From Corynespora cassiicola (taxonomy: Eukaryota; Ascomycota; Dothideomycetes; Pleosporales; Corynesporascaceae): DNA of 64,000 bases. This document shows, in pieces, positions 1 through 64,000 of the stretch. Location of the stretch: positions 1,240,001 through 1,304,000 of the forward strand of contig JAEUWY010000008.1 in assembly GCA_022059125.1 (NCBI GenBank). The letters are read 5' to 3'. The stretch's first letter is position 1. The number at the start of each line of letters is the position of its first letter. Below the pieces are notes generated by a model. It was not told where the DNA came from and did not search any database. It was given only the letters and a program-made list of their open reading frames with translations. The position numbers were made by a program, and so were the translations under genes.

Positions 1-96
1 CTAGGCAGCAACACGTTCACTCTTCGTTATGTCCGTCCGCTCTCTAGCACATCTTCCCTTCAACGCGCCCTCCCTCATCTTTCGGAAATCCTCGGT

Positions 97-2472
97 ATGT
101 TCAACTGGCTCTGTTTCGGAACCACCAACAAAGACGACCTCAGCCCCTATCAACGCCCTGCCATCGCTCGAAGAACGAGAGTTGAGGGAGCAACACAAGC
201 TGCAGTTATAACTACTCCTCTTGAAGATGGGAAAACGCCCAAAAGAGACCACTTGGTGTTTCCTAGATGTATAGTCCGACAGCGAAATGGTGCAGCGCTT
301 TGCCGTCAATGTACAGATTTCTTTCCGTTGCTTAACAACATCAGTACAGGGTACAATCCCGGCCTTCGTCCCCCGAACTGGCATATTTATAAGTATGGCA
401 AGATAGGGAGTATCAAGATTCTCGAGCCCAGTACCTGTGAGCTATGCAGAATTATGCACAAAAAGTTCTATGGTGCAGCAGGATGCCTCTCGCATGACAC
501 ACAAATAAATGTATATCGAACGTACTTGGCAACTAGCCTAGGCTCTGAGCGTACCAGGTGCTCATTCGAAGCAAGAGGAACCCATATCACCATGGTGCCA
601 CTCATTTCGCAAGTCTTGGGTGACTACGGAAAAGAAGATGCCGCGTTTACTGGTCGCCCTGTGTTGCCTTCGATAGATCCCAGCCTGATAAAATTGTGGA
701 TAGAGAAGTGTGAGACTCATCACCTTTGCAAAGCATACCATTCAGTTCGGGACTTCGATTTTTCGTTTCGCTTGATAGATGTTGAAGAGCAATGCTTGGT
801 GCATGCGCCTGCAGATGCTCGCTACGTCGCACTGTCCTACGTGTGGGGAGGAGTCAAACAGGTCATGTTGAATCGGATGACTCGGAAAGTTCTGGAAACA
901 AGAGGATCTATAGGTCCCGCTGGTTTGGGATCGATGAGCGGGGATTTTTCTCACGTCCATGTAGCTCTTCAAGCCGAAGGGCGGACGATCCCTCGAACAA
1001 TACGGGATGCAGTTAAACTGTGCCAAATGATAGGAGCGCGTTATTTGTGGACCGACTCCTTATGCATAATGCAAGACGACGATATCCAAACGAAGGATGG
1101 AGCCTGGACAAATATTGATAAGATGGCGCAAATACCGAAAATGAACATAATATACGGCGCATCACAATTCACCATCATTGCCGCATGCGGAAAAGACTCA
1201 AACGCAGGGCTTCCGGGGGTACACCCAAGTATTACACGGAGTAAACAGATCACAGGAAAGATAGGGGACCAAACTTTTGCGTTGATCAGCGACGACCCTC
1301 TCGCTGCTTTTAGGTCATCAACTTGGCATGAGCGGGCCTGGACATTCCAAGAGCTGGTATTATCCAAACGACATCTTATATTCTTACCGGAACAGGCCGT
1401 GTGGCATTGCAGCACATTTTCTTGGACAGAAGATCACTCTTTGGAGGATATGGATGAGCCAATGGACCTGAGATCACGTATGCCACATTGGACAACATCA
1501 CCTGATGTTGATTATCTGCGATTTCCAGACTATTCTATATTGTCAGATGATTCTTTTGAATTGCTAAAATTCATTGATAGTCATCTCATCGCATTGCTTC
1601 GAAGCTTCTTAATGTGTCGACTTACGATCAACTCAGATATACTGCTGGCATTCCAAGGAATTCTTTCTGCTTCGGAGCCCTTTATTGGAAGGTTTCACCA
1701 TGGGCTACCAATCAACCATTTCTGTCGATTGATGGGATGGTGCGCCTTTCCCCCTACAAAAAGAAGCGGAAATATGTCATTCAGAGGTCTCATCGATCGA
1801 AGAGACGGCTTTCCTTCCTGGTCTTGGACTGGTTGGCTATGGGATGTAGAACATACCGGCCAGTTTTGCTTTCGATATGACGAATCTTCGGCTCTTACGT
1901 GGCATGAAGTTGCAATATGGTGTTCAAGGGGATCTTCGGTCGATTGTGTCGACCTTTGGAATATCACTTCGTCCGACTCAAAATATTGGGAGAGGCTGAA
2001 TCTTTGCTCAACTCAAGATGTTCTGAGCATTGACAGTTGGTCCGAACGTGAGCTGCCCAAGTATGCACGCCTGATTAAAAAAACAGCTATATCATCAAAC
2101 TGTCTCTTGATCAAAACCTATAGTTCCTCCATCTATGTCAGACTCAGGGATGAAGACGTGTCAGAGCAGTCTTACGTGCCAATTTATGCTTCACATGATT
2201 GTGTCATCCAAGCTGGATTTGGCAAAGTCAGACTACCACTACGCTTGATTCCAACAACAAGAGATGGCACTGCATATCCCCTGTCAGTCATTGTTATCTG
2301 TAGTGGCGGTCTTGACTTTTGGGACGAGAGAGACGAGCAGAATACGACAATTGTATGTCTTGTAGTCAGGCATATTGATAATGTGCTAGTTGAGAGGATT
2401 GGTAATTTTGAAGCGGATTTAAGCACCATCAGAAAATTGAAATGGAAACCCGCTGTTATAGTCTTGCAATAG
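97..2472 (+). CDS. HET-domain (heterokaryon incompatibility) protein
   Basis: This is a single-exon gene of 791 codons starting at the first ATG of its frame. It encodes a HET-domain protein, a family linked to non-self recognition and programmed cell death in filamentous ascomycetes. The three family blocks are visible: ALSYVWGG near residue 245, LWTDSLCIMQDD near 315-328, and ERAWTFQELVLSKRHLIF near 411-429. The roughly 200 residues before the first block contain paired cysteines (CRQC, CELC), as in many long HET proteins, and the C-terminal part has no motif I recognise. The reading frame is intact. Its partner and specificity cannot be read from the sequence. It is adjacent to a housekeeping folate-type gene on the same strand. 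Confidence 0.9.
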   Translation: MFNWLCFGTTNKDDLSPYQRPAIARRTRVEGATQAAVITTPLEDGKTPKRDHLVFPRCIVRQRNGAALCRQCTDFFPLLNNISTGYNPGLRPPNWHIYKYGKIGSIKILEPSTCELCRIMHKKFYGAAGCLSHDTQINVYRTYLATSLGSERTRCSFEARGTHITMVPLISQVLGDYGKEDAAFTGRPVLPSIDPSLIKLWIEKCETHHLCKAYHSVRDFDFSFRLIDVEEQCLVHAPADARYVALSYVWGGVKQVMLNRMTRKVLETRGSIGPAGLGSMSGDFSHVHVALQAEGRTIPRTIRDAVKLCQMIGARYLWTDSLCIMQDDDIQTKDGAWTNIDKMAQIPKMNIIYGASQFTIIAACGKDSNAGLPGVHPSITRSKQITGKIGDQTFALISDDPLAAFRSSTWHERAWTFQELVLSKRHLIFLPEQAVWHCSTFSWTEDHSLEDMDEPMDLRSRMPHWTTSPDVDYLRFPDYSILSDDSFELLKFIDSHLIALLRSFLMCRLTINSDILLAFQGILSASEPFIGRFHHGLPINHFCRLMGWCAFPPTKRSGNMSFRGLIDRRDGFPSWSWTGWLWDVEHTGQFCFRYDESSALTWHEVAIWCSRGSSVDCVDLWNITSSDSKYWERLNLCSTQDVLSIDSWSERELPKYARLIKKTAISSNCLLIKTYSSSIYVRLRDEDVSEQSYVPIYASHDCVIQAGFGKVRLPLRLIPTTRDGTAYPLSVIVICSGGLDFWDERDEQNTTIVCLVVRHIDNVLVERIGNFEADLSTIRKLKWKPAVIVLQ

Positions 2473-2838
2473 AGAGGCATGCATACTGGAGTTTACAGGA
2501 TGCGCTCATTTGTAGTGGGAAACCGAAACACGGGTAAATCTCTATTTCTAGGTGCTGGATTGATAAAAATATTCGCCATCGTCGTTTTGTTGAAAGTGAT
2601 TCGTAAAGCGTAGTTTCCGGGGAACCATTATGCTATTGCCAATTGTGTGGTTATCTGGACTGCATGTTGCTTCAACGTGCCATGAGCTACGCCAATCAAT
2701 TTACAGCAATCTGCCAAGCCATCCCCTGATCCGGACTAGATTCTTTTGTCATCACGTGAAGCGGGGAGTATCGTACTTTGGCATTTTTTCAAGTCATCGC
2801 TCGCATCCTCCGTAGATCAGCTGTTTTCTGCACTCAAC
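2473..2838. other. Intergenic spacer
   Basis: This gap lies between the HET gene and the MTHFS-like gene. No gene is supported. It should hold the 3' end of the first gene and the promoter of the second. The frame of the downstream gene is open to about 2746 but has no ATG before 2839. Confidence 0.6.
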
Positions 2839-3747
2839 ATGGCACCTAATAATACCACTAAATCAGATCAGAGATCGGTCATCTGGAATCGAGTGTACCC
2901 GAAGTTACTCAAGCACGCAGTCGCCGATTCGCGTTTCAGTTTCGATTTTCTCAAGTTCGTTCCCGACTTCCAGGGCTCATCTTCCGCCGTGGACAGCCTG
3001 GTTCAACTACCATGCTATCAGTCTGCAAAGACTTTGCTAGTCACCCCAGATAACAGCTTGGAGGGCCTGCGGTTCCGAGCGCTAAAAGATGGGAAAAATT
3101 TACTAGTCGCCACACATCAACTACGCCGCGGTTTCGTGCTGCTGAACCCGAACAGGATACCTGACGAACAGTATCAGAGTGCGAGTTGGCTAGATGGTAT
3201 GGAGCGGCCCGGAATCGGAAGAAATCTTACACTATCCCAGCTCCAGAACGAAGGTGTGAAGATTGATCTAAGCGTCATCGGCGGCTTGGCGTTTTCCACA
3301 CAGGGCGTGATCATCTGGGAAGGTCCTTCGCTATTTGAGGTCCAATGGGCCATGCTTCTCGACACGAAATCGCTATCCCCTGAAACTCCCGTCATCGCGG
3401 TTGCCCATGATTCACAGGTTGTCGATGAGAAAGAAGAAGGCTTAGAAGAAACCAAGCCTGCACAATCTGGAGAAGTACAATGCGATTTCTTGGTCACGCC
3501 GGGAAAAACATACGATATCAAGGATGCTGTGAAATCTAAGAACGGTATCGATTTTGAGAAGTTGGATCAGGATGCGCTGAACAACATTCCTCCACTCCAG
3601 GAACTGAAGGGCATTCGCATGATGGAATCAATCATGAAAGGCTCTGGCTTTGGCAAAGGAGAGAAGGAACCAGAAAGAACCATTAGCGAGGAAGAGCAGA
3701 TGGGCATGAGCATAGTCGATAAGCTTATGAAAGGCTTCAAATTTTGA
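2839..3747 (+). CDS. 5-formyltetrahydrofolate cyclo-ligase-like (MTHFS/MTHFSD-type) protein
   Basis: This single-exon gene encodes 302 residues. It resembles the 5-formyl-THF cyclo-ligase fold proteins, including the MTHFSD-like branch. Supporting segments are SAKTLLVTPDNSLEGLRF, then VKIDLSVIGGLAFS, then VIAVAHDSQVVDE, and CDFLVTPGKTYDI near the C-terminus. These correspond to the family's nucleotide/folate-binding core and its typical 'DYIITPT' ending. The true enzyme is cytosolic or mitochondrial and converts 5-formyl-THF to 5,10-methenyl-THF using ATP. Catalytic activity here is inferred, because MTHFSD-like proteins can lack it. The frame is open upstream, but 2839 is the first ATG, so it was chosen as the start. 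An acidic linker (EKEEGLEE) sits before the final block. Confidence 0.75.
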   Translation: MAPNNTTKSDQRSVIWNRVYPKLLKHAVADSRFSFDFLKFVPDFQGSSSAVDSLVQLPCYQSAKTLLVTPDNSLEGLRFRALKDGKNLLVATHQLRRGFVLLNPNRIPDEQYQSASWLDGMERPGIGRNLTLSQLQNEGVKIDLSVIGGLAFSTQGVIIWEGPSLFEVQWAMLLDTKSLSPETPVIAVAHDSQVVDEKEEGLEETKPAQSGEVQCDFLVTPGKTYDIKDAVKSKNGIDFEKLDQDALNNIPPLQELKGIRMMESIMKGSGFGKGEKEPERTISEEEQMGMSIVDKLMKGFKF

Positions 3748-4029
3748 TATATCAAGGCCTTGAAAGAGAGCGAAGTATATATATAGGAAGGAATTACCTC
3801 ATGTGACGATAATTGCCCGGGGAAATCGTACCGTCCTGTTTTGGATGAACCTCAATAATGGCGACCTCGGTTGCATCGTTTTTCGGGGCAAGAGACTCGG
3901 AAGCACGATGATAAAATTCGCTGGTATACGATGCGTGGAATAAACATACAAAAACGCCCACGCTATGCTAAAACGCTTTCAAAATCCAATCCGCACACTC
4001 CCTCAGCTCGAAAGCAAACACGAGCTTCC

Positions 4030-4446
4030 TCAGATCATGTCTTTTCCATACCCACACCTCAACCCCGTGAGTGCAGTCCCCCTCTCATCAAGCGTCTGGA
4101 CCTTTCCGATCGAGAATCTGGGGCCGCGGCTCGAATGCTTCGTCATAGCCTGGCAGATGACATTTTCGTCGTTTTCGGCGATGTGTCGGCCTGAATGTCC
4201 GGTCCCCTCGCTGATCGACTCAATCTCGATGGATTCCGCGGAGAGCGGCGTGTTGTCGAATGAGACTTGGGTTCCAATCGCGACGGGTATCGATCTCCCT
4301 CCCTCACTCAACGGAATCTGTGCGCCGACTGCGAATTGTGGTGTGTCGGTCACACGGACCCGGAGGACGACGGTGGATTTGGTTTGCGCAACGACTGATG
4401 TTGCGCTGGCCAGGCAGCAGATGGCAAAGGTAGCAATAAACTTCAT
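4030..4446 (-). CDS. Small secreted protein, unknown function
   Basis: This is an ORF of 138 codons from the chosen start. The start at 4446 gives a clear signal peptide (MKFIATFAICCLASATSVVA followed by Q), so it is preferred over the in-frame ATG 17 codons upstream. The mature part is about 118 residues with two cysteines (VICQAM and LRCGYG) that could form one disulfide. No domain is recognised. It may be an extracellular or effector-like protein, but there is no direct evidence of function. It is intact, lacks introns, and points away from the long AT-rich spacer beginning near 4.5 kb. Confidence 0.6.
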   Translation of the reverse strand: MKFIATFAICCLASATSVVAQTKSTVVLRVRVTDTPQFAVGAQIPLSEGGRSIPVAIGTQVSFDNTPLSAESIEIESISEGTGHSGRHIAENDENVICQAMTKHSSRGPRFSIGKVQTLDERGTALTGLRCGYGKDMI

Positions 4447-6106
4447 GGTCACTTGTCGGCGGCTTGGGATTGAAGTTACGTGGTTTGAAAGCGACACGAT
4501 GGATTAAGGTAGCAAGTGTGAGTTGTAAGAAAGCGCGTCGTTCAACGTCTTTTATGTGAGCCAACGCAAGTCCAACACCGCGTCCTGGCACCTAGACAAG
4601 CTTTTTCCGGAAAACCCCATGAATTCGTACCCTGTGATGAACCCTAAGAAATCTCCACTGTAGGCATCTCATTGGTACGCCCATTACTCTACCCGCCGGA
4701 GTCTAATGCGAACCACGCAACAAGTGCAGGGCTCTATGCTGTATCACAGGAACTGCTCCCAACCCCGAAACGAAACAATTTCCTAGTTCTTTATGCGCCT
4801 TCGCAGATTAATGGTTCGGCCATTTAAGGCGACCTAGTTGTTTTGTTTTGGTTGCGCATGAGGCAGAGGTCCGGAGTCTGGGCGGGGTTGGTTGCGGTGC
4901 ATTGATTGGGGTTCCTAGTTTCAGGTTGATTTGGCCGCGTGGAAAGGGCGTCAATGCATGGGATCCCATCCTATCATTGCCAAGTTCCCCGAACTGATAA
5001 AACGATACAATATTTTTCTGGTACGGTGCCGAACATAAGCACCGTTTTCTAACTTCTATTTGCGTCGCCCTACATCCTGAGCCAACTTGCTCACTATACC
5101 TTTATACCAGAGGTTATAACCAGCTAACAGACGATGTTACGTCGCTAGTTTTCACTGTGAACTTACACTACTCGTCAGAATTTCAATATATGTGAGATCT
5201 CAGCAAAAATAATCAATAGTATCAACGGATTTTATCATTTCGTGTACCATCATAAGTTATAATGACCATGTAGCCCATTCGAATAATTCCACTCATCTAG
5301 TGATGCAATTCGAGTTTGTTTAATGGCAAAGTGTTTCTTTCAATACTAAAGTTGTGAGCATAATTAGAATAAACTGCCAGAACCAGTCTTATCTACATAA
5401 GCTCTGCAGCCGCAGACTTAAGAAAAAAATACAACTTATAACTTTTTTTTATTTACACAAGAATCTAGTAGGCTTCTTAACGTTAAAAAAGGGAAATTAT
5501 ATTCTATTATGAATTTATTTTTATGAAACTTGCAATATGTCTCTAAGAATCCAGTATTCGAAGCAGCGTCCTAGGAATTGACTTGAGTTGGAGGCCTATA
5601 TTTTATAGTGCTAGCTTGACAAGAAATTAGTTGACGAATTCCCTTACTTTACTGCTAATCAAACTTTTTAGGCTATATTTGTCCCAAATGCATGATTACC
5701 TCATGAACTGTGCGCGGTAAATTTAGGTGTGAAGTCACGTGACTAGCGACCGGAATCCTCGGGTCCCGAAGAAACTGTGAGCTTTGCTTGGCCTCATTAG
5801 AGCAAACCTAGTGGATGAGTCGAAATGATCCCCTGTGTCTCTACTTGGTCAATCTAGTGGGGCGATAGAATTCGGTTCTAAAATTCGGCCACTAAGTGAT
5901 GTCGATTGACCAGTCCACGGGTTCCGTGAGCTGGAGATCAACACGAGGCCTCCTATTGAATCTCATGTAGCTCTGAACATAAAGTTCGGCGCATGCAGAA
6001 TCTAGAAAGCTGTTATAACAATTTTTTTTTAATACACTGGAAGCAAGTTTCTTTTTCTGTTTGTTCAATTCACACTGAGCGACCGACCGACCTTTCATGC
6101 TTCAGA
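4447..6106. other. Long AT-rich intergenic region
   Basis: This 1.66-kb region is strongly AT-rich between about 5.1 and 5.7 kb, with many stop codons on both strands. I see no gene, RNA or clear repeat in it. It separates the secreted-protein gene from the FAD oxidoreductase and probably includes both promoters. Confidence 0.6.
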
Positions 6107-7859
6107 ATGCGGATCAAAAGAGAAGAGATCACGAGCTTCATGCTCAGCTTGGGATTGATGCACAATCAGGTCTCACAGGTCCACGAACGTGCTCAAGTCA
6201 GATGGAACTATACAGAAGAGTTGCTCAGTGCGATCTTCCCTGACAATGTTCTCCTTCCATCTAACCCTGAGTATCCTGAGTCCATTTCCAAGTACTTGTA
6301 AGTATCTATAATTTTCACATCTAGATTTTTCTCTGCATCGGTTTCTCTAATGATTACAACAGCGGCTCTCGAGCGCGTCTAAATGCCTCGGCCGTCTTCG
6401 TTCCGGTCTCGCCTGAACAAGTCGCTATTGGCGTCAGAATCATGGAAGCTTTTGATCGGCAATTCGCCGTTCGTGGGAATGGACATACGTCGCATCCAGG
6501 AATGGCGGGCATCGAAGATGGTGTGCTGTTTTCCTTGGAAAAAATGGATAACATCGTACTCGCACCTTCGCGAAAGGTTGTAAGTTTGGGTGCAGGCAAC
6601 TATTGGGGAAGGGTTTACGAGACACTGGAGAGCGAAGGTGTTGCAGTCACTGGAGGCCAACTAGCCCCTGTTGGTGTCTCTGGTTTACTGACCGGAAGTA
6701 TGCGATCCTTATCATACCCTGCTCAAAGCGAATAAAACTAATTCAAGCTCACATAGATGGCCTTTCAAACTTCCTCAGTAGCCGTGGCTTTTCGAGCGCC
6801 GACGTGGTCAACTTCGAAATTGTTCTGAGTGGTGGCAATATTGTCAATGCCAATGCCACCCATAACGAGGATCTCTGGTGGGCCCTTAAAGGCGGCGCGA
6901 ACAATTTCGGCATCGTCACACGATTCGATATGAACACTTTTCCACTTCCAGACGGTATCTGGTCAGGGACACTCTCTTATGATCCGAGCCAAGCCTCGGC
7001 AGTTGGCGAAACGTTCTACAATATCCAGACTGGAGCGCTCATTGAGCACCCGCAGATTGATGTCTTCTATTCGGAGATGATAATCCCTGGCTATAACTTC
7101 ACTTCTATTGACCTCATTCCATTCACTGATAGAGTAAACTTCACTGGAACTTACCCATCTGCCTTAAAGCCCCTCTGGGACGCCGGACCAGTCTCAGTCA
7201 ACGCCTCACGAAAGACCCTTACCGATTCGGCAACCCAGGATGTGACACCTGAGTTTCTGGCATCATATACTAAAAGGTTAGTGTTGCTTTGAAGTTACGC
7301 ATGATTAAGTTACTAATGTTTTATGGCGCAGGGTCAACCGCGCAAACCTTCAAGTGAAAGCAAACAGAGAAGTTTATAGAGAGCTCGCTGGACTTCTTTC
7401 GGAGCATTATCAGTCCAGTTCTATATCAGGGCATATTCTTGCTGTGACATGGAATTCAGTTACACCACACGCGATACGCGAGTCAAACCGCAAAGGCGGA
7501 AATCCCGGAGGCTGGCAAGAGATAAGCCAAAACTGTACGTTACTTTCTTCGATTTTTAGCCAGGCCTCATTCTGACTTGATACGTAGCAATCAACTTTCG
7601 ATCAATTTGGGACAATGCCACTGATGACGCTACTGCGATTGAGATGGACAAGGATTTCATGTCAAAACTTGAAGATGTGGCTCGCAAGTGGGATTCTCTG
7701 CTGCCAAACCAGTGGATGAACAATGCAGCTGAAGACGTGGATGTAATCGGCAGTTATGGCAAAGAAAATTTGAAGAAGCTTAGATTGGTGTCTAAGACTT
7801 ACGATAGAAGACAGACTTTCCAGAAACTCTGCTCTGGAGGCTACAAGCTTAATTTATAA
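6107..7859 (+). CDS. FAD-linked oxidoreductase, berberine-bridge-enzyme-like
   Basis: This five-exon gene joins 6107..6297, 6363..6697, 6757..7276, 7332..7534 and 7588..7859 to give 506 residues in one frame. The PCMH-type FAD domain is recognised by IFPDNVLLPSNPEYPESISK, RGNGHTSHPG (flavin loop), VSLGAGNYWG, VTGGQLAPVGVSGLL and DLWWALKGGANNFGIVTRF. The C-terminal BBE domain ends VSKTYDRRQTFQKL. Enzymes of this family oxidise sugars, alkaloids or polyketide and terpenoid intermediates, and many are secreted; no signal peptide is visible from the chosen ATG, so an upstream exon is possible. The usual glycine in the flavin loop (RGGGH/RSGGH) is asparagine here. An SDR gene lies downstream on the opposite strand. 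Confidence 0.85.
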
Positions 7860-9083
7860 GAGAGAATATTTTTTGAGGAACTTCGGATCGATATTCGGAA
7901 AGTTTCTGAGTTTGTCTAATTGTATAAATAGAACTGAAGATGTATTTTAGACAATAAATGCTCCTTTTCGACAGAACCCATACAAATAACTACGCCCCTC
8001 ACTAATGGCAATAAAAGGGATCAAAATTCTGGCAAAACTTTCTTTGGTATCCCCTTGTTACTGAGTTCTTCTCGATTTGGCCCTTTTGTACATTCAGAAG
8101 GAAGAAGTAGAGATGCTAGTGTTTGAGGTTGCAGGTCATGATACCCAAAGCGTTGGTAACTTTTCACATAGGCATGAACAAGATCGGCATTCTGAGGCTC
8201 TATACGGTCTTAACAGCGTGCATGTCGGCGGCAATAAAGTTGGCTACCCCTTCCCATCATTCCAGAGAGGTAATTATGGAAAAAATCATTTATGCCTCCA
8301 AGGGTCAGCCTTATTTACTACATTAAAATCTAATCGGCTCATCAGAGAAGAAAACAAGCCCAGATTCAATTCATGCCATTTACAGAATTGTTTCTTTTTC
8401 CCTTCCACCAATTATATTAGTAGTATCACACAGCAGTGTATCAAGTTTTTCAGACTCTGAAGATTGCGCGGTTGATAAGTTATAAACGAAAGTTCCAGTA
8501 AATAGTTAACTTGTTATGATTAGCGGGTAAGGTTGAATTCTAGTAGAATATGCAAAAATCATGCGCGGCTGAAGTCCTCGCTTGGTACGCCGGGATTTTC
8601 TTCTTGGATACCAGAAAAGACTGCCTAGACTGCCACAGAGGATGATACGCACGGATATAACGGTAAATACTCACAAAACCTTATCGCAATATGTATGCCA
8701 AGAGAAGCTTAGGCATTGTCAGCATACGCCCAATTTGGTTCACGGTTCGGATTTGTCATCAAATATCTCACAATAAAACGCAATGAAATAGCTAGCTGCC
8801 TTATTGTTCTGGTCATTCTTTTGGAACGATGATATTCTTCACAACGAGGACGAGCTGAAAGCTTGCGTGATACTCCACAAGTGCTACACAGAGCATTCTA
8901 TCACTTGATATGTCATATCACGTCAAATATTTGAATATATCTGAGCTTCATACGTGTATCAGCATAAATTTAAGCTCCTAAAGAACAGGAATTTATTAAG
9001 TAAATGCATTGGATTGCTTAGCAAATCCTCCAGCTTCTATAGGCTGAGAAGTGATTTGGCAATGAACCAACCAAATATTGTAC
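7860..9083. other. Intergenic region, no supported gene
   Basis: Only short ORFs occur here. The longest (8077-8460, plus strand) has no ATG-supported start or recognisable domain. The region may contain degraded sequence, but I could not match it to a family. Confidence 0.5.
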
Positions 9084-10009
9084 TTAGACCGGAACACCTT
9101 CCACGACCCAGGTAAGTAAAAATCTCGAAGATAGAATTTCTTCCTTTCGCTCAATAAGTTCCTGTGCGTCCCAGTTCGACCAAACAAACTTGTTTTTCAA
9201 GAACTCTGCTTCGGGAGATGCAAGCCAAACGTAGAAGCAGCCTGCCAACTCGGCTATGTCAACATTAGCGGAAGCCTTGGGATCAAGAGAAATTTCTTAC
9301 GTGAGTCTTGCGCGTTCTTGTCATTGTGATTCAATTCCGTGGGGGTCCAAGCTGGTTGTGTGCTAATGACCCGCAACTGGGGATTCTCAGCAGCAATGTA
9401 GTCCATCAATTTCAAAGCAGCAGCTTTTGCCGTCGGGTAGCCACCCGAACCGGGTATGGCGGCCATGTGCGCCATCGAAGAGCTCGAGTGCAGCAACACC
9501 GCGCTAGGGGCTGCATGAGGCAAGAATGCCTGGAACGTGTAGAGAACGCTGATGACATTGAGTTCCAGAGTCTTGAGAAGGTCTTCGCCACTGAAGGTAT
9601 CCATCTTGCCAGCACTCCCATACACTCCAGCGTTTACCACCATAACGTCTATCTTTCCAAATTCTTGAGCGATCTCATCAAAAGCCTTGGTAGTCTGCTC
9701 CTTGTTAACGAGATCGACTGACTTGTAAGAAACAGTCGTTTCACTGCCAGAGGCCGCAGATATAGCGGATTTTCCTGCTTCGAGCTTCTCTACGCGACGC
9801 CCTAAGATCACAATGGACTTGGCACCAGCTTGGGCGAAGCTGACTCCAATAGCGTTGCCAATTCCAGTGCCCCCGCCCGTAACCACAACGTTCTTGCCTT
9901 TGGCCGACAGTTCTGGTCGAGTGGGGTCGATGAAAGGGTAAGGCTTGTTGTGTCGGACCTTCGTGAAGGAAGGGAACACAAAGCCTTCAGTTGGTAGCTG
10001 CTCGCTCAT
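9084..10009 (-). CDS. Short-chain dehydrogenase/reductase (SDR)
   Basis: Exons 9301..10009 and 9084..9253 are joined by a 47-nt intron (GTAAGA donor, GCTAATG branch, ACATAG acceptor), giving 292 residues. It shows the classical SDR Rossmann motif VVVTGGGTGIGNAIG, the NAG motif (VVNAGVYG), the catalytic S-Y-K series (LHSSSS, then GYPTAKAAALK), and ends with the fungal signature FYVWLASPEAEFLKNKFVW. It is an NAD(P)H-dependent oxidoreductase, probably cytosolic; the substrate is unknown. Splicing was decided by continuity: reading through the intron hits a stop, whereas the splice restores the family's C-terminal signature. It could belong with the BBE-like oxidase to a small catabolic or biosynthetic pair, which is inference. 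Confidence 0.85.
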
Positions 10010-11234
10010 TGTGATAAATAGAATGGTCGCTTTAAAGACACTGAAGTTTTTGAACCTGAAATTCAGTTCGAGTTTTCGAAATGCTATCTCAAATTGATAA
10101 CGAACAAATATATATTGGCTAATTGGTTGGAAAGGCTTCTATCAAACACCTTTAAATACTTGCTCATAATGAGGGAGCCTATGCAACGCGTCTATAGGTC
10201 AAATAATTCACCGTTCCATGCAACATTATCAATCAAATTCAACAATTAGTCAGCGGTAATGCGACGAGAGTGGTATACGAGCTTGATTGCTAAACGCTCG
10301 CTTCGTGCATGCGGCAATCCTTCTTCGGCAAAAATCAAGCATCTTCGACATGGTTTAGTTTATTTTTATTTGTTTTCGAAATTTTGTGAGACTCTGGTGA
10401 TTAAAGGACTCAATGTTCGTCGCTAGTACTCACGAGCGACGTTTCGACAGATCTGACGCTAATACCCGCTCTTGCAACTCATCATTTGAACAATGCTTTC
10501 ATCTAGCAAAGCAGTCAGATTTATCATCTTAAAAAATGCGAGTAATTTTCATGACGCTAGCTACTCGTTGGGAATGAGAGGGTATGTTATTTCCTGTGTT
10601 TTTTATGGACTACAGGTTCCTGGGGCTTTGTGCCGCGATCGGTATTCCAGAAGATACTGGCTATGCCGCCGGCATACAAATAACTGTCAAAGATCTTTTA
10701 AGTGAAAAACAACTAGGACCCTAGTATTATAATTAGAATAAACAGTGAAAGAGGTTTCTTTAAATTACAAAGCTGTAAGCACTGAAGAGGATTGCACCTA
10801 CGTCTTGTATTCCTTCTTACCAGGTTTGTATTTGAAAACAATAGGAAAATAAATATTGTTTGACATAAGATGCCGGTTTCAGGGCTTTTGAAACTACATA
10901 CTTGAAAAGAGTCGCTTACAGGTGTTTGGCAACGTAGCGACAACGCAATGAAACCAGGCTAAAAGAGCAATATTGGTTGTTCTGCGAGCTCTCGTTGACG
11001 TTACATATAGGTTCATCTTATTGACTAAAAACGTTTCTTCTATCATGCAGTCGTTGGGTGGAGGGGTTCAAGCGGGGTGCTAGGCAGAGGCAGTGCTCTC
11101 CGCGTTGTGGCGAAGCTCGCGACCGGTGAACAAGGATAGTCCACCTTTAATAATGCCGACGGCCCGTTTTAATCTCGCAAATCAATGATCTTTGTCTTTC
11201 CCTTTACCCCGTATGGATCTTGTTCCTGTTCGCG
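10010..11234. other. Intergenic region with short ORFs
   Basis: No gene is supported. A 39-codon ATG ORF near 10606-10725 has a coding-like look (FLGLCAAIGIPED) but no continuation on either side that I could splice, so it may be a gene relic. The last few hundred bases are presumably the promoter of the downstream HET gene. Confidence 0.45.
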
Positions 11235-13712
11235 ATGCAAGACCCAAATTTTCTCAGCGCTGCTGGCCACAGCTCTTATCCTGGACAACCTTTGGCAGAT
11301 GACAGCATTCGGTTGATTCGGTTACGCTCCGGACCCTGGCCAAGCCCCATACGCTGTGATTTATTTCAAGTCTCCCTAAAAGACAAACCCCAATATAAGG
11401 CGCTCTCCTACGTTTGGGGGTCGAAGAATGTCACAAGAAAAATATACTTGAATCGGCGGTTTTTTGCAATTACCGTCAACCTCGAAAGTGCCCTTCGTCA
11501 CCTGCGTCATCCTTCTGGGAATGAGTCATTGATATTGTGGATCGACGCCCTTTGCATCAACCAGGACGATTTGAACGAGCGCACACGTCAGGTGCAATTG
11601 ATGGGGCGAATATATCGCTCCTGTATAAGAGTTATCGTTTATTTGGGGAACCAGCTTGGAGATGTAGATTCGGTTGAGTCTGGGCAGGGGCTCGAAAAAG
11701 AGTTTGTCGATTTCTCGAGCACCCGAGGTGATTTGCGTCTCGCGGAGAAAGTTTTCCCTGCATCTCCGGATGGGACGACTCGGTCAACACTACAACCTTG
11801 TGGCCACTTCGAGGCCTGCAGGATTTTTGCGCTGATGCAAATACTTGATGCTGATTCTCATTTGAGAGAAACACCGCTCTTTAAGGACACAGCTCAAGAG
11901 AGCGAGGAGAGTTTCGAATCGAGCGATTACCAAAGGTCTCTTTTCGAAACTCTCAGGATGTTCATGCACCCTCCCTGGACACCATGGTGGAGTCGCATTT
12001 GGGTAATTCAGGAGATTGTTTTCCCGAAAGATGTATCAGTTACATATGGACGGTTATCCGCTGATTGGGATCTTTTCGCATCTGCAGCAAAGGGCTATCT
12101 TCGGCACAGCACTTCATGCTGCTCCCATGCCGTTGCAGAGCTACCGCGAGACTTGACCAAGGTTCTGACGGACTTCAGCACCCGAATTCAGGATATTGAA
12201 AATCTTCGTTTAGCTATCCACCACCCAGATGGTGAGAAGTATTCTCTATTGACTCTTTTAAAGCGTTTTCAGGGGCGGAAAGCATCTGACGCACGAGATA
12301 AAGTCTACGCATTGTTGAGTCTGGCCGAAGCTGGATTGAAGATCGAAAATTTGAGTCCAGATTATTCCCTTGATGTCGTCGAGGTTTACACCAAAGCTAC
12401 TTTCGAATCGATTCTTAGCACCCGGTCTCTTTCTGTATTCAACACAGATCTCAGTCGAAAATTCAGGACCGATTTACCCTCTTGGGTACCGGACTGGGAG
12501 TCACCCGGCGCATACAATCATCATTTGCGAACCAAAACAATTGAATTGTATAATGGTGTTCCCTTTTTTGAGAACATCAGCACCGCTGTTAAATTGCAGC
12601 AACATACACGCATCCTCAATGTCAAGGGAATAAAAAGGGGCATCATTTTGGCCAATGTGGAGGTGATGTGGGGAGACAGTGCAGAGGCCTGCGCGAAGAC
12701 AATTCAGGATTGGTGGCTTGTATTTGCACGCGAACTAAAGAACCCGGAGAAGCATTTCTTAGCCTTTTGTGAGCTCCTGTGTGGTGGCGTGTTGCTCTGC
12801 GAAACTGTTGAGCAGCAAGTCGTCATGAGACGAACTGTGTCGAGGGACAGTGTTCTTTTTGCGGCTTGGAAAAATTACTCAAAAAGATCTCCATTCCGGG
12901 ACAGCAATCTAAGCATGGCGTTCCTTGAAGGCTCACCGGTCCACGACCGCGACTTTCATTTTCCAATGGAGGTTGCATGGGGAGATTTGATGCAAAAGGT
13001 TTACGAGGATTCATCGTCGTATAACTTTCTACTCTTAACAATACTTGAAAGCCACGCATCATATTCCATCTGTGATTGGAGGGGCAGTTGGGAATGGACT
13101 ACTGAGGCCCATCGGAGAGGATTCATTGGGTTGGCGCTCATGGTTGTGCTGGCAACAAGTGAAGACTATCATTCCGCTGCGGGCCGTCTGTGCAAAGCGA
13201 GGACCATGTCTGACGAGGAAAAAGACGATATTAGCCAGTCACTTGCCAAGGAGGTAGGGTGGTGGGCGGATAGCTTTCAAGGACTTTTGGATACAATGTC
13301 ATCAACAGTGATGAAGCATGCTGTCGTCAGCCGCCGGAGCGTGAACGACATGGTTGATATGCTTGAAGAAGTTGAATCGCCGAGTGAGTTTATGCTCAGG
13401 TGGACCCACTTGCGTCAAGGTAGCTGGATGCTTGATTGGGTGAACAGCATGGACCACTCGATCATGACGGCGACATTGTCTCGTGGATTAATTTGTACTA
13501 GGAACGGATTCGGACTTGGTCCAGCAAATGCTCGATCCGGAGACGGAATATTCTTGCTGCAAGGAGGCCGAACTCCTTTCATTCTGAGAAGAGATAAAGT
13601 AACTGGCTACTATCGAGTCGTGGGCGACTGCTATCTCCAGGACGTGATGGATTGGGATGAAGGAGCTGCCATCAGTGCTGATGTAGGATGGGGGGATATC
13701 TATCTAGTGTAG
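11235..13712 (+). CDS. HET-domain protein
   Basis: This single-exon gene encodes about 825 residues. The frame is open to 11220, but the first true ATG is at 11235. The N-terminal HET domain is of the common type: KALSYVWGS near residue 55, LWIDALCINQDD near 101-112, ERTRQVQLMGRIY immediately after, and WWSRIWVIQEIVF near 252. The C-terminal half includes a block resembling the end of many HET proteins, with GDGIFLLQGGRTPFILR followed by YRVVGDCYLQDVM. It probably acts in heterokaryon incompatibility or immunity-like cell death, with an unknown trigger. It is intact and unrelated in detail to the HET gene at 97-2472. Confidence 0.92.
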   Translation: MQDPNFLSAAGHSSYPGQPLADDSIRLIRLRSGPWPSPIRCDLFQVSLKDKPQYKALSYVWGSKNVTRKIYLNRRFFAITVNLESALRHLRHPSGNESLILWIDALCINQDDLNERTRQVQLMGRIYRSCIRVIVYLGNQLGDVDSVESGQGLEKEFVDFSSTRGDLRLAEKVFPASPDGTTRSTLQPCGHFEACRIFALMQILDADSHLRETPLFKDTAQESEESFESSDYQRSLFETLRMFMHPPWTPWWSRIWVIQEIVFPKDVSVTYGRLSADWDLFASAAKGYLRHSTSCCSHAVAELPRDLTKVLTDFSTRIQDIENLRLAIHHPDGEKYSLLTLLKRFQGRKASDARDKVYALLSLAEAGLKIENLSPDYSLDVVEVYTKATFESILSTRSLSVFNTDLSRKFRTDLPSWVPDWESPGAYNHHLRTKTIELYNGVPFFENISTAVKLQQHTRILNVKGIKRGIILANVEVMWGDSAEACAKTIQDWWLVFARELKNPEKHFLAFCELLCGGVLLCETVEQQVVMRRTVSRDSVLFAAWKNYSKRSPFRDSNLSMAFLEGSPVHDRDFHFPMEVAWGDLMQKVYEDSSSYNFLLLTILESHASYSICDWRGSWEWTTEAHRRGFIGLALMVVLATSEDYHSAAGRLCKARTMSDEEKDDISQSLAKEVGWWADSFQGLLDTMSSTVMKHAVVSRRSVNDMVDMLEEVESPSEFMLRWTHLRQGSWMLDWVNSMDHSIMTATLSRGLICTRNGFGLGPANARSGDGIFLLQGGRTPFILRRDKVTGYYRVVGDCYLQDVMDWDEGAAISADVGWGDIYLV

Positions 13713-14687
13713 GGCCATAGCATTCAGATAGATGTTTATTTTCGAACCGTACAGAAGGATGATGAGGTGGCGATGCTGCTGCCTAGCTGCCGTGGTGTTT
13801 TAGTCCCGGGCCCACTTTTAGCTAAGCTTCGACGATTGGCCAATGACGGCCGCCGCACCCCGGACGCCAGGGGCACCTCAACTCCAAAAGTCTACCGGCA
13901 GCAAGTTCTTTGAATCCACCTCCTCTGCCCACCTGTGACAGCGCTGGTGCTTGAATTGATTGCATGACTAGGTCTTGTCTTGCGCTTTCTTTTCAATCGC
14001 GCAGGGTACATTTCTGGCCATCGAATGGTCTGATCCATCGGACTTAACAGCCGTTGTTAGGGGCAACCTCCGCGATCTCCATCCCACCTTGCCGGCCGCC
14101 TCGAGGCAACTAGCTGCCTGACCGCGCGCGTCCCCCCTCAACGCGTGTCTCCACCACTCAGCCCAAGACGCGTCCTCTCCTCCATCGCGCAAGCCATCTT
14201 GCGACTGAAGCGCTCACTGCATCCATCTCAGCCGTGCGCCGTGCGCCATTCTGTCACTACGCCCACCTCGCCGCCTACCATCGTCATTTGCGACCCATAG
14301 ACCCACATATACACATTGCAAGAAGGAGGAGCCTGGCGGCAGCCGAGCCGGTCGGGCTGGCAAAAAGAGACTTGGAGAGCAGCCAGAATCGCCAGCAGTG
14401 GCTGCACAAGGGCCGGCTCAGTACTACACCCTCTTGGAGACCTAGAGCGCAGCACATGTCCCATTAGATTGGACGACATACAAGAGCGTCGCCTCAGTCC
14501 CTCGTTGGTCCTTGACTCGCTCTGCCGCCTGCGCCCGTTTGCCAGCATTCTCGCTTTTGTCTTGTCGCATATCGAAGGCAACAGTCTGCGCCCACCATCA
14601 ACCTCGCCGCTCGTACATCTTTAGCATATTATCCTGCCGCCGACCTCCTCTGATTGTAACAGCTGTTACTCTACGAAACCACCCATC
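13713..14687. other. 5' region of the checkpoint kinase gene
   Basis: A GC-richer spacer of about 970 bp leads into the FHA kinase gene. The ORFs here lack family resemblance and are likely chance. A long promoter/5' UTR is the simplest reading. Confidence 0.5.
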
Positions 14688-17600
14688 ATGGAAGATGAGC
14701 CTACGCAGCCGTCTACGCAGCAAGTGCTAGACCCTCGGCGCATTGGTCGGAACAACTCGGGCTTGAACGAGCACGACGTCGCCGATGTACTGCTCATCAT
14801 GCACCCGGCATCGGCTACGGCGCTCAGAATTGTCGAAAACATGTCCAAGACCCGTGGTGAGCATGTCCACTTCCGGAGCAGCACAGACTCCATGGACGAA
14901 TCATTCATCGATATAGAGGAGCAAGAAACCATCATCATCGATCGCAACAACCCGAGCTACCCCAGGTCGCGCGTGGGCGCCGACCTTGCCTTGCGCTTCT
15001 CCAGCGTGGGTATCTTAAAGCAGAAGAAGCTTGGCTTTGTTTTTGGCCGCAACACCAACACAGCTGACATCATATTCCCCCAAGACTCGGGCAGACGCAT
15101 CAGCAACCGCCACTTTCGCATTTACTACAACAACGAAGGGGTCCTCATGTTGGAAGACATGTCGACCAACGGTACCATAGTCGACGATACTCTGCTCAAG
15201 AGCAAAGACCCCAAGTTCGCCAAGGCACGCATGCTGAGTTCGGGCTCCGTCATATGCATTCACAACAACAACGATGCCGAAATGATCAAGTTCGTCGTGC
15301 GCATTCCATCGCGTGCCTCACATGCCGATCGATACCATGAGAATCTTCGTGCCTTCGTTACAGAATGTGCTACGGGAGCGGACAAGGAGAAGAGTAAGCA
15401 ACAACCCATTCCAACGAGCTCACCACTGACATCACCTCAAGTCCTGCAGCGGCTAGGCGGACAGAACAACCGACAGACCATGAAATGGGACGGCGGAGAA
15501 AAGTACAATATCATTGGTCAGTAGAAATCGATTTGGCGATCCTAGACCTGTATTAACACCTGCAGGTGTCGTCGGAAAAGGAGCTTTTGCTACCGTCCAT
15601 CAACTAGCGACCAAGATGGAGGGCAAGCTGCTCGCCGCCAAAGAGCTCGAAAAGCGTCGATTCGTCAAGAACGGCCAGCTGGATCGCAAAATTGATAACG
15701 AGATGAAAATCATGGAGAGCCTCAAGCATCCTAATATCGTCGAATACGTCGAGTATCATGACGAGGGCGATTTCCTTTACATCATAATGGAGTTCATCCA
15801 CCATGGAGACCTGCAGACCCATCTTTCAAAAAACGGGCCCATGGCCGAGAAACCTGCTCGAACCATGTCTCAGCAAGTTCTGAACGCTTTGAGCTATATT
15901 CATCGGTCCAAGATTACTCACCGCGACATCAAGCCGGACAACATCTTGATAGCCAGCTTCGAACCTCTCCGAGTCAAGCTCTCCGATTTTGGTCTGTCAA
16001 AGGTGGTAAGAGGCAACGAAACCTTTTTGAAGACCTTTTGCGGCACTCTGTTGTACTGCGCACCCGAAGTTTTCCCAGACTTCCCGAGCACGGGCAAGAG
16101 ACGTCGTGGTGTGAAGCCGAGTAATGCCTACAGTTCAGCTGTCGATGTTTGGTCATTTGGCGGCGTTTTGTGGTTTGCCCTGTGTGGTACACCTCCGTTC
16201 CGAGGTGTCGTAGACGCGACGGGCGAGGCAATGTACAAGAACATTATGGCTACGAGGCTGGACCCCACTCCTCTGAGAGAAGCGGGGGTCTCGGAGTCGT
16301 GCATCGAGCTCTTGTGCTCCATGTTGGAGACGGACCCCGAGCGACGTCCAACCGCAATCCAGTGTCTCCAGCACCCTTGGCTAAATGACGGCGTTGTCGA
16401 GGTTCCGCCCGACCTAAATCTCCAGTCCATCATTGAAGAAGAGGAACCAGATGAAGAGGAGGCCCAACATCAACTCAGTCAACTAAGCATTCACGAAGAG
16501 ATCCCTGAGTCCGACGACGAGGCCGACGTCTTGTCAGACGAGTTCGAGAAACTCGTAGGCACTAGACAGGTGAAACGCATCCGCAAAGACCCCTTGTTTC
16601 CCAGGAATCAGTTGCGGGATCGTATAGAAGACTCCATTGACGATTATTCTTTCAATTCGGAACCAGCCATGAATTTTACAGGCGAAGATGAAGAAAGTTT
16701 CAAAATAGCACCTGGATCTGGCCGGCCGCGATTATTTGGAGAGATAGGAACGTCTGACATTGAGAAATCGAGCGTCATGAATGCGCTTACTGAGGGCGCA
16801 GTCTCTCACCAAGCCCCGCAGGGTGAAGCTACCGGCCAAAACGACGTGACTTCAAGTCACACCATAGGCCGTGCTCAGCAGCAACATACTGCTTCAGCTA
16901 TCCGCGAAACACATCAGCTGGACGGCGCATACTCGTCACCCAGCCTCCTCGGTGCCGAGTCAATGGTTCGGGAACTAAACAGGTATGATGCTCCAAATAA
17001 ATGAGCCGAGGCCGGAGCTAACATGTAGATAGTAAGCATCCCGTTACGCCTTTGCCTATACGTCACGAGCGACCCAACCGAGTTCTCACCAAAGCTCGGA
17101 AGAATGATCCGGACATTTCTCCAGAACATCAACTAACATTCAATCCTTCTAGTGGCCTCTCCCCAATCACCCGTGTCGGGCGCTCATAGTCCAAATGAGC
17201 CAGAAACTCCAAAGACCCCCGATGTCCCCCAGCACAATTCACTCGAGAATACCAACCAGCATCCTAGCCAGATCAGTGAGGCAACACCCAAAGCGAAGCG
17301 CCCGGCCCTTGACCGCCAGATCAGTCTCCCTAGGACGGCCTCTTTCTACTACGATCCATACGACCCTGCTACGCACAATTTAGAATACGCATCCAAAGTT
17401 AGCGGTATCGATTTTATTGGCGCCTCCGAAACCCACAACAATGGCCAGCCTCGACTCGACGACACGATGAGAGTCTCAGCTGCGGACAGCACCACCAGCA
17501 GGGACTCTGACTCCGGATCAGCGGTAGTTGCAGCAGTCCCTTCGCCGCCTGCTGACCCAGATATTAAACCTCCACCGCGACGTCTGGGCAAGCTCACGGC

Positions 17601-18060
17601 CACGCCAGATTCGTTCGCGCCTAACCTCATTCTCAACATCGACCAGAGCAGGACTTCTTGGGGTCGCTCACCAGGCAATACCATTGTCTACGATGATCCC
17701 ACCGAGATCCGCATCTCAAAAACATCTTTTGTCATCTTTTGGTACTGCTCTGATGAAAACCACCGTGGAGTTGTCCAGGAGATGTCGCAACAAGGCAAAG
17801 ACTGGACCGGTCTTGAGAATCTGCATGTTGGCATCTTCACAGATGCTACCTCGGGCATATCGATTAACGGGGTCCATTTACGGAAGCGCGATGACCGCGG
17901 CCGTCAGCTCTTCGGCCATCTTCACACCGGAGACATAATCCAAGTGTTCAGCAATGCTCGTGGTACGGATCGCCTCAAGTTCAAGTGCACATTTTATCGC
18001 GGATCTGGAAAGGATCCGCGCCCTGCTGGCGAGAATTTTGCCATTTGGCCTCGGAAATGA
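14688..18060 (+). CDS. rad53: FHA-kinase-FHA checkpoint protein kinase, Rad53/Chk2 type
   Basis: Exon 1 is 14688..15516, intron 1 is 15517..15565 (GTCAGT to CTGCAG), exon 2 runs from 15566 to about 16982, and the last exon ends at 18060. The N-terminal FHA domain shows GFVFGRNTNTADIIF, SNRHFRI and DMSTNGT. The kinase domain has GKGAFATVHQ, AAKEL, HRDIKPDNIL, DFGLSKV, the LYCAPEVF loop and VDVWSFGGVLW. A second FHA-like domain lies near the C-terminus (SWGRSPGN through SGISINGV). This order matches Rad53, the nuclear kinase activated by Mec1/Tel1 after DNA damage or replication stress. An acidic, SQ/TQ-poor linker separates kinase and FHA2. The junction between 16983 and about 17189 is unresolved: the strong donor at 16983 and strong acceptor ending 17152 are out of phase, while acceptors at 17189, or at 17032 with a second intron, would keep the frame. 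Confidence 0.88.
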
Positions 18061-18645
18061 TAGTCCTACTCGGCTTGAATTTTCGACCATCTAACACTTC
18101 AAATCTTCTCTCTACGATTAATTCATTTTGAAAGGGCTAGTGGGCGTTTACGGCATCAATTGATTGATTGTGCATACATTTCTTGCCCGCTTGGAATTTG
18201 CTCGGAAAATGAGGGACTTTGATCACTGGAATTTTCTCGGTACGTTCCAAGGTTTTATCTACATTGGGAACAGACGGGAGAACTAGAAGGCAGTCTTGAT
18301 GGGTTTGTGCAGCGGGGTATCAGCGATCTTGGACGTTTAGGTAGATCCTTGTGATATCAAAGCTGGATGAAGTTCAACAGCATTATATAATGTAAATAAT
18401 CCTATGTAACATGCGATGGGCTTTGATTTCCATATTTGCATGAATCGGCGACCAAACGGTGATCAAACGGTACCCCGGGGATGATGCAAATACCGAAGGC
18501 GATGCAGTCTAGCCGTATTAGGCTACGGCGATATAAGCTCTCGGAAGTGACATCTGTCTCCAAGCAACCATCGCCGCTCCACCACCGCATTGAGTGACTT
18601 TGCTACGCACTCACTTCCCTCATTTCCAAGGTTCGAGACGCCGCC
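18061..18645. other. Intergenic spacer
   Basis: No gene is supported. It holds the 3' end of the kinase gene and the promoter of the OS-9-like gene. Confidence 0.55.
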
Positions 18646-20306
18646 ATGAGGAACTTCTGGGCTCTCCCAGCATTCTTGCGCATTGCGCTTGCGAGTCAGC
18701 ATGCCTTTAGCGTCTTCGATGACCTGCTCGCATTCCCGCAGGTCTGCCCGCCTTCACCACCGAGCACTTGCGCTTCCATGCTAATTGATTCGCAGTATGA
18801 AGTCATTTTTCCAAACACCTTCATAACCGACAAAGACGCCACGTCGCTCCTCTCCCACAGCGTGTCCCGCAGCACGTCCGCATCACCCGGTTCGCAAGAG
18901 ACACAGGAGCTCTCCAAGCCCACGAAGCCGTCGTCAAATACGCAATCCGACGATGCGCCTCTGGAGGAAACATATGAGGCGGTGGTTCTGGGAGGGCAGC
19001 GCTACCTCTGCAGCATACCCGTCATTCCAGATGAAGGGCCACAGAATAACACGGCGTCTGCGGAGGAGGCAAGGATTGAAGAAGAGAAGGAACTTGTTCG
19101 CGCTAGTCACCGCGGGTCGGAGCTCTTGGAGAGTATGCAGGGTGACTGCATATATTATCTGAGTGGGTGGTGGAGCTATAGCTTCTGCTACAATGACGAG
19201 GTGAAGCAATTCCATCAGCTCCCGCCCAGTCGCGGGGTGCCAATATACCCCCCAGTCGAAGATACTTCTGTTCAGAGCTACGTTCTCGGCCAATTCCCTA
19301 AGAAGGAAAAAGCAGCGAAGTTGGCTAGGAAGACTCTGGGCAACGAGGAGGGTACCAAGGAAACACTAGATGACGAGGACAGCTCCAGCGATAACGCCGA
19401 GGGAGACCTCGAAATTCCAACATTGGAGACCAGGGGTGCCAGCAGATATATGGTGCAACGGCTGTCTGGTGGTACTGAATGCGATCTGACAGGCAAGGAG
19501 CGGAAGATTGAAGTTCAGGTACGTGTTGCCCACAACTCGGATGAGCTATGCTAACAGATTCGCCCTTATAGTTCCACTGCCATCCACAATCTGCCGATAA
19601 GATTTCCATGATCAAGGAGACTTCCACCTGCTCGTACCTCATGATCATCTATACTCCGCGTTTATGCAAGGATGTTGCATTCCAGCCTCCCCAGGAAAAC
19701 CTCGCGCATGCCATTTCCTGCAAGGCCGTCATCCCCGAAGCCGAAGCCGATGAGTGGACCATTGACCGCCTTGAAGACAAGATTCGGGAAACAGAACGCC
19801 TCGTAAATCAGATTGAAAAGGAAAATCCCCTACGTGAGATGGATCCTGGCGTAGAGGGCTCCACCAAGCGCGGTCCCATCATCGGAGGCATTGAAGTGGG
19901 CGCCAAACTCCTCGTAGGCGGAGAGGGCAAGGTGATTGAGAAGAGCGTTGTTGTGGGCGGAGGCAAGGAAACGTACATCGGGACGGTGGCCAGCAGCGAT
20001 GGCAGGCAAATGTCAACGGCCGAGATGAAGAAGTTGAACATACACGACCCCAAGCACATTGAGAAGCTGAAGAAAGACGTGCAGAAGCTTGCAGGTCGCA
20101 AGGGGTGGAAGCTGGATCTGATCGACACGCCACAAGGCAGAGAGTTCCGCGGTATCATTGACGTCGACGACGAAGAGCAGGGTGCCGAGGACAAGGGCAA
20201 AGGCATGGGATCAAAAGAAACTCAGGAGGGCGATGCCCAAGGCCAGCGCAAAGAAGTGGAGAAAGAGCAACAAGGGAGTGAAGAAGTGTACAAGGATGAA
20301 CTGTAA
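18646..20306 (+). CDS. yos9: ER quality-control lectin OS-9/Yos9 homologue
   Basis: Exons 18646..19518 and 19572..20306 (intron with GTACGT donor and CTTATAG acceptor) encode 535 residues. A signal peptide (MRNFWALPAFLRIALASQ) leads into an MRH lectin domain with GDCIYYLSGWWSYSFCYND, YVLGQF, GTECDLTGKERK and STCSYLMIIYTPRLC. The cysteines and the GWW segment are those that bind trimmed mannose in OS-9/Yos9. The protein ends in KDEL, an ER-retrieval signal. In yeast, Yos9 works with the Hrd1-Hrd3 ligase to select misfolded glycoproteins for degradation. It is a core gene, intact and convergent with the SDR gene only about 70 bp downstream. The acidic, glutamate- and glutamine-rich tail before KDEL is typical of fungal orthologues. 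Confidence 0.92.
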
Positions 20307-20376
20307 GCTTTGACGATGAGACGATTTCGTTTTCTCCAGTAATATACCACTCTATTGTTCCTTGCACACTCTCTCA

Positions 20377-21520
20377 TCAAACAGGAACCGTCAACGGATT
20401 CATGACACTCGCTCCTCCATCGACTCTCAGCTCGGCCCCAGTGATGTAGCTACTAAACCCACTGGCCAAAAACCCTGCCACCCTCGCGACCTCCTCTGGC
20501 CTCCCCGCCCTCTCTAAGCCAATGACTCTCCTCTGCGTCTCCTCCTCCTGCAAACTACTTGGCGGAAACTGCCCCCTCTCCATTTCCTTAACACCACTCC
20601 CCTTCAAATCCACACCCACATCAATCTGCCCCGCCGTAATCGCATTAATCCTAACACCCGTCCCCTTGAGCACCGCAACCCCACTCCTCACCACCCCCAG
20701 CGCGGCATGCGACGACATGGTAAACGCCGGACCCCAACACCCACCATACGTCCCCGCCACCGAACTCACCACAATAATACTCCCATAGGGCGCATCTTTG
20801 GGCGCCGCATTCGGATAACTTCCCTTGGGAGTCGTCTTCTGCATAGCGGCGGGCGCGTACTTGAGCGCGAAGAAGGCAGGCATGCTATTCGCCTCGAAGG
20901 CGGCGGAGAGGTCGTGGGGGGAGGTTGTCGTGATGGAGGGGGGGCCAAGGAGGCCGGTGGAAGAGGTCCGGATGTCGAGGCGGCCCCAGGTGTTCAGGAC
21001 GTCATCGATGAGGGCGAGGGTGGATTCCTCCGAGGTGGGGTTGTAGGGATAGGGGATTATCTTTGTGTTGGGGTGGGTGGTGGTTAGGGTGGCGAGGAGG
21101 GAGGGGGGGAGGGAGGGGCTGGCGTAGATGCAGGCTGCGCCGTGGGCTGGTGGGAGGGTTAGATGGGGGTTTGTTTGGGGGTAGGTTGTAGGGATAGATA
21201 GGATGGGAGAGTAAGGAGGTTTGTTTTCGCGCCATCGTGAAGGAGAGTCGATGAGGGATTGAACATACCGGCTAGCTCAGATACGATAGCTTGACCCACG
21301 GGTTGGGATGCGCCTGTAACGACGCACACGAAGCCGTACTAGAAGCAATTCACCCATCAGCGACATTCCCGTCTGAAGTACCACCAACCCACTCCACTGC
21401 CAAAAAAAAAGCCCAAACCCAAACCAACGAAACGCAAAAACTCACAAGCTTCCCATCCGCCCTATACGGCGAAAAATGCTCCGAATCAAACCCCTCCGCC
21501 GAAGCCGTAGATCCCGCCAT
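20377..21520 (-). CDS. Short-chain dehydrogenase/reductase (SDR)
   Basis: Exons 21446..21520, 21269..21338 and 20377..21146 give 304 residues in frame (introns 107 and 122 nt). Exon 2 encodes the nucleotide-binding strand and loop (FVCVVTGASQPVGQAI). Exon 3 supplies the rest: LDIRTSSTGLLGPPS in place of the usual NAG motif, IIVVSSVAGTYGG and GVRINAITAGQIDVG, ending with GFLASGFSSYITGAELRVDG. It is an enoyl-reductase- or ketoreductase-like SDR, with unknown substrate. The active-site tyrosine of the YxxxK motif is not evident: the expected segment reads FTMSSHAALG, so catalysis may be altered or absent. The frame remains open upstream of the chosen ATG, so a longer N-terminus with a hydrophobic stretch is possible. 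Confidence 0.75.
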
Positions 21521-22217
21521 GCTCAACGACAAAGCTGTCAAAAGCCAAATGCACAAAAGATGAAAGCTAGCTCCCACTGCGCGCCTCAAGTCTTTCTAAA
21601 CGAAACAATTCGAACAATTCAAAAGCTCAAGGCTCTCCAGACGAAAATACAGAATCTACAGGACGGCCATGCCGCCCTTTTTGCCTCGCGCATACTCCCC
21701 GGGGTCAAGCTGTACAGCTCGACACACATCCACGGGGCGCGGAGATGCATGATTGCGCAAATGCGTCGACGGCGGTTGGTCGAGGGCCGACGCGAGGTGC
21801 AGAGGCGGGCGGAGCGGGCTGCGGGCTGCGGGCTGCGGGCTTATCGGGAGCTTATCGCGGAGCGTGTGCAGATCGGGGGGCTGGAGGGGTGTTTGGCCGC
21901 TCGGGGGTCCGCGGGGATGGGTTCTGAGGCCGTGCATGTGCAATGGGGTGGCATGGTGGTGTGTACTTTGTATGAGGGTCGCACAAGGTGGGATGATCGG
22001 TCAGGGAGATGTGGAAAGGGTGGTGAGAGGCTGGTGGTTATTTATTTCTAAATGTGCTGAGGGGCGGTTTCTGTGCCCCTCTATCGTCCGTCGCGTCATC
22101 GTCGCTCCCCTCCGCTGGCTTTCCCGCGAGGTGCGAGCTCGCCAGATAGATATCCTATATACCTGCTCTGCATTTGTATCTCCATTTCTCTCCTCCATAT
22201 CTAGCCATTCGGGCAGC
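21521..22217. other. Intergenic spacer with a short GCGGGCT tandem tract
   Basis: No gene is supported; ORFs on the plus strand are arginine-rich frames of GC-rich DNA. A short tandem of GCGGGCT heptamers occurs near 21817-21842. Confidence 0.5.
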
Positions 22218-22842
22218 CTACGCCTCCTGATTCTTCTTCAACTCCTCCCTCGGCGGCAGAACATCCGGCCCAAAGCTCAGCGGCAGCAACTCCCCCATCG
22301 TCCTCACGATATACTTGCCATTCTTGTTGAACATGAAGATGGGCGTCTCAAGCCCGAGAAACTCGCGCAAGAACTGCCGGCACATGCCGCATGGCGAGCA
22401 ATAGTCCTCCATGTCCGTCGCCACGCCCACCGCCTTGAACGACCCGATACGGTGGCCCTGCACCACCGCCGTGCCCATGGCTACGCGCTCCGCACACGTT
22501 CCGACGGGGTATGCCGCGTTCTCGACGTTGGCGCCCGTGATAATGGTCGGGGTGGAGGTCTCGGACGAGGATGGTTGGATGAGGAGCGATGCGCCGACAC
22601 GGAAGAGCGAGTACGGGCCTGCACACCGTTAGCATGACATTCGCAGATATGTCCAGCCCGGCATGGAGCTATGTGAAGGGCCTTTGGGAGCTCTGGGGAA
22701 GGAGCTTACAGTATGCCGTTGCTCGCGCGTCGATGCAGTTCTGGCCCAGAGCTTGCAGCTCCGTGGCCGAGAGGCCGTAGATCAGACCATCCTTCTCTTG
22801 GACGGGTTCGGCTGCGACAGGCTTGAAGGCGGATGCTGTCAT
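22218..22842 (-). CDS. cdd1: Cytidine deaminase
   Basis: Exons 22710..22842 and 22218..22618 (91-nt intron ending GTGTGCAG, GCTAACG branch) encode 177 residues. It is a zinc-dependent cytidine deaminase of the pyrimidine salvage pathway, converting cytidine/deoxycytidine to uridine/deoxyuridine. The substrate and zinc motifs are complete: YCPYSLFRVGASLL across the splice, NVENAAYPVGTCAERVA with the catalytic TCAE, and CSPCGMCRQFLREF with the CxxC pair. The length is slightly above the usual 130-150 residues, because of an N-terminal extension of about 20 and a short charged tail (PPREELKKNQEA). It is a cytosolic housekeeping enzyme. Confidence 0.93.
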
Positions 22843-23401
22843 TGTGGAAGGGAAGGAGAGAAAGCGGAGGGGGTGGGCGCGCGCTGGGAGCTTTGTAGGA
22901 GTACGTGAGCCGAGGCTTGCCGCCGCGCGAGCTAAGGATATCGGGGACCTCCGATGCGAGAGCGCGAGATTGGGGACGATAAGTGAGCGATCCTGCCGCC
23001 TTTTGCTGCCACCGGGTGCGGGCTTGTGAGCTTTTAAGGAATGTGCCGCCGGTGTTTGTGGACTACGTGGTGCTTGGGACCTGCTGGTTTCTGCGCCGCA
23101 TTCGGCTTTGAGACCATTGGTGCAATGAAAGCGAGTTGTATTGATGGGAGCGCCCACTTGGTCACCCTTTGCTGGAGTTGCGCCTTATTTTAGAAAAGTA
23201 TAGATTTATTGTACAGATGATGAGTGGGTTGTATAAAGATAATCCGGGTCGTGAGGATAGTTGAGCTGGGTATCTCTTCGAAATCAGCAATCGACTGTGG
23301 CTCCGGCATAGACCGAGATAAACTCCTTATACCGGTCATCAGAGACACAAAAAAACATCTCATCATGTCTAGAACAGCTCTTGACGCCCTTACTGCGACT
23401 T
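22843..23401. other. Intergenic spacer
   Basis: This is the upstream region of the cytidine deaminase gene and the 3' flank of the Jac1 gene, both on the minus strand. No additional gene is seen. Confidence 0.55.
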
Positions 23402-24148
23402 CTAGTGCTCCAAGACCACTGGCTTGCCCTTCTCCCAGCCGTCCAGGCTCTCCTTGATGTTGATCCAGTATCTCAGCTTGACCGCCTCGCTCTTTGCAGC
23501 ATCAATGTCTTCTTTCTGGAACGCATCCTCCAACAATTTGACGCTGTCTCCTATCCTGACATCATTCTCCTCCTTCATCTCCGTTAGGTCCTCCTCGCTC
23601 TCCGCCTCCTCGATCCTCTCCCGAGTCTCCAGAACCTCCATCAACAGCTCCGGATCGTCGACCTTGGCTGTCTCATCCTCCGCAATCTCTATCCCGCGAA
23701 GAGAGAGCAGGTACTGTGCGCGAAGCAGTGGGTTCTGTAAAGTCTTGTATGCCTCGTTTATCCGCGCCGAGAGCGCCTCGGCCTTCTTCTTGTTCTCTTG
23801 CGGGTGGAGGTCGGGGTGCGCGCGCGCCTGCAGCTGCAAAAATTCGCGTCGCAGCGCGTTGAGGTCTATCGTGAAGTGCCCCTTGGGCGGAGGGCCGGAC
23901 GAGAGCGTCTGTGGGAAGAAGTCGTAGTGTGTCTGCGGGACAGTTCGCGCGTTATCACTCGGAGACGATGCTGCGGCGGCGCTTTGTGATGTCGATTGGC
24001 AGCGTCGCGATACGGGTTGTGGAGTTATGCGGTGGGTGCAGAGGAGGCAAGGCGAGGGCCTCGGACGCGTGCGCAACGGCGAGGTGGGCGCTTCTGAGAT
24101 GAAAGACTGGCGTAGCCTGGAGACGGCTGCTGGGCGGATTGATCGCAT
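23402..24148 (-). CDS. jac1: Mitochondrial J-protein co-chaperone for Fe-S cluster assembly (Jac1/HscB)
   Basis: This single-exon gene encodes 248 residues from the ATG at 24148. An in-frame ATG 24 codons upstream is less likely, because the shorter start exposes an arginine-rich mitochondrial presequence (MRSIRPAAVSRLRQSF). The J-domain holds the HPD tripeptide (ARAHPDLHPQE) preceded by THYDFFPQ. The C-terminal HSCB oligomerisation region follows, with LRAQYLLSLRGIEI, ELLMEVLETRERIEEA and a final helix with LRYWINIKESLDGW. Jac1 delivers the Isu scaffold to the mitochondrial Hsp70 for cluster transfer. The lengths of presequence and domains fit fungal orthologues. It is a core gene. Confidence 0.92.
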   Translation of the reverse strand: MRSIRPAAVSRLRQSFISEAPTSPLRTRPRPSPCLLCTHRITPQPVSRRCQSTSQSAAAASSPSDNARTVPQTHYDFFPQTLSSGPPPKGHFTIDLNALRREFLQLQARAHPDLHPQENKKKAEALSARINEAYKTLQNPLLRAQYLLSLRGIEIAEDETAKVDDPELLMEVLETRERIEEAESEEDLTEMKEENDVRIGDSVKLLEDAFQKEDIDAAKSEAVKLRYWINIKESLDGWEKGKPVVLEH

Positions 24149-25648
24149 GTTGAGTACACTGTGTGTTTTGTCGACTGCTCGGATATGTAGGTTGAAGGGA
24201 AGCGGAGTCGAGGTATTCAACGACGGGCTGGGGTTCCGTTTTACACGGCGACGTCGGAGGCGAAGATTTCCGACCGAGACTCTTCTCGAACTCCAACGTT
24301 ACGTCATGCATCTCGGAAATAAATCACCACTCAGTTACATAACTTCCGAGGTTACCATGGACGATTTTTGGCAAATTCGATAAAAGCGAATCATCTAAAT
24401 GTGATTCGATATGATGGGGTTTGTATCCATATACCTAGGTAGCTGGACTTATGTTGGCCTCAACAACACCAACCAGCGGTGGTGATCCTTTTCGCAGCCT
24501 ATGACTTGGATAATGTGTCTAGTACTTAGGCCTAGGGTCACTCCTTATCCTACAAGACTAAAAATCCTTATTGACATGAAGCTGCTCAATGGTAATGTTG
24601 GGGCCTCTTCTTCTAATTTCGTCGGAAAAAAGGATGCGCTGTTCGGGGGACTGAGGGTTGTCCGCTACGTTTAGGCTGCAAATGATCATCTACAACGTCG
24701 TTCAATGGGGAATGAATACAGTACTCGGTGCGCGTATATGATTCTTTATTAGTAAGTAAGAATAATATCTCGGATAAGTCCTCTAAGGAAGAGTATTACT
24801 TAATGGGGAACAAGACTGCCATGTGCTTCTCACGCCAGAGCATGCTAGGGAGAAATATTTATATATCCAAATAAAATGTTTTGTATGTAGACGATTAGAA
24901 GTGTCTCACCTGACTATACTAAAGGGATAGTGACCTTGCCTTTAGAATAGTAGGTAGAGCCTGAAGCCAGGAGCAACAATGCTTAGAGTCGCATTCCGCC
25001 GATAGCGAGGCTGGCACACTTGCAAGATTTTTGTATAATGAAAACTATGATATTCAATTTTCGAGGTTTTTATCGTTAGGTTTTTGAGCGTAAGTTGTTC
25101 TGTCAATAAGCCATGTTGAACTGCTCCAACATACTAGATCTCGGGCACAGCCACCAGATTACATGGTATTAACCAGCGAACGAGTAAGATCTGCCATGCA
25201 TATTTAACCGGATTGATTCAAGATTTATATGGTTTGTTTCTGATCGAGGAAGAGTCTGAAAATACAAAGGAAGAAAAGGGGCCGTCAATGTTGGCAGAGG
25301 TGAGAAAAGATCTGCTGCCTTGTTCATGCCAATACAGAGAAGGCGAATCCGAACGTGGCAAAAGTTCTCCGTCCTCTGCAGACTATTTCAGGGTGTAAAA
25401 AGCCTAGAAGTACTTTCGTAATTGCACTCGGCTCCTTTAGATTTTCGCTGGGTGATTCGTTCGCTTACACATGTGCATACAGCCATGCATACCCAGCCAC
25501 ATTTTGACGCCTTGGCCAAGGTTGAGCTGTCATAATCGTCGCATCATAGATCAATCCCAGCCTCAATTGTGGTGTGGATAAGAAACATGGGAAAGGGCAA
25601 AGAGAAACCCTCCTAGATGCTCAACCCTTTTGAAAAATACAACAAAAC
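24149..25648. other. Intergenic region, 1.5 kb
   Basis: AT-rich sequence between housekeeping genes and the Zn2Cys6 gene. No gene or RNA is supported. It marks the change from conserved genes to the accessory block. Confidence 0.55.
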
Positions 25649-27229
25649 ATGAAGAAACGGTATCGTGCTTGCGAAGATTGTCATCGTCTAAAAATCAAGT
25701 GCGATGTCAGCATATCCGCAGGAGGTGCATGTGAGCGATGCACCCGCAACAATCTCGAATGCATACCAGCGGCGCCACGTCTTCAACGTGACCGAATCAA
25801 CGAGCTCGAGACTCAAATCCAGGAACTTAGGGACGCATTACGACACCAGAGCAGCACGACGCCGACTCCGTCACCCGGTAACCTCTTAGACGACCATGAT
25901 AACGCCATTCTGTCGTTTTTGGACGCACGCGTCTCGCCGGCCAAGCAACAGGATCTAGTTTACCTTTTCGCGCACCATGCGGGTGCAGCTTGGCCCGTGA
26001 TTCGCATGCCCTTGGAATTGGACCATATTCGCACAAAATCTCCAATTTTACTGCTCTCCGTGATGGCTTATGCTTTCACACAGGAGACACAAGGCACCAA
26101 GCTCGAAGTGCATGATGAACTCGTGCGAGAAACTATGCGCATCCTTGGGGAAGCTGTAATTGGCAGGGGACAAAGGTCTCTTGAGCTAGTTCAGGCACTG
26201 CTCGTAGCTGCCTTTTGGAGCAAAACCACCCGGGTGGGGGAGCAGGGAAGTTGCTTTCAACTTATCCAACTAGCTGCGGATATGGCCATCGACATAGGAA
26301 TTGCCGGCCCCTCGCTACAGCCCTCTCCGGCGGCATATTTCTGCAGACACGAAGACCCCTCATCCCTCGAGGCGCGGCGTACTTGGCTTGCTTGTTTTGT
26401 GGCGCTCTCAGCATCTTCAATGAGTACTCGTCGACCTAGTCCAGTCCCGTGGGATTTATACCACCAGGAATGCCTTATGAATTTGGAAAGCGAAGGCGAA
26501 CCGTATGACGTCCTACTTTGTCAGATTGTTCGGGTTATTCAGTTAATTGAAGAGATCTCACATCAACTTCGTCTCTGCCACTTAGCTACATTTGTAGACG
26601 GCAATGACTACAATACTCATACCATAATTGAGACTCTCAAGGACAAGGTTGACGCATGGACCGTCCAAATTCCGCCTTTCCTTTCATCGTCGCATGCACT
26701 CAAGGTATGGCGGCACGTAGCCTTGATCCGCATACACGAAGTGGCACTACATACCCCTACAAACAAAGCATCCTTTGCAGCACCATTTATCCCAGGGCGG
26801 ATTGCCGTCTCGGATTTCCCAAGGCCAACAAATATCATTCCTCCCCTGAGAACGGCGCTGGGAGCTATGGTCCAAAACTGCCATGCTGTCATCGACACCG
26901 CCTCCAAAATGGATCCTGCGTTAGTTCTCAGCCTTCCCGCCTTTTGCTTTGCCCCGGCTGTGCTTTACTCTTTATTTGTACTAGTCAATGCCTTGGTGGC
27001 AGCTACCGACCCTTCAAACACTTACGGACAATGTTTAATCAAAGACAACTTCCGCATCGAGCAGTGCGGTCTCAAACTATTGAGTATGACTGCATACCTC
27101 AAGTCTCTTGATCCTACAATGAGTAGCTTCACGACTCGTTTTATAGATGCGACGGGATGGCTCGAGCAATGGTACAACGACTATAATGCAATTCTTCAGC
27201 GATATGAGACAAATATTGCTCACGTATAG
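25649..27229 (+). CDS. Zn(II)2Cys6 transcription factor
   Basis: This intact single-exon gene encodes 526 residues. The binuclear cluster is at the extreme N-terminus: CEDCHRLKIKC, then CERCTRNNLEC, with the spacer between halves enlarged by VSISAGGA. A basic/coiled linker follows (RDRINELETQIQELRDAL). The middle and C-terminal parts resemble the fungal-specific regulatory domain (for example ARRTWLACFVALSASSMS and GYIL-like helices). It is a nuclear DNA-binding regulator. It lies 3.2 kb from the end of the diterpene synthase gene with one gene between, so it could be the pathway regulator of that cluster, which is inference from position only. Confidence 0.9.
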   Translation: MKKRYRACEDCHRLKIKCDVSISAGGACERCTRNNLECIPAAPRLQRDRINELETQIQELRDALRHQSSTTPTPSPGNLLDDHDNAILSFLDARVSPAKQQDLVYLFAHHAGAAWPVIRMPLELDHIRTKSPILLLSVMAYAFTQETQGTKLEVHDELVRETMRILGEAVIGRGQRSLELVQALLVAAFWSKTTRVGEQGSCFQLIQLAADMAIDIGIAGPSLQPSPAAYFCRHEDPSSLEARRTWLACFVALSASSMSTRRPSPVPWDLYHQECLMNLESEGEPYDVLLCQIVRVIQLIEEISHQLRLCHLATFVDGNDYNTHTIIETLKDKVDAWTVQIPPFLSSSHALKVWRHVALIRIHEVALHTPTNKASFAAPFIPGRIAVSDFPRPTNIIPPLRTALGAMVQNCHAVIDTASKMDPALVLSLPAFCFAPAVLYSLFVLVNALVAATDPSNTYGQCLIKDNFRIEQCGLKLLSMTAYLKSLDPTMSSFTTRFIDATGWLEQWYNDYNAILQRYETNIAHV

Positions 27230-28148
27230 ATGATTATAGAAGTTGGGGCAATACTATTCAACTGAAAAATAAAATCTCTCTGATGAATTTAATATGGATG
27301 GTTCCAAGACTTGTCAACCTAGCCTGATGCTCCACTTGCTCCGTGTCTTGATGGAAGCTGCCAATCATAAGAGAGACTAGGTCTAAGTGAAAAAAAAATG
27401 GAGGTTGCGCTCCTTTGTAATCCTGCAACTGTTCATGTTCAAGAGAAGACAAGATACTGTTAGCAAACTGTCAACTCTAAGCACTTGAAAAAACTTGCTC
27501 ATCACCTGCTTAATAATTCTGCAAACAATAAAAGGCCGTTACAACGCCCCGTTGCCAAGTTTGTTGCAACAAGACTATTCCTTTTAGTAAAATTGCAGTC
27601 GGTGGATTTTGGCCGTCCCCACTCTTGTACCTGTTTTCGGTGATTGACATCAGCGCCTCTACCCCGGGTAAAGTGCGTCCTGTGGCTGTTGGCCGTTTCT
27701 GTATAAGCGTAGCTCGAACGATTGGTCCCCGCATGACTTGTCAGCAGAAAAGTGGAGACGGTAGATTTTCGCCGTCCCCACACTTACGGTCGCCTTGCGC
27801 CTTAGCATGGCTGTGCAGATTTGCGCGTCACAAATCGTGGACTTCGCATAGAGTGACAGAATTAAGATTTCAAGGGAACAACACTACGTCTAGTCTATCC
27901 AACCTTCTGAGTCCCGGATACGATGATAGCTTCTTGGCTTGTCGTCATGACTTTAGGCACACTCTTGACCTGTAGGAGGCTGGGGCTGTCTATCGTGATC
28001 CTCATGGGAAGTGAAGTATAAATGACCGTACTACGAACTTTTTAATCATTTAGAACACCGAAATTGCCACATACTACTCTACTCATCACCTTCATCCTTA
28101 GCAACGTTTCTCTCGGTAGTCGCCCTTGCTTTTTCGGATGCCCACATA
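27230..28148. other. Intergenic region with a duplicated ~31-bp motif
   Basis: No gene is supported. Two related segments, 27598-27628 and 27757-27787, share GGATTTTGGCCGTCCCCAC versus AGATTTTCGCCGTCCCCAC and lie 159 bp apart in direct orientation. The second also forms a small imperfect hairpin with flanking AAGTGGAGACGG. They may be ends or remnants of a small mobile element. Confidence 0.45.
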
Positions 28149-29507
28149 ATGCGCCTATCACTTTGGTCCCACGTGTTGCTGGCTGGTCCTTGCCTTGCTC
28201 AAGGGGATCTTGCCACACTACTTGCCTCTCAAGATGACCTAAGCACGCTTCTCGAACTTGTCAGTCTTGTAGATGGTCTCGCAGAGACACTCTCTTCAGC
28301 CTCCAACATCACCATTGTGGCGCCAACGAACCAAGCCTTTGCGAACGTACCACGAGAAATTCCGGAAGGTGAAGCTATTGAGCTTCGCAACGATACCGTC
28401 GCAATCGGGGCTCTTCTCGCAAACCATGTCTTTAAAGGAGTGTATCCATCGGATGTAATCAGCGAGATCCCCACGTTCGCACAAACTTTGCTCGACATTT
28501 CCTACATTATCGATCGACAGCCATTTTCTAACTTTACTGGCGGGGCATACAATGGGATTGTGAAGAATGGGGATGATGTGTGCATCCTATCTGGAGAGCA
28601 AACCATCTCTACTGTGACCGAAGCGGTTGGTACTTGGCTCACCCTCATTAGCAACGCAGAATATACTGATCCACCAATCAGGACATTACTTTAGGTGAAG
28701 GCATCACAATCCACAAGATTGACACGGTACTTTCTTTCGGAGCTCCGTTCCAGCTCTTCACGTTCCGAGCAGGTTACACCGCCATGAACGCCGCGCTAGA
28801 AGCTGCTCAGCTGAATTTTGCCTTTGGCGAGACTGGTTCTGATGTCCAAGGACTCAATATCTCCGACTACACCATCTTTGTGCCCACTAATGAGGCATTT
28901 GAATCTATTGGCTCTGTACTTGAGTCGGCGGATCTGGAGACTCTTCAGGAAGTGCTCCGCTACCACATCATTCCCAGCGTCATCTTCTCCCCGTCCTTGG
29001 GCAATGTCACCGTTCAATCCCTCCAAGGCACCAACTTGACTTTTACTGTCTTGCCTGACGGTTCTGCCTGGGTCAACAATGCAAAAATCACATTTCCCAA
29101 TACCATCCTATACAATGGCGTTGCCCATGTCATTGACAAGTTAGTGTGTCAGACTTTGACTAAGTTTTCTTGTGCTGACATATTTTTCTTTTAGTGTTTT
29201 GAGCCCCGCAGAGTTCGATCGAGCATCTCTTGAGCCGTCCGCTCCTGCCCCTGAACGCATCGCCTTCCCCAATGCCTCTTCAGTATCAACACTTCCTTTC
29301 TCAAGCGTTTCCTTTGCGACCGACTTGATGGGATATACCACAACGCCCGAGTTGCTCAAGACTGTTGCTGCCGTTGCAACCCCGACGGCCAATGCCGCTA
29401 CGACCACCTCTGGCCTTTCGGTTCCAGAATTCACTGGAGCTGGTAATGGACTTAACGCGGGCGTGGCTATTCCTGTTGTCATGGGCATTGCTGCACTCAT
29501 CGTCTAG
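28149..29507 (+). CDS. Fasciclin (FAS1) domain cell-surface protein, probably GPI-anchored
   Basis: Exons 28149..28625, 28682..29139 and 29195..29507 encode 415 residues. The N-terminus is a signal peptide (MRLSLWSHVLLAGPCLAQ). Two FAS1 domains follow: the first with NITIVAPTNQAFANVP and ALLANHVFKGVY, the second with DYTIFVPTNEAFESIG, EVLRYHIIPSVIF and ILYNGVAHVIDN. A Ser/Thr/Ala-rich stalk and a hydrophobic C-terminal tail (AGVAIPVVMGIAALIV) suggest GPI anchoring. Such proteins act in adhesion at the cell wall. Intron 1 uses a weak donor (GTTGGT) but restores phase 0 and the family sequence ITLGEGITIHKID. It lies just upstream of the diterpene synthase gene and is transcribed toward it. Confidence 0.88.
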
Positions 29508-30397
29508 TTTTGCATGGATCCCCATTAGCAGATGATGAGAATGATGGTGAAATCTCTAGATTGTCTTTTTTGAAATATTGTGTGGTCGTAGCTGCTCTCT
29601 AATAACGAAGAATGACTAGAATTATATTCACTATGTTCATTTCCCTAGTCCCAGGTATTGTAACACAACCTAACCAAGGGCTCGGCTGGACAAGCATTTA
29701 AGCATAATTCAACGTAAAACCCCCTGAATGCCTCACAACTTTACATCGAAAGATTCGCATGAATCGCGCTTTCAGCATATCCGTACACCATCTGTCATCT
29801 TGCAATATATGCGAAGATGGAGAGACAAGATTACCTCACATGTCATGCACAAAATACACGGATTAGAGAATTTGAGTTTTTTGGCGCGGAAACCTGAGCC
29901 CAGACAGGCAGAAATATCAATGCTAAATAAAGGAAAAGTCCACTAAAGGTTCTCTGAGGTTAGCTCTGGAGGTGATGTTCGTGATGGTGTTTTTTTTGCT
30001 GAGCGACAGAACCGTGGTTTCGAGCCTCAACCTCAACGAAATGGACGATAAAATGATTTGCGCAATGCGCAATACGTACTAACCTTCTCTTTTTCACTTC
30101 TCTTCTACTAGCAGGCGATCCCGTACCTAGGCCTAAGGCCTCCGTCAAGCATCTATCACTTAACGGCTCGACACGACAGTGATTCTTTCTGGCGATTACA
30201 ATTCTACGACTAACTAGAGCAAGTGCAGCTGCAAACGGATGCGGATTTGCGGAATATTGACTTGATGAGACTCTTCCTTGCGGCAATGTCTATGAGGTTA
30301 GAATGCGAGCGGTTCAGTTCTAATTGCTTTATAGCATGAGCAAGGTGTATTAACATTCGAAATCATATTGTTAACTCCAAATTCCCCTATATCTTGG
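29508..30397. other. Intergenic region between convergent genes
   Basis: No gene is supported. The 108-codon minus-strand ORF at 29960-30286 has no recognisable domain and is rejected. Confidence 0.5.
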
Positions 30398-33300
30398 CTA
30401 ACCTTGTCTATTCAAATTGCTGGCACTGATATCTTTCGCCAAATATAGCTGGCCGTAAAGATCAGTTACGTCAACAAACACGCGCACCAAGCCTCCCATC
30501 TTGGTGCCCGCTAGCGTTTCAAAGTCGAAGAGGGCCTTGTCCAGACAAGACCGCTCGTATTCTGCTACTTCGAGTAATTCTTTCTTGACATTGTCTTTCC
30601 AATGATCTGGGGGGCTTTCTGTCGACGAAGCATAATTCGACTCAGTGTTGAACTCGAAAAAGTTAACACTGTTGAGATTCTTCTCAAAAAGGTCACGTGC
30701 CAAAGAGCCGACGTCGTTGTGCTGACGGCACAGGGTGGCGAGGTGGCGCGATACATCTTGGGCTATGTAACGGGCGACAATATTGCTCATTCTGTTCTTA
30801 TCAGGAACATCGAGTAGACAAATGTAGAAGGGAAATGCAAATGGCCCTCCTGTAGTATCGGCAGTGGTCGTTCGTACCCAATCAAAGTAAGTCGAGCGAG
30901 CAGTTCTGAATACAAGGCTCTTGTCGGTGCCAGTATGTTGGTTAGCGAGGGAGTGGCAGTCGCTGATGTGATCGATGTGGGCGAGGAGAAATGCTTCTAT
31001 TTCACGAGATAGCCATTGTTGGAGCCAGGGAGCTGATTTTGTGACTTTTGGTTGGGTGGTGATGGTTTTAATGAAATTACCAAGGACCCGGTCCACTTCC
31101 TGGAGGGAACGATAAGATGAGCCGTTGCTGGAACTATTTGTGTGGGCTTTGAGTGATGAATCATGGTCATCAAGCCAATCCTCTCTTGGTCGTTTCCGTG
31201 CACCTTTTTCGAGCGGATACTGGCAATGGTGGCGGACTATGCTCCTTACAGCATTGAGGTTATCTGTTATTTCGTGGGCGACATAAGCCTCCATGAACTC
31301 ATCTACTTGGTAAATGAGCATAGAAAGAACCATCATTTCCCATTGGACGTCGAGGGATAGATTTAAGCTGCCGTTGCCAACTGATACCCATGTGAATGGG
31401 ATATACTGCAAATATTTGTCCTTGCCGACGCTCTTGCGAGGGAAAATCTCAAGGCGGACGCGATGAAGAGCTGGAACAAACAATAATGCTTGATTTACCA
31501 CTACTTTTAGCTTCCATTCGGGTGTTTGGAGGAACATGGGGATTTTTGAGAAGAATTTGACCATTGCCTTGGTAGTTTTGGCTGGTGCTTGAAGGAGGCC
31601 GTCAACCTTAGCTCCCAACGGCTCCTTGGGCTGTCCGCTTTCGGTGGCCTTCATCGCTGCTATGCAGTATGTTTTGGAAAGATTTGACGATGAATATGCT
31701 ACTTTTTCAATCCAAAGATATTCGCCATGGCTCCAGTTGGATCGATTCCTTTCAAGAAACTCGCGTGCTTTCCAAATGCGGTCGGTAATCTCTGTCTCGA
31801 TTGACTGAAACCATGGCAACCTAAAGAGAGACGCAAGCGTTATCAAGGCGTATGAAGTAATCTCGTTCATCGAGTCCCAGGATCCATCGGGCAATTGGCG
31901 ATCCAAAGTCCGGATCAAGATATCCATGAGCACGACAGGTACCCGTTCCGATATGAGGCCGGTTGGCAAGTCTTGTTCTTTCAAATCACCCTTTTCCCAG
32001 CGAGAGAGAAGCATAACGAAGGCTTTGGCGAGAAGCATCATAGGATAATACTCCGAAGTATTCTAGGTCATTTTGTCAGCAAAGTCTACCACTTCGATTC
32101 TTTATGTACTGCTTTACCCATTTGTCCTTGACCTTGCCTTCGTACCAAAGCTTGCTCAAGAATTGTGTACATTTTACAACTCTTGAAGTATTCTCTCGTA
32201 GGTCTGATCTTCGCAGCAAACAGAGTAAAACGTTGCAATTCGCACTGAAACTTGCGTTCCGCTCGCCTCGATAGGTCAGAAAGTGCGAGGGCGTCTCGTA
32301 TTGATCACATAGGCTAGTCAGTGGGACATGCTCTCCCAAAAGTCCCAACACAGAGATTGCCATAGATGAATCGTCAGCATCTGGCAAACAGTATGGCGCT
32401 ACAATATAAGGGTTAGTCTCAATCTAGTGTATTATCCCAAGGCATGGCACCTACCGAAACCCACGATGCCATTCTGTCGTGTAAGGTTATCCGACATTAT
32501 CTCTCGGACCTTTGATAATGAAAATTCTCCAAGCTGTTCCGGTGTAAACCCTGCATCTATCAAGGTGGCGGTAATCTACCTGAAATCAGCTTCATGTTGT
32601 TAAGAGAGTACATAATGAATGTACGTACCCATGACAGCTCAAAGATGGTGGTGGGGAAAGCACTGGGAATACCGCCATTTTTCCCGCGGATCTCAACTAC
32701 TTGTCTTAGATAGCTTTCCGCACGATCATCCCACTCTTTTGAATACAGTAGATATGCGGCCGTGGAGGATGGCGAAGCGAGCATAGCACCGTATGGAGAG
32801 GCATGATGCTTAACCTTATCGTAGTTAAGCTTGCCAACAAAAGCTTCGAGAGAGTGCGTAAGAGTACTTTGCGGTCCTTCGTAAAGTAATGGGTATAATT
32901 TGGCCATTTTTGCATCACAGAGCTGCATCAAGACATCGCGCGCGGGGAACTTGATTTCCACACCAACCTCTTGCAGCAATCGTAATAATGCCGGAACGAT
33001 AATTTCGAATCCAACACGATCGCAAGAGCGGATATCCCATAGTTCCATAAGTTCTTGGAGAGCCTTTTGGGCTCGAACGCAACGAGCGTCGAGCTCTGCA
33101 TTGTTGGTGTTGATGGACGTGCTTCGGCGTTTGAGGGCGATGAGGGCTGCCATAGTATTTAAAATACCGTCGATGTCGCATGAGTATGCTTCCCAAGCCC
33201 CTCCAGGTAGCTGTGTGTCCAAAAGAAACTGGAAGCATTCCGGAAATAGTGCCTGCTTTTCTCCCGTTCTTTGATCAACCTTTTCCACCATTGCTACCCA

Positions 33301-33417
33301 TGCTGTATCATAGATAGCTGAAGAAAAAGAACCAATTCCTAGTTGATTGTCCAATCCGGCTGTCAAGGTCTTCAGGAGATTATGTGATAAGTCTTCTAAC
33401 GAGTTGGTAGGCGCCAT
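30398..33417 (-). CDS. Bifunctional diterpene synthase (copalyl diphosphate/ent-kaurene synthase type)
   Basis: Four exons, 32629..33417, 32455..32575, 32118..32398 and 30398..32062, encode 951 residues, the normal size for fungal CPS/KS. The class II (protonation) domain carries DADD near residues 310-313 (LPDADDSSMAI) and QLPGGAWEAYSCDIDG near the N-terminus. The class I (ionisation) domain carries DEFME near 651-655 in place of canonical DDxxD, and NDVGSLARD near 846-854 as the NSE-like second metal motif. The enzyme should first cyclise geranylgeranyl diphosphate to a copalyl diphosphate, then to a tetracyclic or tricyclic diterpene or alcohol. The exact product (ent-kaurene, pimaradiene, phyllocladanol, aphidicolanol and so on) cannot be read from motifs. 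It is intact and sits next to two P450 genes on the same strand, forming a biosynthetic cluster core. Confidence 0.95.
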
Positions 33418-34238
33418 GTTGCCGAGAATCAGTGGAACAAAATGGATTGGTTTTCTTGAAGAATCGCATCGGTATTTACTCTAAATCCATGCTTCTCTAT
33501 CGATAGCAGCAAGGTACAGGGAAAGACGCATGCACATATGCGCAGTAAGGCGGCGGTGTAACACCTTCACGGGGAGACATATTCGGATAGGATCGCCGAG
33601 AGACTAGAATGTTGAAGGCTAAATTTGCAAAAATTAACAAGATATCGGCAAAATGTGATTTTAGATGGCCAATTTTTGGCCCAAGCTAGTCTTTGAAGCC
33701 CCAGTAAGAATCCTCCGGCGCTTATTCCACAGATAAACCGTTGTCTGCAGAAGGATGCAACTTCCGTGCCGTACACGTCTGCGGGCTCTACAAGGTATGT
33801 TCAATGCAACTAGACCATTTTAACGGCGCATAACCAAAAGCCCTGCTCGAAACCAATTGTTTGCTCTTATCCGCAAGGAGCGACGTCAGGCAACCCACGC
33901 TATCATTCTTAGATCCCGGGCCTAAATGCACTATTCTTACATAGGAAAATAGGCCAGACCCCTGCACGATAATGACCCGAATCTAGACCAGACTAGTCAG
34001 TTACAGGGAAATGGATCTTCAAGGGTAAAAGTGCTCTGACCACGTCAGCGAGCTTCTCAGGTCATCCGAAATAAGTTTATATCGCTTCTAGTGGGCCAAT
34101 TGCCGTACTACTTCCAATGCTTATTAGTGTATATTTTTAGCCGGACCACCAATTAAGCCGTGCTTAACAAATTTTTGGGCAAAATAGCATAAGTCAGAAG
34201 AGAAAGTGGCCAAGAATAGAGTGCTTCTTGTGGATTAT
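33418..34238. other. Intergenic region between diterpene synthase and P450
   Basis: No gene is supported. It should include the diterpene synthase promoter and the 3' end of the P450 gene upstream on the minus strand. Confidence 0.55.
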
Positions 34239-36172
34239 CTACAGACGTCGGGTTCTCATCATCAGCCTGGCTCTGGGATCAGGCAAAATGTATTCCTCCA
34301 AAAAGAAATTGCGCGGCCGCGATTTTCCTGGCAAAAACTTGAAGTCGTAGCCAACCAGGAATCGGGCTAGAATTAATTTCATTTCGCTCACAGCAAAGAA
34401 ACGGCCTGGACACGCCTGTCTTCCATGACCAAAGACGAGACGATCTTTATCTGGAAAGGCCATGGCATTCCTATTCTTTGCAAGAGCAGCCGCGGCAGAG
34501 GATTCTTGGCCAGCAGCAGCCAGTGATTCAAGATCGCGCTGCCGTTTGTAGAAACTGCGAAAACCATCGAATTGCTCCGGTGAGGGATTAATCATGGGGT
34601 CCATTGCTATCGAAGCAGAAGCAAATGCAATCCTAGTGCCCTTTGGAAGTACGGTACCATCGGAAAGTTGAATTTGTTGCATAACCTGGCGCTGAGGGGT
34701 TACTGCACGTATGTCAACAGAGATCGGATGAATATTCAGAGCTATCGATTGGATAACAAGTTACACGATTTGAAAATGACTTACAAAGAACTGGAGGGTT
34801 GAGTCGTTGTGATTCGGTCAGGAATGACTCCATCTTGTGCATCTTTTCCAGATTTCGCTTACAAAGACCGCCTGATTGCTGTGATACGTCCAGTATTTCT
34901 TCGCGGAGGGGTTCCATGTACTCTGGATGGGCGCATAGATCAAATAGGGCATTTGAAAGGGCCATGGATGTAGTGTGGACCGATGCAAGTGTGAGGATTA
35001 ATTGGCGAGCAGCAAGTCGATGGGGCTCTGCTTCGTTGCCTTTTGCATTTTCAATCATCCAATCCAGGAGACTGGCGATTTCATCTTCCTGATTCGTCCT
35101 GGGCTCTTTCGTCTTTTGTGCCGTGCGCTCGGCATGATTTTGAATAAGCTTGACAATGATTCCCTCAGCTTTATTGAGGTTATTGCGGATCCAATAGCGA
35201 GAAGGCAACAGGTAAGCAATAAGTGGGTGTAGAAACGGTGGGAACATGCGCAAGACAAAGCTAGTCGCGAAGACATTTACTGTGAATGCCAAACAAAGAT
35301 GCAACCACTCCTGATTACGACATGCTGGATATCCTAGGAAAATCCTTGACATGACCCTGGATACAATTTTTCGCTGAAGATCTTGAATGTCGACTTCTTG
35401 CCATTCTAGAATTTACTAGATTTAGCATATCGATAATAGGATAATACGTAGGCGGGGGTCTCTTACCATTTGAGTTGGGTACGTCGGTCTCAAAGATATC
35501 GTTGAGTTCTTCTTGTGCCCAACCCAGAAACTTCTCCAAATTTCCCTGGAGATGCGTTTGAATGACTCGAACATGCTGGTCGCTTTCAAAGATTCTCGAT
35601 ATGTAGGTGTAATCGCCAACCAAGTTCTGTTGCCGTGCGTTGATAAGCCTTAAATGAGCCGATGGTGACGATATAGATTGTACATACGGCCACAAGAGCA
35701 TGTAGACTGCTCAATTTGGAATTTGGAACCAGCCTCAACTCATCTAGATACTTTGTGGGAACAACAGCGACATCTATGTCAATTCGTCGAATATAAAAGA
35801 TGGCATTTTTGTACTGGATTCAACATGAGGAATTAGCTCCAGACAATGCAAATTCAGCACGACAAATGAAACAAAATTGACCTTCTTATATCCATTTTGA
35901 ATGATATCCCTAGCTCCAAATAAGAATCGTGATCTCAACAGCAGCGTAGGCTCGAATAGACTTCGGTAGCCGACAACTGGAGCGTCCACCTCCAGAGAAG
36001 ATGAAAATATCAAGATCAAGAAGAGTAAGGAGGCAGTAATGAGAAGAGGCAGCAGCGCGCCTTTCGATTTGACTGCCGAAACTGCAGCAAATGTATCGAG
36101 CTTTTCGGTAAAGGCATCAAGATGGAGTGCGTCTAACGAGATGCGCGCAAATTTCGAAGAAGTGTCGTTCAT
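34239..36172 (-). CDS. Cytochrome P450, ent-kaurene oxidase-like (CYP503/CYP68-like)
   Basis: Five exons, 35882..36172, 35688..35813, 35467..35626, 34785..35405 and 34239..34702, give 553 residues in one frame. A transmembrane anchor is present near residue 40 (LLPLLITASLLFLILIF). The diagnostic segment IDIDVAVVPTKYLDELR and the I-helix LASVHTTSMALSNALFDL (H in place of the usual acid-Thr pair) resemble fungal ent-kaurene oxidase and GA14-synthase-like P450s. The ExxR motif is ESQR in FLTESQRLNPP, and the heme loop is FGHGRQACPGRFFA. It is an ER monooxygenase. It probably oxidises the product of the adjacent diterpene synthase, which is inferred from family and position. The intron with the GTCAAT donor (35814-35881) has the weakest signal, but the spliced protein is continuous with the family. 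Confidence 0.9.
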
Positions 36173-36849
36173 TGTGATTCCAAGTATGCTGCAATCACTC
36201 GACAGACCAGGATGATATCCAGGCATGAGCTGAAATGTATAATTGCAACAAGTTGCGGACGTACTTCCATGTTTGTCGCGATCCTGCATTGAGCCTTGCT
36301 CGGCGCCATCCGTCAGCCACCTTTAGGCCGGCCAGTCTGACGTGAGGAGCCGGGGTTCGCGTCTGCCACCAACCCGCATTGACTACGCACGTAGATGAAA
36401 AACCGGGGAAGGCGATCTGGTCTTCGTTCGGTGACCGATTCGCATTTTTTCATTTTTCAATGCATTAATAAATCGCTAATATAGATTTGCCAGGTTCGCG
36501 ATCCATCGTCCAACCGAAATCACGGCAATCCAAACGTTTGTGGTAGGGGCAGACTTTGGAGTTTTCAACGATTCAACAACGGTAAAAGCTTCAAAGGAAT
36601 CTTTAATCAAATAAAGTCTAGCACCGTATCACGCTGGGATACTTCTCTAAAGATCTGACAACATCGTGGCTTGATCTGACAACATCGTGGCTTGATCTGA
36701 CGGACACGACATATCTTGGTGGTGAGACCCTTGACAGCGCCGGAACGCACGGGCTATGCCCAGTTTTTCCCACATATCTCTTTCCCGTTAAAGCCTGGTC
36801 TGCGGCCTATACATGGGCCCGTTTTCAGCAGGTGAAGGATCGCGATTTT
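36173..36849. other. Intergenic region with a 21-bp tandem repeat
   Basis: No gene is supported. The unit GATCTGACAACATCGTGGCT (plus one T) is repeated 2.5 times at 36652-36704, in the promoter side of the kaurene-oxidase-like gene. It might be a regulatory direct repeat or a simple duplication. Confidence 0.6.
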
Positions 36850-38434
36850 CTAGGCCCTGCGGATCGCCAGCTTCACATCGAATGGCTTCTTCTCGATTAC
36901 CGACCAAGTCATTTGGCTATCCCAGTCGACAACTCCGTTGGGCGTGTTGGCCTGCTCCAACTCGAAGGCCCAGACCACCCTTGCTAGAATCAATCGCAAC
37001 TCTGCCCATGCCAATGGCTTGCCTACGCATGCCCTTGGGCCGACGCCAAACGTCTGGATGGCTGCTCGATCGTCGTTGTAGAAGGGCGATTTGGGATCGG
37101 TCTTGGCGTTATCCAGCCATCTTTCGGGGTGGAAAGAATCGGCTTCGTGGAATTTTTGCGGGTTGAGCGCTAGGGCCAGAGGGTGGACATTAACAAAGGT
37201 ATTTCCAGGCAGGTAATGGCCTGATACAGCGCCTCCCTCTGGAGGTGTAATCCGAGGAACGCCGACCGGTGTGGGGTTGCAGATGCGCAGACCCTCGTTG
37301 ATAACAGCCTGGAGGTAAGGCAGTCCTTTTAGTGCGGTGAGGGTGATGGATTCTTCTGTCGGAAAGTTTTCGCGGACTTCTTTCGTAAGCTTGGCCAGCT
37401 TGTCGGGGTTGCGAGTCAAGTAGTTGGTGATGCCGCTGATAGTGGTGACGGTTGTTTCACTGCCTGCCACGATGATCAGGCTGGCCGTCGCCTGAATCTC
37501 ACCCAGCTCCAAGCCGTCCTGGGGGGCTTCCTTGTTGCGCTTTTGGATTGGCGAAATAAGATCCGGCCGATCTTTTTCTAGCTTGAGGCGTCGGTCCAGT
37601 TTATCAACGGCCAATTGCCAATGATCGTCGGCCATCTTCCTAATACTGGCCGGAATCATGGCTTGAAGGATACTGTCGAATGGTGGGTAGAATCGTAGTG
37701 TGGCGGACTGAACCGCGACCTTCAGTGAATTAAAGATGAGGGCCATCCAAGGATGGTAGCCCTCACTCTCAAGACAGCCAAATGATTCACCAAAGCCCAA
37801 GTCTCCGATTAAATCAAACGTGACATAGTTGTACCATTGCACGATATTGACCACAGCAGCCTTGTCGGCGCTATTTTCTGCTTTGGCGCGTATCTTGGAG
37901 ATGAACTTTTCGACATACTCCTGGACGATGGACTCTTGCATCAGGACGGCTCGTTCGGTAAAACCAGGGTCAATAGCTCTGCGATACCGTGCATGAGTTT
38001 TTGGATCGATGGCATTGAGCACCGACATGGGCCTGCCGGGCTGCTTGTCGTGCCAAACCTTGCTCTTGGGAAAAGCAGGTGCGCTCCCACGATTCGAGTA
38101 AATATCGCCCCAGGCATCTGTTCGGGCAAAAGACAGCTCATCGGGGGCAATGCGTACAATGTCGCCATATATCTGGTGAAGAATGTGGACATCGCGGTGT
38201 AGCCATCCTGACCATAGCGACTTCATGTATCCCATCCGAGATGCCCGCCAAATGAGGGGCCCTGGATACTTTGCCAGAGGATGCAGATACAGGTTGTAGA
38301 GCCAGTTGACCACAAGGTACTGCGGCGTGTGGATTAGTCGGAAGGAACACCACCGAAGAGCAATGTGAACATACCACTATAAATAGGCCGAATGCTGCAA
38401 GCAGCTTCTGGGCCAGACCGCTTGCCCAAGCCAT
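36850..38434 (-). CDS. Cytochrome P450 monooxygenase (CYP65/isotrichodermin-hydroxylase-like)
   Basis: Exons 38375..38434 and 36850..38319 (55-nt intron, GTATGT donor, CCGCAG acceptor) encode 509 residues. The short first exon supplies the membrane anchor (AQKLLAAFGLFIV) continuing YLVVNWLYNLYLHPLAKYPG after the splice. The core motifs are all present: AGSETT in the I-helix, NEGLR as ExxR, FHPERW, and the heme loop FGVGPRACVGKPLA. The family is typical of secondary-metabolism P450s of the trichothecene C-15 hydroxylase type. It is likely a tailoring enzyme for the adjacent diterpene scaffold, because it lies head-to-tail with the kaurene-oxidase-like P450. It is intact. Confidence 0.92.
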
Positions 38435-38941
38435 GATGTTTGGGCTTCAACAATAAACTCTCTGCTGAATGAGAGGGTACGAGACCTGACGCCGGGAGTG
38501 ATAATACAGTGTGAAGAATGGAAGCAAGAAACGCGCTCACATTTAGCTCTTGGATGTGATCTTACGAAATGTATGTGGCCTATTCGTGGGTTTTGCTCGT
38601 TGGAAATTACGACGGCGGCGGCGCAGCTAGCGTATGTTCAGCGGCTGGCGGGCTTGGCTTGTACTGGGATGGGTGGAGCTGCAGGGGCTAGTAGCGCGAA
38701 TCCTATAACTGTTGGTCAAGGCTGAGCCCTGTTGCCGCCGCCGGGAGATGCGATGCGACTAGGGCCCCAGCTTCCTGTCAGCACAGTTGGCTGAAGGGAG
38801 GGTAATCACCGCAGTACGGCATGATCTTGGATAAGTAGTCCGGGTGTTCTGCGGTGCAACGAACGAGCCGATCCGCCCTTTGTGCCCCCATCGAGTCATA
38901 CGTATCGTAACTCCCCCATTAACTTCTCACCAAAGAGCATT
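38435..38941. other. Divergent intergenic region
   Basis: This 507-bp spacer separates the P450 (minus) from the rhodopsin-like gene (plus) and may act as a bidirectional promoter. No other feature is seen. Confidence 0.5.
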
Positions 38942-40122
38942 ATGGGCCACCCATACTCCGTTCCCGCCATATACGATGAGCCTACGCGCGGAATTTTGGG
39001 ATGTCTCATAGCCGTCACCACAGTCTGCGTCGCCGCTCGTGCAACCTCACGGTGGATTCAGAAGGCAGCATTTGCTGCTGATGACTACCTTTCATACCTT
39101 GCCTTTGTAATCATACCTTTTCAATCACATCTCAGGACTAAGGGCTGACATATCATATGTACAGGCAATGAATCTAGGGTTGCTGATATGTGGTCTGATG
39201 TGTACGATCCTCACTGCTCAGAAGAATTTACATGATGACTGACTGCTCCCAAGTGATACCGAGAAATGCGATATCTCTCCCAGGCTTGATGGAAGGCAAT
39301 TTAGATGATATGAAGTACATATCCGACTCATTCGTTGCCATTGGCGTCTTTTACATCCTTGCCATCCTCTTCTCGAAGCTTTCAGTCCTCTTCTTATTCC
39401 GGCGCATCTTCACAATGTTCAATAACACGTTCCGTATCGCGTGGTGGGTAAACCTATTGTTTCTGGTTCCCTGCTGGACAGTTCCCGTTTTCACACTGTT
39501 GGGTATCTCGGTTGCAAGACAAGATCTCCGACAGAGCGATATTAGTACCATCGGCACGCCTACGGTCGCAGCTCTCAACGCACTCTCTGATATCATGGTT
39601 TTGTTGCTCCCTATCTGGAGTATCTCGAAATTACGTCTACCTACACAGCAAAAAGTCGCTCTGTGTGGTGTTTTCGCTATTGCCATGATGTAAGTTTAGC
39701 TCTCTCTCCAGTCCTTTGAACACCCAGTCATTCTAATCGAAATCTTTAGTGGTACTGGTGTATCTATCGGTCGAGCTACCCTTCTCTTCATTCGCCCTAA
39801 AATGGACTGGAATCCCGCCTACAACACTTATATGGATATTGTTATGTCAGCTGCTGAATGCTCTGCGGCTTTCATGTGCTCTTGCCTACCAGTCCTCAAA
39901 CCTATCTTCAGCAAAGCCAACAACATGTTTTCCCATGCTTCACGAATTGCCAGCAGTCTTCCTATCGGAAAGGGCTCGTCAGGCTCCAAGAGACTCTCTC
40001 TACATTCAGACCGGGAAGACCACAGTTGTCTGTCAGAGAACTCCCAAAAAGGTATACATCGCATGCAGCAGTTTGATGTAGATTCCGTTTCTGCACATTC
40101 GACTAGGAATAGCTATGTATAG
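38942..40122 (+). CDS. Rhodopsin-like integral membrane protein (fungal PTH11/SAT-cluster type)
   Basis: Exons 38942..39106, 39165..39201, 39254..39689 and 39750..40122 make 336 residues with the phase kept throughout. It has several predicted membrane segments, including ILGCLIAVTTVCVAARATSR, GVFYILAILFSKLSVLFLF, WVNLLFLVPCWTVPVF and ALNALSDIMVLLLPIW. FFRRIF-like and DIMVLLLPIWSI features place it in the fungal rhodopsin-like family often found in secondary-metabolite clusters. Its role is unknown; members have been proposed as receptors or transport-related proteins. The second intron (39202-39253) is the least certain. The start is the first ATG (MGHPYSV). It borders the diterpene cluster and may mark its edge. 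Confidence 0.75.
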
Positions 40123-40698
40123 ATGTACCTCAACATAATTTCCAATCCAACTTCATTGATTAGAGCCTCTCATAGCCGTAGTAGATGTCATAGTACCTTC
40201 GACTTTGTAAACTACATATATTAAGAATTCTGATGTAAGAATGCAATTAAAATTCGAGAAGATCTTGGGTGAAAATTTAGTTATATTGAAAGAAGCCTTG
40301 AAATAGTGATCAAAACTGAACTAACTTAATGTTGACTCTATAAACGTATGTTTAGATGTCTTGCAGTACCAATTGCTCTTTTAGTCTGCACTTTTTGTTA
40401 CACCTCCTATCTTTTTAGAATCTATCTTCTGCACTTGCGCTTCTAGTCTATTTAGTACATTCTGTATAGCTTGCAGTAATTTGGCGATTTCCTTATGCTT
40501 ATTGATCCAATTATGAGACGGGTAAGCATAAACCACAATATCCATATTGGCCAACGACTGTTTGTGTATATTCCAAAGACTTCTGGTAATAGCAGTGGAT
40601 ATATGAGGAGAGCAAACATCTTGGTGATTGGACATATTTTTTTGAGCACCAATCTGTTTAGAAAGGTAAAGATTGAGAACCGAGGTGGTATCTTCTTG
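40123..40698. other. AT-rich spacer with an unassigned minus-strand ORF
   Basis: An 84-codon minus-strand ORF (40381-40635) has a coding-like C-terminus with a heptad pattern (LLQAIQNVLNRLEAQVQ) but no recognisable start or partner exon. It may be the remnant of a mobile-element gene. Nothing else is seen. Confidence 0.35.
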
Positions 40699-41319
40699 TT
40701 AAGCTTGAATAAGTTGCTTACGAGTATCCGCAATGAGATATTCGAGCCATGCCTCGGATAGCCGGGAAGAGCATGTAAAATAGTTCATCAACTTTAATTC
40801 CAACCGGGCCACTTCTTTTTCTGGATTTTCTTCCTCCATTCTGGCCAGCTCTTGCCACAGATACTTGTACCCCATCGCGTTATGCGCATGAAGCATAGTC
40901 ATACTCGAGATTCGTGACTGAATGGAGGAAATATCAGCAGCTCTCGGGTGCTGAAAATACATACGATTGCAACCAATGCGATCCTCTCCTTCGAGTACTT
41001 TTGGTTTCAGCTGGACCGTGTTATAGTACCAAAGACTTGGGAGAGCTCCATGGTTTGAAGCCTGCCATCCAGCATTCAGTCGTTTCAGGCCTGCCTCGGA
41101 CAAAGAAGACCGGAAAATCTGGCTGTTCTGTAGATTGTGTAAAGCTTGTTCTTTATCCAACTCTTGTTGTCTCCTAATGACCAACGCCACGGTATAATAT
41201 CCTTCCACTTTGTAGACTGTATCTGCCACAACCGTACCAGCAGCAAATCCTATGGTCACCAGCCCAAGGTAGCGCCGCCATCCCGTGACACCTCGAAACG
41301 CGCTCTTCCTGAGCCCCAT
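40699..41319 (-). CDS. Uncharacterised protein with N-terminal membrane segment
   Basis: This 206-residue ORF looks genuine by its composition and continuous frame. An N-terminal basic segment (GLRKSAFRGVTGWRRY) is followed by a hydrophobic stretch (LGLVTIGFAAGTVVAD) and then a soluble, helical, charged region (ELDKEQALHNLQ, ELARMEEENPEKEVARLELK). That layout suggests a single-pass protein, possibly mitochondrial. I do not recognise the family. The frame continues upstream of the chosen ATG without a stop for about 35 codons (including KLWENNKRRSTDHG), so the real start may be an exon further upstream, near an ATG at 41506. The adjacent frame there also looks coding, which raises the possibility of a one-base indel. 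Confidence 0.55.
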   Translation of the reverse strand: MGLRKSAFRGVTGWRRYLGLVTIGFAAGTVVADTVYKVEGYYTVALVIRRQQELDKEQALHNLQNSQIFRSSLSEAGLKRLNAGWQASNHGALPSLWYYNTVQLKPKVLEGEDRIGCNRMYFQHPRAADISSIQSRISSMTMLHAHNAMGYKYLWQELARMEEENPEKEVARLELKLMNYFTCSSRLSEAWLEYLIADTRKQLIQA

Positions 41320-42200
41320 GATGAGTCCTAAAGCCCCTCCAGCGAGCAGCCCATGGTCTGTAGACCTTCTCTTGTTGTTCTCCCACAGTTTTACGCGGAT
41401 GGCTCCATGCCTCGAGTTTTGAACTCAGCTACGACATGCTCTGGCAGATAAAAACAATGCAAGCAATTAACTGTTGTCACGGGCAGGCTTACGTACGCAG
41501 CTCATTTTATGTAGGTCCCAGGTCTACTTTTGCCCGCAAATGATAGCAGTCCGGCCACTCCACCAGCAAAGACACATGCTGCTTGGAGGCTATTTTGCAA
41601 ATGGTCAGCAGCAAGTAAAGTTTCAGAAGACCTGAGGGTGAGGTTGTGCTGTCCATCTCCTGCCCACCATTGCAATCAGATTTCACTTGGGCGATTATCG
41701 GAAGAGCGACTTACCTCTGGGAACTAGCAAGCGCACCATCGTGTAAACCCTATGTCTGGCGTGAATGACAAATTTGAAACGGTCTCACATGGAGGTGAGA
41801 GGCGCTTCCAGGCTTTACGTGAGAAATTGAGCGGCGCAGTGGCTCCGCGGAGAGATAGCAAGGGGTGGTGCCACAAGCCCCAGAGCGTATCAATTGCATC
41901 CTATGAACATGGAACTCATGCGAAAAGACACGGATCGCCTTGAAACAGCCAATGATAAGCGGCCTCTATGCTTGCACAATCCCACCGCCCGTCTGTCCCT
42001 GCGCGACCCAGATTGATTCCCTTGGTAGTAGTCTAAGTGGGTCCATAGTAAGTTTCGTAAGATTGTCGGGCCGAAGGTTCGTTTTTCAAGTCGCGCTTAC
42101 GGTTACCCATCGGAACGTCAAAAGATTGTCCACCTGCAATAAAAAACGTTATATAACAACTAAGCCGATTGTTTTCCATAAAACCAATCAGAAATCAGCT
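41320..42200. other. Spacer upstream of tRNA-Pro
   Basis: It probably includes the true 5' end of the gene at 40699-41319 and the promoter side of the tRNA. No other gene is supported. Confidence 0.45.
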
Positions 42201-42286
42201 GGTCTTATGGTCTAGTGGTATGATTCTCGCTTAGGGCACCTAAGTACACTTGCGAGAGGCCCCGCGTTCGAATCGCGGTAAGACCC
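42201..42286 (+). tRNA. tRNA-Pro (anticodon AGG) with a 14-nt intron
   Basis: The acceptor stem GGTCTTA pairs with TAAGACC at 42279-42285, with discriminator C at 42286. The D arm (TGGTCTAGTGGTA) and T arm (CCGCGTTCGAATCGCGG) are canonical. The anticodon stem CTCGC/GCGAG encloses TTAGGG at 42231-42236, so the anticodon is AGG. A 14-nt intron at 42237-42250 sits at the usual position, one base 3' of the anticodon. It reads proline CCU codons, and CCC less well. Confidence 0.93.
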
Positions 42287-42298
42287 ATCTGTCATATC

Positions 42299-42306
42299 TT
42301 TTTTTT
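42299..42306 (+). terminator. RNA polymerase III terminator for tRNA-Pro
   Basis: A run of eight T residues begins 12 bases after the tRNA end, the standard Pol III stop. Confidence 0.8.
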
Positions 42307-43328
42307 CTCCCCTTGATCTAAGGCGTCGCTAAACAAATACTTATTGCTCCTTTTTTTTTTTTCCAAATCAGCACTCCGAAAGGCAAAACAAAGCTGGTTA
42401 ACCCACCCAGAGGGCCGCTTGGTGGGCCTCACGCGCCTCGAATTCAGGATAGCAATTCTCATCTTTTAAGCTGGGTAGTGGCTTATGAACTTTTATTTCG
42501 TGATACCCTCTATATTTTGTATACGGTACACCTTACTAGCGTTTATTAAGCTCAAAATGACACTGGTTCAAAAAACACTAAAATACCTTAATATTTTGAA
42601 TTAATCTAAACTCATGTACGATCTTATGAAGGGTTCTGCTTAATAGCTTTTGTAACAAGGTCGCTGCACTAAAGTTAGCATTATAATAAGAAACATGGAC
42701 AAAGTATCGACTTACGTATCTATAAAAGTGTCTACTCTGACAATCTTGTCGTGATTCCTAAATGTTAACCACCAGACGTACTTGTTCGGAAATTTGGGCC
42801 TATCCTTGCATACTGTACTATTAGCCTTGAGCATGACGGCTGCCTCGTTCCTAAGATCGGATATGACCTCCTGGACTACTAGCTGACCTATGTTGATGAG
42901 AGCTTGTGCGTTCCAGCATAAAAAGCAGCCTTTGAGTCATAATGCCCCGATATTGGGCAAAGTACGCCTAGGGAAAGGAATTGGAATCTCAGACGATTCG
43001 AATCGGATTAAGATTGAACCGGGAATTGATTTTCCTTACTTTTCACAGTCCAGTCAATATTTTCGTTGAGTTTTTTTTAAAAAGAATTCTTCTTTCCGAC
43101 CTTGTGCGATAATGTCGAATATGCCACAGGGCGACAGCGGTGAATTTTTTCGGTTCCAGCCAGTGCCTAAGAATTGGGATAGCATAGCAGTGAATTTGAG
43201 CGCAGAATATGGAGGGTGACTAATATACATAGCAGTTAGTAAGCAATGGAGAACTTGTCTAGATTGAAGACGATACCGAATGAGATAAAGGAACTGGATC
43301 AGCGAATTAAACTGCATCACCCATCACA
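42307..43328. other. Intergenic AT-rich region
   Basis: No gene or RNA is supported between the tRNA terminator and the GST pseudogene. Confidence 0.5.
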
Positions 43329-44020
43329 ATGACTATCAAAATTTACGGCACTGCCTTTTCAACTCGGACCCAGTGTTTTCTATTCCTGCTCCAGAAGCTC
43401 GGTCTAAAGTATGACTTGCACAACATTGACATGCTAAAGGGCAAGCACGCGGTAAGTCCCCATGCGATTCCCACAAACTCCTATCCATACCACGACCCCA
43501 TTTTCTTCCCAGATCTTTAAACTCTGAATAATTTATTAGTCTCCAGAATTAGTATCAAACCACCATCTCTTCAGCAGAATCCCCGCCCTTGACGATGCTG
43601 GTACAAAACTCCTCAAGCCCCACGCCACTGCCCGCTATCTGGTGGCCAAGTACCCCAGCGACGGTTCCTTCATCATACCTACGTCTTCGGATGCTCTCGA
43701 GCTCTTTTAATAAGCTTCTAATGTCAAGTATGCCTATTTTGAGCCAACGGTGGAAAATTTGGAAGTGGGAGAAGATTTTCAAAAACATCATTGCTAGGCA
43801 AGCTGCGGATGACCAGACGGTAAATTCGGGGCAGTAGGGCAGGCGGAAAGTATTAGAGTACTATAAGAAATAGCCTAGAGATTATCTGACCGGCGGTAGG
43901 CTGAGTTTAGTAGATCTGCCAAGCTCCCCTGGGTTTAAATTTATGCAAAGAAGGTTTAATTATAGGGAGAACAAACAGTAAACGAATACCAAATATTGCA
44001 GCTTAGTGGGAGAAAAAAAG
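43329..44020 (+). pseudogene. Broken glutathione S-transferase gene
   Basis: The first exon is clean (MTIKIYGTAFSTRTQ, then FLLQKLGLKYDLHNIDM) and is followed by a GTAAGT donor and an acceptor ending ATTAG. The next block keeps GST sequence (RIPALDDAGTKLL, TARYLVAKYPSDGSFI) up to ALELF. It then runs into two successive stop codons near 43710, continues as GST-like sequence in the same frame (KYAYFEPTVENL), and finally shifts frame around 43850 (PRDYLTGGRLSLVDL). The order matches theta/EF1B-gamma-like fungal GSTs of about 210 residues. Stops plus a frame change make it non-functional. It lies 250 bp from the truncated 5S gene, outside the proposed mobile element. Confidence 0.8.
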
Positions 44021-44260
44021 TGAAAATGAGACCTAGGAGAGTTTTACTAGGTACCGAAACGTCAGATATTTCGAAAAAGAGGCCGTAGTGAACGATCGAA
44101 GGGCAATCTAACCAAAAGGTTTGGGCGTTTCCTTCCCCAGCTTTGCAAAAAAGCTATGGTCACCTTCTAGCTATACATTTCAGCAGCATAGGCTACGTTC
44201 AACTATACAAGTATGAGTTTTGTGCTATCTCAGGACGAGGGATGGTCAGCGAACATGAGC

Positions 44261-44267
44261 AAAAAAA
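44261..44267 (-). terminator. RNA polymerase III terminator of the truncated 5S gene
   Basis: Read on the minus strand, seven T residues follow the 5S 3' end (GTCGTATG then T-run). This supports reading the fragment as the 3' part of a real 5S gene. Confidence 0.75.
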
Positions 44268-44365
44268 CATACGACAGCGGGTATTCGCTAGTGGTCACCC
44301 ACCTAACTACTAATCCACCGGTACATTGCTTGAGTTCAGCTGAGCGAACGGGAAGCTCTATTTTC
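44266..44365 (-). rRNA. 5S rRNA gene, 5'-truncated (about 20 nt missing)
   Basis: The minus strand carries GCTTCCCGTTCGCTCAGC, then GGATTAGTAGTTAGGTGGG, TGACCACTAGCGAATACCCG and CTGTCGTATGTT, matching the fungal 5S rRNA from about nucleotide 21 to the 3' end. The expected first 20 or so bases (ACATACGACCATAGGG...) are replaced by unrelated GGCCGGCCGACCCAGC. Several transitions relative to conserved positions (for example CCGTTCGC for CCGTCCGC) also suggest decay. The 3' end and Pol III terminator are intact. The gene cannot form the terminal helix and is presumably inactive. The cut is the proposed insertion point of the adjacent element. Confidence 0.85.
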
Positions 44366-44675
44366 GCTGGGTCGGCCGGCCAAAATATGCCCTAATTTTA
44401 CCGTTTACGGTATTTGCGACAGCAAAATGCCCAAATGCGGCGCAGTGCAACAGCGCCAGATCAAGCGCCGCTAGTCCCCTATACAGACCTCTCAATACGG
44501 AAACCACAAAACAGCAAGACGAAATCCCGGATGGCTGTCTCGGAACAAATTTGCGGTGTGTCGCCTCCGTTCGTCCTGTTCCTGCCCAACACGCCCCTCC
44601 CACCCATCACGCCGTTGCATCCCTTCCGCCCCATCCCACCCGCTCCGTTCCCATACACCCCAGATTTCTGGAAGA

Positions 44676-47367
44676 ATGAAACAAGACTGCGACTTATCTG
44701 ATCTTAGGGAAAGAGCCCAGAGGGCCAAGAAAGCCGGCAAGCCTGCAGGCCTGACAGAAGAACAGGTCAAGGCCATTCTAACGCCTAAATCTTTCGAATC
44801 TTATCAGCAAGTCGTCAAACAATGGCACGAGTATGGAGAAGAACCTTGCGATTGAAACGTCGACTGACAAGGTAGCTTCGCTGAGCAGCTACTCGACGAT
44901 GACGACGACGATTGCCGCGTTCCCAAGACGATACCATCGATAGAAACGGTCAAGATCTTCTTGACATGGCTTGTACGAACATCGAATGGATACATTGCTG
45001 AGAAAATCAATATCACGACTCTCCGCAACCGCCTGAACGCTCTCAAACGTGCGATCAAACTCCACACCAACTATCAATTTACAAAGTCACAGAACGAGGA
45101 AATTGAACATGTAATACCGTATACCAGGCTCAAAGGATTTCAAAAGCTGACACTAGCAGTTAATGTCGAAGGAACTGATAGTTGAAGAGGGGCTCTCAAC
45201 AAGGGCTCATGAGAAGCCAGTGGCTTCAAAACAAGTCATCCGAGATATTATAAAATTCGCATGGTTGAGTGATGAGTACAACTACCAACATCCTCGGACG
45301 AGGATTCAAGTGGTCTTCGCTCTGATTCTTTTCTATTTCCTAGGACTTCGTCCGGGTGACATCACAGTCGAGGGATTGGAAAACGAGGGCCTGTTGTATC
45401 AGGATATTAGTTTGTTCCGCCAAAGAACTGATGATTACCAAGGCCTAGTTCTTCGCATCAGGCTTAGGAATAGGAAGGGCAAAAGAGACAATGAAGCTGA
45501 TACGTAAGTCCATCCGCTTCTTTGTTGCCTCTATCCCTAACCGTTTCAGTCCAATAATGGTCCTACATCAAGATCCAGTTAGATGGATGTGCCCTGTCTG
45601 CTTATTCCTCGGTATGGCTCTAGAGGATCGTGCTTTTATAGATTGCAATTCATTTTCGGAATTGGAAAGAAGACATCCACCGCCCGGATCGGTCAGCTAC
45701 CAATTTCGATTCAAGGGGGAAATGGCCAGAATTCCAGTTCTACGGGCTCTGCAGAGCAACGACTGGACCATTTCGCCAACCCATATCATAACCTACGATT
45801 GCCTCAACAATCACTTCAAAGGTATTGGGCAACGTGCGGGCTATGGCGATAGATTTACGGCCTACTGTATCAGGAGAGGGTTCGCAAATCGAGTACAAAG
45901 TAAGGATTCATTCAGGCATCCGAAACATGAAACTAACGACATTGAAGAAGCAGCTACCTCCAAAGAGACGCAAAAGCTTATGGGACAATCAGGTGATGCT
46001 GTGTTTCAAACCTACATGTCGGCTGTTGTCGGTTTCGACACCCAATCAGTAATGCAGGACAGGCCTCCGCTGACAGCACTCGTTGAGACTAACCAAACGA
46101 TGCTGCTCAAAAGGCGCACTGAGGCCCCCCATCCTCCAGGGTCTCGTCTGACAGATGTTTCACGCAATATGTATAGACTGACTGGCGGCAATGAAGAGCC
46201 TGTACTACAGCTTCCAGCTGATTACAAAAAACGGCGCCAAATGAGGCTCCAAAGGTACATCAAAGAGAGGAAGAGGTTCTTCAGGGAAGCCGAGGATTCA
46301 TTTGTAGAATTGGATGCCGGTACAAACCCTACCAAGGACGAACCAGTGTTCACAGATCGTAAGCCTTCGCGCTACCTGGAAGCCGTCCTCAAGCATGACC
46401 CCGATCGACAAAAAGTCATTGAAATTATGTTCCACGATTCAAAATACTCCCTCGCAGACCTTATCGAACCCCTAGTACGAATGTGTAGAACACAAAGAGT
46501 TCGTAGCAATTACATGGCAGTCCAAGAGATCACTAAGGGTGGTTACTGCCCATACTGTCAAAAAATGTTGGATATGTAAGAAATCAATCTTCTTCTAGTT
46601 TCCGTGGCTAATTGTAATTTAGAAAGCGTCCTGCTAAGGCCAACAATCATCTTTTCCAATGTGCACGCAAAGACCGAATCAATAGACAAAAAGACAAAAT
46701 GCGACTTCACTTTGAAAAGAATGTTCGGCAGTGCCTGTGGAATGATTGCGGCTACCATTTCAAAGGAAAATCATGTGGAATCTATTCCCTTCATGTCCAG
46801 GAACATATATCGAATAATCGCCTACATCAATGTCTTTGGGAGGGGTGTGGCCATATCGAAAGCACGCCTCAGGACCTTTCCAAGCACATCTCAATCGAAC
46901 ATGATGTCCCAAACGAATGGACAATACATACAAAGATGCACTACTGTTACGAACATGCTATGTGGTGCCATTCTAGTTTGAAGTGGGACGCTCATCTCCA
47001 GCAATCACACGTACATCAACTTACCGGCTTCTGCGGCATTATTCGACATCACGGTTTAGTTGCTGTCGCAGCGCACTGCCTTTTTTGTCTAGGCAACAAG
47101 GACGCTCCGTTGGAGACGAGATTCATGCAATTTCACGATGTATTCACGTTACACAAGCACATGAAAAACCATCTCGCTGCTGATTCACCGACTCAGTGCC
47201 CGCATCCACTTTGTGACGAGGCGATAGGATCAGAGGCTGCTTTCTGGGAGCATGCCAACACAGTTCATGGAACACCTCCTTTCGGAACTCCCAGGGGCAT
47301 GCTCAAGCGAAAAGCATCCAACATAGATGATGGAATCGAAGAGGGCAGGCGGATTCGTTTGGAGTGA
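44676..47367 (+). CDS. DUF3435 tyrosine recombinase (Starship captain-like) with C2H2 tail
   Basis: Exons 44676..44830, 44876..45110, 45157..45503, 45550..46575 and 46623..47367 join in frame to 835 residues; all four introns are 45-47 nt with clear signals. Without splicing, the frame appears broken, so simple ORF calls would miss it. The N-terminal core-binding part has LTEEQVKAILTPKSFESYQ and TVKIFLTWLVRTSNGYI. The catalytic domain shows FLGLRPGDI (Arg195), TAYCIRRGF (Tyr351, Arg354) and VFQTYMSAVVGFDTQ (Tyr401), consistent with the R-Y-R-Y set of captains. Residues about 585-835 hold five C2H2-like fingers (for example CLWNDCGYHF, CLWEGCG, CPHPLCDEAIG). Captains cut and join DNA to move the element. 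The gene is intact and directly inside the disrupted 5S gene. Confidence 0.88.
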
Positions 47368-47565
47368 GGCGCATATTCTCGGGCTGTGCAGTGCGTTGCT
47401 GACTATCGGAGAAGCGAAACGAGGAGTGCGGCACAGATAGTTGGCAAAACAGGAAACGGGGCCCAGGAACCGTAACTCTAAGAACTGTTATTATTCAGGG
47501 TAATCCAGCCAGGTATAAAGTGCGCATTTTGGGCTGTAATTTCTGTCGTCTCTCATACCACAAAA

Positions 47566-48358
47566 ATGAACTCGTTTGAATCCCAACCCGACTATCTGCT
47601 TCCACTATTTGCACCTATCGCACAGGCCCAATGGGAAATGGAGTTGCCACCATTGGCCGAGCTAAGCCCAATTAGGCCTTGTAGACCGGGCTCCATATCT
47701 CCATCGTGCTACGGCTGGGAGTCTTATAGACCTGGTATGCAACCCCAACTTCAAAACTTTCTTTCAGAGCTTGATGCGTCTACGACAGATAGCGACATCA
47801 GCGATCAGAGCTCACTTCAGTTTTTGAACTCTACGCCCGTCATTTCGGAGGTAATAGATAAATTATGAAGTAGAACACCGATCATTAACGCAACTGTAGA
47901 CCCTTTCTGAAACAAGCAGTATCTCTCAACAGGAACAACAGGAACAGGAACAACAGGAACAGGAACAACAGGAACAGGAACAACAGGAACAGGAACAACA
48001 GGAACAGGAACAACAGGAACAGGAACAACAGGAACAGGAACAGCAAGAACAAGAACAACAAGAACAAAAACAAAGAGAACAAAAAAAACCACGAGTTAGT
48101 GGGCGCCAATTTCAACGTCGGTCCAATACTCTTTTTAGAAAAGCGACTCAACTTGCCCTAACAACTCAGGCTGAAGTGTACTTGGTAGTGCGGCATGCTG
48201 GGACGTTCTTGGTGTATCACTCAACTAGCGTTAGCTCCGCACCACAACCAGCCCCAAAGCCTAAAGTAAGAGCATGGCTTCTTATTACAGCACATATTTA
48301 CATGTTACAGGATTCTGAGAATGTCGTATGCGTTAAAATAGCACAACGTGAGGGATAA
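47566..48358 (+). CDS. Short MADS-box-like protein with a Gln-Glu repeat
   Basis: Exons 47566..47850, 47900..48265 and 48311..48358 give 232 residues. The N-terminal 95 residues are acidic and proline-rich. Exon 2 opens with about seven QQEQE units (15-bp repeat), then a basic segment and RRSNTLFRKATQLALTTQ plus EVYLVVRHAGTFLVYHS. This resembles the core of MADS domains (RR..LFKKA.EL...DAEV.V), with the N-terminal DNA-contacting extension reduced. It could be a DNA-binding or dimerising nuclear protein, which is inference. The splice after the acidic exon is supported by GTAATA...CTGTAG and phase. It lies just downstream of the recombinase in the candidate element. Confidence 0.6.
47927..48044 (+). 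repeat. 15-bp coding minisatellite (CAACAGGAACAGGAA)
   Basis: About seven near-perfect copies encode QQEQE units in the MADS-like protein, and degenerate copies continue to about 48080. Copy number is likely variable between strains. Confidence 0.85.
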
Positions 48359-49421
48359 CTAAGTTTGAACGATATTTGGTCCTGTAACTTTTTTTGAAAG
48401 CAAGAGCATAATCAAAGTTAAAAGTTCTGTGATACCTTAAATAAACTCAACATTTTCTTATCACTGAGAAATTTTCTTCTTTCTTTGAAGCATGATCAAG
48501 CAAAAAAGCACCAGAGACCTGTAAACTGTCCTTTGCCGGACTTGAAAGAGCTTCCATGTCGAAACTCGGAAGAAACAGGGCCAAAATAGATGATGTTGTA
48601 AAGAACAAGATTGAGGTCTGTATTTTAGAAGCCCAAGAAGACACAAAAATCTTTGATGTATGTCGTTTGACCAATGCCATGATATAGAAAGTGTGGTCAT
48701 GCTAATAGTTGAACATATCTCTGAATCTCTCCTATCAATATCTCTATACATTTTCATTTCAATGCACTAGTATCCTTCTAGCGCCGTCCAATTCTCCCTC
48801 TCAGCCTGTATATATATTTTTTCAGCACCATGGAATCTACTGACCAATAAGAGTCATTGAACCCAAATATTGAGCTAGTCTTAGTGTAGGGTAAAGGATG
48901 CGAAGTCTATATGTGGAGTCAGCCCCGGCGTTAATTGGTGGGAGTAGAGCTTAGGCCTAATAAAGTCATCACTTAGAGCTCACCTTACATGTATTTGAAT
49001 TAATGGTATTCCGAGACAAATATTTACTGGAGAATGATACTGGAGTATTGAGTAAAACAGGCCTTCCCGAAACTTGTAGTGACTCCTTAGATAGGGAATG
49101 TTCGGAATCATGAAAAGCTAAATAAGGCATTGGCTATGAAAGGCTCGGTTCAATATCTGAGAGTGCCGGGGACTTGTCAAGAATGTACAAAAATAACTAT
49201 CAAATGCATCCATCGACTGCAACTTTCTAAGAGGGGATAGAATAGCCTAGGTCACTGGACCCTAGAATTTCCTAAGGCTCCCTAAGGCCAATTTAGTTCT
49301 ATAATTAGGTCATCATGTGTCTATATAAGACTCAACGTTGTATCACATTAGACATCACAAAATTTTCATCATCTGGTCAATCATTTCAGCAGTTCATTCC
49401 TTCATTCTAAAATTTCTCGTG
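48359..49421. other. Intergenic region within the element
   Basis: AT-rich, no gene firmly supported. Short coding-like stretches near 48480-48690 on the plus strand (SKLGRNRAKIDDVVKNKIE) could be a remnant of a small gene. Confidence 0.4.
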
Positions 49422-49808
49422 ATGGACAAAGATATTCGAATTTCCGTCCGCTTTCTGAACGACGACTTGGCTGAGCTCACCATTATCGGGCACATTTCGA
49501 AAGCCGAAAATATGACCAATGAGACGGATATTAGCTCATGGGTTAAACTTGAAGGAGAGAACAATAATGAAAGGGGACTTGTCCAAACTCACAACACCAA
49601 CAACCGTTCCAAAATTTCCCTCTTCTTATAGCCAAAACCAACCACCAAATACACGAGAGACACTGATACGGAGAATTTTATCCATACGGGAGCTATGTTG
49701 GCTTCAAAAGTCACAATCATCCCAATTCAGTCGTTATGTCATCACAGAATTGGGGACTTGCGCTTCATGTTTTGGCATTCAGGTCCACAATATACAAAAA
49801 AGAGATAA
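49422..49808 (+). CDS. Possible small two-exon gene, unknown
   Basis: A model with exons 49422..49541 and 49632..49808 keeps phase 0 and gives 98 residues. It starts MDKDIRISVRFLNDDLAEL and continues after the splice with PKPTTKYTRDTDTENF. The donor GTTAAA is weak, and no family is recognised. It is listed because its layout matches the neighbouring small cargo genes. It could equally be chance. Confidence 0.28.
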
Positions 49809-49833
49809 TGTAAACTCATTGGAAACAATCTAG

Positions 49834-51265
49834 AGGATGATCAGCGTGGAAAAATAGATTGAATTAATGCTTAGTTTGGTATATTGCCTGTTCTATTACG
49901 GGGCGGATTTGAAATTCAGAATCTCTCCTGCCTCTCGGCGTTTTATCTTCTAAAGTATGGGTGTGGGGAAGAAGAATGAGGACTGAGTTGATTGCTATAG
50001 ATAACTACCGCTCTATACTTATATCTTTTATAAATTAGAGTCTATCTGAAGTGCGTAGAATAGTAGATTTTATATACTAAAAGCAAATATACTACAACTA
50101 TGCTAGTCACGTGAAGGCCAACATCTCTGTTTTGTCTTTTATTTTGTTAATAGATCGTTTGCAGACGCTGTAGTAAACTTCACTTTCGCAATTTGTCCAC
50201 TACGCCTTAAACTTTTCTAAGATAACGAATAAACTGCCTTCTCCTTTGAAGAAAGGAGCCTTTCCCCTACCGGGCGAATGAAGTTGAATTCGATACAAAA
50301 CCTCTTATAATCTCACAAATGTTCAAAACCCCTAAACTGAATTTTGAGAGGTATCTAGCAGAGGCATCAACGTGTTTTTAAAAAAGATACGAGGTTTCAT
50401 GTATATAAATACAGAGTATTATAGGAAACAAAATCGGGCCCCTCCACCGTACAACACAAGCGTTACGATATCTCATCATTCCAACTCAAAACGCGCTGCT
50501 TCGCCCCGAGGTGGAGCCGAGGCCAGGATGAAGGCTTGGCAGGGCGTACAAACAAAAAACTGACGTGTCACATCATCACAAACCAGATCCACCTCACGTC
50601 GCGACCATATGGTGCAGCAGCTTTACGAACTGCTACCTTGCCTGCGCGACGGTCCAAGCAAATTTGTCGAGCACCACGACCATGGATGGCTCAGGCTCAA
50701 CGAGAGTCTCGATGCTTTCTCTCTCTCGTCAACGGAATTCCCGACGCGCCAGAGATGACGAAGACGACCCGCCCCAGCTGACACATAGAGAGAACAAAAG
50801 GTAATCAGGTTGACCACTAGAGCTCACAGTTCAGATACTATGGAGAATCGATCCGTCCCCAGAGCTCCGCCCCAGGAGTCGACACATCGCAATGGACGGC
50901 TCCGTGACCACCAACACACCACCGCAGGCGACACCACCATCACCACCACCGTTGACCTAGCCCGGGGCCCTCATCCCCCTCTTCCAGTCGCCACCATTCC
51001 TGAGGCGTCATTGTAGTTCATTGCTACAGCATTCTATTGGCACTAGGGTTTAAGGAAACGGTGAAAAAGGGACCATCACGGATAAGCTTGATTATAGGAT
51101 GGCTCAAAAGTTTTGACTGCTACATCAATCGTTATTTGGGCTGGCTTTTTTCATGCTATAAAAGTCAAATAAATTCACAGGCTCTCTAATCTCATTCCCA
51201 TCAATGAACTATGTATCAGGGTCCTGATAGGCTCGATGAGTCTGCGTTTGGCGCTTGCTACACAG
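49834..51265. other. Spacer with a GC-richer coding-like island
   Basis: Most is AT-rich and empty. Between about 50565 and 51016 the sequence is richer in GC, with arginine/proline/threonine-rich frames (for example ATG at 50682, then SGSTRVSMLSLSRQR). I could not join these into a convincing gene. Confidence 0.4.
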
Positions 51266-52072
51266 CTAGCTAGAGAATTCAGTGACTGTGTAACAGTAAA
51301 AGCCTACACTTATTAGTTGATGTAATAGAGGAAAGGAAGAACGTACAAGCAATATTGCCTGGTAAGCTTCCTTGGTGATATCTTTCCCTGAAATCGATAG
51401 GACATAGAAAAGAATAGCCACAAACATCTGGAATAACGCCGTAAATGCATTTATACCGATGGGAACCTTCAAAATTCTGCGATCTGATTCCGATCGTATG
51501 AAACCAAGAATTTCAACCCAAATTTTTGTAGAAATAAGTGATGCGATAGCAAGACGAGAATGCAGTGCAGAATAGTAGGCAAGACAGGCGTTCTTCTCTC
51601 TGCCTGAGGTCAGCATTCCCGAATAGTTGATTCTGCCGGAATCTTTTTACCTGAAGAGTGAGGCGATATCGGGGGCGGTTAATATTGTGACGATATAAGC
51701 CAGCCATATTGTCCACCTGGCACAGTTCCAAATTCTGATGGCTCGAACAAGCTGGGTTGATTGTAAGTGAGAATCTACCGTTTTACTAAATCTTCTCACA
51801 TTTGCCCCGACCGAAAGCTGCAGGGTACATAGAACGAAAGCTTCCGGTCTGTAAGGCTCAATATCACGGATATATGAATCCACGATTACGAATGTGCCAA
51901 AGATAGAAACAGTTGCTTCAATGATAGTAAACAGAACAATCGTAATTCGGTCCCATAGATACCTGCTACCTTCTGTTCGAAGGTACCTTTCGTCCTTGTA
52001 TGCGAAAACAATGCTCAGTATGAAGTCACCCAAGAAGTAAGCAGCAAAACCGATACGAAGATCAATAGCCAT
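51266..52072 (-). CDS. Multi-pass integral membrane protein, unknown family
   Basis: Exons 51651..52072 and 51266..51599 (51-nt intron GTAAAA...CAGGCAG, TGCTGAC branch) give up to 251 residues. Hydrophobic segments are RIGFAAYFLGDFILSIVFAY, ITIVLFTIIEATVSIFGTFV, WTIWLAYIVTILTA and INAFTALFQMFVAILFYVLS, suggesting four to six membrane helices. The start at 52072 is preferred over 52144 because it begins directly at the first helix. The extreme C-terminus is uncertain, because a GTACGT donor after YQAILL could remove the last residues shown. I do not recognise the family. It is in the cargo region of the candidate element. Confidence 0.6.
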
Positions 52073-52763
52073 TTTGAATAGATGGAGATGTAGGAAAGAA
52101 CCTGGTACATGCTTTATTAGAATATGAGAGCTTTTAAACATCAAGCACCTAAGGGGGCATTGTGGCTAATCAGCCTCGCCGTAATTCCGTGGACCCACTA
52201 TATCTCATCATCATGGCCTTAGATGACCTGTCATCGCACATTAGGCAGGAAACATAAGGAAGGCTGTGTAACTGTTCAGAATCGCCGTAAGGATAAGGCG
52301 CCTCCGCAGTGTGACTGCACACGAAGCAACTTAGGGGTGTCAAAAATCTATAAATGCGCTCTGAGTGGCCTTCAACCCCTATTAGCTTCTAAAAAAATTC
52401 TAAGAAGTTTTTATACAACAGAGTTAGACCTTCAGAAAGTTTGGTCTGTATCGTTTCCTAAGTAAGTATGATTGAATAATCGTTTCATTCAAGTGCCTCT
52501 CCATAAAATCCCAATGCTAATTCTTGAGGTATCTATGGCACTAAGTGAAAGTGTTAAAGAATTCTTGTTGTGATCCTATCGAAACTTGCAAATTGGGCGG
52601 GATAGTTGGAGAAGCAACGTAGAAGAGATTAAGTCCTATTAACGCTACAAACTAATGCCTGTGCCCTCGACCGTGTCTTACTCATCTGGATCATGTGAGG
52701 GTGAATATAAAAGGGAATTCAATCCCCAATTTCTCCTTCCTTACTTCCTTCTCCCATCAGAAA
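52073..52763. other. Divergent spacer
   Basis: No gene is supported. It would hold the promoters of the membrane protein gene (minus) and the coiled-coil gene (plus). Confidence 0.5.
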
Positions 52764-53208
52764 ATGAATAGCTCAACGTCTACTATCGAGAACTGTGGGG
52801 CCGGTCAAGACACAATATGTCAGATCCAGGATGGCTCTAAAAAGGTATGTAAAGCTGTATAGTATCTGTTGAAGTTACTAACTATGGATTCAGTCACCTC
52901 CCAAAAGAGTTCATCCAGAGGGAATTGAGATGGGAGAATTTCCCCGCAAGAGGCAGAAGGGAGCTGCGCATATTACACTGCTGGAGGAAAACGAAGCATT
53001 GAAATGTCAATTGTCCTACAAAGATACAATCATCAGTGGGATGAAAAAACGCATAGAAATTTTGGAACGTCAGAAAGTAGAAGAACTAAAACGTGAGGAT
53101 TCGAATACCCGTGCGTTCGGTTTGCTAGTGAAGCAAATGAAGAATGTGGTAAAGATGGCGGAGAACACACTTGCACAAATAAAAGACACAGAAAAGAAGA
53201 TAGAGTAG
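52764..53208 (+). CDS. Small coiled-coil protein
   Basis: Exons 52764..52844 and 52894..53208 (49-nt intron, GTATGT...GATTCAG, TACTAAC branch) give 131 residues. A short polar N-terminus is followed by a basic patch (PPKRVHPEG, FPRKRQKG), a possible nuclear-localisation signal. A long helix with heptads then runs to the end (ITLLEENEALKCQLSYKD, MKKRIEILERQKVEELKRE, MVKMAENTLAQIKDTEKK-like). It is likely a nuclear, dimerising helical protein. No enzyme or known DNA-binding domain is visible. It is one of several small genes of similar layout in the element. Confidence 0.6.
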
Positions 53209-53361
53209 ATAGTTGGAAGAACAGGCAATTTCTTGATGGAAATTGCGGGTTCATCACTATGTGTTTGTATTTTGGATACCCTAAGTATGCGAACAATGTT
53301 GCCATTTGCCGAGGTCTAACTGTGCCATCTTTCGTAATTGCATGTCCCGACTCTGACCATT

Positions 53362-54005
53362 TTATTCGTTTGAAAGTCTCTTCGAAGGCAGTTCTCCAAG
53401 ATCATTTTCCAGGCTAACATCGTAGCTCCCCGAGTATTGTGGTGGGGATGATAGATTCGCCCAGTCCTGGTCCAACAACGTGTACTGAGAATCACCAGTC
53501 GGCACCGGGGTTTGGCATTGCGAATCATCGGCGAAGGCTTGAAGACCATACGCTAAATTTTTTTCTGGTGTCTGCGAATTGTGAAATGGTGAGATAGCAT
53601 GTGCCACCAGACTAACATGCGATGGCTCCTGGCTTTGAGGGGCAGCGTATGGCGGCGGCGGAGGTGATAGCTCAACCATTTTCACCTTGCCCTTTTCTAT
53701 ACCTTCGTTCATGGAGAAGAAATGAGAAGGGCGTCTGATGGATGGATGGTATTGGTTTTTCTACCGTCCACTTAGCAACCTATCGATAGCCGAGATCTGA
53801 GACGTACAAACTGTTGCGCGTCACAAGGCCAGGTGAGACCGTGTTCCTCGACAGTGAAGACACGCGGGATATTTCCTGGTTTCTCAATGAATATGGCAAT
53901 CCGAATTCCGTTGTCAATGCCGTGAAGTTCTGAGGCCTTTTTGAAGATGCTGTTGACGCGGTCTCTGTAAGATCGCTGAATGTCGCGGGGGGCGGGTCTT
54001 GGCAT
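53362..54005 (-). CDS. Short MADS-box-like protein
   Basis: Exons 53808..54005 and 53362..53760 (47-nt intron, GTACGT...GGTAG) give 198 residues. The first exon carries RDRVNSIFKKASELHGID followed by IRIAIFIEKPGNIPRVF, which matches the helix-strand core of a MADS domain (RR..LFKKA.EL....I.V.I....). The second exon is proline- and serine-rich (LSPPPPPYAAPQSQEP, NLSSPPQYSGSY) and acidic at its end, as in an activation or interaction tail. It is probably a transcription-related protein. It is divergent from the ferric reductase gene 400 bp away and is a second member of the type seen at 47566-48358. Confidence 0.65.
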
Positions 54006-54410
54006 TTCGGCGATACTCGAAATACTGGTTGGATGTAGAAAGAATCACAAGTCTAAAGCGATGTTTGGAGAGTAGTAATACGGGTTCGGTCTGCGGTTTC
54101 TAGTTCAGTGTCATGTAGTTATATACACGTAGCGCAGCTACTTGATATGCGTCCGTAAATGCGGCGCAGGGCTCCGTTATTCGAGTCCGGAATGTTGTGT
54201 TACGTACGGCGGTTAATTCCCTGTAAATGTCTTACGACCCAACACAACCAAATACCGAGTCGCAAACCCTCGCTTTACCGTGACGAGGACCCGTGTTCGA
54301 ATTACAGTTTTTCCAGTGAAAAAAACGAGGAACGGTGCTTACGTTGTATTGCTCCTGAACAAAACCACCCTTGAAGTGCGAATATTCTCTCAGGTCAAAC
54401 TTACACAGTG
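54006..54410. other. Divergent promoter region
   Basis: The 405-bp spacer between the MADS-like gene (minus) and the ferric reductase gene (plus) is a candidate bidirectional promoter. No other gene is seen. Confidence 0.5.
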
Positions 54411-56117
54411 ATGCAGGCTACACTTGTTTATGCTGTTTCAATTGCTTCTGTTATCGGGTTGGTTTTCGTGTCGAGGCTTGCCCAACTCCTAGCCTCTCAA
54501 GCACGCGAACGACTATTTTGTCTCTTTTCGAAATGGGCCGTGTACACCCTCGTCTGGCCGAGATTGAGGGGAAGCTCTGATGTGAGCATTATCGCAGCCA
54601 TTGCAATAATCATATTCCTCGTTGGAAATATTCTCGGTTCCGTCATTGGTGTACGGGGTAGGGCGGAGTTATCATTGCGATTAGCAAGACTCTGCACAAT
54701 GAATTTAGTTGTTCTTTTCTTAGGAGGCAGGACGAACTTTTTTCTTGACAAGGTGTTTCAAATCTCGATGACAGAACATCACTCGGTGCACCGTTGGGTT
54801 GGACGAATGTCCGTCGCAGAGGGTATCCTTCATGGCATCCTAGATGTATTGCAACGTCGTTCAAATATGCGAAAAGAGGATATTTCAGTGAGTATTTCGT
54901 CTGGGTGTGTGTTCACTATCTTAATTTTCGCACAGCTTTTTATCCTATCCGGCGTCATCGCATTTTTCTCCCTCCTTTTTGTTCGCCGGCGAATATACGA
55001 AATCTTTCTTACGAGCCATTTACCAGCCACCATAGCTCTTATGGTCTTTGTGCTCGTCCATTTGAAGAAAAAAAGTACTTATGTCATATGCTGTATTTCT
55101 ACTGCGGCAGGGCTGCTGCTGTTGCAAAAGATTCTATGGTTTATCAACCTTGTTTACCGCAATTTCGGCTCCGGTCCACCTTGCAGAGCATCGATCGTAA
55201 AGTTTGATCAGCCTCAGGGGAGCGAAGAAGTCGTTCAAGTTCGAGTGAAACTGAAAAGGCCATGGACCATGTCTCCTGGGCAATTTGTATATCTATGCCT
55301 CCCTGGCCTCAGGAGCATGGGTCTTGGATTTCTAGAGGCTCATCCATTTATGGTTGCTTGGTATTACGACGATGAAAAGAGTGCTACGACAACTATCGTT
55401 CTTCTTGTCAGATGCTTTCGTGGCTTTACCCGAAAACTACAACTTGCGAACAGCAATAGTTACGCCATCGTTGATGGCCCCTATGGTAGGAATACACTTC
55501 GTAAGCTAAGCCAGTACGATAAAGTTCTCTTCTTGGCACATGGAATCGGGATTGCGGCCCATTTACTTCCTATACGACACCTACTTCTTGCCCATGATGA
55601 AAAGACAGCTCGTGTGCGCCGACTCTCTTTTGTATGGCTTTTAGAGACAAAAGGTACCAAATCACTTCCTCAAAGGAATTGTTTTCCAAGACTGATCTTC
55701 TAGCAGATCAACTGTGTTGGGCCGAGGAATTTCTGTTCACTTTGAACGATATGGACCATCGCCATATTCTGAACATTTTTCTTCTCTTTCCAAGCGATAG
55801 CGGGGGCTCTTTACAAGGCCAAGCCATCGACATGAGGCATCGTCGGGATCGTATTTATCCGCTAAATTGTCAGCTTGATATGGACTGCTGGATAGAGGAA
55901 GAATATTGCGCAGAAGCTGGCAATATGCTCGTTGCGGGTATGTGAAATTAACCGAAAAATGAAGATTGGATAGTGCGCTGAAGAAGAAACAGCATGCGGA
56001 AGCCCTCAATTCGAGCTACATGTAAGGAAGGCTGTCCGTTCGAGCCGACGTAACATTTCATTTAGCAATAGTGATTTTCAGCCTGATGAAACGGAGCTAC
56101 CCTCTTTTAGTGTTTAG
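54411..56117 (+). CDS. Ferric reductase-like transmembrane oxidoreductase (FRE)
   Basis: Exons 54411..55653, 55704..55937 and 55993..56117 join in frame to 533 residues. Several membrane helices form the ferric-reductase heme domain, with paired histidines in TEHHSVHRWVGR, AEGILHGILD and TSHLPATIALMVFVLVH. The FAD part has PGQFVYLCLPG and EAHPFMVAWYY (HPF motif). The NADPH part has IVDGPYGRN, LFLAHGIGIAAHLLP and, in the last exon, NMLVAACGSPQFE. It should pass electrons from NADPH across the membrane to Fe3+ or Cu2+. The glycine-rich NADPH loop (AHGIGIAA for GGTGITP) is somewhat degenerate. FREs are one of the recurrent cargo families in Starships, which fits its position here. The start is the first ATG; 54408 is GTG. 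Confidence 0.88.
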
Positions 56118-56423
56118 GTGAAATATAAAACATATAAATAACAACATTATTATTCTACCAACATTTATTTTTACTGCTGAGGAAAAGGCCCGCTGTGTGC
56201 GGCGCGGTTATCGAAACAACGCGCCACCAGCGCTTGCAGAGGAACTAACACATTGCATATTCGGTGCGATTTTGCTTACGATCTGCGGCACAGTATATTT
56301 CAACATCAGAAAGCCTGCAAAAGGCCTTTGCTTCAAGGACCACTCATTCTAATAACCACTATCCCACACATCTTCCAGACAATCGAGCACAACGATCATG
56401 GAGCATACCCATCGTATGTCACG

Positions 56424-56708
56424 ATGTACCCTGAAGAAGACATAGCTAAATGGCACGAAGATCAGTGTTTTGAAAGCAACCTGCTCGCTGTTGCTGTGGA
56501 GGAAATGTATCACGACAGAATCAGGGCAATGCAGGCACTGGAGACATGGGAAGCCCGTTGCTTCAAGATGCGAGATAAACTTGAATATCTGTTGGAGGAA
56601 AACGAACGGAAAGGGGCGAGGATTGAGGAGTTGATGGAGACATTGTATCAGATAGCTGACGATATCGAGTGTGCCCTTACTCTTATTCAGCTTTCCAACG
56701 GGAAATAG
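56424..56708 (+). CDS. Small coiled-coil protein, 5' end unresolved
   Basis: From the ATG at 56424, 94 residues read as a charged helix (MYPEEDIAKWHEDQCFE, MRDKLEYLLEENERKGARIE, ELMETLYQIADDIECA). The frame is open upstream to at least 56253 with less convincing sequence, so an additional 5' exon is likely. It is similar in style to the coiled-coil genes at 52.8, 58.2 and 60.1 kb. Function is unknown. Confidence 0.5.
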   Translation: MYPEEDIAKWHEDQCFESNLLAVAVEEMYHDRIRAMQALETWEARCFKMRDKLEYLLEENERKGARIEELMETLYQIADDIECALTLIQLSNGK

Positions 56709-57048
56709 AACTTAGCAATGATGCACCATTTTTGGAGATTTGATGAGACCACACAATTGCCGAAGCCCAATTTGAAGCAGTGCGGGATATCCGGAATCGA
56801 TTTTTAGTCTACTCCCTTATTAGGACAACCTTTCCGTTTGGGCAGTTTCTAATAACAATGTGCCTTGCTGTGCCACAATGAACCGCGCCCAGGTACCAGC
56901 TTCTGTGCCGTACGGGGCCCTTGAATCCGCCCCGAGTGATCTACGAACGCGTCACGGGTCCCGCGCGGTAATTTCAAGCAGGGATGCGAACCCCGAGACA
57001 TACGTGCCACTCTTCCCACGCTTTTACTGAGGTCTTTCCGAACCATCC

Positions 57049-57680
57049 GAGCCAATCCCGCGCGTGCTCCCAATTACTGGAGTGCGCGCACCATATTCCC
57101 ACTCTTTGCATCCGAGCTAATTCCGTACGTGCTCCCACGTTCAGGAGTACGCACACCGTATTCTTACTCCTTGAATTCGAGCTAATCCCGTGCGCGCTCC
57201 CAGCTCCTGTGTTTAGGCATGCATCTGGGAAAACATCCCGTGCGTGCTCCCACTCTCTGTATCGAGCATCCCGCACAATCTCTCAATCCCGCACGAACCA
57301 CCAATTCCTGTATCGAGCATCCCGCACAATCTCTGAATCCCGCACAAACCACCAATTCCTGTATCAAGCATCCCGCACAATCTTCAATCCCGCACAACCC
57401 ACCAATTCCTGTACCGAGCATCCCGCACAATCTTCAATCCCGTACAAACCACCAATTCCTGTACCGAGCATCCCGCACAATCTATGAATCCCGCACAAAC
57501 CACCAATTCCTATCAAGCATCCCGCACAATCTTCAATCCCGTACAACCCACCAATTCCTGTGTTTAGGTATCTATATAGGAAATCATCCCGTACGTACTC
57601 CCACTTCCTGAAATGCGCGCACCGTCTTGCCCCTTGAGTATCGAGCTAATCCCGTGCGTGCTTCCAATCTCTGTATATAG
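57049..57680. repeat. Composite minisatellite with two related units
   Basis: The first part has units of about 65 bp beginning GAGCTAATCCCGTGCGTGCT (variants GAGCCAATCCCG, GAGCTAATTCCG). It passes into six units of 48-51 bp at 57264-57561, each GAGCATCCCGCACAATC, then AATCCCGCACAAACCACC and AATTCCTGTATC. The array ends with another copy of the long unit near 57642. ORFs across it are just repeat translations. Confidence 0.85.
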
Positions 57681-57794
57681 ATACGTATCTGGGATCGCGC
57701 ACTGCCAATTTTAAGATTGCGCCTCTACTCTTGGAATATTCGTGCATACTCAAATAATCCTCGATAATAGCTGTAAATATGTGGCTAGTTATTT

Positions 57795-58088
57795 CTAATA
57801 GAGGCTATTATAAGTGCAACGATAATGTCGAGGGTAAATTGCGTAAAGAAGTCCGTGTACAGCCCAGTAAGACCGTAGGATCTCTACTCGTACTGGACGC
57901 CCAAGCTCATCTTCCACGCTATAGATCTTTCCATTATGCCCAACTACAAAACATTGCAAAACAAGATCCACTAGAACGGGTCCACGCCAGCAGAGAAAGC
58001 TTCTGGGAATGTATCCATAGAGCAAATTTTCACAAGAAGGACACTGCTCACTGTGATGCTCGAGGAGATTCATATATAGATATTCCAT
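57795..58088 (-). CDS. Small CxxC protein, unknown
   Basis: From the ATG at 58088 (an upstream in-frame ATG lies at 58154), about 97 residues include QCPSCENLLYG, then RGPVLVDLVLQCFVV and GKIYSVEDELGRPVRVEI. This recalls small fungal proteins with one CxxC pair followed by a conserved 'VQVEIP' segment. The opposite strand also has an ORF of similar length, but it lacks such features. It could bind a metal with a partner. Confidence is limited by the absence of a full family match. Confidence 0.45.
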   Translation of the reverse strand: MEYLYMNLLEHHSEQCPSCENLLYGYIPRSFLCWRGPVLVDLVLQCFVVGHNGKIYSVEDELGRPVRVEILRSYWAVHGLLYAIYPRHYRCTYNSLY

Positions 58089-58219
58089 TCGGGTCGGCCG
58101 TCTGGAGAAGGATGAAATGATTGGTTTCGCGAACTGAACCTTAGGAGTAAACATAATGGTTGTGTAATGAGTTCAACGATATGGTTGTCCATCGCTCTAT
58201 GTATCTACGAAACCCCAGA

Positions 58220-58591
58220 TCACGATTCCATATCCTGATTCCCGTGTTTCTGAATCCCTCCCCCGTTCTCAGTATTCAGCATTACGGGCTTGAGAACGAT
58301 AAAGCTGTAAATTCTCTTGATCCAATTTTCAAGTGTGTCCACATCTCCCCGCAGAGATTGGACTTTACTACTATGAGTCAGAATAGTTCAGAGCCTCACA
58401 AGTATAGCGTACTTCTCAAGCTGGATAATTTTCTGTTGCATGTCTTCTGAAGTTGTTTGGGAGGAGTGAAATGTGTCATCGAACAAAGCCATCCATTCAG
58501 GACTGGGGTCAAAGTAGGGTGCAGTTGGGTCGAGGATAAACCCGTTGTCGCAGGTAGATAGACTGGGGACATCAGATACTTGTTGAGGCAT
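58220..58591 (-). CDS. Small coiled-coil protein
   Basis: Exons 58413..58591 and 58220..58370 (42-nt intron, GTACGC...CTCATAG, TTCTGAC branch) give 109 residues. The N-terminus is acidic and aromatic (DPTAPYFDPSPEWMALFDD). A helix with heptads follows across the splice: TSEDMQQKIIQLEN, then SKVQSLRGDVDTLENWI. The tail is short and polar. The intron is short but keeps the heptad pattern. The layout (acidic N-terminus, helix, short tail) resembles the other small genes in the element. Function is unknown. Confidence 0.5.
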
Positions 58592-58900
58592 CGTTAGGTT
58601 CGCTATATTCTGATTTCAATCAAAGCAGAGTGATGTGAAGTTGTATGTAATTGCCATGGTGGAGGTTTAAGTTTTTAAACGTTGTGTCACGTGCATTAAG
58701 CGCCGGAATGCAGCGAACGGTATATGGGTTAAACTAACATTAGCCACTATTAGCCGCCTTCCGAAGCCCTGACTGAAGGATTCCATAGTGCAAAACACTC
58801 TAATGGCACTAGTTCAGTGAATGGCACTAGTATGCCGTTCTCGGGTTGCTGCGCCACATAGCGATGCTTTAGGATTAGCACTAGACTGCCTTACTCGCTC

Positions 58901-59826
58901 TCAATCACTCACCGGACGATCAAGCTTGACAATTCCCGACCGGTCTTTGTTGAACAGGTCGTCCAAGAAGTCCACCAAGAGCTTATGGCCACTCCATCCC
59001 CCACCATTCTTCAAACCAAAGATCTGATTAAGTTCTCTCTGGTGCCGCACGTATGTACCGTCGCGAAGGTGCTTACTCGGCGCTCCCTCCATGCACTCAA
59101 GAAGGGTGAACCCTAGTAGTTCGAGGTCGACGTTGGGACCCACATCCGCAGTTTGGAGGGCGCAGTCATCAAAATCCGCTATTGACTCGACTTAGAATAG
59201 TTGTGTCATTAGTTGGGTGGCTGACCTAGAAGAACCCTGCCGCTCCCTCCACAGATTCTGATTGCTGAAGGTGAGATGGTATTGTGAATAACTCCAGCAG
59301 CAGCTATGTGTCTGACTGCGAAGAATATCTAAGTTGATCAACAAAGGCACAGGCGTGAAGCATGTTGCAACCGTACGGAGTGAGCAATTGCTAGAATATG
59401 GGGCTCTTCTAGGCGGATATGCACATTGAGAACCTCTTCAAGCGTGAATCGTGAATATTCAAAGCGGAAGTAAAGAGAATCCTCATGTTCGAACATATCT
59501 TCCAGTTTCAGAATATTCGGATGAATAAGAGGCTTCACCTTGTCAAGATGCTTCCTGCCATTATCGAGCTTCATCTGTCTCAACATCGTCAATTTACCTT
59601 TTAGTACACCGATATGCCATTGATGACTGTCTTGCTCCAGGTCCCCGAGATGATGTATATTCGTCCACGGACTTACACAATGCAACGTCGGCTCCGAGGT
59701 CGCATTGCTTGAAGGAGTCCTTATTTTGTTCGTGTTCTTACGTGACTCAAATAGCAGAGCCGCTTTAGTCGGTAACTGGGGTCGTGGGTGGCGTTGGAAC
59801 GCTTCTTCATTAGGCTTAGCACTCAT
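58901..59826 (-). CDS. Protein-kinase-like protein, possibly degenerate
   Basis: From the ATG at 59826, the first exon reads WHIGVLKGKLTMLRQMKL, then HPNILKLEDMFEHEDSLY and RFEYSRFTLEEVLNVH, which resembles a kinase N-lobe with its hinge. Downstream, RHIAAAGVIHNTISPSAIRI stands where the catalytic loop (HRDxxxxN) should be. After an intron (GTCAGC...GTCAATAG near 59175-59222), ADFDDCALQTADVGPNVDLELLGFTLLE matches the DFG region and helix F. The catalytic Asp of HRD is replaced (HNT), so it is probably a pseudokinase. The splice between about 59340 and 59380 does not keep frame with the obvious donor GTACGG and acceptor CTTCGCAG, so the gene may be broken or use an unusual site. Confidence 0.5.
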
Positions 59827-60114
59827 TGTTGGTTAAACTGAGAGCTAGTCGCTCTAGGAAGGGGTTTTGTCTCTATTTCAGGAGCGAAAAGGCTCTCATA
59901 CTGTCTACTGAATACCGAAATCATCTATTCAGACTACCGTTAGACGTATGCTAGTTAGCAGTTCGTTCCTGTGTTCCTTAAACTCCGATAACGGTAAACA
60001 GTATAATGCATGCACATCCCGTCATTTCTCTTGCAAAGTACAAAAAGCTAGAGAAGGGGTGCAAGCTTCCATGAGCCCCTTTACTACCATATTAAACTTC
60101 TGCCTCCTACAGTT

Positions 60115-60731
60115 ATGGAACCTGATCGAGTGACTTCTTCAGGGGCAGCTGCCGTGCCAAGTGGATCAATGGAACGACAGGAAGCTACCAACTATTGGAA
60201 CTCAACGATGCCTCAACAAGAAGACCTTTACTTACGGCTTTCACAAATCTTACAATACGAGATATTGCACCACAAGCAGACTCGGGCGGAATTGTATGCT
60301 GAACAACGTCGACGTGGCGAACTAGAAAATTTCGTTCAGCAACAAGCACAGACTATATCTCACTGGGAAAGATCTTACCGGATAGTTCATAATTCACTTG
60401 AGGAACACAGAACTCAAAATATGAACGTCAAGCGAGAAATGGAAGCTATTAATGCTGAACTTGGGCGCTTTAAACAAGTTTGTATTTGTTTCCTGCTTGA
60501 AAATATTTCTGACTATCTACGCAGGCCTCTAACGGACCTCTAAATGGCGAAGGAACTCAATTCAGTATTGCAGACATGTCAGGGGCAGGGCCCAAAGAGA
60601 GGCACTCAATAGAGCCTATGTGTGGGCACAGAAGAGTAAACGAAGACGCTGATGATGGAGATTTAGAGCAGGCATGGCAGTTGGAATTTGTTCGGGACGT
60701 TGAGGAGCACTTCAATCTGGCAAAGTCATAG
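60115..60731 (+). CDS. Small coiled-coil protein
   Basis: Exons 60115..60477 and 60525..60731 (47-nt intron, GTTTGT...CTACGCAG) give 189 residues. A glutamine-rich helical region dominates exon 1 (LRLSQILQYEILHHKQT, AELYAEQRRRGELENFVQQQ, EHRTQNMNVKREMEAINAE). Exon 2 is acidic, with NEDADDGDLEQAWQLEFV. It is likely a dimerising, perhaps nuclear, protein with an acidic tail. No catalytic domain is seen. It is part of the run of small helical genes in the candidate element. Confidence 0.6.
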
Positions 60732-60831
60732 AAGTTGAGATAATGAGAATGTTTTAAATTTAATTTTGATTGGCAATGAAATAAAACATTTGACTATTTA
60801 ACTGACTGTTTATCGACCAGATGTGGACCCT

Positions 60832-62250
60832 TCAATGATTTGGTGTATAGTCATCGTCGTTCTCATCTCCATCATCCATGGGGATTTCACCACTCTGCCT
60901 TTCAGCCTCCACTTCACGTAAGCGCGCCAACCTTCGTCCAAACTCGCGTAGGTTTTCTTGTTCTTGCTCAGTCAAGGCTTTTTTTAATAGTCTAGGCTCA
61001 AGTTTCTGCCAACGGATGCATAGCTTTTCTGCCTTCCCCGGAGATAAATCGTTGTGCTCTTGAAAATGGCACCCTGCTTTATTTATCTTCTTCTGGAATC
61101 CCCAAAGTCTCTTGAACTCATACAGGGCCTCGCCTTTGTAGATTTCAATCCACTGCTCTTCTACGTTTTTCCATTCAATCCAAACCATATTCTTCCTTTC
61201 TTCTTTGTGCGATTCTAGCGTCCAATCGATTATACCGAGTGGACGTTTGGGCGGTTGACTCCGCCTGGCCTTTTTCTTGCTCCTGGAATTGTAATTATGG
61301 GCCTCTTCATCGGAATCTTCGATTAATATAGATTTTCTTTCATTATTATCAATAATGATAATTGAAGATTCCTTGTCCGGTCCTGTTGATTTGGTTCCAA
61401 TTTGTAAAGTCTGTACTCCAGTGCCTTCAGAGATACCGTAGTCTTGGCTCGATTGCGTTTCCACTTTTTCTGCGGTGTTCTTTTTGTTTGCATCAGCTTC
61501 CATCCACAAGATCTCTTCCACCGACGAAACAGCTTCCACCGACGAGACAGCTTCCACCGACGAGAGAGCTTCTATTAGAGAGACCGTTTCTCCTGACGAG
61601 CCGGCTCCCATCGGCGAGACTGCTTCTATTGGGGCGGCAGTAGGTGGGCCAGATCGTATAGATGTGTAGTCCACTGATAGGGGACTCTGATGGTCGGATG
61701 CCGCTATCATATCTTCCGAGGGCTCGTCTTGTGGCAAGCCATCACTGAGCTGCAGATATAGCTCGCTACCAAAGGTCCAATTTTCCATTCCTTCTAGCTC
61801 TCCACCATCAAATTTGAAGATATCATTCGTCGTGATGTCGAAACATTTTCCGCTATCGATAAGCTCTTTACTATCAAGCCAGGAACCTTCCAGAATTGAC
61901 GATTGGCTTTCGTTCGTGTTATCGGCGGCTTTTTCCCTACTTAGAGTAGAAGCGCATTCCTGGTACTTATCGACAACAATATTTGGCGATATTTTGAAAC
62001 GTTTTTCCGCATTGATACTAGTGGAGCTAGGTCGCCGCTTTAAAGAATTTGATTGGGTGTTGGATAGCCCTACTTTGGGGCTGGGAGTTCTTTCAGTCTC
62101 GTTAGAGGCACTTGGAGTCCCAAGAGGTGATGACCTTGCCAACTTCTGATCGACGGAGGCACACTGCGGGATCATGTTATCGTCGGCGAGCCACGAATAG
62201 GTTGGGTTGTTCAGCAATGCGTATAAGTCTGATTCAAATGTAGCGGACAT
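60832..62250 (-). CDS. Probable nuclear protein with SUMO-interaction-like motifs
   Basis: This intact single-exon gene encodes about 472 residues from the first ATG at 62250; 62274 is a TTG. The N-terminal half is serine-rich and disordered with basic patches (SLKRRPSSTS, AEKRFKISP). A small repeat SSVEAV occurs near residue 240. Two hydrophobic-then-acidic motifs, SSIIIIDNNE and SILIEDSDEE, look like SUMO-interacting motifs. A basic stretch (SRSKKKARRSQPPKRP) may be a nuclear-localisation signal. The C-terminal 130 residues are ordered and tryptophan-rich (GIIDWTLESHKEERKNMVWI, EWKNVEEQWIEIYKGEALYE) and could be a DNA- or protein-binding domain that I do not recognise. It is a large cargo-region gene. 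Confidence 0.6.
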   Translation of the reverse strand: MSATFESDLYALLNNPTYSWLADDNMIPQCASVDQKLARSSPLGTPSASNETERTPSPKVGLSNTQSNSLKRRPSSTSINAEKRFKISPNIVVDKYQECASTLSREKAADNTNESQSSILEGSWLDSKELIDSGKCFDITTNDIFKFDGGELEGMENWTFGSELYLQLSDGLPQDEPSEDMIAASDHQSPLSVDYTSIRSGPPTAAPIEAVSPMGAGSSGETVSLIEALSSVEAVSSVEAVSSVEEILWMEADANKKNTAEKVETQSSQDYGISEGTGVQTLQIGTKSTGPDKESSIIIIDNNERKSILIEDSDEEAHNYNSRSKKKARRSQPPKRPLGIIDWTLESHKEERKNMVWIEWKNVEEQWIEIYKGEALYEFKRLWGFQKKINKAGCHFQEHNDLSPGKAEKLCIRWQKLEPRLLKKALTEQEQENLREFGRRLARLREVEAERQSGEIPMDDGDENDDDYTPNH

Positions 62251-63557
62251 AGCGGCAGTAGGTGAGGAATTCAAATGATTGTCTTGAACGAGGTAGCATC
62301 TCGCTCTTAAATACTCGTCATATGAGTAAAAGTATTGGCGGGGTACGTATCATTAGAGCCAGGGTATAAGACAATGTTGGTGGCAGTGTTGCAGAATGTG
62401 AGCTTAATATAGTAGTAATGTGAATGGCGTGCGTAAAGACTAGGGTTTGTGGGTAAGCTACTGGCTCTCAGGCTTTCCCCCAAGGCTCTCTTCGACTCTA
62501 AGCCTGCATTGGCGCTTTGAATTGCAACTGGTCACCCGCAGTGTCTTTCATAACATCTATCTATTGGTGGAAAGGCATTATAGCTCCAACACGCGTCCCC
62601 ACTACTCTTTACTTAGAAGCGCTTGAATTTATGCAAACCAAAGCGCCGGATTACGCTTCTCGTTCATGAAAATAGCAACAAACCGTTCGGTACTAGCCCT
62701 GATGTCCTTTCCAGGTCCAGACGTTACCGCGCCAAAAGTACTGGCTGACAAGGCCATGTCTTTACCCTCAACAGTGCCACCCTACCCCAGCAGCATTGAT
62801 ACAGCTCATACCACGCCACTTGAGTGCTTGGTCTTGAGTTTTTTTCAAAATTATAGCGTGTCGTAGGTGCCAACACATAGTTATAGGTAGAGGTTGAGGT
62901 AGATTCCAGTCAGTATCAGATGAGTTGGCCTTTTGCCACACGCGGCAAATACAGCTTACATGACACACAAGTTCTTTGTAGCTCCATAGTCTCTTCTCAG
63001 TCTATAAAGTCAATCTGATTAACTCTTTCTCTTGATGCAATCCATCAGAGTCACCAGAAATTTGGCTTATGGATTGATACGGCGAGATATTCTTCTCTAA
63101 TCTTCCTAGCACTGGCTTTGTAATGGAGTCCAATCCAGAACTCTTACTTATAGAACTTCGGGTAAATATCAGAAATATCACAGGGCTATTTTGATCTTCA
63201 AAGAAGAAATTGTATTAGACTTAGCCAGCTATCAATCGTAAAGGCAAGACATGCCACTTTGTTGAGGCTAAAATTAATTCTTAAGCGTCAATACATTGAT
63301 ACCTTACACGTTCCACCAACTTTTTGGTACAAAACACTAGCAAAATGACTATCGCATGATTATGATCAGTATGGGTTCCAAAAAGCCACTAACCCTCTCC
63401 TAGCCCCTTCAAGTTCAAATCTTCCCATCTCTCCTCAGGTGTATTGTCCTATCTTTGCTCCTAGTTAGAAAGGTATAAAAGCAACTGGTTTTTTTGCTTG
63501 AACATGCTGCTTTTGGTAGCAAGCTTTTGAAACCTCAAGCTCTGATCAATCGAAACA
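62251..63557. other. Intergenic region
   Basis: Short ORFs only; none shows a domain. The 66-codon plus-strand ORF around 62666-62866 has proline-rich sequence but no support. Confidence 0.45.
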
Positions 63558-63665
63558 CGAGCGCCTACGGGACATAAACCCCCAGTCCATCCGTGCCCCT
63601 GCACTGAAGTAGAAAATGAGGTCTTATATCTCCTGGACTGTGGGTTTATTTCCCGTAAGCGCTCG
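63558..63665. repeat. Near-perfect inverted repeat (~32-bp arms)
   Basis: The left arm 63558-63589 (CGAGCGCCTACGGGACATAA, ACCCCCAGTCCA) is mirrored by the right arm 63634-63665 (GGACTGTGGGTTTATTTCCC, GTAAGCGCTCG) with about three mismatches and a 44-bp loop. It can form a strong hairpin or be the ends of a very small non-autonomous element. A weaker extension pairs CCGTGCCCCTGC with GCAGGGGC at 63694-63701. Confidence 0.75.
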
Positions 63666-64000
63666 TGATGCACGGGATCTTATTTCCCGCAGGGGCGATT
63701 GTAGAATGCGGGCTGGCGGCGTCGAGGGGCACAGGACTACGTCATAATTAGCCGCTATGCAGCGGATAGGGGATATTGGCTGGTATGGGCCGAGGTGCCG
63801 CAGGGGACAAATGTCCGTGTTTTCTGGTCGTTTAGGAGAAGTACCTACCTGCTACTGAAGGTGAGGGCGGGGATCACGGGACAGGGGGTTCGGATATTGG
63901 CGCCGAAGCTCCGAGTGGCTGTGCGTGTGGTTGTGCGTGGCTGGCGGAAGGAATATGGGACAGTGTCGCTCGTTGGTGACAAAATGGAAACAGTGAAGAA
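63666..64000. other. GC-richer end of the window
   Basis: No gene is supported. The sequence is clearly more GC-rich than the preceding 1.3 kb, so another gene or a different compositional block may begin beyond the window. Confidence 0.4.

Follow-up and report, generated by a model that had tools for sequence, protein, structure and literature searches.

Results

A complete Starship giant transposon in a 5S rRNA gene

A giant transposon of the Starship superfamily, 94,821 bp long and complete, almost certainly occupies one of the dispersed 5S rRNA genes of the studied genome. This reading is based on both junctions with the split gene, a 9-bp direct repeat, an inward-facing captain recombinase, accessory cargo, an inverted 10-mer near the two ends and a 5S-like repeat at the right end. 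The window, i.e., the whole 64,000-nucleotide stretch of DNA that was analysed (C8:1240001-1304000), contains the left end of the element. The initial annotation had placed the left end of a Starship in a 5S gene here; the junctions, captain and cargo all agree with that proposal, and the right end has now been located. Coordinates beyond 64000 are given on the window scale and are converted to contig positions by adding 1240000. The searched assembly comprised 44.35 Mb in 23 contigs. The features that define the element are as follows:

44267..44365, minus strand: 3' part of the split 5S rRNA gene, nt 21-119
44357..44365, no strand: left copy of the 9-bp direct repeat TCTATTTTC, from the junction comparison
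44366..64000, no strand: in-window portion of the 94,821-bp element, which runs on to 139186 (C8:1379186)
139187-139195 (C8:1379187-1379195): right copy of the 9-bp direct repeat TCTATTTTC
139187-139215 (C8:1379187-1379215), minus strand, as for the 3' part: 5S nt 1-29, right flank

The 3' part was 100% identical to the intact 5S copies at C1:2006151 and C15:847643, so that the gene is cut at 44365, about 20 nt from its 5' end, as first described. A search to the right for the missing 5' end, which had been suggested as a check, recovered it in the predicted minus orientation at 139191-139215 (25 nt, 0 mismatches), 94.8 kb from the other piece and together with the 9-bp duplication. No second site with up to 5 mismatches was present in the window and the 200 kb to its right. 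The repeat TCTATTTTC was found at both junctions and corresponds to 5S nt 21-29 (sense-strand form GAAAATAGA); the flanking direct repeats are thus part of the 5S target site, which is a criterion for Starships. When the flanks were joined in silico, an intact 119-nt 5S gene was restored, identical to two intact genomic copies. From both 5S junctions and the 9-bp repeat, the element was therefore delimited as 44366-139186. Only the extent had been underestimated (at least 19.6 kb and probably much more in the earlier estimate): the right end lies 75.2 kb beyond the window.

The 17-mer GTCCTATGGTCGTATGT had 20 exact copies in the 44.35-Mb genome, in 19 cases at the 5' end of a full-length 5S gene, and the sole orphan was the right junction of the element; a chance match at this junction can therefore be excluded. 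In total, 35 full-length, dispersed 5S copies were identified (35 of 35 matches in one search and 35 of 39 in another), along with a few orphan 5S pieces. Rfam gave no matches across the window at the gathering score, presumably because the 5S gene is truncated. The GC content was 0.475 within the element, 0.484 in the left flank and 0.541 in the right flank, and the left edge was not marked by base composition. The left 310 bp of the element matched the genome once, at its own position, while the right 500 bp gave two matches, to itself and to approximately 130 bp on C12 at 72% identity; the genome-wide 5S list held no 5S match adjoining the latter (C12:469k). A gene located 8 kb past the element encoded a protein 97% identical to one from Corynespora cassiicola Philippines, and the other 93 of the 94 listed proteins reached at most 49%, so that the host belongs to C. 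cassiicola or to a very near relative. Flanking landmarks are a tRNA-Cys at 42201 and a gene at 147 kb.

The captain recombinase

The first gene recognised in the element encodes the captain. The spliced model consists of six exons:

44676..47367, plus strand: captain, DUF3435 tyrosine recombinase with C-terminal C2H2-like fingers, 816 aa (spliced model, homologues and Pfam)
44676-44830, plus strand: exon 1
44876-45110, plus strand: exon 2
45160-45503, plus strand: exon 3
45550-45899, plus strand: exon 4
45954-46575, plus strand: exon 5
46623-47367, plus strand: exon 6

The five introns measured 45-54 nt, and the spliced frame was free of stops. The start codon at 44676 lies 310 bp past the junction and the gene is transcribed inward, which confirms the complete recombinase annotated at this distance; this position and orientation are a further criterion for the Starship superfamily. 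The suggested comparison with Pfam DUF3435 (PF11917) yielded 106 bits against a cut-off of 25.8, although this score and the first homologue search were obtained with an earlier 834-aa model, and the match spanned just profile positions 8-273 of 418. The captain was also considered as a broken frame, which was rejected: the two in-frame TGA codons sit in a 45-nt intron, and the homologues fit the splice. Close to the catalytic region, 18 codons that had been read as coding also proved to be an intron, and their removal shortened the model from 834 to 816 aa.

Out of 7997 candidates scored, six homologues were listed at E <= 0.001. Cucurbitaria berberidis and a source coded lgn supplied the best two, with 41% identity over 98% coverage. 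None of the six listed relatives was named Corynespora, although the database includes C. cassiicola Philippines proteins, which is a weak and indirect hint of presence/absence polymorphism. An alignment of all seven captains agreed with the splice sites, and their profile matched XerA over the stretch between box II and the catalytic Tyr (E 0.003). Arg353 and Tyr382 of the captain fell at the Arg and Tyr columns of XerA. At the LGH His column, the captain carries Gln where all six relatives carry His. A search with the seven-captain profile listed five proteins, namely four of the known relatives and the unspliced frame of the window itself, and no named Starship captain. For the relative P0001, phmmer listed no match among solved structures, and the AlphaFold models were unusably poor (mean pLDDT of 36.2 alone and 39.3 with six sequences).

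Since Gln replaces a catalytic-type His, the present mobility of the element is uncertain, and the captain may be inactive at present. It is possible, if the less probable case, that the same bounded Starship is now immobile, having been inserted by another captain or by its own before the catalytic change. Such a reading agrees with the main one in all but present activity. The Gln in place of a His found in 6/6 relatives, and the single genomic copy of the captain and of both element ends, speak for immobility; the intact reading frame of the captain and the undecayed state of both 5S pieces speak against it. For the latter two reasons, the insertion looks young.

The C-terminus of the captain contains five C2H2-like motifs (identified by regular expression), including a tandem pair of the Cys-x-Trp type resembling GLI, Zap1 and ARID2. 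A TFIIIA-like reading of the fingers was considered, but the solved relatives that came up include GLI, ARID2, Zap1 and AEBP2 and not TFIIIA. Tandem fingers of the GLI/Zap1 sort often serve domain contacts, so that recognition of the 5S gene by this array is only a guess. Grouping of 11 matches gave six captain loci in the genome. The last-exon frames of the other five captains held only one or two finger motifs each, and no 5S pieces were found near these captains in the 3.3-3.7 kb loci searched, where only 10- to 13-mers matched.

Element ends and a 5S-like half-site

Two short motifs recur in inverted orientation near the ends of the element:

44372..44378, plus strand: TCGGCCG, inverted partner at 139167-139173; weak by itself, with 33 copies in 264 kb on both strands
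44401..44410, plus strand: 10-mer CCGTTTACGG, inverted partner at 139115-139124

The two copies of CCGTTTACGG were the only ones in 264 kb, and 32 were counted genome-wide. The inverted-end alignment scored 28 and the maximum across 500 block shuffles was 27; because the observed score barely exceeds the best shuffle, the terminal inverted repeats are suggestive, not strong. Among Starships, asymmetric repeats of this type are frequent but not universal.

Of the 20 bases that adjoin the right repeat on its inner side, 13 matched the 5S gene in register, including GAGCGAACG, which equals 5S nt 36-44. In the element, 27 of 94,700 positions showed an in-register match of this level, and GAGCGAACG occurred once more, on one of the two strands, at 123908. 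The match dropped to 15/30 across 30 bases, and the likeness to 5S thus rests on the last 20. The arrangement would resemble the attachment site of a tyrosine integrase, in which the element end and its target have a half-site in common, adjacent to an overlap present in both. A fragment of 5S sequence picked up at the right end would give the same picture.

Cargo of the element

A total of 324 frames of at least 80 codons were present in 44000-139600. Pfam was given 40 queries: the captain, a single frame from outside the element and, from within it, 38 whole or partial frames. The following cargo was annotated:

54375..55700, plus strand: ferric reductase-like frame (PF01794, PF08022)
60835..62349, minus strand: 505-codon frame, stop to stop, no Pfam match
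65485-67332: NB-ARC with TPR (Pfam)
71536-73540, minus strand: DUF3723, two frames (Pfam)
74579-75223: patatin-like, below the Pfam cut-off (25 versus 27.7 bits)
108110-110077, minus strand: ankyrin frame (Pfam)
111245-113032, plus strand: ankyrin with GDE1-like C2 domain (Pfam)
119856-120779, minus strand: DUF3176 (Pfam)
124623-129262, minus strand: PNP_UDP_1, ankyrin parts and NPHP3_N (NACHT-like) (Pfam)
132316-137339, plus strand: PNP_UDP_1 and ankyrin parts (Pfam, this frame scanned from 134000 onwards; NPHP3_N expected in the part before that)

The last two loci form a divergent pair in a 4.8-kb inverted duplication with 94.9% identity. Most of the remaining element frames had no Pfam match at E 0.001, and the rest gave weak matches below the cut-off. 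NLR, PLP, FRE and DUF3723 are named as Starship accessory families in the available part of one source (PMC12506042). In the element, FRE, DUF3723, NB-ARC/TPR and NPHP3_N/ankyrin exceeded the cut-off and the patatin-like frame remained below it, so that recurrent Starship cargo is represented; the accessory cargo with a ferric reductase that the initial annotation had described was thereby substantiated and extended to DUF3723 and NLR types. An aminoglycoside-resistance match on an ankyrin frame (22.3 versus 21 bits, with no stretch passing alone) was discarded as spurious. A hexamer screen for coding potential was dominated by ankyrin repeats and was dropped.

The position of this cargo also bears on whether the 5S sequence at 44267 could be a pseudogene fragment that has a solo DUF3435 gene as its neighbour, rather than the boundary of an element. 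The genome does hold a few orphan 5S pieces beside its 35 full-length dispersed copies; however, the complementary piece carries the 9-bp repeat and shares the strand of the first, joining both restores a gene identical to two intact copies, and Starship-type cargo lies between them. Such an explanation is very improbable, and the right junction already refutes it. It is just as improbable that the 5S gene was broken by a large rearrangement and that the captain is there by coincidence: the 4.8-kb inverted duplication near the right end shows that such events occur here, but they would not be expected to yield complementary, co-oriented pieces with a 9-bp repeat, and the captain adjoins one edge with the inverted 10-mer near both.

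A second split 5S gene

On C1, an insert of approximately 3.5 kb interrupts a further 5S gene, whose left piece lies at C1:4530916-4530979 and whose right piece ends at 4534479. The insert carries a 718-codon open frame with a HET domain. From the first base past the repeat, its right end aligned with that of the element without gaps (46/72), with a score of 44 against a maximum of 39 among 500 shuffles. The left ends of the two insertions were not alike (score 23, equalled by 59 of 500 shuffles). Judged from these alignments, the C1 insert may be a relative that entered the same 5S site and has since decayed or lost internal sequence, which suggests earlier use of this site by the lineage.

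Discussion

Proposed mechanism and significance

For the complete Starship described above, a route of insertion can be proposed. The captain would bind the ends of the element together with the similar half-site of the 5S gene, make staggered cuts over the 9-nt overlap and join the excised element into the gene in the fashion of a tyrosine integrase. The cost to the host would be one of 36 5S copies and probably tolerable, and, since the 5S target is conserved in every host, its choice would favour the spread of the element. The internal 5S promoter lies within the region retained by the 3' fragment (nt 21-119), so a chimeric transcript starting in element DNA may still arise.

A joint reading of these observations is speculative, and we consider it improbable. 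It supposes a small captain lineage with an enlarged finger array and a right end mimicking 5S nt 36-44, where array and mimic form a 5S-specific targeting module, and takes the 3.5-kb HET insert as a non-autonomous derivative moved in trans, a mini-Starship. The small lineage refers to the six relatives listed, and the enlarged array to a GLI/Zap1-like tandem pair that went unseen when the last-exon frames of the genome's other five captains were inspected.

New here are the base-exact mimic of a 5S half-site, the enlarged array of fingers and what is likely a small relative occupying another 5S gene. The analysis provides a base-exact, complete Starship for Corynespora cassiicola or close kin, and the 5S-like half-site at the right end offers a concrete, testable model of site choice by 5S-targeting captains. 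None of the papers covered by a literature search named both Corynespora cassiicola and Starship, and the element may already be listed in the main Starship catalogues under a code.

Comparison with known Starships

The 5S rDNA is an established Starship target. Four haplotypes of Osiris are listed with a 5S rDNA target and are said to fragment 5S in the available part of the source (PMC12153272). According to the same text, direct repeats longer than 6 bp generally accompany 5S targeting in Starships, Tardis being an exception with a 9-11 bp repeat at a non-5S target (PMC12153272). The element described here shares the 5S target with Osiris navis (Enterprise family, Aspergillus fumigatus) and has a 9-bp repeat. 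The host class of Osiris differs from that of the present host.

Voyager reportedly inserts in 5S rDNA. In the accessible portion of its description, the target site of this Macrophomina phaseolina element is given as AGAATACAGGGC (PMC10128009). On the present 5S gene, the Voyager site in that portion fits best at nt 20-31 (8/12), where the repeat of our element (nt 21-29) also falls; the match is weak by itself, because at least three other positions reach 7/12. Both elements carry DUF3435 and DUF3723, as far as the excerpted report goes (PMC10128009). Their hosts differ: Macrophomina phaseolina for Voyager and Corynespora cassiicola or a near species here.

The hosts of Sanctuary and Horizon are Pleosporales, the order to which the present host also belongs. 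The direct repeats of these elements from wheat-infecting fungi, given in the consulted section of the source as ATWHCT/ATACCT for Sanctuary and TTTAC for Horizon, differ from TCTATTTTC (PMC12257634). The placement and orientation of the captain, together with the FRE, DUF3723 and NLR cargo, fit the anatomy of Starships as outlined in the available parts of two reports (PMC12506042, PMC12257634).

Catalytic column and repeats of the element

The captain of the 94,821-bp Starship, its DUF3435 tyrosine recombinase, carries Gln in exon 5 (45954-46575) at the column of the LGH-type His, according to the captain alignment, in which all six relatives have His at this position. The following repeats were located within the element (window numbering, continued past 64000 on the same contig):

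about 47925-48090, glutamine-rich tandem repeat of QEQ units, within an open frame
49949-50123, 87884-88059 and 107127-107273, three copies of a dispersed short repeat, ~83-86% alike
57257-57561, tandem repeat of ~50-bp units
125072-129897 and 131682-136506, 4.8-kb inverted duplication (94.9%) of a PNP_UDP_1/ankyrin gene

The frame with the QEQ units lies ~500 bp past the captain, and the ankyrin repeats of the duplicated gene are near-identical 99-bp units.

Other loci in the same genome

Another 5S gene (C1:4530916-4534479) was found to be interrupted by ~3.5 kb containing an open HET-domain frame. Judged by sequence, the right ends of this insert and of the 94,821-bp element are related. 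The features located on contig C6 were as follows:

C6:1646083, orphan 5S piece, nt 1-51
C6:2053488, orphan 5S piece, about nt 42-119
C6:3009111-3017080, captain and DUF3723 gene, ~5 kb apart

The two orphan pieces are on opposite strands and do not pair up. The captain with a nearby DUF3723 gene likely marks a further Starship. The captains at C1:493k, C2:4738k and C9:67k closely resemble one another (DNA identity of 98.9% and about 92%), and form a multi-copy captain group other than that of the element.
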